The notes beneath the pieces are model-generated. The model was not told the origin of the DNA. It saw only the letters and a program-made list of their open reading frames with translations, and did not search any database. Positions 1 through 64,000 of a stretch of 64,000 bases of DNA are shown piece after piece. Both the position numbers and the translations under genes were made by a program. Position 1 is the first letter of the stretch. Each line of letters starts with the position of its first letter. Origin of the DNA: Bugula neritina (taxonomy: Eukaryota > Bryozoa > Gymnolaemata > Cheilostomatida > Bugulidae); contig OZ037769.1 in NCBI GenBank assembly GCA_964035545.1, forward strand, positions 111,001 through 175,000. The letters run 5' to 3'.

Positions 1-2400
1 CCCAGTTTAGTGGAATAAAATCTTCTTGTCTCCCAAAGTTAATCCTATTTGGATCAGAATTTTGATTTTCCACCATTTCACCGCCGTGTTGATAATATAT
101 GAAGCAATTTTTATTTTCGAGGCCAGGTGTTGTCCTGGACGACTCCCAGATTCTGAGCCAGTGCTTATAGGCTGGACCTAGCTGTTCCGGTGTGCACCAC
201 GCTATTCTCGGATCCATAAACACGTGACTTGCACCAAAATGTAGCCCACTGAAGGCCAACTTTCCTTATCCACTGAGTAAAGAGTCAGTAAAGTTCAACT
301 GTTGAAAAATAAATATTATTTCTATATTTAAAAAACCAACAAGCTTTCTAATAGCTCATCAACAACTTTACTATCTGTAATGTAATATCATTTAATAAAC
401 TTTACCTAAAGTCAACTTTCAACTACTAAGAAGTGGTATCAATATGAGATAAATACTACTGAACATGAAACAATAGTCCTACACAGGCAATAACTATTAT
501 AATAAAACTCAAGTTGATTCAGCTAGTTATTTATTTCACTCAAGTTCAGAAATACAAAACTTAGAAAGTCGCCCGAGGCTCAGACTAAAAGTAGTATCTA
601 TAACAATAATTCTCAATATTAAACATTTAGCTTTGATTTAAGGTGAGGTTGGACTATAGAATATTTAGCGCTTCCAATTACTATTACTACACTAATAGGC
701 TGAGCACTTAATTTAAAATTAATTGGCATTACCATTACTATAAAAATTAAAATAACTACTTGACTATATATCATATTTAGTGAAAGTGAAATCAGTGACT
801 TGGTTTTAAGGAGAAGTTGAATTTAAATTGAGTTATAGTATCACTACAACTATTACTATTACTACTAAACTTGGTCTAATAACAATAATGATGGTTCAAT
901 TTCCATTTTGTTTAAACCGTTTTCCCAAATACTAAAGTTTTCCTGTATTATTTTCATAATTATCTTTTCAGAGTACAACATCTCAATGATACTAACACCA
1001 GTTTCAAATTTCTAGTATTGAGTTTGAATTTAAGTCATTATGTTAAGATTTTGAGTGATGGGGACTACCCCAGACCAAAACAATTGTACAATATGAAACT
1101 ACACCCATACAGTTACACCCACTCTTGTTTCTAAAAGCACAATATTTGTAACCACCTATCATGATCATTGAAGTTTGGTGGTGTCAGTATGGCTATAAAA
1201 TAATCAATATGGATTCAACTAAATATTTGTACCAGCTTCAGTTTGAAATATGTCAAGTTTAGAACTAAAAGTTATCAGGTAGTCTATCAATGAGTGTAAC
1301 TTAATAACTGCTAAGTAAGAGTAAGAGCATCATTATAAGGTTATGTTTATAAACAACAATTTCAACTATAAATATTATTTGTACTTATACATTAGTCTAA
1401 ACTGAGTTATTAGCATATTGATACTTAATCTTATTACTTATTAGTTATACTTAGTACCTACTACTATTAGTATTAGTTATTAGTATAAGTGCAAGCGTTA
1501 CTAATACTAATAGTATTAGTATTACATTTACTTGTAGTGACTTCCTATTGCTGCCGGTGTGACGTGTCACACTCACACTGACAGTCACTGACCAAACTGC
1601 TACAGTCCGAGTCTCATTCTCAGTTTGAGTTTCAGGTTGAACTGATAGTGATACAGATAGCAACAAGTACAACTACTAGTACTACTAGTACTACTAGTAC
1701 TAATAGTAATACTAGCAGATTTTAATTTGGAAATTGGAGTTGATATTACTATCAGATTCACTTTCAGTATGAGTATGACTACGAGCATAAAATTAAGATT
1801 AAGAGTAAGACTATCACTATCAGTATGAGTATCAGTATGACTATGATTATCCATATGAGTCATACTGTATGACTTACTTGAACTTCAAGCAATCAACGTT
1901 AACACTATCAGATTCAGTATCACTATCACTAACGGTTAACCGTCAACGTAAGTAAATATTAATAATTATAATAATATTTTTATATTAATAGCTCAACTAT
2001 AAGTATTAGTATAACTATTAGCTTATATTTTTGAAAATTAAAATGAAACCAGTGGCAGTTCCGATTAGGGATTCAAATGGTTATTGTAAAACTAAAAGTA
2101 AATTGAAACTCAAACTACTCGCACTGTAAGTGTAAATGTCGTACTCATACTTATACTAATACTAATAGTGATACTCATAACCACACTGATAGTGATACAC
2201 TTTGACTTCTAGTTTTACTTCTAATACTAGTAGTAGTAATAGTAGTACTAGTACTAGGAGTTCTAGTCATAGTCACAGTGAAACTGAATGTAATACTGCT
2301 ATTAGTATATCGCAAGTTAGTGTTACTATTACTATTAGTATTAGTATTACTATTACTATTAGTATTAGTATTAGAGTTTAAAAATAAAAGCTAACAGCAA
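1..2400. other. AT-rich intergenic DNA with degenerate AATACT/AATAGT hexamers
   Basis: No convincing coding exon is visible on either strand. Much of 1440-2380 is built from short runs of alternating AAT with ACT or AGT, in either orientation, plus stretches such as tatcactatcagtatgag. This gives open but meaningless reading frames. The same low-complexity style recurs at 5220-5460, 16920-16970, 20900-22800 and 55960-57080. Confidence 0.6.
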
Positions 2401-3046
2401 ACTGAGTAACTCCAAGTTACAGCTTGCGGCAGATTAAGTTACCAAAAAGGCAAAGCTACACGTTGTAAGTTTAGCTATACCCTTGCATAGATTTTCTTCT
2501 ACAGCAAATAATATCGCAGATATTACATATAAATATAAGTATATTATATTCATATTGTTATATTCTATTGTATGCTCATTCTCAATGCGTCGTAATGACT
2601 GAGGGAAAATCAAAAAAGGTAGTCGTTTTAGCCTCGTTGCACACAAGATCTCTGCTGCCAAAATCCCACTATATCAACGGCCAGTTGAAAAGAGACCTAT
2701 GAGATTTACAAGGGGGCCATTCACCGAGCATTGCTAAATATAGCCAATTACTTTCATTGCGGAATTCATCGAACTTTGGAGTTGCGTTTTCCATGAACAG
2801 ACAACTCTGGAAAGCTGCAATCTTGAACTGGTGACAAGTCATTTATTAGATGCTGTATATCATCATGAACAGTGGTGTACAAGAACTGCATTGTAATATG
2901 TAATGGCATCTGTAATCTCAACTGATCCCTGAAGTATTCCATTTAGTATTTGCAACAAGTAGGAACATAAATTATTATATCTATGGGTCTTGTTTATGAC
3001 CATAACGAAGAAAGATACATGATAAAACAAGATGTAATTATATTTT
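2401..3046. other. Intergenic, nothing supported
   Basis: More complex sequence than the flank, but no recognisable gene. A 58-codon ATG-to-stop frame runs on the minus strand at 2669-2842. Its product is rich in aromatic and cysteine residues but matches no family I know, so it could be a decayed mobile-element fragment. Confidence 0.3.
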
Positions 3047-3052
3047 TTTATT
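3047..3052 (-). terminator. Putative polyadenylation signal of DHRSX-like gene
   Basis: AATAAA on the minus strand, about 170 bases beyond the stop codon of the dehydrogenase gene. The hexamer and its spacing are visible; its use is inferred. Confidence 0.4.
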
Positions 3053-3220
3053 TATCAGTGTTTAGCTAAAGAAGTAACCAATAATAAAAAACTTTTGCTG
3101 TTGGCAAACTGAATCTTCTTGACAAAACTAAAAGCAGCATACAGTTGGAGATGAGCTTAAACAGACTGGCACTAAGATACCAGGTGCCAGCAGCACTTTG
3201 AAGCACAAATAAATTTAAAT

Positions 3221-4383
3221 TTAGTCGATTTTAACATTACACTCCGTCTTATATATCATTTGACTGATAAATTTCCAGAACAGTTCTTTGTCTAAATTTG
3301 TAACAAAATTCAAAAAACTACAAGTTCCATTTTCAACGTAACTTCCATTAGCAACAGAGGAGTCGACTATAGAGTTGAGAATAGAGCAGGAGCCTTCGTC
3401 CAGCGTCCTGAAGAACATGGGAGCAAGTATATGTTTTTGTATGAGTCTGAGGGGGAGATAAGTATGCTGGTATAGCGAGGAGGCAACAACTCCCGGGTGT
3501 ACAGAGTGCACCCGTACAGAGGACTGTGTGAGGTGAGAAAGCTGCTGAGCAAGACACTCCGAGTAAAGTACTACTGCGAGTTTAGACTGAATGTAAGAGA
3601 GATGAGGCGAATATACTTGGGGCGTAGTATAAAGACTTCTACTAAACAACAACCGAACAAAGGCTATTTTATGTACAGAGGAAGCTATGTTGACAATCTG
3701 CGGCGAATATCCGTCAACAGCAGCCATTTTCAGTTTGGTCAGCAGCAACTTAGTGAGAAGGGAGTGTCCAATGAAGTTAACCCCCATGTGCTGCTCAAAC
3801 CCGTCTTCTGTCTTCATTTGCGGCAGCAACATCACACCGGCATTGTTTATTAACACATCTAATTTTGCAAATTTGAGAGAGAACTCTTTCACAGCATCAT
3901 GAATCGACTTGAATGAAGCTAAGTTCATATATATATAATGAAGTTGCCCTCTCTCTTTATATAGCCTTAGTTCACTTGAGTTAGACTGCTCAGGTATTGG
4001 TTGAAGGCCCGCAGCAACAACCGTAGCTCCTTTACTACATAAAATTCTACACACAGAGAGACCTACAATGAAATACCTTATATGGCAATATAATATTATC
4101 ATAACATATATAATATTGCTGTAGCATATATGTCATGACATATATAATATTGCTGTAGTGTGTATATCATGCTATATGTAATATATAACATATTTTTACC
4201 AATGCCAGACACACCACCAGTACAGAACACAACTCTCCCTCTGAAATAATCGTCATCAATTGACTCATCTAGCTCTACTCGCTGCCACACCTGCCCCACC
4301 ATCTCAACAAACCCATGAATGTAGAGTCGGACAGCACAATATACAGCTAGAAGGTACCCTCGAACTTTAGTTCCAATGTTCAT
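3221..4383 (-). CDS. DHRSX-like short-chain dehydrogenase/reductase
   Basis: Two coding exons, 4200..4383 and 3221..4062, join in phase across a GTAAAA...TAG intron to give about 341 residues. The N-terminus is a hydrophobic, membrane-anchor-like segment (about residues 5-30). It is followed by the Rossmann TGGVSGIG nucleotide-binding motif, which is split by the intron and restored by splicing. Downstream are NNAG, the catalytic Ser in IASS, and YxxxK in the sequence SYIQSK. The PGVV stretch and following C-terminal half resemble the DHRSX/retinol-dehydrogenase-like group, NAD(P)-dependent oxidoreductases of endomembranes. The ATG at 4383 was chosen because it opens directly onto the hydrophobic segment; an in-frame extension upstream exists but is not conserved in type. 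The exact substrate cannot be read from sequence, and another SDR-C subfamily (RDH/WWOX-like) remains possible. Confidence 0.85.
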
Positions 4384-4449
4384 CTGCCCATCAGTGTTAG
4401 TATCACCTATGAGGTAATACCATTTCAAGGTAAGAGTAATGGTAAGCAA

Positions 4450-4844
4450 TGTGAATATTATTCAGTGCTTGTGTGAATACCCATCTATAAGAATCTCTAT
4501 GTGAAAATTAATATTAATAATCCAAAATAAATATAAGTATGAGTATCAATTCACTTTAAATTTAATATTACTATTAGTGTTTGTATAAAGCTGTAATATT
4601 ATTATCAGTATGACTATGAGTATGTCTATCACCATTGGAATGTTTATTTAATATTTAATTTAATTATTTAGTATTTATTCTCGCCTATCTGTGCTTTGTC
4701 CTGTTCGAGTAGCACGCATTATTTAGCATTTATTACAGTCAGTATTACACTACTAGTACTGGTATTAGTATTACTATTATTATTTATATTGGTTGTATCA
4801 CAGATTTTAAGCTAGTGTAACCTTCTACCATCGGCCTAGTTCCA
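4450..4844. other. AT-rich upstream region of DHRSX-like gene
   Basis: This should contain the 5' UTR and promoter of the dehydrogenase on its left. No TATA box or other element could be assigned with confidence. Scattered AATACT-like hexamers occur at 4560-4790. Confidence 0.3.
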
Positions 4845-5108
4845 CTAGGCTGGGATAGATAAAACTTTCCTCAAAATGTGAGCTGATCCTAGTAAGGCTG
4901 TCTGCTGAATCAGTAGGTATTTGTTTTCAGCTACTCCAAGTAGTGCCATCCAGTCTACAGTCTTGTGTGAAGCTCCAAGGGCTCCAATTACAATGGGGAT
5001 GACTTCTGTTGATGTTTTCCAAAGGCGGGTAAACTCTAGTGCTAAATCCTGATATTTTCCTATCTTCTCTGATTCTTTTTCTTTTACTTTGTAGTCACCG
5101 GGACTGCG
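4845..5108 (-). mobile_element. LINE-type reverse transcriptase C-terminal fragment
   Basis: An intact 87-codon minus-strand frame ends at the stop codon 4845-4847. It contains the motif VIPIVIGALG, followed by a tail ending LRKVLSIPA. This resembles the C-terminal end of non-LTR retrotransposon polyproteins that are abundant in sponge and cnidarian genomes, just after the reverse-transcriptase domain. It has no start codon and its 5' side runs into low-complexity DNA, so it is a 5'-truncated insertion. Family assignment is from memory of this motif and not from a search. Confidence 0.6.
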
Positions 5109-5109
5109 A

Positions 5110-6385
5110 TATAAATGATTGTTATTATTATTATTATTATTAGTAATTTAAAAATACAAATATTTTAATTTAAATCTATTTTAATCTATACTTCTGCTTC
5201 AAATTGTCTTATAGTTAGACTTAAAGTTATAATTTAAACTATAATACTAACAGTAACACTAACAGTAACACCCACACTGTCAGTGTCACTAACAGACACC
5301 AGTTACAGTGACACTTACAGTGACACTAAAACTAAAAGTAAATTTAATACTAATAGTAATACTAATACTAATAGTAATAAGTAATAAGTAATACTAATAG
5401 TAATAGTAATACTAATAGTAATAGTAATACTAATACTAATAGTAATACTACTACTAATTCAGTAATTGTACTTTTAAAGGTTTGGCTAATGTTACAAGTA
5501 TAATTTAAGACCAGACTGAAAGTAAAACCAGCAATTCGAGGTTGGGCATAATCACCGAATAGAAGAATTAGCTTTAATTTACATAATTGACATTTGTAAG
5601 AATATTATAATAATATTAAATTTAATATTAAAAATTTACCAACAGTTTAGTTGGGAATGACTAGATGCAGCACAAAATTTAAAGTTACTATTTGTATACA
5701 CGTTGTTTAAAACTTTGATTTCTCAACTCTAAAATCAAGACCACTAAACCCCTGCTTTTTGCGATCTCAAACTTTGTGCTGCATTAAGCAATTACCAATT
5801 TAAAGTTTAGCCTTCGCCTTGGTGTAGTTTCTCACTTACTTTTTAGCTTTTGAAAGCAGAAGTAGTAGGCCTCCGTCGGTCAGTCCGACAATGGAGGGCA
5901 AGAAGATCACTAACAAATAGCCGAGCAGAGCAATAGATTTGTCCAATAGAAGCGGCCGAAACCACTGAACAGTTCATTGGCCGAAACACCGTTTGCAGAG
6001 TGCTATCTATGTCCCATTGTCCCATATGCATGAATTCATTTGTAGCTAGTGAGTTTTTTCCTGTAACCTCTTTGCTCGATAAATATGGGGTTTAGGCTTA
6101 CACCATGTCATTATAAATCAGTTCAATTATATAAACAATCACTATCTATCTGCATTGATTGGGTCCAACTATGTGTATAAATTCTATTTTCATGTTACCA
6201 AATTATCTGCTCATGCAGGCAGGATTCTCAGATATAATAAAACATTAGTTAGTTGGATATAAACACAGCAACAATAACTATTGCAAACAAAACATGTTTC
6301 ACTTATTTTATTTTGTCAGCGTTTGAGAGTTGTCACAGAGATTGTACATTCTACCTGAGGATGTTTTGGTTATAATATTCTGTGT
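5110..6385. other. Intergenic, low-complexity and unassigned DNA
   Basis: 5220-5460 is a run of AATACT/AATAGT-type hexamers. 5500-6385 is AT-rich without a recognisable gene. A 62-codon minus-strand frame at 5843-6031 has no recognised relatives and no splice context. Confidence 0.4.
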
Positions 6386-6387
6386 TA

Positions 6388-7227
6388 TTCTGTCTACACT
6401 AGCTAGCTGGGAGAGTTCTGTCTACACTAGCTAGCTGGGAGAGTTCTGTCTATACTAGCTAGCTGAGAGAGTTCTGTCTACACTAGCTAGCTGGGAGAGT
6501 TCTGTGTTATTCTGTCTACACTAGCTAGCTGGGAGAGTTCTGTCTACACTAGCTAGCTGGGAGAGTTCTGTCTACACTAGCTAGCTGGGAGAGTTCTGTC
6601 TACACTAGCTAGCTGGGAGAGTTCTGTCTACACTAGCTAGCTGGGAGAGTTCTGTCTACACTAGCTAGCTGGGAGAGTTCTGTCTACACTAGCTAGCTGG
6701 GAGAGTTCTGTCTACACTAGCTAGCTGGGAGAGTTCTGTCTACACTAGCTAGCTGGGAGAGTTCTGTCTACACTAGCTAGCTGGGAGAGTTCTGTCTACA
6801 CTAGCTAGCTGGGATAGTTCTGTCTACACTAGCTAGCTGGGAGAGTTCTGTCTACACTAGCTAGCTGGGAGAGTTCTGTGTTATTCTGTCTACACTAGCT
6901 AGCTGGGAGAGTTCTGTCTACACTAGCTAGCTGGGAGAGTTCTGTGTTATTCTGTCTACACTAGCTAGCTGAGATAGTCCTGTCTACACTAGCTAGCTGG
7001 GATAGTTCTGTCTACACTAGCTAGCTGGGAGAGTTCTGTGTTATTCTGTCTACACTAGCTAGCTGGGAGAGTTCTGTCTACACTAGCTAGCTGGGAGAGT
7101 TCTGTGTTATTCTGTCTACACTAGCTAGCTGAGATAGTCCTGTCTACACTAGCTAGCTGGGATAGTTCTGTCTACACTAGCTAGCTGGGAGAGTTCTGTC
7201 TACACTAGCTAGCTGGGAGAGTTCTGT
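6388..7227. repeat. 28-base minisatellite
   Basis: About 30 copies of a 28-base unit with core ctacactagctagctggg. Most copies are near-identical. A variant with an insertion (ttctgtgttattctg) recurs at intervals, and a block containing 'gagatagtcc' copies appears twice about 168 bases apart, suggesting duplication of a multi-unit block. Confidence 0.95.
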
Positions 7228-8309
7228 GTATTACTATAGTTGTTGAATCAAAGTATACAATTTAGTTATATGAGGTAAATACATTGTAATTCACTATATT
7301 ATTATGTACAAAATGATGCTATCCTCTTGAAAGAAATATTTTTGTGTATATTTGATTAAAACGAAATTAATGAATGTTTATAAATATATACTGATATACC
7401 GTATTGATAAGTTATAATACAATGCATGGTGCAGGTAAAGGCGCGCAGGTAAAGGCGTGGTAGAAATTGCCAGGTAGCCTGCCCATACCTTGTATTCGTG
7501 GTGTTAGCAGATGTGTGGTCACTGGGGATATTATGTGTGTATAATACGCGTGCACACGTATCTTATTAATATATAGCCTTATCCATAGCTTCTATATTTA
7601 TATCTGTATTAATACACGCTTTAGCCTTCAATTGCTGCATGAGAATACTCAAGTAGAATAGATAATCTCACTCATATCAAGGCATGCATTTGTCACGTGG
7701 TTTCAAGGACAAGCTAATTGTTTAAGGAAGTATAATAAGACGACCTTTCAACAGATATACCAAGTAGAGGGAGATAATCTTGGCTTATCTGTGTCACTGA
7801 TTGACTCATTTGTGTCACTTATTGTTATGGACTTTACAATCAGTGAGATTGGCCTTTGGTTGTTACATGTTATAGTGTTTTAGTATTGATGTGAGGTATT
7901 CCTTTAATTAGCACTGACTAAATGGTCTACCAGAATGTGCTATTATATTATATTGATATGTTATTATACCTTGATGGTTATATCAATATCATTATTGATA
8001 TAATAGTATTGCTATATTATTATTATACAATAGTATTGTTATATTAATATTATGATATATGCAAAGAGTGCTCACGTGAGAAGAGTGTAAAGCTTTCAGC
8101 ATTCCTGAATTTCATATAAAAGTGGACTATGATGTCACGGAATATATTATAATATCATATCGCAATACATTTTCATTTATATATGAATAATATATAATGC
8201 AATATATTACTCTATAATGCTACAATAGTTATAATATTGTGATAAGCAGTGCTGGAAATGCCTGGAGAGATGTAGACTGAGAACTCAGCCAATTAGTCGA
8301 GTCAACAGT
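7228..8309. other. Intergenic, nothing supported
   Basis: AT-rich DNA between the 28-base array and the 3' end of PISD. No open frame, RNA gene or mobile element could be supported on either strand. Confidence 0.4.
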
Positions 8310-8315
8310 TTTATT
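8310..8315 (-). terminator. Putative PISD polyadenylation signal
   Basis: AATAAA on the minus strand about 135 bases past the PISD stop codon. Position and hexamer are seen; function is inferred. Confidence 0.45.
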
Positions 8316-8449
8316 ATGAAACAGAAAAATAGAAAGAGATGTGAATATAAAATAGAGGACACAACTCTTGCATCAATAAAATAGATTAATAACAATAATT
8401 TACAAACAACAATAGAATTTTCTTCATGGTGAGTTCTGGATGATAGAGT

Positions 8450-11400
8450 TCACGCTTGAGCAGCGCTGGCTCTCTTCTCCTTTGCCGTCACCGGTTCACC
8501 CAGAGCTCCGCCCATTCTCACCGATTTATTCAATGAGAGCTCAGTGAAGTCAAATGCTTTTGGGGCCTCAAATATCATGACGATGGTGGAGCCCAGACGG
8601 AACTCTCCGAATGCATCTCCACGCTTTAGAGACACTCCACGGGGGAAGAATTCATCTTCATATGTCATTTCCTTTCGACCTTCACAGCCAGTGTTGGTTT
8701 CTAGTTTCTAAAGTAGTCAGTATAGAGTATATAGTGTATATAGTGTATATAGTGTATAGAGAGTATATAGAGTATATAGAGTATAGAGTGTATATAGAGT
8801 ATAGAGTGTATATAGTGTATATAGTGTATATAGTGTATATAGTGTATAGAGATTACATAGTACATAGTATATAGAACATAGTACATAGTACACAGTATAT
8901 AGTACATAGTATATAGTACATAGTATATAGTACAGAGTATATAGTACGTAGTATATAGTACATAGTACATAGTATATAGTACATAGTATATAGTACATAG
9001 TATATAGTATATAGTACACAGTATATAGTATATAGTACATAGTACAGAGTATATAGTACGTAGTATATAGTACATAGTACACAGTATATAGTACGTAGTA
9101 TATAGTACATAGTACATAGTATATAGTACAGAGTATATAGTATATAGTAGAGTACATAGTACACAGTACATAGTACATAGTATATAGTATATAGTACACA
9201 GTATATAGTACATAGTATACAGAGTATTATACAGAGTAGGAACTTACCGGGTCAAAGTAGGTGCGGATGGAGCCGACGTTAGTAGCGCCCACAGCTGTGT
9301 AGGAGAAGAAGCCATGTTTCCAGCTGCCCGTGTACACAGCTCTCTCGTTCATACTAAACAGTCCCTCCACGTAGCTGGCTATCATCGGGTTGACCGACAG
9401 CAGCTCTCCTACAATAAGTATACAGTGTCAGCACAGGCAGCGTCTAGTGTGTTACTACAAGACAGCGTCTAGTGTGTTACTACAAGACAGCGTCTAGTGT
9501 GTTACTACAAGACAGCGTCTAGTGTGTTACTACAAGGCAGTGTCTACTACAAGACAGCGTCTAGTGTGTTACTACAAGACAGCGTCTAGTGTGTTACTAC
9601 AAGGCAGCGTCTAGTGTGTTACTACAAGACAGCGTCTAGTGTGTTACTACAAGGCAGTGTCTACTACAAGACAGCGTCTAGTGTGTTACTACAAGACAGC
9701 GTCTAGTGTGTTACTACAAGGCAGCGTCTAGTGTGTTACTACAAGGCAGCGTCTAGCGTGTTACTACAAGACAGTGTCTAGCGTGTTACTACAAGACAGC
9801 GTCTAGTGTGTTACTACAAGACAGCGTAAAGACAGCACTCACCATGGAAGTGCCGTCTGTGTTCAACTGTCCAATCAGCAGGACTGTGGAATCTGTGGTA
9901 GTCGCCTGGAGCCAGATATATGACTACGTGGTAGAGTCTGTTGTCCTTGTTGTGTAGCAGAGACCTACCAAACACACGAGTAGTGAGTATACAGAGTAGA
10001 GTATACAGAGTATACAGAGTATACAGAGTACACAGAGTACACAGAGTACACAGAGTATACAGAGTAGAGTATACAGAGTACACAGAGTACACAGAGTACA
10101 CAGAGTACACAGAGTACACAGAGTACACAGAGTACACAGAGTACACAGAGTACACAGAGTATACAGAGTAGAGTATACAGAGTACACAGAGTACACAGAG
10201 TACACAGAGTGTACAGAGTGTACAGAGTATACAGAGTATACAGAGTACACAGAGTACACAGAGTATACAGAGTACACAGAGTACACAGAGTACACAGAGT
10301 ACACAGAGTACACATAGTGTACAGAGTGTACAGAGTATACAGAGTATACATAGTGTACAGAGTATACAGAGTACACAGAGTACACAGAGTAGTGAGTGTA
10401 GAGTACTGAGTGATACTAGTCACATACTTGTAATGCTGTGACTCGCTAATCCCTTTAAACTCGGCATCTGATTGGTCCAACTCCTTCTCCATCTCTAAAT
10501 CTGACCAACAGTTGGCGGAGGTCTTCCCCTCCTTGTACATCCACAGATTGTTTGGACCAAGAAACCCCTTCAATGAATAATTCACCCCCTTGACTTGCTC
10601 GATTGTTCCATCCACCACTTTGCCAAAATTCAAGACTTTCCCATCTGATGGCATAACCTGAGAAAGACACAGTACACCGCCGCAATATAATATAATACGA
10701 TATAATACTATAATATAACACAATGTAATATAATACAATATAATATAATACGATATAATATAATACACTACACAATATAATACTATAATATAACACAATG
10801 TAATACTATAATATAACACAATATAATATAATACAACACAATATAATAATATAATATAACACAATGTAATACCAACCAGTGAGTGATCCTCAGCTATGGG
10901 TCTGGCACCAGGTTTGAGGGCACGTCTGAAGAACTCCCCCAAGTTTCTATACTGACTGAGGTCCTCCACTAAGGCCTCCTGCACGTTGCAGTTGAACATC
11001 CGCACGTAAATAGAGAGTAGGAAGTTGCGAGAGAATTCTGGGAGAGGAAGCTCGTTGAACTTACCCCACACCCTGGACATGGCGCGGAGGGGGAGCGACC
11101 TGTACAGACTTACCTACAAGCAGCAGAACCTGGGCTATATAACTAGATAATATAACAATATAATATAACTATATAATATAATTTTATAATATATCTATAT
11201 AATATAATTTTATAATATAACTATATAATATAACTTTATAATATAACTATATAATATAACTATATAATATAACAATATAATATAACTATATAATATAACT
11301 ATATAATATAACTATATAATATAACTATATAATATATCTATATAATATAACTATATAATATAACTACATAATATAACTATATAATATATCTATATAATAT

Positions 11401-12326
11401 AATATATCTATATAATATAACAATATAATATAACTATATAATATAATATAACTATCTCACACAATCAAAACCTCAACCCTCCTCAATCTCACATACTATA
11501 ATACTCATACTTACAACTGAATTGCGACTAGGAGTACGAGGTGTAACAAGTAGACCCGTTCTCTTACGGGGCGCCGTGTCCACCACCCCGTAACTGTAGC
11601 TAAATATCTTAGGACTAAATATGACGGCCAGCCATAGCCCGTAGATCCACCTGCGGTGACAAGATTGCAGAGATACACTAAATACGACCACCCGTCCACT
11701 GAACACAAACAACAAGAAATTTCAACTATTATAAACAAGCAGACGCTATGGGAGATCATACCAACTGTACGTAGACTGTATAGCTTTAAACAACTGCTCT
11801 GTGTCGTACATCATCGTGTCTGCTAACATCAGTTATCCCACAGTAAATATTCCACGGCTTCAGTCTAGGGGAGCGAGAAAACACGTCCTACCTCTACGAT
11901 TGCACAGCGTGCAAGACTTAAGCGTATGAGCCCTCATTACTACAACAAAGTTGCTGGCATGGCCAAGACACTTTATCAAGCGAAATGTACGGGAGCCTCA
12001 CATTCGTCCCGTAACCTTTTATTATAATATGAGTAATGATAGATTGAATTAGCTAAAACAGTATCAACAGCCAATCAGAGTCTAGAGAGAAGAACACATG
12101 ACTACAAGGCACCATCTACAGATCGAGTCTGACGCCATAGAAACAGCCTAATGGAAACAACAGTATATAGTGACCACGTGCAGACCACGTGTTACAACTG
12201 TTTACAGCGTGAGAGGAGGCCGAATAGCGAGTACCGCAATGTTTACCGACCATCCGCTAAGCATGCTTCGCTATACAATGAACTGTTATGATGTGAGAAT
12301 ATGATCATGCGGAGCAGGCATGCCAT
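8450..12326 (-). CDS. PISD: Phosphatidylserine decarboxylase proenzyme, mitochondrial
   Basis: Converts phosphatidylserine to phosphatidylethanolamine at the mitochondrial inner membrane. Exons: 12247..12326 (first exon, inferred), 11515..11650, 10877..11113, 10428..10657, 9843..9964, 9248..9408, 8450..8707. All joins are in phase and give about 407 residues, close to the vertebrate length. Visible hallmarks are a single membrane segment ([11 protein letters not shown]), [49 protein letters not shown], and the LGST self-cleavage site near the C-terminus, whose serine becomes the pyruvoyl group. The first exon is chosen because its ATG starts a hydrophobic, presequence-like stretch and its phase-2 donor joins precisely to the membrane exon. 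A separate small exon at 12517..12543 would be out of frame and could be 5' UTR. Each intron except the first carries its own tandem repeat. Confidence 0.93.
8718..9236. repeat. PISD last-intron tandem array (TATAGTACATAG type)
   Basis: Nearly the whole intron between the last two PISD exons is made of short imperfect units of tatagtgtata and then tatagtacatag. It gives long antisense frames of Tyr, Ile, Cys and Leu that are not genes. Confidence 0.9.
9436..9830. repeat. 25-base minisatellite in PISD intron
   Basis: About 15 copies of a 25-base unit with core acagcgtctagtgtgtta fill this intron, ending about ten bases from the splice donor. On the gene's strand every unit contains TTGTAG, which looks like a splice acceptor. 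Two truncated copies (tctactacaag) interrupt the array. Confidence 0.9.
9984..10400. repeat. 9-base repeat in PISD intron (AGAGTACAC)
   Basis: Tandem nonamers agagtacac with agagtatac and agagtgtac variants fill the intron between exons 10428..10657 and 9843..9964. Because nine is divisible by three, very long frames stay open on both strands; these are artefacts. Confidence 0.92.
10680..10870. repeat. AT-rich repeat in PISD intron
   Basis: Irregular tandem array of ataatataatac/aacacaatgt-type units in the intron between exons 10877..11113 and 10428..10657. It reaches close to both splice sites. Confidence 0.85.
11140..11455. repeat. 13-base AT repeat in PISD intron
   Basis: Tandem copies of tatataatataac, with ttttata and tctata variants, occupy most of the intron upstream of exon 10877..11113. 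Confidence 0.88.
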
Positions 12327-12643
12327 ATTGATTAGACGCTGGGATAATAGTTAGCTAAGACAAAAGACCTGCGTTATGTCATTCACTGAGACTTCACTTG
12401 CCAACCGAAAGACTAACTAACGAGCTATTACCATAACGTAAACAATTGATTGAATAATAGAAAATACAATCAACCTGCTTGAAAAAAGTAAATGAAAATA
12501 GGGCAGCGTATCTTACCTCGAAGTGAAGGTTGCACTGGGGCATTGCTAGAACCCCCTCAACCAATTCAAAGTTTAGCAGCTAAAGTATGCTAAGAAATCG
12601 TGCAATGGCCGACTCTAACAGCAACTTACTGACTGGAAGCTGA
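12327..12643. promoter_or_regulatory. Spacer between unknown gene and PISD, likely PISD promoter/5' UTR
   Basis: About 320 bases of non-repetitive DNA separate the stop of the upstream small gene from the PISD start, on the same strand. It contains a possible 5' UTR exon ending at a good donor (GAG|GTAAGA, 12517). No TATA box is evident. Confidence 0.3.
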
Positions 12644-14666
12644 TCATCCCTTCCTCCATTCCTTCATCAGCAACTGCTGCAGCTTATTCCTTAACTCACT
12701 CGCACACTGCACACACTCGCATGCTACACACACTCGCACACTGCACACACTCGCACACTGCACACACTCGCACACTGCACACACTCGCACGCTACACACA
12801 CTCGCACACTGCACACACTCGCACGCTGCACACACTCGCACGCTGCACACACTCGTACACTACACACACTGCACACACTCAGCACACTACGTACACTGCA
12901 CACACTCGCACACTAGAGAGCTAAAGTCTAACAATAATGAGTACAACTACTAGCACAAACTTTAACAGAGAAAGGAGAGTTCTATGTTCAAGAGAATGTA
13001 TAGATAGTTCAATGGCTTGGGCATTACATAATCCTAATTATATAATATTGCTTGATATTATATACTCATTGAATGTGTATATTATATAAATACTCTTTAT
13101 ATACTCATTGAATGTATATATTAGTATATATATACTCTTTATATACTCATTGAATGTATATATTAGTATATATATACTCTTTATATACTCATTGAATGTA
13201 TATATTAGTATATAAATACTCTTTACATACTCATTGAATGTATATATTAGTATATAAATACTCTCTATATACTCATTGAATGTATATAGTATATAAATAC
13301 TCTCTATATACAGATGCAAAGTACGCAAGTACCAATATTTTAGCAATATATAAAAATAATTGTCGAAGCAAGTGTATTGTCAAAAATACGTAACTCGGCG
13401 AATTTATTAAAAATTCAACTAGTATTGGACAATTACCATTCTTTTATATAAAGTTTAGAATGTAACATTGACTCGAGAACAAAAAGATGCAGAGTTATCT
13501 TCTCAGGAGCAAATTATCAAAAGAGAATACAACCCTCGAAACCACACAAGCCATAAATCTTAAAACTATTGTGCATTATATTATTTAACATTATAATAGA
13601 GGATATTACAGTATATTATATTACAGTATAGCATATTATATTAATACAGTATATTATATTATATCACAGTATAGTGTATTATAGTATATTACAGTATATT
13701 ATATTACAGAATATTATAGTATATCTGTGAGATACAGTATATTATAGTATATCTGTGAGATACAGTATATTACAGTATATCTGTGAGATACAGTATATTA
13801 TAGTATATCTGTGATATACAGTATATTATAGTATATCTGTGAGATACAGTATATTATAGTATATCTGTGATATACAGTATATTATAGTATATCTGTGAGA
13901 TACAGTATATTATAGTATATCTGTGAGATACAGTATATTATAGTATATCTGTGAGATACAGTATATTATAGTATATCTGTGAGATACAGTATATTATAGT
14001 ACATCTGTGAGATACAGTATATTATAGTATATCTGTGAGATACAGTATATTATAGTATATCTGTGAGATACAGTATATTATAGTATATCTGTGAGATACA
14101 GTATATTATAGTATATCTGTGAGATACAGTATATTATAGTATATCTGTGATATACAGTATATTATAGTATATCTGTGAGATACAGTATATTATAGTATAT
14201 CTGTGAGATACAGTATATTATAGTATATCTGTGAGATACAGTATATTATAGTATATCTGTGAGATACAGTATATTATAGTATATCTGTGAGATACAGTAT
14301 ATTATAGTATATCTGTGAGATACAGTATATTATAGTATATCTGTGAGATACAGTATATTATAGTACATCACATATTCTACCTCCAGATTGCTGGCTAATT
14401 TCACAGAGTCAGTGCCAGTCTTCCGGGAGGACTTTATGGTAAGATATGCCAAGAGACCAGCTGTTACGGGGACTCCTGCTCTCCACACCCAAGGCTTTCC
14501 TGTCCAGATACAGAATAGAGGCTATGAGAAGTGAAAGAGCAAAAGAAAACAGCATCACTGGATAATGTGAGAGAGAGAGCAGAAACTTACTGGTGGGATG
14601 ACGACTCCAAGTTTCAGCAAATCGTTGTGTCTGGGGCCTTAGTGAGCTGGAACGTATAGTGATCAT
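12644..14666 (-). CDS. Putative small single-span membrane protein, family unknown
   Basis: Exons 14591..14666, 14381..14499 and 12644..12706 join in phase into about 85 residues. The N-terminus is basic and serine-rich with no acidic residue until after position 15, like a mitochondrial presequence. It is followed by one hydrophobic span (VPVTAGLLAYLTIK) and a charged, helical C-terminus ending LQQLLMKEWRKG. The splice sites look good (CCACCA|GTAAGT, GACAG|GAAAG, CTGGAG|GTAGAA). The last acceptor lies inside a 17-base repeat that offers many AG dinucleotides, so the final exon is the weakest part. A possible untranslated first exon is 15567..15666. I do not recognise the family; size and layout suggest a small mitochondrial inner-membrane protein, but this is inference only. 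Confidence 0.35.
12700..12915. repeat. 17-base minisatellite (CACACTCG...)
   Basis: About a dozen copies of a 17-base unit, core actcgcacactgcacac, with degenerate copies at the right end. It directly abuts the putative last exon of the small membrane-protein gene. Confidence 0.9.
13055..13315. repeat. About 42-base repeat (TATACTCATTGAATG)
   Basis: Six copies of a unit of roughly 42 bases with core tatactcattgaatgtata followed by an AT-rich spacer of variable length. Confidence 0.88.
13600..14368. repeat. 28-base minisatellite (GAGATACAGTATATTATAG)
   Basis: About 25 copies of a 28-base unit, core gagatacagtatattatag followed by tatatctgt. It begins ten bases inside the donor of exon 14381..14499. 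The left edge (13600-13720) is degenerate. Confidence 0.93.
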
Positions 14667-14689
14667 GCTACAAGTACACATGTTCATAC

Positions 14690-15501
14690 TGAGACATGTT
14701 GACACTGAGACATGTTGACACTGAGACATGTTGACACTGAGACATGTTCACACTGAGACATGTTGACACTGACATATGTTCATACTGAGACATGTTGACA
14801 CTGAGACATGTTGACACTGAGACATGTTCACACTGAGACATGTTGACACTGAGACATGTTGACACTGAGATATGTTCACACTGAGATATGTTGATACTGA
14901 GACATGTTTATACTGAGATATGTTGACACTGAGACATGTTGACACTGAGACATGTTCATACTGAGACATGTTTATACTGAGACATGTTGACACTGAGACA
15001 TGTTGACACTGAGACATGTTGACACTGAGACATGTTCACACTGAGACATGTTGACACTGAGATATGTTGACAATGAGACATGTTGACACTGAGATATGTT
15101 GATACTGAGACATGTTGACACTGAGACATGTTTATACTGAGACATGTTGACACTGAGACATGTTGACACTGAGACATGTTGACACTGAGATATGTTGACA
15201 ATGAGACATGTTGACACTGAGATATGTTCATACTGAGACATGTTGACACTGAGACATGTTGATACTGAGACATGTTGACACTGAGACATGTTGACACTGA
15301 GACATGTTGACACTGAGATATGTTGACACTGAGATATGTTCATACTGAGACATGTTGACACTGAGATATGTTGATACTGAGACATGTTGACACTGAGACA
15401 TGTTCACACTGAGATATGTTCATACTGAGACATGTTGACACTGAGATATGTTGATACTGAGACATGTTGACACTGAGACATGTTCACACTGAGATATGTT
15501 C
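14690..15501. repeat. 16-base minisatellite (GACACTGAGACATGTT)
   Basis: About 50 copies of gacactgagacatgtt with cacactgaga, catactgaga and tatgtt variants. Larger blocks (for example 15230-15360 versus 15350-15490) repeat the same order of variants. The array fills a likely intron between 15567..15666 and 14591..14666. Confidence 0.93.
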
Positions 15502-15699
15502 AAGGTATCAATTTTAGCAGTGATTTGAAAAGTAATGGAGAAATCAAAGTAAAAAAAGTTTCTTACTATTTTGACTTGAATATTCGCTGTATCCGTTGAA
15601 GATTCTGACATGCATGCATCATGATTATACTTCAGCTGTTTGTTCATTAGTAAAACACTAAGCCACCTGTGGGAGAAACAAAGAGAATCTATCACACAA

Positions 15700-16195
15700 T
15701 AACTTCAACAGTACCAATCAGGAATCTTGCTGATTAAACTAACTAGCAACATATTAAATGTTTATTAAAACAATGAGCAACAAAGATATCACAGCAACTG
15801 TAAAACTGAAAACGAAATAATATTTCAAAAACTAATATAAATTTAATAGGAATGCATAGTTATGTAAGACATATAAAAAGTCACAATAAAAATTTATCAC
15901 ATGCATGCACAGCATGAATTACAGTTAAATAATCAAAAAAGTTACTCTAGGACTAATGAGTCCTGTACCATTTTAACAACTGAATTTAATTTACCAACGG
16001 CTGCGTGATAATATTAATGATAATTATCCACAATATTATAATTGTACAAATCCTAATACTTTTGATACAGTTTGAATTTAGGTTTATAGTGATACTTTAG
16101 TTTTTGAGTTTTTTTAGTTTATAAAATTAAATAACCATAATTATAATATCCAATTTACTAGATTCATCAACTTCAGATAAAATTTTAGTGATACT
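15700..16195. other. AT-rich DNA left of the TTAA element
   Basis: No gene or repeat recognised. It ends in the TTAA at 16196-16199 that forms the left target-site copy of the element described next. Confidence 0.4.
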
Positions 16196-16199
16196 TTAA

Positions 16200-16380
16200 A
16201 GAATTCCTGACACACTTTACTTATATAGCATGAAAATATTCATCTATGTCTTGGCTATTATTTTAACACTCTTTTAGAGTTTCAGGTCTAAACAATTTTG
16301 TTTTATAACAATTTTAGTGCATGCATGTCCAAAAAACTTCCAGAATTTTTTTCGCCTTTCTGTGACGTATTACACCGCAG
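16200..16380 (+). repeat. Left terminal inverted repeat
   Basis: Matches the reverse complement of 20560-20738. The outer 60 bases are nearly identical, the middle is diverged with small indels, and the inner block around GCATGCATGTCCAAAAAAC and CGTATTAC is again well conserved. It starts immediately after TTAA. Confidence 0.85.
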
Positions 16381-16663
16381 TTGCGATAAATAGATGGTAA
16401 TGCCGCCTGTAAGACATTCGGAAAATAAATATAGGCTATATTTTCCGTTGCATGTAACCTTAGTTTTAGCATTTTTAATTTATCGGACGTCTGTCTAGCC
16501 CCCCAATTAGTGTTTTTTTGTGGAATTTAGGTTTTATTTCATAAACAAATTTCGCGGCAATAAAGACATAGCTACCAACTTTAACTTACCGTGTCCGAGT
16601 CTGTGCAGTGTAATTGTGATAAAGTTAAATCTAATACAGAAATAACATAAATACGATATCAAT

Positions 16664-18393
16664 ATGAACATATCTGGCTCTGACGAAGAATACTTAGAGC
16701 ACAGTGAGAATCGCAATGAGTATGACTATGACAATCACACTCACGCTGTCACTGAGATTTCTGAAGTAATGGGCTATCAGTTTGAGCCGTTTACGTATCA
16801 AGATGAAAATGGAGATGATAGTCATGACAAGGATTTTAATGTTACTGATGAGCAACAGGTGATAATATTTATAATTTTACAGTATCAGTACGATTTAATT
16901 TTATAAACTATATTGTTACTAATAGTAATAGTAGTACTAATACCGTAATACTAATAGTAATAGTAATACTTTAACTTTAAGTTATAAGTATAAGCTAGTA
17001 TAAGTTATAAATTATTATAATTATAATATTTAATTTTCATTTTGTAATCGTAATGCCAATGCTCAATGCCAATGCTCGTATTGATCCTGGCTTAATTAGT
17101 TAATAATAATATAGCTGGGTTTTGTGCTACTAAAGCTTTAGAGCAAGCATGATATCAAATTACAAGCTAAATATTTGATGATTGCTATCAGTTTATATAA
17201 TATTATTAATAATAAAGTGATAATCATTAAATTTAATGATCACAAATTCCAGTCAAGTAATTAAATATTTGATCAATACTAATTTTGTTATTACTACTAC
17301 CAATACAGGTATTAGTATTAATTATTTGTAGTTAGATTTACCTGATAATTTAAGTCAAGGGAAAGACTGTATTCTTATAAATGCATAATAATGATAATTA
17401 TTATTCACTTTTATTGTAATTGTGGTTATACCGATCCTTAACAAAATAAGTTAATCACATACATAATCATGTCAAACTTGCATTCACGATGATAGTATTT
17501 AGTATTTTATTTCTAAGCCCCCTATTTCTCTGAATTTCTGCTTTTATAGTATAACATATAGTACTAACAACAATAAAATATTTTAAAATTCCTGAAAATT
17601 AGTTTATTTCATAGCAAAAATTATGAGTTTGTTTTAATATAAAAAATCTAATTAATTTTTAACTATAAATATAAAAATAGTTTGAACAGTAATGCAAACT
17701 TGGAATATTTTAAAACCCATGATTTTAAAGTATTTTCAAACTTCAGCCTCATTGGACTCAATTTTCAATACAAAGAAAAGTACAGGAAACAAATTTAGAC
17801 ACAGTAACTAATGGACTTAATGTGGATGATACTGGTAATAACGTTTTTAGAAAAGCTTGTTTGTTTTGTAGAAAAATATAAGGCCAGCCACGGAGTGGTG
17901 CACTTGCCACCGCTGCCAAAATCAGCCTACAGTGGAACAGTCTGTTTGTTGCCGTGATCATGCTGCAAACCTTCGATTAGATAGCAGCATGGAATGTATA
18001 ACACAGCACCCGGGAGTACAGCAATTGACGCAACCAGCTGTATTAGAAGTTGCATACAGCAGCTACCTGAGATATCATGGTTAGTCAATTGCTACTGTAT
18101 ATCAGTAACTGTCATTGTTAGTTTTTCTAGATAGTCTTACTTGATTATTTAGCCAATCATTTATTTTGGTAGATGACTTGTTTGATGAGAAGGCCCATTC
18201 TCTCAACACTAAAAAAAGGTTCTGCAGCTACCGGTTTTTGGTGTTCTGGCTGTTTCCAGATATTAAAAAAGGTGAGAGACGCCCTTTACCAGCTTGCTTA
18301 TATGATTGGGTGCAAGCTACATTCCCCCCAACTGATGATGAGGAAGAATTTGCTGAATGGATGTTCAGCAAATTCGTGATTTATGAACATTAA
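16664..18393 (+). CDS. P2X7 receptor C-terminal-like ('ballast') domain protein
   Basis: Exons 16664..16858, 17872..18079 and 18173..18393 join in phase to 207 residues. The N-terminus is acidic and includes MGYQFEPF, resembling the PYxFEP motif that precedes ballast domains in invertebrate proteins. The second exon carries the zinc-binding pattern WCTCHRC ... CCRD, then CITQHPG. The third carries a YRxxxFW stretch and the RRPLPACLYDWV segment matching the 'R.V.PACVVW' signature of this domain. There is no P2X channel portion, so it is a stand-alone cytoplasmic domain protein, as seen in many invertebrates. Function is unknown; zinc and possibly nucleotide binding is inferred from the vertebrate P2X7 tail. 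It lies inside a TIR element, running from the left end inward toward the THAP gene. Confidence 0.82.
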
Positions 18394-18542
18394 CACTCTG
18401 GTGATTTATATATAATATAATATAATATAACAATATTGTTTTTATGAAACTTTGTGACATAGTATAACTTTTTACATATTTTTACCAATATATTGTTTTA
18501 TTTATTGCTATTTATTGTTTTCACATTGCTATTTATGGCTCT

Positions 18543-18548
18543 AATAAA
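18543..18548 (+). terminator. Putative polyadenylation signal, ballast-domain gene
   Basis: AATAAA 150 bases beyond the stop codon on the plus strand. It faces the opposing AATAAA of the THAP gene about 90 bases away, so the two transcripts probably overlap at their 3' ends. Confidence 0.5.
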
Positions 18549-18632
18549 GTACCAACAAAACCAAACATACAGTGAAAACGAATATTTACATTTCAATGGA
18601 AACTGAGACTACAAGTAGATATATTGTCCAAA

Positions 18633-18638
18633 TTTATT
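18633..18638 (-). terminator. Putative polyadenylation signal, THAP gene
   Basis: AATAAA on the minus strand about 115 bases past the THAP stop codon; tail-to-tail with the ballast-domain gene. Confidence 0.45.
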
Positions 18639-18752
18639 TTTGACACACCTTGAGGTGGAAAATTAAAAATATTATTTCCATTACACAAAAATATTTGTTT
18701 TTTTTGTTGCATTAGAACATGCATTTTAAATAAAAATAACTATGGAGAAAAG

Positions 18753-19990
18753 CTATGAATTCAGTTTTTGAGCTAAGTGAACAATACTATTTCGCCATAT
18801 TTCTATATACCAGCATTGAACAGCTTTGCTTCTAATCTTTTTCTGCATCCTTTTAGGTGTTTGCACATATTTATTGTGTCCTATTCCTTTCTGTAGGCCC
18901 TTCTTTTCTGGCTTAAGATTGAGAGCTGGTTTTTTAGTTTGACTTGGCAAAGCTCTAAAATATTATTATATATGAAGGTAAATGGAAAAGTATTATTGAA
19001 ACAGCTGCAGAAAATCTCAATTGCTGTCTATATCATATTTCAATTTTATTGCTCAAGATCGCATTTTCAATATTATAATCCTTACAGAAAACCAGGGTCT
19101 GATCTTTTTAACCAGCGAGCTTCTTTAGGTGTGATAGTGGCCGCCTGCTGACTTTGTTTCCGAGGAGTTAATGGAGTGCATCCAGTGGCACCCTCAGTTT
19201 CCACTAAATGAATAGTTGGGACTGCTGTTTTCTCTAAATGCAATCTAAAGAGTAAATCAAAGACAATGAATTTTTATTCTTTCAATAAGCTAAGTGGACA
19301 ATATTTACCATTAATTTTTACTGGTATTGATGATGGGCACCATTACCAGTATCATACTCATAGCATGAGTATCAGTGCGTATGAATCATAATATCAATGG
19401 TATGTATCCAAGTGACTATGACACATTCTGATAATCATAAGTCTTTCATATTATCGCCATTATAAATGAATTTCCTTACAATAATGGTTATCGTGTAAAT
19501 CATAAATGCAAACTTGTACTTGCAAGTTTATGTCATAGTCACATGAAATTGAATCAACACGGTCATGACAATCCTATTGACTTATACCAACTTGTAGTAA
19601 TACTTAATAGTTATAGTTATACTTATTGTTGAAAATCAACATTAAAAAACTATCATTATCGTCTAATTCTATCACAATCACTAACTCTAAGTCAGTATCA
19701 CTATGAGTTTGAGTGAGTTATTCACTTACATGTTAATGAGTTTTGCTTTATACATGCCCATATTAAATATTTGTAAATTGTTCATCACCAAAATGCTGAA
19801 AACACAAACGAGAGTTGTTATCAGGCAGAAAGTTTTTTCTTTTCGTATTGAAAAACTTGGTCCATTTTTCACCACACACAGTATCAGCAGGCCATTTAAA
19901 CATGTGTTTTTCCTTGTACGAACGCATTGCAGCTTCACACACTCTTCTTTTGCATTTGCCTTTAGAACTTGAAGCCATTCGTGTAGTCAT
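18753..19990 (-). pseudogene. THAP zinc-finger protein gene, probably splice-broken
   Basis: Exon 19767..19990 starts at an ATG and encodes a C2CH THAP finger: CKRRVC, KWP, W, then LCFQHF. Exon 19086..19244 continues with the conserved AVPTI motif that closes THAP domains, and exon 18753..18954 adds a basic tail. Exons two and three join perfectly in phase (TTTTCT|GTAAGG to TTTTAG|A). The first junction needs a phase-2 donor just after the FTN residues, but the sequence there reads TT at 19766-19765 where GT is expected, and translation would stop two bases later. With that junction the protein would be about 194 residues. THAP proteins bind DNA and occur in host factors and in transposases; no DDE domain follows here. 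Alternatives are a missed small exon or a non-canonical donor. Confidence 0.65.
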
Positions 19991-20559
19991 GTCGACAGTA
20001 AGTGCAAGTGTAACTAGTAATATAGGTAATAAGTTTGTTCACTAGAGTCCAATGGCAATATGAATATAAAATCGAATTTATATAGATAGCGAGCGACTAC
20101 TACTAGTAGTAGTACTACTAGGCACAGGTTATATTGGTAATATCCGGTTACGGTAATGATAATCTATTTGGAAGCGTAATAAGTTACATAATTGAATATG
20201 CAATTATTTGTAATGTTTTATAGAAAAGTTTGCCACTCGTTGGATTTAGCTAATTTCTTTTAACAATATCGTGTTATCACCGTACTTAGCCACCCGTTCT
20301 AATTACATCGTGAGGGTGAGGCTATTTCATTTTTCCGATGCTCAAAATTTCTAACGGAAGTAACTTTAGCTTCTAATATCAATAATAAAATGGTATCATT
20401 TGTTTTTTTCATTGAGCATTAGTTGTACTCTGTGTTTTAAAATTTATGTCAGTATAGTGATTTATCTGTGTGTTGCAGTGGCTAAAAATAACACGCTGCG
20501 AAAGTATGCAATTATTACTATTAGTTATATAGTAACTAGGACTCGAAGCAGACCGGAAA

Positions 20560-20738
20560 CCGGCGTAATACGTGTGCACTGAGAGCTTAGAAATCCGAAA
20601 GTTTTTTGGACATGCATGCAGTAAAGTTGTTATAAAATGAAATAGTATAGCCATCCACCCTTAAAAGGATGCTTAATTGATAGCTAAGATATAGATGAAT
20701 ATTGTCATGCTATATAAGTAAAGTGTGTCAGGGATTCT
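20560..20738 (-). repeat. Right terminal inverted repeat
   Basis: Inverted counterpart of 16200-16380, ending immediately before TTAA at 20739-20742. The outer end reads AGAATCCCTGACACAC on the minus strand. Confidence 0.85.
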
Positions 20739-20742
20739 TTAA

Positions 20743-21636
20743 CAATAAATAAATTCAACAGTAACAGTAATAATAAATAAAAAATAATTTTAATATTAAT
20801 TTATAATTAGATATCACTGTCACATTCACTAGTGCAACTCTAATAAAATTTAAAATTAAATTTAGGTGAAAATGAAATATCAAAGCCAAAGTGAAAGTGA
20901 ATAACTAAAAAATATAAACCATTAAATGTAATACTACTTGTATCACTATAAATGCAAGTATAGGATTATTTAATTAAATATTAGTATAAACCAATATTAA
21001 TAATTTTTATTTTTTAAAGTTAAATAAGTTAAACTAAAACTTAAACTTATTCTTAAAGACAAACTGAAACAGTGAAACTGAAACCGATAGTCATACTCAT
21101 AGTGAGTAACTCGGAGCGGAACGGGAATAATATCCAGACATCCTTATGATTATTATTATTAACAACAATATCACCACGATTAAATTCTGATTATTTTGAA
21201 TTTAAAAATTAATTTACCAGACCAAACATTGATTACTATTATAATCATTACTAAATTTAATGAATGAACTTTAAATTTTAAAAAGCTTGTGCTTGAGAAA
21301 CAACCTTGACATGGAAAAGTCCTTGACACATTAACTATAAAATAATGGTGAAAACCTTTCAACCAATCTCTTGGAGTTTTTAGACGCACTTGTAACACTA
21401 GCAAGTAGATTCGAACCAAATAGGGATCGATATGGTGCGAAATGACGCGAGTGGGAAGTTCAAGCAACACCGCTTACATTTTAATAAGAAAGCGATAGCA
21501 ATGTCGCGCCCTCAAGTCATCTGATCTGTTAGCGTTGCTGTTAGAATATAATTTTGGAGTTTGACACTATAAACTGCAACAGTGAAAAATAGCTACATTG
21601 ACATAAATTTCAGCCACTATGTAAATCAACTTCACC
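20743..21636. other. AT-rich DNA between the TTAA element and ANKLE1
   Basis: No gene was found. It should contain the ANKLE1 promoter near its right end; no clear core-promoter motif is visible. Confidence 0.35.
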
Positions 21637-24600
21637 ATGTCTTTACTTACAGCGCTAAAATCGGGGAATGAAAGGTAACACTAACAATAACATTATCATT
21701 ATGATACTGAAATAGTATTAGTATACTAATACTATACATCAACATGTACGTACCACTACCTGTAATGAGTAATGACAGTAATAAATAGCTATAAATTAAC
21801 TATAAGTATAAGTATAAGCCATAAGAGTATAACTATATTTATAAATGATATACAATGAATGTAAAACAGGCCTGCTTAGCCTGCCTGTGGCAAGAGTCAG
21901 AGTGCAGTATCACTATCAGTATGGGACCGAGCTGTAGTGACTATAACTTATAGTATAAGTATAAGTCTATTTGATCCAATGTTCAAATAATGATTGTGAG
22001 TTCATTGCCATTATGATAAACTTAAAGTTAAAGTGATAAACTCTAGCAGTTACACTAACAGTAGCACTAACTCTAAGTCAGTAAGTTTAAGTCTGAGTCT
22101 AGCACTATGACTTATTGACTATTAGTATGACTATCACTAAGAGTAACGGTAAGTCTAGTAGAGTAACACATACACAGTAACTGTAAGTGTAACAGTAACA
22201 CTCTAAAAGTATCAGTAGGCGTAACACCAAACACGTATCAATGCTCTAACTCTTACTCAGTAACTCACTTAAGTCTAAAGGCTACTGTTGACATTGTCTG
22301 TTAGTTAGTAAGTGTGTAAGTGTAACAGTTGACTACTACTTTTTTTCATTTTTGTTCATGCCTACTTATATTATAGCCAGTGTTTACACTGAATTTCGCA
22401 ACGTGTTGTCATGTTTGTGATATGCAATAAATAAATCAATCAATCAACCGTAATCTACCTCTAGTGTCAGTATCTGTAAGACTAATTGGTAATACAATAA
22501 TTATAATTATAACTGACAATTGATAAGTTGAACTTCAATTCAAACTTGACGCATACTAATACTCGTAGCCTTGCAGTCGGTCTTAGGCTTCAACTTGTAC
22601 ATGTATTGCTAGTAGTATTACTAGTACTACTAAGTGTAGGTCTAGTAGTATTACTAGTACTACTAAGTGTAGGTCTAGTAGTAGTCCACTAGTAGTACTA
22701 AGTGTAGGTCTAGTAGTAGTCCACTAGTACTACTAAGTGTAGGTCTAGTAGTTTACTAGTAGTACTAATTGTGCAAAGCAGAGTGAAAGTGGTGGTCTAA
22801 TAAATACTAATTTAACTTTCAAGCAAGTCTAAATGGGTATTGAAAATCAAAATAGGCTTTAGTCATTACTCATTGAACTTAGTATCCAACTCACTTCGTA
22901 ACTTAGTCTTTTCTTGCAAAATCGAAAATCTTAATTTAAGCTAAAATAAAGCTGAAACTAAAAGTTATTTCATCTACCATGGTCCACAGCCATTGCTCAG
23001 AGTATGGCTATAATTTGCTTTTAGTTTAATTTATGAAGAAAATGCAGCTCAAATTTAGGGTACAACTTGAACTGACTGTCTATGCAATTACAAACTCAAA
23101 GGAATGAAAGCTACAACTATTTATCACTTACACTAAATAATTAGTAACTTACACTAAATAAGCAGTAACTTACACTAAACAATTAGTAACTTACACTAAA
23201 TAATTAGTAACTTACACTAAATAAGCAGTAACTTACACTAAACAAGCAGTAACTTACACTAAACAATTAGTAACTTACACTAAATAAGCAGTAACTTACA
23301 CTAAACAAGCAGTAACTTACACTAAACAATTAGTAACTTACACTAAATAAGCAGTAACTTACACTAAACAAGCAGTAACTTACACTAAACAATTAGTAAC
23401 TTACACTAAATAAGCAGTAACTTACACTAAACAAGCAGTAACTTACACTAAACAATTAGTAACTTACACTAAATAAGCAGTAACTTACACTAAATAAGCA
23501 GTAACTTACACTAAATAAGCAGTAACTTGCACTAAACAAGTAGTAGTTGCACTAAACAAGTAGTAAATTATATATTTGTTATATCTCCATGGTTACTAAG
23601 TAACTGTCATATCTCTGGTACACAGGCTAGTCGAGACGATATGTGCCAGTGGAGCCAGCCCTAACCAACTGGACGATGACGCCTCCCCTATGCACATTGT
23701 TGTCGGGCTGCATGTGTCCAACGTGAAGCAACTCACTAAGATACTGCTCCAGTATGGAGGAGACCCAAATGTTGAGTAAGTGTGTTGCCTAGCAACTTGT
23801 AAACAACATGTCTTCTGGGTTTACTCTCCCCTCTACTGTAAATCTGAGGGTGGTTATGTAGAGTTGTGAGAGACAGGGGTTAAACTATGTTGAGAGTATT
23901 ATACTGTGTAATACTGTATAACACCTGAAGTAACTCAGGGATTAGTCTATAATACTCTACTGCTCTAATAGGTTAATACCTAGAAGATAGTATCAATAGC
24001 TTATGCAGTCTATAAATAGCAAGTCTATAAATAACACATGCTATAAATAATGTAATGTCACACCCAGCATAACAGAGCATTAATGTGTAGCGACTATGCA
24101 TATGCCCCACTATATAGTGTAAAGAGTATATAGTGTAGATATACAATACTGTATATAGTGTAAAGAGTATATAGTATAGATATACAATACTGTCTATAGT
24201 GTAAAGAGTATATAGTATAGATATACAATACTCTATATAGTATAGATATACAATACTCTATATAGTATAGATATATAATACTGTATATAATATAGATATA
24301 CAATACTCTATATAGTATAGATATACAATACTCTATATAGTATATAGTATATATATACAATGCTGCTGTAGGAATGGGGAACACCTCACACCACTTCACG
24401 TCAGCATAATCAGGGGAAACTCCAAAGTGCTGCACCTACTCTTACGTAACGGCGGAGATCCTACCAAACAGGATGAGGTGTGTACGGCTGTATGATATGT
24501 CTTATCTTATGCCTTAACACACTCTGTGGTATAGTATAGTGTATAGTATAGTGTAGTATATAGTATAGTATACTGTATATAGTATAGTGTACTGTATATA

Positions 24601-27600
24601 GTATATAGTATAGTATATAGTATAGTGTATTGTATAGTGTATAGTATATAGTATAGTGTATAGTATATAGTATAGTGTATAGTATATAGTATAGTGTATA
24701 GTATAGTGTATAGTATAGTATAGTGTATAGTATAGTATAGTATATAGTATAGTGTACTGTATATAGTATAGTATATAGTATAGTATAGTGTATTGTATAG
24801 TATAGTGTACTGTATAGTATAGTGTACTGTATATAGTATAGTATATAGTATAGTATATAGTATAGTATAGTGTATAGTATACAGTATACTGTATAGTATA
24901 GTGTATTATATAGTATAGTATATAGTATAGTATACTGTGTATAGTATAGTGTATATATTATAGTATAGTGTATAGTATAGTGTACTGTACATATCTGTAG
25001 GAAGGTCGGGACGCCTGGGACTACGCACTCAAGTATTGTAGAACTGAGTGTCAGAGAATTCTCTCAGATTATATTGACGAGGAGACTCTAGCAGGAAGTG
25101 ATGAAGAGCAGAACAAATACGTCAGCATATTCTGTAATTAGCCAATCACATGCCTTATACTCTGTAGCTAGCCAATCACATGCCTTATACTCTGTAGCTA
25201 GCCAATCACATGCCTTATACTCTGTAACTAGCCAATCACATGCCTTATACTCTGTAGCTAGCCAATCACACGCCTTATACTCTGTAGCTAGCCAATCAGG
25301 TGCCTTATACTCTGTAGCTAGCCAATCATGTGCCTTATACTCTGTAGCTAGCCAATCACATGCCATACTCTGTAGCTAGCCAATCACATGCCTTATACTC
25401 TGTAACTAGCCAATCACATATCTTATACTCTGTAACTAGCCAATCACATACCTTATACTCTGTAGCTAGCCAATCACATGCCTTATACTCTGTAACTAGC
25501 CAATCACATGCCTTATACTCTGTAGCTAGCCAATCACATGCCTTATACTCTGTAGCTAGCCAATCACATGCCTTATACTCTGTAGCTAGCCAATCACATG
25601 CCTTATACTCTGTAGCTAGCCAATCACATGCCTTATACTCTGTAACTAGCCAATCACATGCCTTATACTCTGTAACTGTAACTAGCCAATCACGTTCATT
25701 ATATTCTGTGACTAGCCAATCACATGTATTATACTTTGTAACTAGCCAATCAAATGTATTATATCAATGGACAGATCAAGATGTTCCCCTGAAGATAGAA
25801 GATAGTAACTGGTCTGACATGAGGACTAGGAGTAATCTTCTCAACACACAGCACAGCGTCAGGTATATAATACTCTATATAATACTATACTCTATATAAT
25901 ACTCTACTCTATATAATACTATACTCTATATAATACTATACTCTATATAATACTATACTCTATATAATACTGTACTCTATATAATACTGTACTCTATATA
26001 GTACTATACTCTATATAATACTATACTCTATATAATACTATACTCTATATAATACTATACTCTATATAATACTATACTCTATATAATACTATACTCTATA
26101 TAATACTATACTCTATATAATACTATACTATATATAATACTATACTCTATATAATACTATACTCTATATAATACTATACTATATATAATACTATACTCTA
26201 TATAATACTATACTCTATATAATACTATACTATATATAATACTATACTCTATATAATACTATACTCTATATAATACTCTATATAATACTATACTCTATAT
26301 AATACTATACTCTATATAATACTATACTCTATATAATACTCTACTCTATATAATACTATACTCTATATAATACTATACTCTATATAATACTATACTATAT
26401 ATAATACTATACTCTATATAATACTGTACTCTATATAATACTATACTCTATATAATACTATACTCTATATAATACTATACTCTATATAATACTATACTCT
26501 ATATAATACTATACTCTATATAATACTATACTCTATATAATACTATACTCTATATAATACTATACTATATATAATACTATACTCTATATAATACTATACT
26601 CTATATAATACTATACTCTATATAATACTATACTCTATATAATACTATACTCTATATAATACTCTATATAATACTATACTCTATATAATACTATACTCTA
26701 TATAATACTATACTCTATATAATACTATACTCTATATAATACTATACTCTATATAATACTATACTCTATATAATACTATACTCTATATAATACTATACTC
26801 TATATAATACTATACTCTATATAATACTATACTCTATATAATACTATACTCTGTATAATACTATACTCTATATAATACTATACTCTGTATAATACTATAC
26901 TCTGTATAATACTATACTCTATATAATACTATACTCTATATAATACTATACTCTATATAATACTATACTCTATATAATACTATACTCTATATAATACTAT
27001 ACTCTATATAATACTATACTCTATATAATACTATACTCTATATAATACTATACTCTGTATAATACTATACTCTATATAATACTATACTCTATATAATACT
27101 ATACTCTATATAATACTATACTCTGTATAATACTATACTCTGTATAATACTATACTCTATATAATACTCTATATAATACTATACTCTATATAATACTGTA
27201 CTCTATATAATACTATACTCTATATAATACTATACTCTGTATAATACTATACTCTGTATAATACTATACTCTATATAATACTATACTCTATATAATACTA
27301 TACTCTATATAATACTCTACTCTGTATAATACTATACTCTGTATAATACTATACTCTGTATAATACTATACTCTGTATAATACTATACTCTATATAATAC
27401 TCTACTCTGTATAATACTATACTCTGTATAATACTATACTCTGTATAATACTATACTCTGTATAATACTATACTCTATATAATACTCTACTCTGTATAAT
27501 ACTATACTCTGTATAATACTATACTCTGTATAATACTATACTCTGTATAATACTATACTCTATATAATACTATACTCTATATAATACTGTACTCTATATA

Positions 27601-30600
27601 ATACTATACTCTGTATAATACTATACTCTGTATAATACTATACTCTGTATAATACTATACTCTATATAATACTATACTCTATATAATACTCTACTCTGTA
27701 TAATACTATACTCTATATAATACTATACTCTATATAATACTATACTCTATATAATACTGTACTCTATATAATACTATACTCTATATAATACTATACTCTA
27801 TATAATACTCTACTCTGTATAATACTATACTCTATATAATACTATACTCTATATAATACTCTACTCTGTATAATACTATACTCTATATAATACTATACTC
27901 TATATAATACTATACTCTGTATAATACTATACTCTATATAATACTATACTCTATATAATACTATACTCTGTATAATACTATACTCTATATAATACTATAC
28001 TCTATATAATACTGTACTCTATATAATACTATACTCTATATAATACTATACTCTATATAATACTATACTCTATATAATACTATACTCTATATAATACTAT
28101 ACTCTATATAATACTGTACTCTATATAATACTATACTCTATATAATACTATACTCTATATAATACTATACTCTATATAATACTATACTCTATATAATACT
28201 ATACTCTATATAATACTATACTCTATATAATACTATACTATATATAATATAATACATACACTGTATATTCTGTAGCCCGAGCTCTAACTTCACTCAGATA
28301 CAAAGCCTTGACACAGTGGATTACCAGAGACAAAGTCCACCCAGACCTCCGCCCCGCAGACGTAGTAAATGTGGAAAACTCTCAGGCTAGTCTCTCTACA
28401 GTCTATGTCAAGGTTGTTGTGTTTTGTGTGCTTACTGCTTACACAGCGTGTTTTGTGTTGTAGACCAGAATGTCTGTATGTGTCCCTTCACATCACCTGA
28501 TTCTAGCAGGGTACACACCCACCCCTCACCTAGCAGGGTACACACCCACCCCTCACCTAGCAGGGTACACACCCACCCCTCACCTAGCAGGGTACACACC
28601 CACCCCTCACCTAGCAGGGTACACACCCACCCCTCACCTAGCAGGGTACACACCCACCCCTCACCTAGCAGGGTACACACCCACCCCTCACCTAGCAGGG
28701 TACACACCCACCCCTCACCTAGCACCTCTACCTCCTCTCGCTCTGGAAAGTTACACAGAGGTCTGCTCTCAGCTATCAGGAAATCTCTGTCTCCCAGCAC
28801 CAGTCTCAGCTCAGCCTCCTCCAAGTCAAAGTCCAGGTCACCCTTGACTCTTCTCAGATCTCCGTCAAAGACCTCTAAGTTTGCTCGCACAAACTCTTCC
28901 ATAGACAGCGCTGCCAATACTGTGCGCTTTGACTTGAGAGATCAAAGTAGACTTGTTAGATCTCACTCTGTGCCGTCTGAGGCTGTGGCTGTGGCTGTGG
29001 CGGGGAGGTCAAGTGGGAGGGACAGCAATCAGATGCATAGTCCAAGTAACTACTGCACCACTACTGGCAAACCAGATCAGCACAAGAAACTCGAGTCTCC
29101 ATTCCAGCTGAAACAGCGTAAAGGAAGTAAAAAGAGTCTGTTGAAGAGGTTGTTGGGCTCAACTGCCGGCTCTCCTGATGAGAATCCTGGTTGTATTACA
29201 ATAGGGCTGGGGCAGACCTTGACCCTTAGTGAGAGAACTGGCCGTGACTCAGTCAGCATCCTTAGTCTAGAGTCAGCTGAGAGGGGGAGGGAGGGGTGTA
29301 CAGCAGATGAGAGGGGGAGAGAGGGGTGTACAGCAGATGAGAGGGGGAGAGAGGGGCGTACAGCAGATGAGAGGGGGAGAGGCACTGCTGTATCTCGCAC
29401 TCTTAGCTATGGAGAGATATCTGGTATTGAGTCGGGGGATAAAGTGTTTGACGTAACGAGTCCTGATCACTGTGTGGTGGTAGATGTGAGCTATTTACAG
29501 GATGCATTAGAGGATACATTGTCCTCCCCACTAGAGGATACATTGCTCTCCCCACTAGAGGATACAGTACCCTCTCCACCAGTAAAGGACATGTCATATA
29601 GTCAGGTAGTGTTGATAAATCCATTTCAATATCGTATTCATAATTACATGATGAGTAATCATGTGATCAGTGGTCATGTGATCAGCGGTCATGTGATGTG
29701 GTCATGTGATCAGCGGTCATGTGATCTGGGGTCATATGGTCAGTGGTCATGTGATGAGTGGTCATGTGACGAGTGGTCATGTGATCAGCGGTCATGTGAT
29801 CAGCGGTCATGTGATTAGTGGTCATGTGATCATCAGGTGATACTTCTGTCGTCTATTTACAGATTCCTCCCCAAAAACCTAAACGACTCTTTCTCTCAGC
29901 AGACGCTTCTGGTCAGCGGCTGCCCTGTGATGAGGTAGACAGTGGGGGGCGCTCACACCCTCCCATTAGACAAACCTACAGTAGCTCTAGCTCACAGACT
30001 AGCTCACAGACTAGCTCACAGACTAGCTCACAGACTAGCTCACAGACTAGCTCACAGACTAGCTCACAGACTAGCTCACAGACTAGCTCACAGACTAGCT
30101 CACAGACTAGCTCACAGACTAGCTCACAGACTGGTAAGGGAGTCTGCAGCGAGACAGGGAGTATTTCAGCTGCAGACGTTCAAGGAAGCAGACGTCAATT
30201 AACACCTTACCGGACCGTGAACTTACAGACAGCTCCCACTGACATTTCTAGAGTCACTACCTCACCAGGAGACGCTGCTACCTCACCAGGAGGCGCTGCT
30301 ACCTCACCAGGAGACGCTGCTACCTCACCAGGAGGCGCTGCTACCTCACCAGGAGACGCTGCTACCTCACCAGGAGGCGCTGCTACCTCACCAGGAGGCG
30401 CTGCTACCTCACCAGGAGGCGCTGCTACCTCACCAGGAGACTATGGGAATTCTCTAATATCAGGGGTTGACAATTCTTCAACCACCAGACCAAGTGATCT
30501 ACGACGCGTAAAGTCTGAGAGAGACAGAGTTCTGTCCTCCCCTCCAAGTTCTGATCTGCGGGGCAGTTTGGCTGCCGAACTAGAGCAGACATTCAAGTGT

Positions 30601-31957
30601 CTTCAACGTCAACTGCTCTCTCAGGGGGAGAGGGAAGTGGTGTCTCAGGGGGAGAGAGAAGTCTTGTCTCAAGGGGAGAGGGACGTTAGACCGGTACGAC
30701 TGCCCCGCAGTAAAGAGATTAGAGCCAGTGGGTTCAGCAACGAGGTGGTTCAAAGCACGGCTGACTCATCACTCACCTGTACGAAGGAGGCATCAGCCGA
30801 CAGTCCGTCAGCCGGTCAGAGGTCAGCTGCCCAAAGCTGCCAGCTCACACACAGGTGGTCTGCTAGCAAGGCAGCCCCAGTGCTCAAGCGGCAGCAAAAT
30901 GTAGAGAATGGGGGAGGTTTGAGTGAGGTGAGGTCACACACACATACATACGCTATTCTCAGTTCATGTGTGCTATATGATGTATACTGTGTAGTGTGTA
31001 CTGTATAGTGTAGTGTATACTGTGTAGTGTGTACTGTGTAGTGTAGTGTGTACTGTGTACTGTATAGTGTAGTGTATACTGTGTAGTGTGTACTGTATAG
31101 TGTAGTGTGTAGTGTATACTGTGTGGTGTACACTGTGTAGTGTATACTGTGTAGTGTGTACTGTGTAGTGTATACTGTGTAGTGGGTACTGTGTAGTGTA
31201 TACTGTGTAGTGTGTACTGTGTAGTGTATACTGTGTAGTGTATACTGTGTAGTGTGTACTGTGTAGTGTATACTGTGTATTGTGTACTGTGTAGTGTATA
31301 CTGTGTAGTGTGTACTGTGTACTGTATAGTGTAGTGTAGTGTGTACTGTGTACTGTATAGTGTAGTGTATACTGTGTAGTGTGTACTGTATAGTGTAGTG
31401 TATACTGTGTAGTGTGTACTGTGTAGTGTATACTGTGTAGTGGGTGTTGTGTAGTGTATGCTGTGTAGTGTGTACTGTGTAGTGTATACTGTGTAGTGTG
31501 TACTGTGTAGTGTATAGTGTAGTGTATACTGTGTAGTGTGTACTGTGTAGTGTATACTGTGTAGTGTATACTGTGTAGTGTGTACTGTGTAGTGTATACT
31601 ATGTAGTGTGTACTGTGTAGTGTATACTGTGTAGTGTATACTGTGTAGTGTATACTGTGTAGTGTGTACTGTGTAGTGTATACTGTGTAGTGTGTACTGT
31701 GTAGTGTATACTGTGTAGTGTATACTGTGTAGTGTATACTGTGTAGTGTGTACTGTGTAGTGTATACTGTGTAGTGTGTACTGTATGTGGTATAAATGTA
31801 GGTTAGAGCGAGTTTGAGTAAAGACTCTGGTATCGACAGCACTCCAACTGTGCATTCCAGAAGGCAGCGTAGAGTCACCTCAGGCAGCGATGACTCTTTT
31901 CACACTTGTCTAACAAATACCAATAGGTGAGTAATGGTAGTAGTAGTACTAGTAGTT

Positions 31958-31996
<39 letters not shown>

Positions 31997-34900
31997 CTAG
32001 TAGTACTAGTAGTTAGTATTATATTCATATTTTTCTATTCAAGTGCATCAGAGGAGAAGCCTCAGAACGCAGACCATAACTCACTCGCCGAGTTGGGTAG
32101 TGACCCCCTATCCCCCCTCCCCACAGAAGTGGACAGCCTCCAGGCTAAGGTCTCTCGTATGAACTTGGAGGATTTCTGTCCAGTGGCCAGTGACGACTCC
32201 GAGTCAGACCTGGTCGAAGGGGGAGATAACTCTGTCTGGTGAGCATCTCCCCGTGTCTGTCTGTTCACAGTCTGTCTGTTGACAAGTAATGCTTACTCTA
32301 GTCATTCATAGCAAAGTGTCACAGCAGCTTCTTCTCTTATCTAGATTTATTCATAGCAGGTAAAAAGCCAACCACTTTTATCTTCACAACTTGTTTAATT
32401 CCATCTGCACCCTGTTTCACCAGTGCATCTGTCACTACTATGTAACACAGTGTAACACAATACAATACAGTGTGACACACTGTTCCAGTTTTACCTGTAC
32501 CCTCCCACAGAGTTCTGTGAAGTTTTAATAGGAGTCTGTTTAATAATCCGTCTCTGTTCCTAGCCTCAGCTATTCCACTTTTCACTGTTTTGTTACTTCC
32601 TGGTTTTAGCATGACTGGTGTTTGGTTTCAGTGTGCATGTGTCTGGGTGTCTACCCTATATCATATCTACTCTATATCATATCTACTCTACATCATATCT
32701 ACTCTATATCATATCTACTCTATATCGTATATACTCTACATCGTATCTACTCTACATCGTATCTACTCTATATCATATCTACTCTATATCATATCTACTC
32801 TATATCATATCTACTCTACATCATATCTACTCTATATCATATCTACTCTATATCGTATATACTCTACATCGTATCTACTCTACATCATATCTACTCTATA
32901 TCATATCTACTCTATATCGTATATACTCTACATCGTATCTACTCTACATCGTATCTACTCTATATCATATCTACTCTATATCATATCTACTCTATATCAT
33001 ATCTACTCTATATCATATCTACTCTATATCATATCTACTCTATATCATATCTACTCTATATCATATCTACTCTATATCATATCTACTCTATGTCATATCT
33101 ACTCTACATCATATCTACTCTATATCATATCTACTCTATATCATATCTACTCTATATCATATCTACTCTATATCATATCTACTCTATATCATATCTACTC
33201 TATGTCATATCTACTCTATATCATATCTACTCTACATCATATCTACTCTATATCATATCTACTCTACATCGTATCTACTCTATATCATATCTACTCTACA
33301 TCGTATCTACTCTACATCGTATCTACTCTATATCATATCTACTCTATATCATATCTACTCTATATCATATCTACTCTATATCATATCTACTCTATATCAT
33401 ATCTACTCTATATCATATCTACTCTATATCATATCTACTCTATATCATATCTACTCTATGTCATATCTACTCTACATCATATCTACTCTATATTATATCT
33501 ACTCTATATCTACTCTATATCATATCTACTCTACATCATATCTACTCTATATCATATCTACTCTATATCACATCTACTCTATATCATATCTACTCTACAT
33601 CATATCTACTCTACATCATATCTACTCTATATCATATCTACTCTATATCATATCTACTCTATATCATATCTACTCTATATCATATCTACTCTATATCATA
33701 TCTACTCTATATCATATCTACTCTATATCATATCTACTCTATATCATATCTACTCTATATCATATCTACTCTATATCATATCTACTCTATATCATATCTA
33801 CTCTATATCATATCTACTCTATATCATATCTACTCTATATCATATCTACTCTATATCATATCTACTCTATATCATATCTACTCTATATCATATCTACTCT
33901 ATATCATATCTACTCTATACCATATCTACTCTATATCATATCTACTCTATATCATATCTACCCTATATCATATCTACTCTACATCGTATCTACTCTACAT
34001 CGTATCTACTCTATATCGTATCTACTCTACATTGTATCTACTCTACATCGTATCTACTCTATATCATATCTACTCTATATCATATCTACTCTATATCATA
34101 TCTACTCTATATCATATCTACTCTATATCATATCTACTCTATATCATATCTACTCTATATCATATCTACTCTATATCATATCTACTCTATACCATATCTA
34201 CTCTATATCATATCTACTCTATATCATATCTACCCTATATCATATCTACTCTACATCATATCTACTCTATATCATATCTACTCTATACCATATCTACTCT
34301 ATATCATATCTACTCTATATTATATCTACTCTATATCTACTCTATATCATATCTACTCTACATCATATCTACTCTATATCATATCTACTCTACATCATAT
34401 CTATTCTATATCATATCTACTCTATATCATATCATACTCTCCTTACAGCCTCACCACGGTGCAGCCCTCCTCCATATGTGCAAGCGACGGCTCCGTAGCT
34501 GAATATCTACACACTGACCTTGAAACAAGTATAACATTGACTGAGGCAAGATGGCCGATCACGTGCGCCGCTACAACCAGCTCCAGGAAGTCGATTCACT
34601 GGAAGTCGTTCAGTGAACTTTCTCTCTCTATTGACGACAGCTTCACCAGGTAGTAGTTGTCTGTCCTTACACTCTGTTATACTCCTTGTATGTGTGCATA
34701 GCTCGTGTGCCCTGGTAATACTGTCTCTTTGACTTTCAGCTCGACTCCGGCCGTCGTCCCTCGAGATGTCCTTCACCTGTCAGACGCTGAGCTGGTGAAG
34801 GAGCTGGTGGAACTGGGAGATGTTCCCGGCCCTATAGCTTTCTCCACCAGGAAGATCTATCAACTCAGACTATCTAAACTCCGGAGTAATCCCCACCTGT

Positions 34901-37900
34901 GTACTCCCAACAAATACTGCTGTATGTCTACTGTGTAGTGTGTAGTATGTACTGTGTAGTGTGTAGTATGTACTGTGTACTGTGTAGTGTGTACTGTGTA
35001 GTGTATACTGTATAGTGTATACTGTGTAGTGTGTACTGTGTAGTGTATACTGTGTAGTGTGTACTGTGTAGTGTATACTGTGTAGTGTATACTGTGTAGT
35101 GTGTAGTATGTACTGTGTACTGTGTAGTGTGTACTGTGTAGTGTATACTGTATAGTGTATACTGTGTAGTGTATACTGTGTAGTGTGTACTGTGTAGTGT
35201 ATACTGTGTAGTGTGTAGTGTGTAGTGTATACTGTGTAGTGTATACTGTGTAGTGTGTACTGTGTAGTGTATACTGTGTAGTGTGTACTGTGTAGTGTAT
35301 ACTGTGTAGTGTATACTGTGTAGTGTATACTGTGTAGTGTGTAGTGTATACTGTGTAGTGTGTACTGTGTACTTCTTTCAGCGTACTCTAAAGAACTTCA
35401 GCAGTTTATGGCGCCGACTGCCAGTATTTCATTGGCTGAAATCAGCCAATGGGAACATGAAATGATGAATTACTTCGAGTCAAGTAGTGGAAGAAAATGG
35501 AGGGAAGGCAACTCAAAGATGTCATTCAATTACCTTCTCTTGGATCCGAGGACCACAAAGAATCTTCCTGCGCGGTGCAGTCTTTTGGGTATTATATATG
35601 TGTATATTATACTCTCTAATCTATATACTCTCTAATCTATATACTCTCTAATCTATATACTCTCTAATCTATATACTCTCTAATCTATATACTCTCTAAT
35701 CTATATACTCTCTAATCTATATACTCTCTAATCTATATACTCTCTAATCTATATACTCTCTAATCTATATACTCTCTAATCTATATACTCTCTAATCTAT
35801 ATACTCTCTAATCTATATACTCTCTAATCTATATACTCTCTAATCTATATACTCTCTAATCTATATACTCTCTAATCTATATACTCTCTAATCTATATTC
35901 TCTCTAATCTATATACTCTCTAATCTATATACTCTCTAATCTATATACTCTCTAATCTATATACTCTCTAATCTATATACTCTCTAATCTATATACTCTC
36001 TAATCTATATACTCTCTAATCTATATACTCTCTAATCTATATACTCTCTAATCTATATACTCTCTAATCTATATACTCTCTAATCTATATACTCTCTAAT
36101 CTATATTCTCTCTAATCTATATTCTCTCTAATCTATATACTCTCTAATCTATATACTCTCTATACTATACTATATACTCTCTATACTATATACTCTCTAT
36201 ACTATATACTCTCTATACTATACTATATACTCTCTATACTATATACTCTCTATACTCTACTCTCTATCCTATATACTTCCTGTGCTGTCTTTACTCCTTT
36301 TACCTACGCTTTCTCTTTTTTCTCTATATTCTATATTTTCTATTCTATATTCTATGCTTTTTATTCTATATTATATATTTTCTATTCTATATTCTATGCT
36401 TTCTATTCTATATTATATACTTTCTATTCTATATTATATAACTTAGATTCAGATTCCAAAGGAGAAGCATTCAAAGTGTTTATATCTGCCATCTTCTACA
36501 TCGGCAAAGGGAAGAAAACTCGACCTTATCAACATTTTATTGAGGCTATAAAGGTATATGTATACTGTATATGTATACTGTATATGTACACTGTATATGT
36601 ACACTGTATATGTACACTGTATATGTACACTGTATATGTACACTGTATATGTACACTGTATATGTACACTGTATATGTATATGTATACTGTATATGTATA
36701 CTGTATATGTACACTGTATATGTATACTGTATATGTATATGTATACTGTATCTGTATACTGTATACGTATACCGTATATGTATACTGTATATGTATACTG
36801 TATATGTATACTGTATATGTACACTGTATATGTATACTGTATATGTATACTGTATATGTACACTGTATATGTACACTGTATATGTACACTGTATATGTAC
36901 ACTGTATATGTATACTGTATATGTACACTGTATATGTACACTGTATATGTACACTGTATATGTATACTGTATATGTATACTGTATATGTACACTGTATAT
37001 GTATACTGTATATTTACACTGTATATGTATACTGTATATGTACACTGTATATGTATACTGTATATGTACACTGTATATGTATACTGTATATGTATACTGT
37101 ATATGTATACTGTATATGTATACTGTATATGTACACTGTATATGTACACTGTATATGTACACTGTATATGTACACTGTATATGTACACTGTATATGTACA
37201 CTGTATATGTACACTGTATATGTACACTGTATATGTACACTGTATATGTACACTGTATATGTATACTGTATATGTACACTGTATATGTACACTGTATATG
37301 TACACTGTATATGTATACTGTATATGTACACTGTATATGTATACTGTATATGTATACTGTATATGTACACTGTATATGTACACTGTATATGTACACTGTA
37401 TATGTACACTGTATATGTATACTGTATAAGTATACTGTATATGTATACTGTATATGTATATGTATACTGTATATGTATACTGTAAAATAGTATATATACT
37501 ACAGAACAAGTCTGACTCCAAGAAAACCAGACAAATTCTGGATATTTGGAAGTGTGGACTTGGAGTTGTCTCTCTTCACGTCTTCCACAACATCCTCCCC
37601 GTAGAAGCGTACACAAGAGAGGCGTGTATGGTGGACTCTATGAGTAAGTTGTCTTCCCTTTCATCTCTGTTTGGGCAACTCTCGACTTCTACTGGATATA
37701 CAGCTTGCCTCTCTCTCAGTATACACTGTACTGTCTGTACAGCGGGCGTATGATGCTAAACCCTCTCTATCTCTATACTTAGATCTAAAGAACCTAGCTA
37801 ACCAAGTAAAGGGCACTTACTATGGTGCCGCCACCACGTGGAGTGTTCGGAGAAGACGGCTGGTTGGTGCTGAACTTCTCCGTAAATCTTACAACATTTT

Positions 37901-37976
37901 ATTAATAGAGGGAGAGCGGCAGATTCGGCCAGCTGACGTCAGAGATGAGTCTGAGCTTCCTAGCTTCTTAGTCTGA
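21637..37976 (+). CDS. ANKLE1: ANKLE1 orthologue: ankyrin, LEM and GIY-YIG endonuclease
   Basis: Sixteen exons: 21637..21674, 23626..23775, 24372..24477, 25001..25133, 25775..25862, 28276..28364, 28464..29605, 29863..30927, 31802..31926, 32044..32238, 34449..34649, 34740..34921, 35382..35588, 36447..36553, 37505..37643, 37783..37976. All joins are in phase, giving about 1386 residues, roughly twice the human protein. Ankyrin repeats occupy about residues 1-150 (GASPN, TPLHVSI, NGGDPT). A long Ser/Pro-rich linker follows. A LEM domain lies near 1115-1160 (LSDAELVKELVELG...STRKIYQLRL), and the GIY-YIG nuclease near 1190-1386 (FNYLLLDPR, IFYIGKG, then VEAYTREA with the catalytic Glu). ANKLE1/LEM-3 enzymes cut branched or bridged DNA. 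The linker expansion is built from several in-frame minisatellites. Exon 6 could alternatively end at 28385 with a GC donor. Confidence 0.93.
22340..22445 (+). mobile_element. Possible retroelement 3' tail in ANKLE1 intron 1
   Basis: Moderately complex sequence ends in an AATAAATAAATCAATCAATC tail, which looks like the 3' end of a LINE or SINE insertion. No coding part is recognisable, so this is weak. Confidence 0.25.
22600..22775. repeat. Short repeat of AAGTGTAGGTCTAGTAGT units
   Basis: Four imperfect copies of a unit of about 30-60 bases with core aagtgtaggtctagtagt, rich in CTAG palindromes, inside ANKLE1 intron 1. Confidence 0.75.
23120..23575. repeat. 21-base minisatellite with 63-base higher-order period
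   Basis: About 20 copies of a 21-base unit, core agtaacttacactaaa. Three variants (ending aataagc, aacaagc and aacaatt) cycle in a fixed order over 23200-23460, so the array is really a 63-base repeat of three 21-mers. It ends about 50 bases before exon 2 of ANKLE1. Confidence 0.92.
24105..24360. repeat. AT-rich repeat in ANKLE1 intron 2
   Basis: Imperfect units of about 24-50 bases with core tatagatatacaatactc reach to within about ten bases of the acceptor of exon 3. Confidence 0.85.
24535..24990. repeat. TATAGTATAGTG repeat in ANKLE1 intron 3
   Basis: Irregular tandem array of tatagtatagtg/tatagtata units with occasional actgtatata, filling the intron up to the acceptor of exon 4. Confidence 0.88.
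25134..25762. repeat. 30-base minisatellite starting at ANKLE1 intron 4 donor
   Basis: About 20 copies of a 30-base unit, core gctagccaatcacatgcc plus ttatactctgta. The first unit coincides with the exon 4 splice donor (TTCT|GTAATTAGCC), so every later unit contains a donor-like CTCTGTAGCTAGCC. Thirty is divisible by three, so two frames stay open; the host reading frame hits a stop in the first unit if not spliced. The unit also contains a CCAAT box sequence. Confidence 0.93.
25863..28258. repeat. 2.4-kb 17-base repeat in ANKLE1 intron 5
   Basis: About 140 copies of tatataatactatactc, with gtactc, ctgtat and shortened copies. It begins at the very first base of the intron (GTATATAATACTC) and ends within 20 bases of the acceptor of exon 6. 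It is the longest array in the window. Confidence 0.95.
28503..28725 (+). repeat. Coding 27-base repeat (8 copies) in ANKLE1
   Basis: Eight near-identical 27-base copies, core agggtacacacccacccc, in exon 7 encode nine-residue units (SRVHTHPSP). Very low divergence between copies implies recent expansion. Confidence 0.93.
29276..29388 (+). repeat. Coding 30-base repeat in ANKLE1
   Basis: Three full and one partial 30-base copies in exon 7 encode the ten-residue unit ERGREGCTAD. Confidence 0.9.
29509..29582 (+). repeat. Coding 24-base repeat in ANKLE1
   Basis: Three copies of a 24-base unit in exon 7 encode LEDTxxSP. Confidence 0.85.
29645..29832. repeat. TCATGTGATCAGCGG repeat in ANKLE1 intron 7
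   Basis: A dozen imperfect copies of tcatgtgatcagcgg/tcatgtgacgagtgg in this short intron. The frame of exon 7 remains open through it, so intron retention would add residues until the stop at 29816. Confidence 0.88.
29989..30132 (+). repeat. Coding 12-base repeat (12 copies) in ANKLE1
   Basis: Twelve perfect copies of agctcacagact in exon 8 encode (SSQT)n, a possible cluster of SQ/TQ phospho-sites. Confidence 0.95.
30250..30440 (+). repeat. Coding 21-base repeat (about 9 copies) in ANKLE1
   Basis: About nine copies of a 21-base unit, core gctgctacctcaccagga, in exon 8 encode AATSPGG or AATSPGD. Each contains an SP dipeptide. Confidence 0.93.
30618..30690 (+). repeat. Coding 24-base repeat in ANKLE1 exon 8
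   Basis: Three copies encode SQGEREV(V/L), again keeping a period divisible by three. Confidence 0.88.
30965..31795. repeat. 14-base repeat in ANKLE1 intron 8
   Basis: Tandem gtatactgtgtagt / gtgtactgtgtagt units with shortened copies fill the intron. A similar but separately arranged array is in intron 12. Confidence 0.92.
31935..32016. repeat. AGT trinucleotide tract in ANKLE1 intron 9
   Basis: (AGT)n with a few ACT interruptions in a short intron. Confidence 0.9.
32239..32640. other. Non-repetitive part of ANKLE1 intron 10
   Basis: About 400 bases of unique DNA before the array. No exon was needed to join exons 10 and 11, and none is apparent. Confidence 0.5.
32650..34436. repeat. 1.8-kb 16-base repeat in ANKLE1 intron 10
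   Basis: About 110 copies of atcatatctactctat, with catcgt, catcat and ttat variants. Long blocks of the same variant order recur (for example 33440-33560 and 34295-34400), indicating multi-unit duplication. All three plus-strand frames stay open because the unit has no stop. Confidence 0.95.
34922..35375. repeat. 14-base repeat starting at ANKLE1 intron 12 donor
   Basis: Tandem gtatactgtgtagt/gtgtactgtgta units. The first unit overlaps the donor itself (GTATGTCTACTGTGTAG) and the last lies about ten bases from the acceptor. Intron 12 separates the LEM exon from the start of the nuclease domain. Confidence 0.92.
35605..36270. repeat. 16-base repeat in ANKLE1 intron 13
   Basis: About 35 nearly perfect copies of tatatactctctaatc, then a related tatactctc tract and TTCTAT-rich decay to 36440. 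Confidence 0.94.
36554..37487. repeat. 13-base repeat starting exactly at ANKLE1 intron 14 donor
   Basis: About 70 copies of gtatatgtatact / gtatatgtacact. Copy one begins on the GT of the donor (ATAAAG|GTATATG), so each unit is itself a donor-like sequence. The array stops about 17 bases before the acceptor of exon 15. It is strongly palindromic (TATAC/GTATA). Confidence 0.95.
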
Positions 37977-38513
37977 GTTTCCTAACTTCCTAGTCTAAGT
38001 TCCCTATCTTCTTAGTCTAAGTTCCCTAACTTCCTAGTCTGAGTTCCCTAGTCTGAGTTCCCTAACTTCCTAGTCTAAGTTCCCTAACTTCCTACACCGT
38101 AACTGACTTATGGCGACTGGTAGCACCCACTGTGAGTCACGCTGCTACCCCTCAGTCTATTTATATTATTTTATTATCAAGTTTGTAGATATTCAACTAT
38201 TTTTGACTTTGTTTATTTTCTGTTAATTGAAACTACTTTTTCTGATGATACTAATGACCTATTGAACTTTACTAATGACCTATTGAACTTTACTAATGAC
38301 CTATTGAACTTTATTAACTGAGCTCAATTTTGTGAATATTTTTATATTTGTGTTTCGGTGCTGTGTATGAGAATTAGCAACAGATTTCCTGGTTTATGTA
38401 ATGTACAGCAACACATGTTTTATTGTGTAGTTTCCTTTGATATTCCCTGGTTTATGTAATGTACAGCAAGATTATCTCTCTACTTTTGTCTCATATTACT
38501 CCTAAAACCTATG

Positions 38514-38519
38514 AATAAA
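38514..38519 (+). terminator. Putative ANKLE1 polyadenylation signal
   Basis: AATAAA about 540 bases after the stop codon, in otherwise unique DNA. The 3' UTR also holds short repeats of 'cctagtctaagttcc' (37975-38095) and 'ctattgaactttactaatga' (38255-38320). Confidence 0.5.
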
Positions 38520-38559
38520 TCTGTTTTTTCACAACTAGCTCTGCTCTGTAATTGTGTAT

Positions 38560-39003
38560 AGAGAACATAGAAATATTTATTGTGTATAGAGAACATAGAA
38601 ATATTTATTGTGTATAGAATACATAGAAATATTTATTGTGTATAGAATACATAGAAATATTTATTGTGTATAGAATACATAGAAATATTTATTGTGTATA
38701 GAATACATAGCAATATTTATTGTGTATAGAATACATAGAAATATTTATTGTGTATAGAGAACATAGAAATATTTATTGTGTATAGAATACATAGAAATAT
38801 TTATTGTGTATAGAATACATAGAAATATTTATTGTGTATAGAATACATAGCAATATTTATTGTGTATAGAATACATAGAAATATTTATTGTGTATAGAAT
38901 ACATAGAAATATTTATTGTGTATAGAATACATAGCAATATTTATTGTGTATAGAATACATAGAAATATTTATTGTGTATAGAATACATATAATAAATATT
39001 TAA
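38560..39003. repeat. 28-base minisatellite between ANKLE1 and PRDM14
   Basis: About 16 copies of a 28-base unit, core tgtgtatagaatacatag followed by aaatatttat. It lies just past the ANKLE1 polyadenylation signal, between convergent genes. Confidence 0.93.
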
Positions 39004-39168
39004 GCTAAGTGAATTATGTAAAGTATTTGTAGCAAATAAATAGAATAGCTGAAGTATTACACAGAAAGGTGATGCGGTCATTCTACTAGAACAGAGTTTC
39101 TGCTCACGTCTATCTGTGGTGTCAGGGGGGATAATCTCTCTGTGGTGTCAGGGGGACAATCCCAGTGC

Positions 39169-44388
<5,220 letters not shown>

Positions 44389-45600
44389 CTGCAATTAGCG
44401 TAGTTGACAAACAAGTGAACAACCTTTAATCTAAATAGGAAAATATGGTATTCTGCCCCCATTCCTGGTTAGAGAAATGCTAAATGAAAATGCAAGTTGG
44501 GATTGTAGAAAGCAGTACATTGAGTGAAAGTGTGCAGTATTTGAAAGAGAAAAGAGGTTTACCTTGGTACAGGGACGATAGGATAGGCTTGAGTAAAAGT
44601 GGTCATGGTGTGTGTAAAGTTAAGTTTCCTGTGATACCAGCAGAGTGGTGGAATAGTGGACAGCAGGATACTTATATACACCAGAATGTACCAACAGTTG
44701 TTTTTATAACAACCTAGATGACATTGTTACATTGGTTACAATACAAAGGGCATGTTTCATTGACTATTTCTATACAAATACCTTTAGTTTTAGGTAATTT
44801 CAATTATCTATGCTGAAATAATAGAACGGGAAGAATAGATAAGAATAGGATGGCTGTAGCTATTGTCTTGCTATAATTGGGGGTCTAGCTACAGGGTAGG
44901 GGAGTAGAGTATTACCTCAAGAGCTGAGCAATAATCGATATGATGACTTGCAATGAATGGAGTAGAGAGAATAGAGATTAGCAGCTCATACTGTAGTCGC
45001 CATTTGTTTAATTAGTTGTTTAACGATTTTGTCACTAACCAATGGTTACGAATAAATAGGATGGAAGGGCTATTGTCACAGTACAATAATGTAACATGCT
45101 ATTCTTTACATCTCACTGCAGGTGAGTTATCAGTTTATCAATTATAGGAATGTGAGATAATTAAGATATGGAGAGAGAAGTTACCTTGTAGATATGTAAG
45201 GTAATACTCAACTACACAAACTGTGGACATTCTTGTTGTAAATGGAATCAGTAAGTTGCTCTTACACAGAATAAACAAACAGCATCCTTCAAGCAGGAAA
45301 CGCATGAATACTTGCATTAACAGAGTTAGATTATGTTTATTAGAATAAAGTAACATAATATATAATATATTGTAATAAAAGTAAAATACTTGAATTAGCA
45401 AAAAGGTTGAGCAAAGAGAATTGCAGTACTGCATGTCAATGCAGTGTTACAGGAACAGGCAATGTGTTACTAACAAAGTAAACACTACTTCCTTCACACT
45501 GTACTTTGACAATGCAAAATAATGACACCAAATCTAGCAAAGTGCAAAAGCTGTGAAAATGTTCTAAAAACTAAGAGAAAATATACTTTAAGAAGGAATG
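44389..45600. other. PRDM14 5' region, first exon not located
   Basis: The first PRDM14 exon(s) and promoter should lie here or beyond. A donor-like GAG|GTAATA at about 44924 on the minus strand has the right phase, with an open frame of about 20 codons but no clear start, so it is not annotated. Confidence 0.35.
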
Positions 45601-45857
45601 GAGAATATAATATTATACAATACAGTATTCTACTATTTTAAGGGGTGGATATGCTGTAGAATATTTTAAGGGGTGTATATACTTTAGAATATTCTAAGGA
45701 GTGGAGATACTTTATAATATTTTAAGGGGTGGATAAAATGTAAAATATTCTAAGGGGTGCATATATTGTAGAATTTTCTAGGGGTGGATATACTGTAGAA
45801 TACTTTAAGGGGTGAAGATACTGTATAACATTCTAAGGGGTGTACATATTGTAGGTG
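45600..45857. repeat. Degenerate 28-29-base repeat
   Basis: Eight diverged copies with core taaggggtggatatactgta directly beyond the stop codon of the neighbouring minus-strand gene, so it probably forms part of that gene's 3' UTR. Confidence 0.75.
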
Positions 45858-48800
45858 TTAGGGGGTAGACATAGGTAACTTCTGTGGCATCTGGTCTATT
45901 TTATTGAAGGGGTTACAAGGGGGCACTGTGGTTATCATCTTGGACATGGCAGCATCTCTTTTGTAGACTGAGGACAGTGTGTCAGCAGGCATTGACCTAA
46001 AATACACACTTTATACGCTGTATATACTCTACTACCTACGTACTGTGTACTATACTATATACTATGTACTATACTATACTATATACTATACTATATACTA
46101 TACTATATACTCTCTATACTATACTATACTATATACTATACTATGTACTATACTATACTATACTATGTACTATACTGTGTACTATACTGTGTACTATACT
46201 ATACTATGTACTGTACTATGTACTGTACTGTGTACTATACTATACTATACTATGTACTATACTATATACTATACTATACTATACTATGTACTATACTATG
46301 TACTATACTATACTCTACTAACTACATACTATGTACTATACTATACTATGTACTATACTATACTATATACTATACTATGTACTGTACTATACTCTGTAGT
46401 AATACTATACTATACTATATACTATACTATACTATGTACTATACTATACTATGTACTATACTATACACTATACTATACTATGTACTGTACTATACTCTGT
46501 AGTAATACTATACTATACTATACTATACTATACTATGTACTATACTATACTATATACTATACTGTGTACTATACTATACTATATACTAAACTACGCAGTC
46601 ATAAAGTGAGCAACTCACTGGTGAACTGAGCCCGTAGTCGTCTGAAGTGTCGGAGTGGAAACCTTCTCTGAAGTCTCACGAAATCTCACAGATGGCGTTG
46701 AAGCGAATGTCTTACTTCTGTACAGCGTGCAGCCCGTGTAGCCAGGAATGTTGGGTCGACTGCATAATATATCACTTTATATTGTATTATATTACTTTAT
46801 ATTGTATTATATTACTTTATATTGTATTATAATACTTTAAATTGTATTATATTACTTTATATTGTATTATATTACTTTATATTGTATTATAATACTTTAA
46901 ATTGTATTATATTACTTTATATTGTATTATATTACTTTATATTGTATTATATTACATTATATTGTATTATATTACTTTATATTGTATTATAATACTTTAT
47001 ATTGTATTATATTACTTTTTATTGTATTATATTACTTTATATTGTATTATATCACTTTATATTGTATTATATTACTTTTTATTGTATTATAATACTTTAT
47101 ATTGTATTATTATATTACTTTATATTGTAATATATTACTTGATACTGTATTATATTACTTTATATTGTATTATATTACTTAATGTTGTATTTTAATACTT
47201 TATATTGCAATATACTACTTTATATTGTATTAAAATACTTTATACTGTAATATATTTCTTTATAGTATAACATATAACAATATAGTATAGCACATTACAA
47301 TATAACGTACCACTAAATAATGTGTTGGACATTTACAACGTATGAGAAGATAACTCCCCGACTATTGATCAGAGAGGAAAGACAACTCCACACACTTTCT
47401 CTGCTACTAAATAATCATGTATAGAATGAACAGAACTTGACTCACTGTGAAGTCTCCGCCTCTCTAGGAATATTCACTCTCTTTACTGTATAAGGTGAGA
47501 AACTGGTCTTCTGATTGTCAATTTCATCGAGATTATCTGCCCCTACGCACCCCCTGTAACACATAGCGGAGTGAGACACCTAGCCTTAGCACCTAAAAAG
47601 AGCTGTGTGTGTGTGTTTGTGAGGAGGTTGATACGTACCCGTACAATGGTATGTGTTGTGCTCGCGGCGCTGGACTTGTACTAAAAGTAAAAATGTGAGC
47701 CACTTGACCAGAAAAATCAGCAAAACAGGAAAAGGTGACAAATTATATGCAATTCACAGCCAATCAAATTACACTTCAGCTCAGAGTTAAATCTAATTGG
47801 CTAGTTTCTAGTACACCAGCCCTCATCTGATTACTAAGCTAACAGTTACACTGGTTATTATACTGGGTCGTGTCACACAGTAGATGACAACTCCAAACTG
47901 TCAGGGAATACTCACTAGTCTATCCACTGAGGGTTCTTATAGTATCCGTTGCGAGTCTGAAACCAGTCCCAGGACTTGCCGACCAGCTGGTATTCCTGGG
48001 CATTTGGCACGTATCTCTTGAGTTTGTATCGCTGGTCCACTTGGTCCGGCTTGGGTTCTAGAGTCGTTACAGGGGCCCATTGTTTGGGGGCTAGCAAGTT
48101 GTCCCAAGGTACATCTTCATATTGTCTACAGGAACATTCAGCAAAATATTATAGAGATGAAGAAACTGATATATAGCGAGGATATATAGTGAGGATATAT
48201 AGTGAGGATATATAGTGAGGATATATAAAGGAGGATATATAAAGGAGGATATATAAAGGAGGATATATAAAGGAGGATATATAGTGAGGATATATAGAGA
48301 GGATACATAGTGAGGATATATAGAGAGGATACATAGAGAGGATATATAGTGAGGATATATAGTGAGGATATATAGAGAGGATACATAGAGAGGATATATA
48401 TATAGAGGATATACAGTGAGGATATACAGTGAGGATATATATATAGAGGATATATAGTGAGGATATATAGTGAGGATATATAGTGAGGATATATAAAGGA
48501 GGATATATAAAGGAGGATATATAAAGGAGGATATATAAAGGAGGATATATAGTGAGGATATATAGAGAGGATACATAGTGAGGATATATAGAGAGGATAC
48601 ATAGAGAGGATATATAGTGAGGATATATAGTGAGGATATATAGAGAGGATACATAGAGAGGATATATATATAGAGGATATACAGTGAGGATATACAGTGA
48701 GGATATATAGTGAGGATATATAGTGAGGATATATAGTGAGGATATATAATGAGGATATATAGTGAGGATATATAGTGAGGATATACAGTGAGGATATATA

Positions 48801-51800
48801 TATAGAGGGTATATAGTGAGGATATACAGTGAGGATATATAGTGAGGATATATAGAGGGTATATAGTGAGGATATACAGTGAGGATATATAGTGAGGATA
48901 TATAGTGAGGATATATAGTGAGGATATATAGTGAGGATATATAATGAGGATATATAGTGAGGATATATAGTGAGGATATACAGTGAGGATATATATATAG
49001 AGGGTATATAGTGAGGATATACAGTGAGGATATATAGTGAGGATATATAGAGAGGATATATAGTGAGGATATCCAGAGGAGGAGATACATAAAATATATA
49101 TTATAGAAGGATATAGAAAAGACTAACTGTTGGGTAGAAGACTTGTACATGTACTGTAGAGCCAGCTTTTCTCTCAGATCTTGTTTGGGATCCTGTAAAA
49201 AAGTTAGAAGAAATCAGCAATAGTACTACTAGTACCATTTCTATCACTAGTAGTAGCGCTACTGCTACTAGTACTACTACTATTACTAGTGGTAGTAATA
49301 ATACTAGTAGTAATATTACTAGCACTACTACTACCACTAGTAGCAGTAGTGCTAGTAGCAGCATAGGTACAAATGAACAATATTACAAACTTACAGTAAC
49401 AGAGTAGTAGTAGTAGTAGCAGTAGTAGTAGTAGTAGTAGTAGTACTAGTACTAATAGTACTAGTAGTAGTATAAGTAGTATAAGTAGTACAAATATTAG
49501 AAACTTACAGTAACAGAACCACTCGACTGCAAAGATTTCCGAGGATCTTGATCACTTGTCCAGCCTGAAAGAAATGAAAAACGTTAACTAATCATTTAAC
49601 TTAGTGTAAGTTCTAAGCTATGCAATTAAAACCTATGCTACTATGCAATTAAAACCTATGCTAATATGCAATTTGGTAGTTATTTAATTTATTATACTAC
49701 TAGTATTTGAATATGTCTTTGAATATGGCTTTTAGATTCACCAAGAACCATTCTTGTACAATTTAAAAGCTTCAAATGAGATTGACTGACGATCTGATCC
49801 GCTTGATATTCGAAATAATGTACATCTTGAGAAGAAAACAAGATGAGCAGCCGAAATATGTTTCACAATCACATTCTTTGACGAAAGCGGTTTCGCTACA
49901 GGGGGTGATATGATTTGTTTGTAATTAAACATTTAACTATGTCAGCCCCAGGTGATGGGAAAACAGCAACAGAGTGACTGAGCTACACAATGCAGGCAGT
50001 TATTGGGTGAATGAATTCACATCTTGGTGTGTGGGTAAACTTACCACCAACTTTGGCTCTTGTAGAAATGTCTAATGTTCTTCTACTATTCCAAAGTGAA
50101 GGGGTGGGTGGTGCGTGTCGACTTTCTCTCTGCAGTTCTGAAGGTGCGGAGGCCGGCATTCTGATAGAGTTTCTATGGCGAGGTACATGGTCTTGTGGAT
50201 GGTCAGAGACATGAATGAAGTTTTTCAACTACAATACATCAGACAGTCAGTAGTAGAGATATTACAATACATCAGACAGTCAGTAGTAGTGATATTACAA
50301 TACATCAGACAGTCAGTAGTAGAGATATTACAATACATCAGACAGTCAGTAGTAGTGATATTACAATACATCAGACAGTCAGTAGTAGTGATATTACAAT
50401 ACATCAGACAGTGAGTAGTAGTGATATTACAATACATCAGACAGTGAGTAGTAGTGATATTACAATACATCAGACAGTGAGTAGTAGTGATACTACAATA
50501 CATCAGACAGTCAGTAGTAGTGATATTACAATACATCAGACAGTCAGTAGTAGTGATATTACAATACATCAGACAGTCAGTAGTAGAGATATTACAATAC
50601 ATCAGACAGTCAGTAGTAGAGATATTACAATACATCAGACAGTGAGTAGTAGTGATATTACAATACATCAGACAGTCAGTAGTAGTGATATTACAATACA
50701 TCAGACAGTGAGTAGTAGTGATATTACAATACATCAGACAGTGAGTAGTAGTGATATTACAATACATCAGACAGTCAGTAGTAGTGATATTACAATACAT
50801 CAGACAGTCAGTAGTAGTGATATTACAATACATCAGACAGTCAGTAGTAGAGATATTACAATACATCAGACAGTCAGTAGTAGAGATATTACAATACATC
50901 AGACAGTGAGTAGTAGTGATATTACAATACATCAGACAGTCAGTAGTAGTGATATTACAATACATCAGACAGTGAGTAGTAGTGATATTACAATACATCA
51001 GACAGTGAGTAGTAGTGATATTACAATACATCAGACAGTCAGTAGTAGTGATATTACAATACATTAGACAGTGAGTAGTAGTGATATTACAATGTATATT
51101 GGTAGTAGAAATACTCGACTGTGTACTAGTAGTACCTAGTAATACTAGACTGTGTATTAGTAGTAGTGATACTATACTATGTACTAGTAGTAGTTATACT
51201 ACACTGTATACTAGCAGTAGAGATACTAGACTGTGTACTAGTAGTACCTAGTAATACTATACTGTGTATTAGTAGTAGTTATACTATACTATGTACTAGT
51301 AGTAGTTATACTACACTGTATACTAGCAGTAGAGATACTAGACTCTGTACTAGTAGTAGCGACATTAGACTGTGTATTAGTAGTAGTTATACTAAACTGT
51401 GTACTAGTACTAGAGATAATAGACTGTGTACTAGCACTAGTAATATTATACTGTGTACTAATAGTAGTGATACTAGATTGTGTACTAATAGTAGTGATCT
51501 TAAGCTGTGTATTAGTAGTAGATACTAGACTGTGTATTAGTACTAGTGATACTAGACTGTATACTAGTAGTAGAGATACTACACTGTGTCCTAGTAGTAG
51601 TGATACTAAACTGTGTACTAGTAGTAGGGACATCATTATCATTATGATATATTAGACTGCATCAATTTGAATTTGCTAGTAGTAGAGATACTAGCCTATT
51701 AGTATCAGTGCTAGTTACTATTCTAGTCTAATAATCACTTAATCTGAACACTTAGCAAAAAGCCAATGAAGTGGGTAGCTATCCATTGTACAGTAGACTG

Positions 51801-52175
51801 TATAGGTTATAAAGCTAACGCAAAACTTACTTTAGAGACTCCAGTCTGCCTCTGAACGTCAGCACCGGCACTGATGAAACCGGACACCGGATCTACTAGG
51901 TTGCCATAGTATCGGGTAGGATGAGGTGCTCGATATTCGCCCGAGTCGTTGTATTTGACAAAGCCAGAGTCAGTGGTTGACTCACTCAGGCTTTTCTGTG
52001 TTTTGCTTCCCATCATTGACGGGAACTTGAGCTGACGTGCTCGCCGTCTTGCCTCATTTGCCTCTACTGCGTCTAAGCCTGCATTTTGATCAGTCTGAAT
52101 ATAAGCTTTGAAGTTGGGACGTGTTTTAAAAGTAGAGTCAGAAAGTGTGGGACCTAGAGCTACTACTTGTGCCAT
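45858..52175 (-). CDS. Unidentified nine-exon gene, possible ciliary/sperm microtubule-associated protein
   Basis: Exons 51831..52175, 50045..50228, 49509..49564, 49128..49192, 47916..48125, 47639..47680, 47446..47553, 46619..46759 and 45858..45996 all join in phase across canonical splice sites, giving about 429 residues. It has no signal peptide, membrane span or enzyme motif. It is basic, rich in Tyr, Trp, Pro and Ser, and contains short conserved-looking blocks: HPTRYYGNLVDP, KSWDWFQTRNGYY, IPGYTGC and TTVPPCNPFNK. GYTG-type motifs and this composition are common in axonemal microtubule inner proteins. SPATA48/SPMIP7 is a candidate from memory, but I cannot confirm it without a search. 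The ATG at 52175 opens the first exon, with no good alternative upstream. Five introns are filled by different tandem repeats. Confidence 0.75.
46015..46595. repeat. TACTATACTATG repeat in intron
   Basis: Array of tactatactatg/tactatactata with duplicated longer blocks ending in 'tctgtagtaa' (46390 and 46495). It lies in the last intron of the nine-exon gene. Confidence 0.9.
46767..47285. repeat. 20-base repeat in intron (TATATTGTATTATATTACTT)
   Basis: About 25 copies of tatattgtattatattactt with single-base variants. Confidence 0.93.
47681..47915. other. Intron without repeat
   Basis: One of the few introns of the nine-exon gene lacking an array; unique sequence only. Confidence 0.5.
48175..49078. 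repeat. 13-base repeat in intron (GAGGATATATAGT)
   Basis: About 70 copies of gaggatatatagt, with gatatataaagg, cagt and agag variants, including multi-unit block duplications (48220-48420 versus 48480-48690; 48700-48860 versus 48880-49050). Confidence 0.94.
49205..49498. repeat. AGT/ACT trinucleotide tracts
   Basis: Two (AGT)n-type tracts separated by about 35 bases, each ending in 'aaacttacagtaacaga' (49388 and 49501). The second copy of that phrase is the splice donor of exon 49509..49564, so the donor region itself has been duplicated into the intron. Confidence 0.85.
50229..51092. repeat. 33-base minisatellite ending at an intron acceptor
   Basis: About 26 copies of a 33-base unit, core gatattacaatacatcagac plus agtcagtagta. 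On the gene's strand the terminal unit supplies the splice acceptor (CTGATGTATTGTAG at 50229-50242); the other units read ...TTGTAA at that place. Confidence 0.94.
51093..51735. repeat. Degenerate TAGTAGTAGTTATACTA-type repeat
   Basis: Diverged units of about 30-33 bases with alternating 'actgtgtactagtagtag' phrases. It looks like an older relative of the neighbouring 33-base array. Confidence 0.75.
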
Positions 52176-52795
52176 AATGAGTGTCTAGTCGGCCAGTAGT
52201 CAAATTCCCTGTACTTGCACCTGCACTCACGATTATAATATCATGAACTTTACGCCGTGGTATCTAGTCACATTGAGTGGTTGCTACGGGAAACAGGAAA
52301 CGGCTATTTAGCTACAATTAATTTTCTTTTTGCCTAAACAATAATTTAATATAAAATTTCAATGAATTGTTTTTGATTTTAAAAAATAAACAGAACTATT
52401 GCTTTTTATCAATGTTTATATATATTCAGTAGTTATTTGAGAGTATAAAAATATTACTAAGAGAAGACAATGCTTATCATGACAAACTTGTTACCAATAA
52501 CCTCCTCGTGTGCACATACTAAAATTTTCTAACCGCGATCTATCACACACTGATAATATATTATTTCCACACTACATCTCTCTAAGTATGCAACATGAAT
52601 TTTATTAAGTTAAGCTGAGAAACAAATAATTCCGTTAAAATAGAGACAGAAAAAATATTGCAAATATTCAACAGCAAAAACAGCAAAAACAGAACAGATA
52701 ATATGTATAATATACAACAAAGAGAACCATAATTTGTAACATGCAAAAAAGTTGTAAGCATATTACATTGTCCAGATTCTGAAATGCAAAATATA
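52176..52795. other. Upstream region of nine-exon gene
   Basis: AT-rich, with the 5' UTR and promoter presumably at the left end. No other feature supported. Confidence 0.4.
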
Positions 52796-52814
52796 TATGC
52801 TAGGATTCAGGACA

Positions 52815-52992
52815 TATTATCGAAATATGGAATATAATATTGGAATGTAGTATGGAATTATAGAATATAAATACTGGAATGTAGTATGGAAATATAGAAT
52901 ATAAATACTGGAATGTAGTATGGAAATACAGAATATAAATACTGGAATGTAGTATGGAAATATAGAATATAAATACTGGAATGTAGTAGAGA
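52815..52992. repeat. 34-base repeat
   Basis: Five copies of a unit of about 34 bases, core ggaatgtagtatggaaata, between the nine-exon gene and PTS. Confidence 0.88.
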
Positions 52993-53259
52993 TGGCATAC
53001 TAATGACAACGTAACTTGAAACACAAAACTGAAAACAGAATATCTCATGAAATGAGACAGTCTTAGAGTCAATAAACTAGATGGCACATCATCTACAACA
53101 GATAAACTACGACAACACCCAGAGATAATCTAATTAGTGGAACTGAGATCATCTAAACAGTGGACGATGGAACGACAATTCCATAAAAATTCTAACAACA
53201 TGCACATGACTAGAAGACATTAAAAACTAAAAGAAACACAGTAAACATGTAAGTAGTCT

Positions 53260-53475
53260 GTACTGGCAGATGTTTGACATGTAGTAGCAGATGGTTGACA
53301 TGTAGTGGCAGATGTTTGACATGTAATGGCAGGTGTTGACATGTAGTGGCAAGTGGTTGACATGTAGTAGCAGGTGGTTGACATGTAGTAGCAGATGGTT
53401 AACATGTAGTAGCAGGTGGTTGACATGTAGTAGCAAGTGGTTGACATGTAGTGGCAAGTAGTTGATACATCGAGG
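53260..53475. repeat. 20-21-base repeat in PTS 3' region
   Basis: About 10 copies of ttgacatgtagtagcagatg with single-base variants, just beyond the PTS stop codon and so probably within its 3' UTR. Confidence 0.9.
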
Positions 53476-53494
53476 TAGTAAACAGCTGCAGGAG

Positions 53495-53753
53495 TTAGGA
53501 AGATATAGACTCTCCTCTATAGACAACACTATTCTTATCAGTCTCGTGAACTTTAACCTTGTGTAGCAAACTTGCACCAGACAGCTGGGAGGTTTGTAGC
53601 AACTCATTCCAGATGTACACGGCTATATTCTCAGCAGAGCTAACAACAGAATAGCAGTAGAAGTGAAAGGAGATGATAGTAGTAATGGTGGTAGTGGTAG
53701 CTAGTAGCTATTAGTAGTAGTAGTAGTAGTACTAGTAGTAGTAGTAGTAGTAT

Positions 53754-53794
<41 letters not shown>

Positions 53795-54908
53795 GTAGTA
53801 GTATTAGTAGTAGTAGTACTAGTAGTAAACTCACGAAACTCTCTCATGGAAATATTCCACATCTTTATCCAAATTTTTGTGGTCAAGTCTGCCAATGACC
53901 TCCTTGAAAGTAAAACAATTAACAACTATATACTAATATCATATAGTATGATACCATATATTAATATCATATAGTATGACACCATATACTAATATCATAT
54001 AGTATGACACCATATATTAATATCATATAGTATGACACCATATAATATTATCATATAGTATGACACCATATAATATTATCATATAGTATGACACCATATA
54101 ATATTATCATATAGTATGATACCATATACTAATATCATATAGTATGACACCATATAATATTATCATATAGTATGACACCATATAATATTATCATATGGTA
54201 TGACACTATATAATATTATCATATAGTATGACACCATATAATAATATCACATAGTATGATACTATATAATATTATCATATAGTATGATACTATATAATAT
54301 TATCATATAGTATGACACCCTCTTATAATATAAGAAAGAACCATCTAGAAGAATAAAGGAGTAAATCCAGTCACCTGCATAGCCATTTTCAAATCCTGTA
54401 GATTTACCACCATTCCTGTTACGGGGTCAATCGGTCCTTTTAGGGTGACTTTCACTAAAATAGTACCCAGTAAATAGTACATAGTACAGAGTATATAGAG
54501 TAGAGTATATAGAGTAGAGTATATAGAGTAGAGTACATAGAGTAGAGTACATAGAGTAGAGTATATACAATATAGAACACAGAGCGAAGAGTTTATACCT
54601 TTATAGTTATGGCCATGCCCATTGGGGTGGTTACATTTACCAAAGATATCTAGGTTTTCTGCAGGACTCAATTTTACACTGAAAAGACATTGCAAGTAAT
54701 AGTAAGATATCCTATTATTCTGTAATATAAATAACGACATATAATGACATAAATCTTGTTAGTAATAATTATAATATAAGTAATGTAGTAATATTAATAT
54801 AAGTCATATAATTCTAACATAAAGCAATAGCTACCTATTGAGCCTGTGAGCAGCAGAAAAAGACTCAGTTCTTGATATTTCCCCGACTTGGACTATGGTT
54901 GCATCCAT
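53495..54908 (-). CDS. PTS: 6-pyruvoyl-tetrahydropterin synthase
   Basis: Catalyses the second step of tetrahydrobiopterin synthesis, from dihydroneopterin triphosphate to 6-pyruvoyl-tetrahydropterin. Exons 54835..54908, 54599..54678, 54375..54454, 53835..53902 and 53495..53639 join in phase to 148 residues (human about 145). Visible active-site features are the zinc ligands in SAAHRL and in GHGHNYK, the catalytic Cys in GKCNHPNG, the LDHKNLD Asp/His segment, and the C-terminal KVHETDKN with the substrate-anchoring Glu. The start ATG at 54908 gives the expected short N-terminus. A cytosolic homo-hexameric enzyme by family knowledge. Two of the four introns carry arrays, an AGT tract shares the last one, and no residue essential to the family appears lost. 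Confidence 0.96.
53690..53826. repeat. AGT trinucleotide tract in PTS intron
   Basis: (AGT)n with ATT interruptions, ending about ten bases from the donor of exon 53835..53902. Confidence 0.92.
53930..54320. repeat. 28-base repeat in PTS intron
   Basis: About 14 copies of a 28-base unit, core atcatatagtatgacacc plus atataatatt. Confidence 0.93.
54475..54570. repeat. Short TATAGAGTAGAG repeat in PTS intron
   Basis: Five to six copies of about 16 bases, gagtatatagagtaga. Confidence 0.85.
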
Positions 54909-54959
54909 CTGATCCCCCACCCTCTTAAAACAGGAGTGGGGTATATAATAATGATGTAA

Positions 54960-55375
54960 TCATATCAATATGTACACTAATAGTAATACTAATAGCATAC
55001 ATTTTGACTTATACACTTACAATACTTTTACTATTAACAACATACACTTACAATACTTTTACTACTAACAACATACACTTACAATGCTAGTACTACTAAC
55101 AACAATCAACATACACTTACAATGCTAGTACTACTAACAACAATCAACATACACTTACAATACCTTTACTACTAACAACATACACTTACAATGCTAGTAC
55201 TACTATAGTACTAACAACAATTAACATACACTTACACAAGTTACAATGCTTCTACTACTAACAGTAAGTGTAACAACATACACTTACAATACATTTACTA
55301 CTAACAACATACACTTACAATGCTAGCAGTAGTACTACTAACAATATGCACTTACAGTGCTAGTACTACTAAAAC
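54960..55375. repeat. ACATACACTTACAATGCTAG repeat
   Basis: Ten imperfect copies of a unit of roughly 30-40 bases upstream of PTS, core acatacacttacaatgcta followed by gtactactaacaa. Copies of the CTTAC phrase resemble splice donors on the minus strand. Confidence 0.82.
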
Positions 55376-56223
55376 ATAAAGTATAAACTAAAAATAAAAC
55401 TTGAAGCTTGAAAGCACGGTTCAGAGACTAGAATTGAGTAAATAATGAGTTTACTACTACGAAAAGTGCTTGAAGCAGCGCCAAGTTGGGTGTGACGGAG
55501 TGCAGAGCTTGTTGTCCAAACGCAAACCCCACATTCACTGCACTTGGTGACTATTGGCTCGGTGCTGTTTCGAACGTTATTTTTTTAAACACTTAATAGC
55601 GCTGTTCTTACTCTAACCAATTTTAATACAATTTATGAGGTATCACAAACTTGCCCCGATAACTAATAAATCGGATAAACGGTTATTTTAACGAGTTTTT
55701 TAATTATGATTATAGATATTTCCAACTGCCATATGGATATTAAATTTTGAAACACCAGCATGAACATGGCAATCAACAAAATTGCGTAACCTTTTATTTT
55801 TGTTTCAATAACTAGTTAATTTTGATGAATTCGCTTTTAGTTTTTTTATGTTATAGTTATCAATATAAATTGCAAAATGAAAATGATGATCTAAAATAGT
55901 TTGAGTAATGTTTTACTTTTGACTTAGTTTCAACTTTGTAATATTAAATTTAATAGTAATACTAATACTAATAGTAATAGTAATACTAATAGTAATAGTA
56001 ATAGTAATACTAATAGTAATAGTAATACTAATGGTAATAATTAAATAATATTAATATTTAAATAATAATATAAAATTAAATATTAATTATAATTTATGTT
56101 AATTAGTATTACTATCAATATTATTACTAATAATATTGTTACTATTACTATTACTATTAGTATTAGTATTACTATTATTACTATTAGTATTACTATTAGT
56201 ATTAATATTACTAAATTAGTATT
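55376..56223. other. Intergenic between PTS and LINE fragment
   Basis: AT-rich DNA; 55950-56230 is AATAGT/AATACT hexamer low complexity that directly abuts the truncated LINE tail. Confidence 0.45.
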
Positions 56224-56724
56224 AGTATTACCAAGTCCCGGAAAATTCTTGGCGGCATCAAGCTATTGATGTATGATGCCCCAAAAGATGCTAAGCTACT
56301 GGCTTATACAAGCCTATGTAGGCCCATACTGATACTCGGTTATGCGGATGTGGTTTGGGATCCTGCGGCTAGAAGTAAGGTGCATGATATAGAGCTGGTC
56401 CAGAACAGTGCTATACGGTTCATAAGCAATATGAAGGGACGTGCTTACAGTGTGTCTGAGGCGAGGGATGAGTTAGGACTCCAGTCGCTGGAAGACAGAC
56501 GAAAAAATCATCGACTGTGTTTATTGACCCAAATTCTTCAAAATGAGAATCAACACCAATCTCTATCTAGAGCCTATGACGAAATAATTGAAGACAGGGG
56601 ACTAGTAACTGTAACCACTCGAGCGGCTGCCAGAGGAGAACTTATCTCTATATCAACTAGGAAAAACATATTCCACACTAGTTTTCTGCCACGAACAATT
56701 CGTGAAATGCGCGAGAGAATATAA
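56224..56724 (+). mobile_element. 5'-truncated non-LTR retrotransposon (reverse transcriptase C-terminus)
   Basis: An uninterrupted frame of 166 codons starts abruptly in low-complexity DNA and ends at 56724. It contains KILGGIKLLMY, YTSLCRPILxYA-type (LILGYADVVWDP), and a NSAIRFISNMKGR stretch. These are characteristic of the region just after the palm in CR1/jockey-like reverse transcriptases (general form RPxLEYASxVWDP...LEKVQRRAARF). There is no ATG at its natural position and the polymerase core is absent, so it is a truncated insertion tail, though still stop-free and therefore fairly young. Confidence 0.85.
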
Positions 56725-57604
56725 TTATAATAACTAATTAGTAATTACAAAACGGCAAATGCTGTAACAAGTGCTAACCCTGGTCTAATGTAAGTTGTCA
56801 CTAGAGGTTTCCCCATAGACTTTCCAGTTGCTGCGGAAGTCCTGCCTCAACTGAGGTAACTAGTATCAGTATTACTATTACATTTAAATTTTTTTACTTT
56901 AGTTTGTTAAATTAAATATAACATTAATTGTAAATATATTACTTCATTAGTATGAATATCAATACAAATATAAATATCATTATGACTATCAGCTATCAAA
57001 ATTAATATTTATAATTTAATTTTATAAAATTAGATATAATTTTTTATATTACTATTAGTATTACAGTAATACTATTAGTATTACCAATACTATTAATATT
57101 ATATTTAACAATAAATTAAAATAATAAATGATAAGATTATAATTATTGAATTAATATAGTTATTAATACTATTGATATTAAATTTGATATTCACTCATTT
57201 TCATATTGAATTTAATATTCATACTCAGTTTCACATTGGTATTATATTTCTATAAAATAAAGCATTAGTAATGGTATAAGTATAACTGACAGTTAGTGAG
57301 TTACTAAGTTATGCTTATATATATAAAATTAAAAGTACGGGTCTAGAAATTCGATCTCAATGGCAATATCAATATGAACATGACTATCAATATGAGTGAA
57401 TATCAATATAAATATGATATCAATATAGTCCCAATCTGTAAGCAAAACTATGATTGAATTATTATTATTATTATTCTATCTACTGTCATTGGTAGTTGGA
57501 GTATTGCATGAAATTGATAGTTGAAAAGTTGGTCTATTATTTGTTGTAATTATTAAATGAACGTTTCTGTCATTGTATTCAATAATTCTATCAAACTCAG
57601 AGTG
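56725..57604. other. LINE 3' UTR and AT-rich spacer to UXT
   Basis: About 130 bases after the LINE stop look like its 3' UTR, ending near 56855 in AT-rich low-complexity DNA. The UXT promoter should lie near 57450-57600; no clear element is seen. Confidence 0.4.
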
Positions 57605-60600
57605 ATGGAGGGAAAGATTCGAAAGTTTGAAGAATTTGTGAATGAAAGACTTCGCAAAGATTTGGAGTATGTAAAGCCTACAGCTACTCTCATTATATTA
57701 TGCTGTTTTTATGTATGTGATATATCACTATGTATTGTTGATATCATATCACTATGTATTGTTGATATCATATCACTATATATTGTTGACATCATATCAC
57801 TATGTATTGTTGATATCATATCACTATGTATTGTTGATATCATATCACTATATATTGTTGATATCATATCACTATGTATTGTTGATATCATATCACTATA
57901 TATTGTTAATATCATATCACTATGTATTGTTGATATCATATCACTATATATTGTTGATATCGTATCGTCAATTGTAGAAAAGTCATGATATCCAGAGACA
58001 AAATTGCCGAACAGTTAGCCCAGTATCTACAGTTGAAGACTGTCATAGAGATGATTCAGTCTAAAGGAGTGGATAAAGACCCCCTGCGTACTCAAGTAGA
58101 TCTCGGATGTAACTTTTACATGCAGGCTAAAATGTTAGTATACTGTGTTGTGTAGTATACTGTACTGTTAGTATACTGTACTGTTAGTGTACTGTACTGT
58201 TAGTGTACTGTACTGTTAGTGTACTGTACTGTTAGTATACTGTACTGTTAGTGTACTGTACTGTTAGTGTACTGTACTGTTAGTGTACTGTACTGTTAGT
58301 GTACTGTACTGTTAGTGTACTGTACTGTTAGTGTACTGTACTGTTAGTGTACTGTACTGTTAGTGTACTGTACTGTTAGTGTACTGTACTGTTAGTGTAC
58401 TGTACTGTTAGTGTACTGTACTGTTAGTGTACTGTACTGTTAGTGTACTGTACTGTTAGTGTACTGTACTGTTAGTGTACTGTACTGTTAGTGTACTGTA
58501 CTGTTAGTGTACTGTACTGTTAGTGTACTGTACTGTTAGTGTACTGTACTGTTAGTGTACTGTACTGTTAGTGTACTGTACTGTTAGTGTACTGTACTGT
58601 TAGTGTACTGTACTGTTAGTGTACTGTACTGTTAGTATACTGTACTGTTAGTATACTGTACTGTTAGTGTACTGTACTGTTAGTGTACTGTACTGTACTG
58701 TTAGTGTACTGTACTGTTAGTATACTGTACTGTTAGTATACTGTACTGTTAGTATACTGTACTGTTAGTGTACTGTACTGTTAGTGTACTGTACTGTTAG
58801 TGTACTGTACTGTTAGTGTACTGTACTGTTAGTGTACTGTACTGTTAGTGTACTGTACTGTTAGTATACTGTACTGTTAGTATACTGTACTGTTAGTGTA
58901 CTGTACTGTTAGTGTACTGTACTGTTAGTATACTGTACTGTTAGTATACTATAACATTGTAGCCAGGATCCTTCCACTATATGTGTGAACGTAGGGCTGG
59001 GGTACTATATACAGTACACCCTCCCTGAAGCCATTCTTCACATTAATAAGAGAATGGAATCTCTGAATGTTGCAGCAGACCAACTCGCTGTGGAGGCGTC
59101 ACGAATCAAAGCCCATATCAAGACGGTGTTAGAGGTAAGAATTTAGGCTACATATATTGTAGACTGGGCACCATGAATGAGCTGATGTAATCTACTGCCC
59201 CTCATTCCAACATGGAAACACAAATCCTACTCTCAGTCTGTACAGAGTTGCGTTCTCTTAAAAGAAGACAATTCTAATCATTTGCTGCTGCCCTACAATG
59301 TAAGCAAACATGGCCGATACTGTGTTTTCTTGCCATTCACCCTGCCTTAGTTTTTGTTAAAATTTAGTTTATTAGATATGTAAAATTTGAGTTGCTCACT
59401 TTTAAATTTGAAAGAAGCATAAATTATTTTATTTAATAAAGTCAAAGCACACTGGTAGTTTTCGGAATGAAAATAGTTGGCAACTTATTTATTAACCTTG
59501 GAATGCTTTGGGGGTACAAAAGACTCCTATGGAGTCAAGACGATTAGTAACTATGCGAAATAATAGCAGCTAAGATAAATAAAATAATGGAAACAAATTT
59601 CTTATATTGAACTGCATTTCAGCTGCAAGTTGCAACTTCAAAGATTTGCTTATAAATAACCCCCTACACCACTTAGAAACCCCTACACCACTTAGTAACC
59701 CCCTACACCACTTAGTAACCCCCTACACCACTTAGAAACCCCTACACTACTTAGTAACCCCCTACACCACTTAGTAACCCCCTACACTACTCAGTAACCC
59801 CCTACACCACTTAGTAACCCCTACACCACTTAGTAACCCCCTACAGCACTTAATAACCCCCTACAGCACTTAGTAACCCCCTACACCACTTAGTAACCCC
59901 CTACACCACTTAGTAACCCCCTACACCACTTAGTAACCCCCTGCTATACTATGTTCTACTCAGCTGTATGTGTGTGTGGGGGGGGACTAGTGGTACTAAG
60001 TAGTTTGTTTTCTGTCGTCATGTGGAGATTATTTTTAACTTGTTGGTAAAAATAGAGAATATGAGTGTGTGGGTACCCCAACTCCATATGATGTTTGTTT
60101 GTGGTGTCGGTGTGAGAGAGAAAGGTGTGTGTGAGAGAGAAAGGTGTTGGTGTGAGAGAGAGAAAGGTGTGTGTGAGAGAGAAAGGTGCATGTGTGAGAG
60201 AGAAAGGTGTGTGTGAGAGAGAAAGGTGTCGGTGTGAGAGAGAAAGGTGTGTGTGAGAGAGAAAGGTGTGTGTGAGAGAGAAAGGTGTGTGAGAGAGAGA
60301 AAGGTGTGTGTGAGAGAGAGAAAGGTGTGTGTGTGAGAGAGAAAGGTGTGTGTGAGAGAGAAAGGTGTGTGTGAGAGAGAAAGGTGTGTGTGGGAGAGAA
60401 AGGTGAGAGAGAGAGAAAGGTGTGTGTGAGAGAGAAAGGTGTGTGTGAGAGAGAAAGGTGTGTGTGAGAGAGAAAGGTGTGTGTGAGAGAGAAAGGTGTG
60501 AGAGAGAGAGAAAGGTGTGTGTGAGAGAGAAAGGTGTGTGTGAGAGAGAAAGGTGTGTGTGAGAGAGGAAGGTGTGTGTGAGAGAGAAAGGTGTGTGTGA

Positions 60601-61012
60601 GAGAGAAAGGTGCATGTGGGAGAGAGAAAGGTGCATGTGGGAGTAGCTGTGGGAAAAGTGCTACACCATATCCTTGTATGTCCTTCCTATTATCAAACAT
60701 CTGCAAGTTAATGTAACATCCTTGACTATAAATATATTTATATCCACCAATTGTCTATTTTTAAATGTTCTTTGGCCTTCAAAACTTGAAGAAATTAACA
60801 TAATCAAATAATACATGAAATGCCCAGCTAGCAATATCCCAGATAATATGCCAAAACTCAACCCAGTTTCTCTTTAAAAATAGCTTTAATATGTTTAACT
60901 TACGGATATAGCAAACCATGTGGTGTATGAGTAAGTGTTCTTGTTTTAGGGTCTGAGAGAGATGCAGGATATCCCTGCTGAGGATCCTAAACCACATCGC
61001 CCTGTGTGGTGA
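57605..61012 (+). CDS. UXT: UXT prefoldin-like protein
   Basis: Exons 57605..57666, 57978..58133, 58963..59134 and 60950..61012 join in phase to 150 residues (human 157). The protein is an alpha-type prefoldin: an N-terminal coiled coil (KIRKFEEFVNERLRKDLE), then EQLAQYLQLKTVIE, the strongly conserved QVDLGCNF, a beta segment (ICVNVGLGYYIQYTLPEA), and a C-terminal coiled coil ending IKAHIKTVLEGLREMQ. UXT is a component of the R2TP/prefoldin-like co-chaperone complex and a transcription cofactor. The ATG at 57605 is preferred because it starts the first helix; an in-frame ATG at 57557 would add 16 residues of unlike composition. Introns 1 and 2 are mostly tandem repeat, and the stop codon lies in the first unit of another array. 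Confidence 0.93.
57715..57965. repeat. 24-base repeat in UXT intron 1
   Basis: Ten copies of a 24-base unit, core tatcactatgtattgttgat, ending 15 bases from the acceptor. Divisible by three, so repeated frames stay open. Confidence 0.93.
58134..58955. repeat. 16-base repeat starting exactly at UXT intron 2 donor
   Basis: About 50 copies of gttagtgtactgtact/gttagtatactgtact. Copy one begins on the donor GT (AAAAT|GTTAGTATACTGT) and the last runs to within about ten bases of the acceptor, so practically the whole intron is the array. Confidence 0.95.
59135..59655. other. Unique part of UXT intron 3
   Basis: No exon or element identified; ordinary AT-rich intron. Confidence 0.4.
59660..59945. 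repeat. 20-base repeat in UXT intron 3
   Basis: About 14 copies of aaccccctacaccacttagt with small variants; C-rich on the plus strand. Confidence 0.93.
60105..60645. repeat. 17-base purine-rich repeat in UXT intron 3
   Basis: About 31 copies of gtgtgtgagagagaaag, a purine/GT-biased strand that could adopt non-B structures. Antisense frames give Ser/Leu/His-rich artefactual proteins. Confidence 0.93.
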
Positions 61013-61512
61013 TACAGTGACAGCATTATACTGTAGTATGGTGATACAGTGACAGCATTATACTGTAGTATGCTGATATACAGTGACAGCATTATACTGT
61101 AGTATGGTGATACACAGTGACAGCATTATACTGTAGTATGGTGATATACAGTGACAGCATTATACTGTAGTGTGGTGATACAGTGACAGCATTATACTGT
61201 AGTATGGTGATATACAGTGACAGCATTATACTGTAGTATGGTGATACACAGTGACAGCATTATACTGTAATATGGTGATACACAGTGACAGCATTATACT
61301 GTAGTATGGTGATATACAGTGACAGCATTATACTGTAGTATGGTGATATACAGTGACAGCATTATACTGTAGTATGGTGATATACAGTGACAGCATTATA
61401 CTGTAGTATGGTGATATACAGTGACAGCATTATACTGTAGTATGGTGATATACAGTGACAGCATTATACTGTAGTATGGTGATATACAGTGACAGCATTA
61501 TACTGTAGTATG
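61003..61512. repeat. 32-34-base repeat forming the UXT 3' UTR
   Basis: Fifteen copies of a unit of about 34 bases, core gtgacagcattatactgtag plus tatggtgatata. The first unit contains the UXT stop codon (TGGTGATACAG) and the last is followed within about ten bases by AATAAA, so essentially the whole 3' UTR is the array. Confidence 0.93.
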
Positions 61513-61522
61513 TAATGAACAG

Positions 61523-61528
61523 AATAAA
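61523..61528 (+). terminator. Putative UXT polyadenylation signal
   Basis: AATAAA just after the 34-base array, about 510 bases downstream of the stop codon. Confidence 0.5.
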
Positions 61529-61529
61529 G

Positions 61530-61985
61530 ATGTGCAAGCATGTGCTAGGACTGAGTTATAATGTTTATATTATGTCTACGGATATTGTATTATATTATAT
61601 TGTATTATATTATATACATATGTATTACCTGTGTATGCATGTTGTATGCCAGTATGTAAGACAAGCCTATGATCCAATGTGTTATAAGATACTGCTACGC
61701 TTTGTAAAGGTGACTTCACCACTATTTAAAGCACTCAGTCTAACTGAACTCATGTTAGCAGATCTGTAGAGTTAATCCACCCCTGTAATCTCTATATTAT
61801 GTGTATTTCATCTAATCCCATTTCATATAAGGAAATAAATACATTAGCTAACATTACCTCTTCTATTCTATGTGTTGGTTAAGCAGGAAATTCGCTTAGA
61901 TTATCCCTGAATGTGGAGGTGCTTTAGTTTATTTGTTTCCGCTAACCTGGAGAGAATAACTGCTTTATACCTGCAGCCACTTTAC
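61530..61985. other. Intergenic, nothing supported
   Basis: AT-rich with a short TATTATAT tract. No exon, RNA gene or element seen. Confidence 0.4.
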
Positions 61986-61989
61986 CTTT

Positions 61990-62450
61990 CAGTCATCGTA
62001 CTATTAGTGTCAGCATGTGTCTAATTTGGAGCCAGTCATCATACTATTAGTGTCAGCATGTGTCTAATTTGGAGCCAGTTATCATACTATTAGTGTGAGC
62101 ATGTGTCTAATTTGGAGCCAGTCATCATACTATTAGTGTGAGCATGCGACTAATTTGGAGCCAGTCATCATACTATTAGTGTGAGCATGTGTCTAATTTG
62201 GAGCCAGTCATCATACTATTAGTGTGAGCATGTGTCTAATTTGGAGCCAGTCATCATACTATTAGTGTGAGCATGTGTCTAATTTGGAGCCAGTCATCAT
62301 ACTATTAGTGTGAGCATGCGACTAATTTGGAGCCAGTCATCATACTATTAGTGTGAGCATGTGTCTAATTTGGAGCCAGTCATCATACTATTAGTGTGAG
62401 CATGTGTCTAATTTGGAGCCAGTCATCATACTATTAGTGTCCACTATTAT
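61990..62450. repeat. 43-base minisatellite
   Basis: Ten copies of a 43-base unit, core tttggagccagtcatcata, with two alternating variants (atgtgtc and atgcgac) in a regular order. This is the longest well-conserved unit among the arrays. Confidence 0.94.
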
Positions 62451-62559
62451 AATGTCTAGAGTGCATTATTCAAATCTCCAATACAGAACACTAAATTCCA
62501 TTTCCTGTACTCAGTAACACGGTAATGCCTTTCCATTTGCCTGCATAACTCCTAATTAA

Positions 62560-63245
62560 ATATTGTATATACACTGTATGTATTATATACACGGTATGTA
62601 TAATAGGGTATAATATACACCGTATGTATACTATACACCGTATGTATACTATACACTGTAAGTATTATATACACTGTATGTATAGTATAGAACTGTAAGT
62701 ATAGTATAGAACTGTAAGTATAATATACACTGCAAGTATAATATACACTGTAAGTATAGTATACACTGTAAGTATAGTATACACTGTGAGTATAGTATAC
62801 ACTGTGAGTATAATATACACTGTGAGTATAGTATACACTGTAAGTATAGTATACACTGTAAGTATAATATACACTGTAAGTATAGTATACACTGTAAGTA
62901 TAGTATACACTGTAAGTATAGTATAGAACTGTAAGTATAGTATAGAACTGTAAGTATAATATACAATGTAAGTATAGTATATACTGTAAGTATAGTATAG
63001 AACTGTAAGTATAGTATACACTGTAAGTATAGTATACACTGTAAGTATAGTATACACTGTGAGTATAATATACACTGTAAGTATAATATACACTGCAAGT
63101 ATAGTATACACTGTAAGTATGGTATACACTGTATGTATAATATACACTGTAAGTATAGTATAGACTGTATGTATAATATACACTGTGTATAATAGGGTAT
63201 TATATACAGTATATAATATATAATATTATATATACAGTATATAAT
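62560..63245. repeat. 18-base repeat (GTAAGTATAGTATACACT)
   Basis: About 33 copies of gtaagtatagtatacact with gaact, ataat and gtgag variants. Each unit contains a perfect GTAAGTAT donor-like octamer. No gene is identified around it. Confidence 0.93.
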
Positions 63246-63249
63246 ATTA

Positions 63250-64000
63250 TAATCTGTATAATATTGCATATTATGTAATCTCCAACACATATAGGTATGA
63301 GCTAATCTAGGATTCATGCCATTACAGCTGCTCGTAACTGTATATTGAGCTAAACCTCTTCGAAAGAGATTGTAATGGCTTGTCACAGCCAAAGGTATGT
63401 GGCACAGTACAAGCACAAGACAGGGGTGTATTAGCACGCACAGGGGGGGGGGGCATATGAACACTTGCACATAAATATATACACACAAGGTAGTGGTGTG
63501 TTAATATCAGACAAGACTACACTAAATATGCAGTTGTATGTAGTATATGAACAAACTGCCAGGTTGTATAACCCCGACACGACCAGCAGTCCTCTACATA
63601 ATTGGTGTCAGGGTATTTCCTCACCAGCTCAAAGCTGATGCAATTACCTTTGACACATGTCGTCAGATTCTACCTGCTTATTAAAGCTACTACAAAAGTT
63701 GTGCCCTCTCACTAATGACGCATATTGATGAGTAACAAAGGACCAACTGCAGATAACATCTAAAATGTAATGGTTATGTGGTGTTTCTAGTTGAGACATT
63801 ACGTAGGTACTTTTTCACATGTAAGTCATTTCTGGCTTCAGTTATATTTTTACTGCTTTTGCTGTTTTGTTATGTATGTATGTATTATTATTTAGATCTT
63901 CTTTGTATCCCAAGTGTTAATGAAGATAAAATACCTACCTACCGTTCATATGGTACATCTATATACATATTCAACGTATAGCCACCCAGGGCTAATATAT
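63250..64000. other. Right end of window, nothing supported
   Basis: Includes a poly-G tract (63440-63453) and AT-rich DNA. Short frames near 63778-63981 are hydrophobic and lack splice or homology support. Confidence 0.4.

Follow-up and report, generated by a model that had tools for sequence, protein, structure and literature searches.

The window analysed here is a 64,000-nucleotide stretch of the Bugula neritina genome (contig OZ037769.1, positions 111,001 to 175,000), and it contains a TTAA-flanked unit with inverted ends and two genes that face each other (Table 1). The end sequences of the element are AGAATTCCTGACACAC and AGAATCCCTGACACAC. The left end matches the reverse complement of the right end at 83.6% over 140 bp (ungapped, E 5e-36), and with TTAA counted the terminal arms span 152 bp and are 83% complementary. 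Past the 140-bp core there is a 13-bp match alone (166-178); the inverted repeats of "about 180 bases" described in a first-pass annotation are thus real and slightly shorter than stated. The termini read AG...CT, the 5'-RR/YY-3' form given for Kolobok elements (PMC9587614).

Table 1. Features of the TTAA-flanked element (positions in the window)
Feature	Position	Strand	Remarks
Transposon, TTAA excluded	16200-20738		4,539 bp; TTAA and inverted ends
Left TTAA target-site duplication	16196..16199		script-checked on both sides in 23 copies, read in the 2 longest
Left terminal inverted repeat, 140-bp core	16200..16339	+	fainter similarity on to ~16380
KolX exon 1, acidic N-terminus	16664..16858	+	ATG, GT donor, frame runs into exon 2
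KolX exon 2, cysteine-rich (CxCxxC...CC...C)	17872..18079	+	AG acceptor, GT donor, PF20478
KolX exon 3 and stop	18173..18393	+	ends KFVIYEH; other open copies KFVYNEDL
Deletion scar	18405..18412		window lacks ~290 bp found in 4.85-kb copies and ~2.9 kb (transposase exons) found in L015
Transposase exon 2 (AVPTIHL...)	19086..19226	-	borders approximate; open stretch
Transposase exon 1, THAP domain	19731..19978	-	3' border approximate; frameshifted in window
Right terminal inverted repeat, 140-bp core	20599..20738	-	matches left end
Right TTAA target-site duplication	20739..20742		

The plus-strand gene, a predicted three-exon model drawn by eye from the sequence, encodes a protein whose residues 54-190 match P2RX7_C (PF20478, E 3.8e-14, 53.5 bits against a cut-off of 23.5) and which also matches P2X7 itself (PDB 6u9v residues 470-593, E 4e-4). 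P2RX7_C is the sole Pfam match up to E 10 and a P2X channel domain joined to the ballast is absent, in agreement with the first reading as a stand-alone P2X7 C-terminal gene. That reading had also taken a ballast gene to be a non-standard part of Kolobok elements, a view that does not hold: the ballast protein in Kolobok has been named KolX by Kojima & Bao (2022, PMC9587614), for whom it is a standard component that marks the Kol0 group. The Pfam and PDB matches identify the gene in the window, at the level of sequence, as such a second gene with a ballast domain. A PF20478 profile search of the genome gave no match and is uninformative, the exons being split and the control genomes giving no signal either, and KolX loci were sought with a protein query in place of the model. 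KolX had no match among phage records, and among viral contigs one candidate was found and none was confirmed.

The convergent minus-strand gene starts with a THAP exon; in the window its frame is broken by 7 inserted bp (19760-19766), a change absent from the first-pass annotation. The truncated window exon scores 22.5 bits, slightly below the cut-off of 23.9, and the THAP exon of another copy, L015, together with the next exon scores 35.9 bits. Three database relatives (P0005, P0006 and P0041) combine a THAP domain, an A(V/I)P stretch and a DDE region in a single protein, AVPTIHL standing after the THAP domain in P0005 as it does here, and a precomputed THAP domain is present in 10 of the 71 relatives. 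L015 carries ~2.57 kb of extra sequence with same-strand exons in which TTDRH aligns with the second D of the relatives, DTWH with their DxxH and NTSELESFH with their E. The DDE assignment of this remnant is based on motif alignment; Pfam DDE families give weak matches that stay under their cut-offs, the best being Mutator (E 0.0066). The exon with the first D is missing from L015, the DDE exons are absent from the window copy, and a complete transposase with window-type ends was not found in the genome. From these alignments the THAP "gene" is predicted to be not a second cargo gene but the 5' portion of a THAP-DDE transposase gene of Kolobok type. The earlier call of a THAP gene stands as regards a THAP exon convergent with KolX, an exon that encodes the N-terminus of the transposase of the element itself. 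The copy in the window seems to be non-autonomous.

The genome search found at least 41 matches with the left end and at least 41 with the right end, counts that are lower bounds, as scoring covered 40 out of 270 candidates for the one and 40 out of 239 for the other. A 20-base end pattern with up to one mismatch occurred 124 and 140 times, and its reversed control 0 and 0 times. All fetched two-ended copies (25/25: 20 copies from one search plus L029/30, L031/32, L033, L034 and L035) have TTAA on either side, the 4-bp target of Kolobok, with a slight selection on this count in that the end queries themselves start with TTAA (4 of 185 and 188 bases). A related empty site lies in L033, where a gypsy relative aligns unbroken over 390 bp (71.5%) with the joined flanks of L022; it is without TTAA at the insertion point. 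Two copies of 4,540 bp each, L025 and L026, are 100% identical across aligned columns, indicating recent movement. Both gene regions are present in 20 of the 20 copies compared, L024 lacking the final ~30 bp of KolX. The KolX frame is open in 13/20 copies, the THAP exon in 14/20 (the window copy not among them) and both in 9/20. Short gene-less derivatives also occur (L034, 1.15 kb; L035, 0.4 kb). The long copies L029/30, L031/32 and L033 were considered as autonomous elements and rejected; judged by eye from translations, their inserts resemble gypsy-type LTR retrotransposons and not a transposase.

In the aligned copies other than L015 nearly all of the transposase segment is gone, with at least four distinct breakpoints (alignment columns 2627/5200, 2588/5521, 2584/5054 and 2629/5048). 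The one junction examined, that of L010, shows 1-bp microhomology without a duplication, which argues for a deletion there and not for an insertion in L015. The extra segment of L015 was also considered as an insertion, and neither a duplication nor element ends were present at the L010 junction. The first-pass annotation had named as contrary outcomes a lack of other copies of the ends, copies that never carry either gene, and chance similarity of the ends; instead, the ends are repeated, both gene regions lie between them and the end similarity is significant. Its proposed check, whether other full copies carry the same two genes and a DDE transposase, has a positive outcome for the genes; among the aligned copies, downstream DDE exons were found in L015, there without the first D.

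Of five fetched related DDE loci in the same genome (L043-L047), two, L044 and L045, match KolX. In both, KolX and DDE exons are convergent, and L045 has a THAP exon upstream on the DDE strand and keeps all of the first D, second D, DxxH and E motifs. A genome search with the first-D stretch of L045, GDGRCDSPGHS, matched L045, L044 and L046 and nothing in L015. The 11 kb around L045 contained no convincing TTAA-flanked inverted ends, the best TTAA pair having 11 of 16 first bases alike. KolX is constrained between these Kolobok families: in exon 3, pN is 0.18 and pS 0.98 between the window copy and L045, and dN is 0.026 and dS 0.19 between L044 and L045. Among copies of the window family KolX is near neutral (34 nonsynonymous against 10 synonymous changes, or 0.8-1.2 times what neutrality predicts), as are substitutions in the THAP fragment. 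Differences per site within the family are lower in KolX exon 2 (0.034) than in intron 1 (0.082), a hint of constraint on KolX.

We observed separately that the Kolobok copies contain 6-bp duplications in which the last base of the inserted copy is complemented. A hAT-like element that makes 6-bp target duplications and is excised with hairpin opening would be expected to leave such a trace, yet the aligned copies show no element of this kind still in place. Outside the window family, none of the 3 indels in the L048 array was six-base, and over all comparisons 2 of 36 were; a literature search for 6-bp target-site-duplication footprints with a hairpin found no match. Tentatively, and with the balance against it, the duplications might record a mutational process of this bryozoan in which a transposase-like enzyme, or some unknown way of repairing breaks, cuts and reseals this DNA with high frequency.

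The unit is very probably a non-autonomous copy, shortened by internal deletion, from a Kolobok family of Kol0 type; it derives from an ancestor with KolX and a THAP-DDE transposase tail to tail, whose DDE exons were lost repeatedly and whose derivatives were presumably mobilised in trans. The family itself is new, and a Kolobok with a ballast gene (Kol0) is of a kind already known. It is unlikely that KolX and THAP instead make up a self-standing two-gene element, which would spread by means of a short THAP protein that represses a trans-acting transposase or serves as its DNA-binding partner, as KP is a repressor of P elements. The KolX and THAP exon regions do survive deletions with differing breakpoints, apart from the KolX end in L024, and either frame is open in most copies; yet loss of the centre would leave the outer parts anyway, both genes show near-neutral substitutions, the THAP exon of the window is broken and gene-less derivatives exist. 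It is very improbable that KolX was captured from the host and travels as a passenger: stand-alone ballast-domain genes are found in many animals (PMC7016195) and three of the five related DDE loci are without a KolX match, but L044 and L045 have KolX at the corresponding position and in the same orientation, with constraint between them, and KolX is reported for the whole Kol0 group (PMC9587614). A piggyBac-type element, least probable of all, would also use TTAA, and a few piggyBac families are reported to encode a protein resembling part of KolX, but 5'-AG is an RR terminus of the kind that separates Kolobok from piggyBac (PMC9587614), the transposase remnant is Kolobok-like with THAP, and a piggyBac transposase was not noticed within the copies.

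In the Kolobok reading, the ancestral element would have carried KolX on one strand and the THAP-DDE transposase on the other. Several separate internal deletions, perhaps through interrupted gap repair, would have removed the DDE exons. The derivatives, retaining both ends, KolX and the THAP exon, would then move by cut-and-paste into TTAA with transposase probably supplied in trans. KolX may assist transposition as an accessory factor, perhaps by binding zinc and pairing with the transposase. Constraint between families together with near-neutral derivatives is what is expected if KolX is needed by the active source element and not by each copy.

The idea that ballast genes are transposon genes bearing on the P2X7 tail is sound and already published, Kojima & Bao (2022, PMC9587614) having concluded that a P2X4-like gene and KolX fused to give P2X7. 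The bryozoan case is independent support for ballast-domain genes travelling in Kolobok transposons, and stand-alone ballast-domain genes annotated in invertebrates may likewise be transposon genes. The young set of copies can be used for asking what KolX does.

KP-type derivatives of the P element also encode a truncated transposase with the THAP part kept and arose by internal deletion; in contrast to KP, the THAP fragment of the window family is under no visible selection. With Kol0 (Kolobok-1_XT type; PMC9587614) the window family shares the TTAA duplication and 5'-RR/YY-3' termini, as well as, in sequence likeness, a KolX of the P2X7 cytoplasmic-ballast fold; the DDD/E transposase with C/DxxH of that group has a partial counterpart in the L015 remnant. 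Unlike Kol0, it is found only as copies without part or all of the DDE core, and the THAP exon that starts its transposase gene is a feature not treated in the main text of that paper. Compared with the P2X7 ballast and ZCD proteins (PTHR36981; PMC7016195), the WCxCxxC, CIT, CxYR and LPxC motifs of KolX align with P2X7, and the CC pair is common to both, though offset in the printed alignment; unlike the P2X7 receptor, KolX is here a stand-alone protein of 207 residues.

Each end of the element is bordered by TTAA, and the two ends match one another as inverted repeats at 83.6% over 140 bp (E 5e-36), a shorter stretch than the roughly 180 bases put forward in the first-pass annotation, whose TTAA-flanked inverted ends otherwise stand. 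The two convergent genes it described were also recovered, a P2RX7_C gene (KolX, the stand-alone P2X7 C-terminal or ballast gene of Kol0 Kolobok elements) on the plus strand and a THAP exon on the minus strand, starting from opposite ends. In these gene models, predicted from sequence alone, KolX of the window copy encodes 207 residues in a single frame across three exons, and the product matches Pfam P2RX7_C (E 3.8e-14) and P2X7 in PDB (6u9v, E 4e-4). A 7-bp insertion (19760-19766) frameshifts the THAP exon of the window copy. Dense tandem repeats with 28-bp and 16-bp units, plus short-unit arrays with open frames, occupy much of the window (14000-15400 and numerous segments between 20739 and 64000).

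Features of the Kolobok-like element, in window positions
Feature	Position	Strand	Basis or remark
Element	16200-20738		TTAA on either side, read from window sequence
KolX exon 1	16664-16858	+	GT/AG borders, continuous frame
KolX exon 2	17872-18079	+	GT/AG borders, continuous frame
KolX exon 3	18173-18393	+	GT/AG borders, continuous frame
THAP exon	start 19978	-	Opposite element end; second exon next

Queried against the genome that contains the window (295 contigs, 215.8 Mb in total), each element end gave at least 41 matches; a 20-base terminal pattern including TTAA occurred 264 times with at most one mismatch, as compared to 0 for the reversed pattern. Twenty-five two-ended copies and 7 loci from single-end matches were fetched. 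TTAA lies on both sides of all 25 two-ended copies (23 rechecked by script); a single-end locus left out of the 25, L041, has a second, diverged TTAA-flanked end ~2.1 kb off. Twenty copies form a main set, in which L015 is 7.42 kb long and the rest range from 4.54 to 4.94 kb; the five others measure 12.3, 12.6, 8.0, 1.15 and 0.4 kb. The first-pass annotation had asked whether other copies carry both genes, and KolX and THAP regions are present in 20/20 main-set copies, with L024 missing the last ~30 bp of KolX. Among other copies, L034 and L035 have neither gene and L033 is without KolX exons 2 and 3.

L025 and L026 do not differ at any aligned column (100% identity), indicating that movement is recent. 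When the joined flanks of 23 copies were compared with the fetched loci only, those of L022 gave one spanning match, an unbroken 390-bp alignment (71.5%) with a gypsy relative inside L033 that has no TTAA at the equivalent site; the other 22 had no spanning match among these loci. Gypsy-type LTR retrotransposons are nested inside three Kolobok copies (L029/L030, L031/L032 and L033), and two of the three have 307-bp terminal repeats with 100% identity, which makes these insertions recent.

The centre of L015 is longer by ~2.57 kb, with exons encoding TTDRH, DTWH and NTSELESFH; alignment with relatives places the second catalytic D in the first of these motifs, the DxxH signature in the second and the catalytic E in the third. 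These exons lie on the THAP strand, and the THAP exon is the predicted start of a THAP-DDE transposase gene. The DDE transposase that the earlier annotation had proposed to look for in other copies is thus present in part: the first-D exon (GDGRCDSPGHS in the related DDE locus L045) is absent from L015, and a search for this stretch hit just L044, L046 and the source locus L045. In the alignment of 21 copies, which took L029 without its nested insert, a gap that opens at column 2627 or 2629 and closes at 5200 is common to nine, and one from column 2588 to 5521 to seven; the window, L022, L024 and L027 have gaps of their own. L013, one of the nine, retains an extra 67 bp and its gap may be a separate event, and L022 and L024 retain 130-170 bp of the central segment. 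The sole junction examined, L010/L015, has a single base of microhomology and lacks a duplication.

In L044 (G000:C5:13488500-13498499) and L045 (G000:C6:5890500-5900499), from the same genome (G000), KolX and DDE exons lie tail to tail and the first-D stretch is present. L045 has a THAP exon at 9511-9699 (- strand) upstream of same-strand DDE exons, with KolX converging; L044 has no THAP match. DDE matches in L043, L046 and L047 have no KolX within the 10 kb fetched. P0005 (fish), P0006 and P0041 (snail) each combine a THAP domain with an A(V/I)P stretch and a DDE region in one protein, and a precomputed THAP domain is found in 10/71 database relatives. Among transposase relatives the best is P0004, from Bugula neritina, with 79% identity over 55% of the L045 query and near identity in the DDE blocks shown. 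KolX has 3 database relatives in all, the two named ones from the bryozoan Watersipora subatra.

Other KolX-like sequences occur in the genome. A repeated family matches KolX residues ~72-119 (~87 among the matches listed); the one copy fetched, L049 (G000:C8:9946400-9947900), is a decayed two-exon relative with stops, and the family is probably a non-autonomous fossil spread with a dead KolX. L048 (G000:C6:12938500-12947499) is a tandem array with a unit of ~1 kb in which the last exon of KolX is matched six times (41-52% identity), adjoining a weak match to the upstream exon at 8127-8300; it may be a host gene whose 3' exons are repeated, or else a stacked element.

Open frames remain in 13/20 copies for KolX (counting L022 despite its altered first splice donor), in 14/20 for the THAP exon and in 9/20 for both. 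With gapped codons skipped and broken copies included, distinct changes in the 20 copies number 34 nonsynonymous and 10 synonymous for KolX, 0.8-1.2 of the neutral ratio, and 10 and 3 for the THAP exon. Weak constraint on KolX exon 2 is possible, because per-site differences are lower there (0.034) than in exon 1 (0.067), exon 3 (0.126) and intron 1 (0.082). Between families, 18% of nonsynonymous sites and ~98% of synonymous ones differ between exon 3 of the window KolX and that of L045; for this exon, L044 versus L045 gives dN 0.026 and dS 0.19. Between-family constraint together with near-neutral copies indicates that KolX is constrained in source elements and that the deletion derivatives mostly drift. 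A role of the THAP fragment as a KP-like repressor is possible and finds no support from selection on the THAP exon.

From these structures we infer that the full element most likely moved by cut-and-paste, with its own THAP-DDE transposase working on the ends and with KolX in some conserved accessory role. Interrupted repair of excision gaps would have deleted the centre, and the derivatives would have been mobilised in trans.

Of 54 distinct 3-20 bp insertions in the 20-copy alignment (L009-L028), 24 are exactly 6 bp (examples in L015, L018, L021 and L022, with the 7-bp insertion of the window listed alongside). Ten repeat the neighbouring 6-mer perfectly, nine are off by the last base only, which is the complement in eight (list read by eye; p ~0.001 against 1/3), and five fit neither. 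Older copies and other loci, compared pairwise, have 29 6-bp events in 138 small indels (28, 32, 11, 7 and 3 are of 3, 4, 5, 7 and 8 bp, respectively); perfect duplication accounts for just 1 of these 29, and 14 match over 4 or 5 bases, 9/14 complementary (p 0.017). Against a general process, only 2/36 small indels outside the element family are 6 bp, whereas in its favour complemented-end 6-bp neighbours number 83 in the fetched DNA (118 kb after masking of the family), versus 47.5 in a Markov control (10 runs, maximum 54). In the masked DNA, 6-bp neighbours with another transversion at the end base number 42 vs 40.6 and those with a transition 52 vs 36; complemented neighbours were also raised at 5 bp (154 vs 111) and 7 bp (28 vs 14), and at 6 bp in a different, unmasked locus set of 126 kb (99 vs 36). 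None of the longer insertions listed for the aligned copies resembles a resident element with 6-bp target duplications. The insertions look like hairpin-type excision footprints; PMC3499496 describes small insertions complementary to the flank after hAT excision, attributed to hairpins.

Ballast-domain genes across animals were described in Rump et al. 2020 (PMC7016195), whose available text does not contain the word 'transpos' and mentions a ballast protein of Ixodes whose N-terminal domain is spelled 'TAHP', which may be THAP. For literature from 2020 on KolX in Kolobok or P2X7 ballast in transposons, our search found only Kojima & Bao 2022 (PMC9587614). According to that paper, Kol0 elements encode a DDD/E transposase and KolX, a protein with the cytoplasmic-ballast fold of P2X7; KolX is the source of P2X7 and probably of zebrafish Nanor, and TTAA and 5'-RR termini mark Kolobok. 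The window element is a new family within this known Kol0 group.
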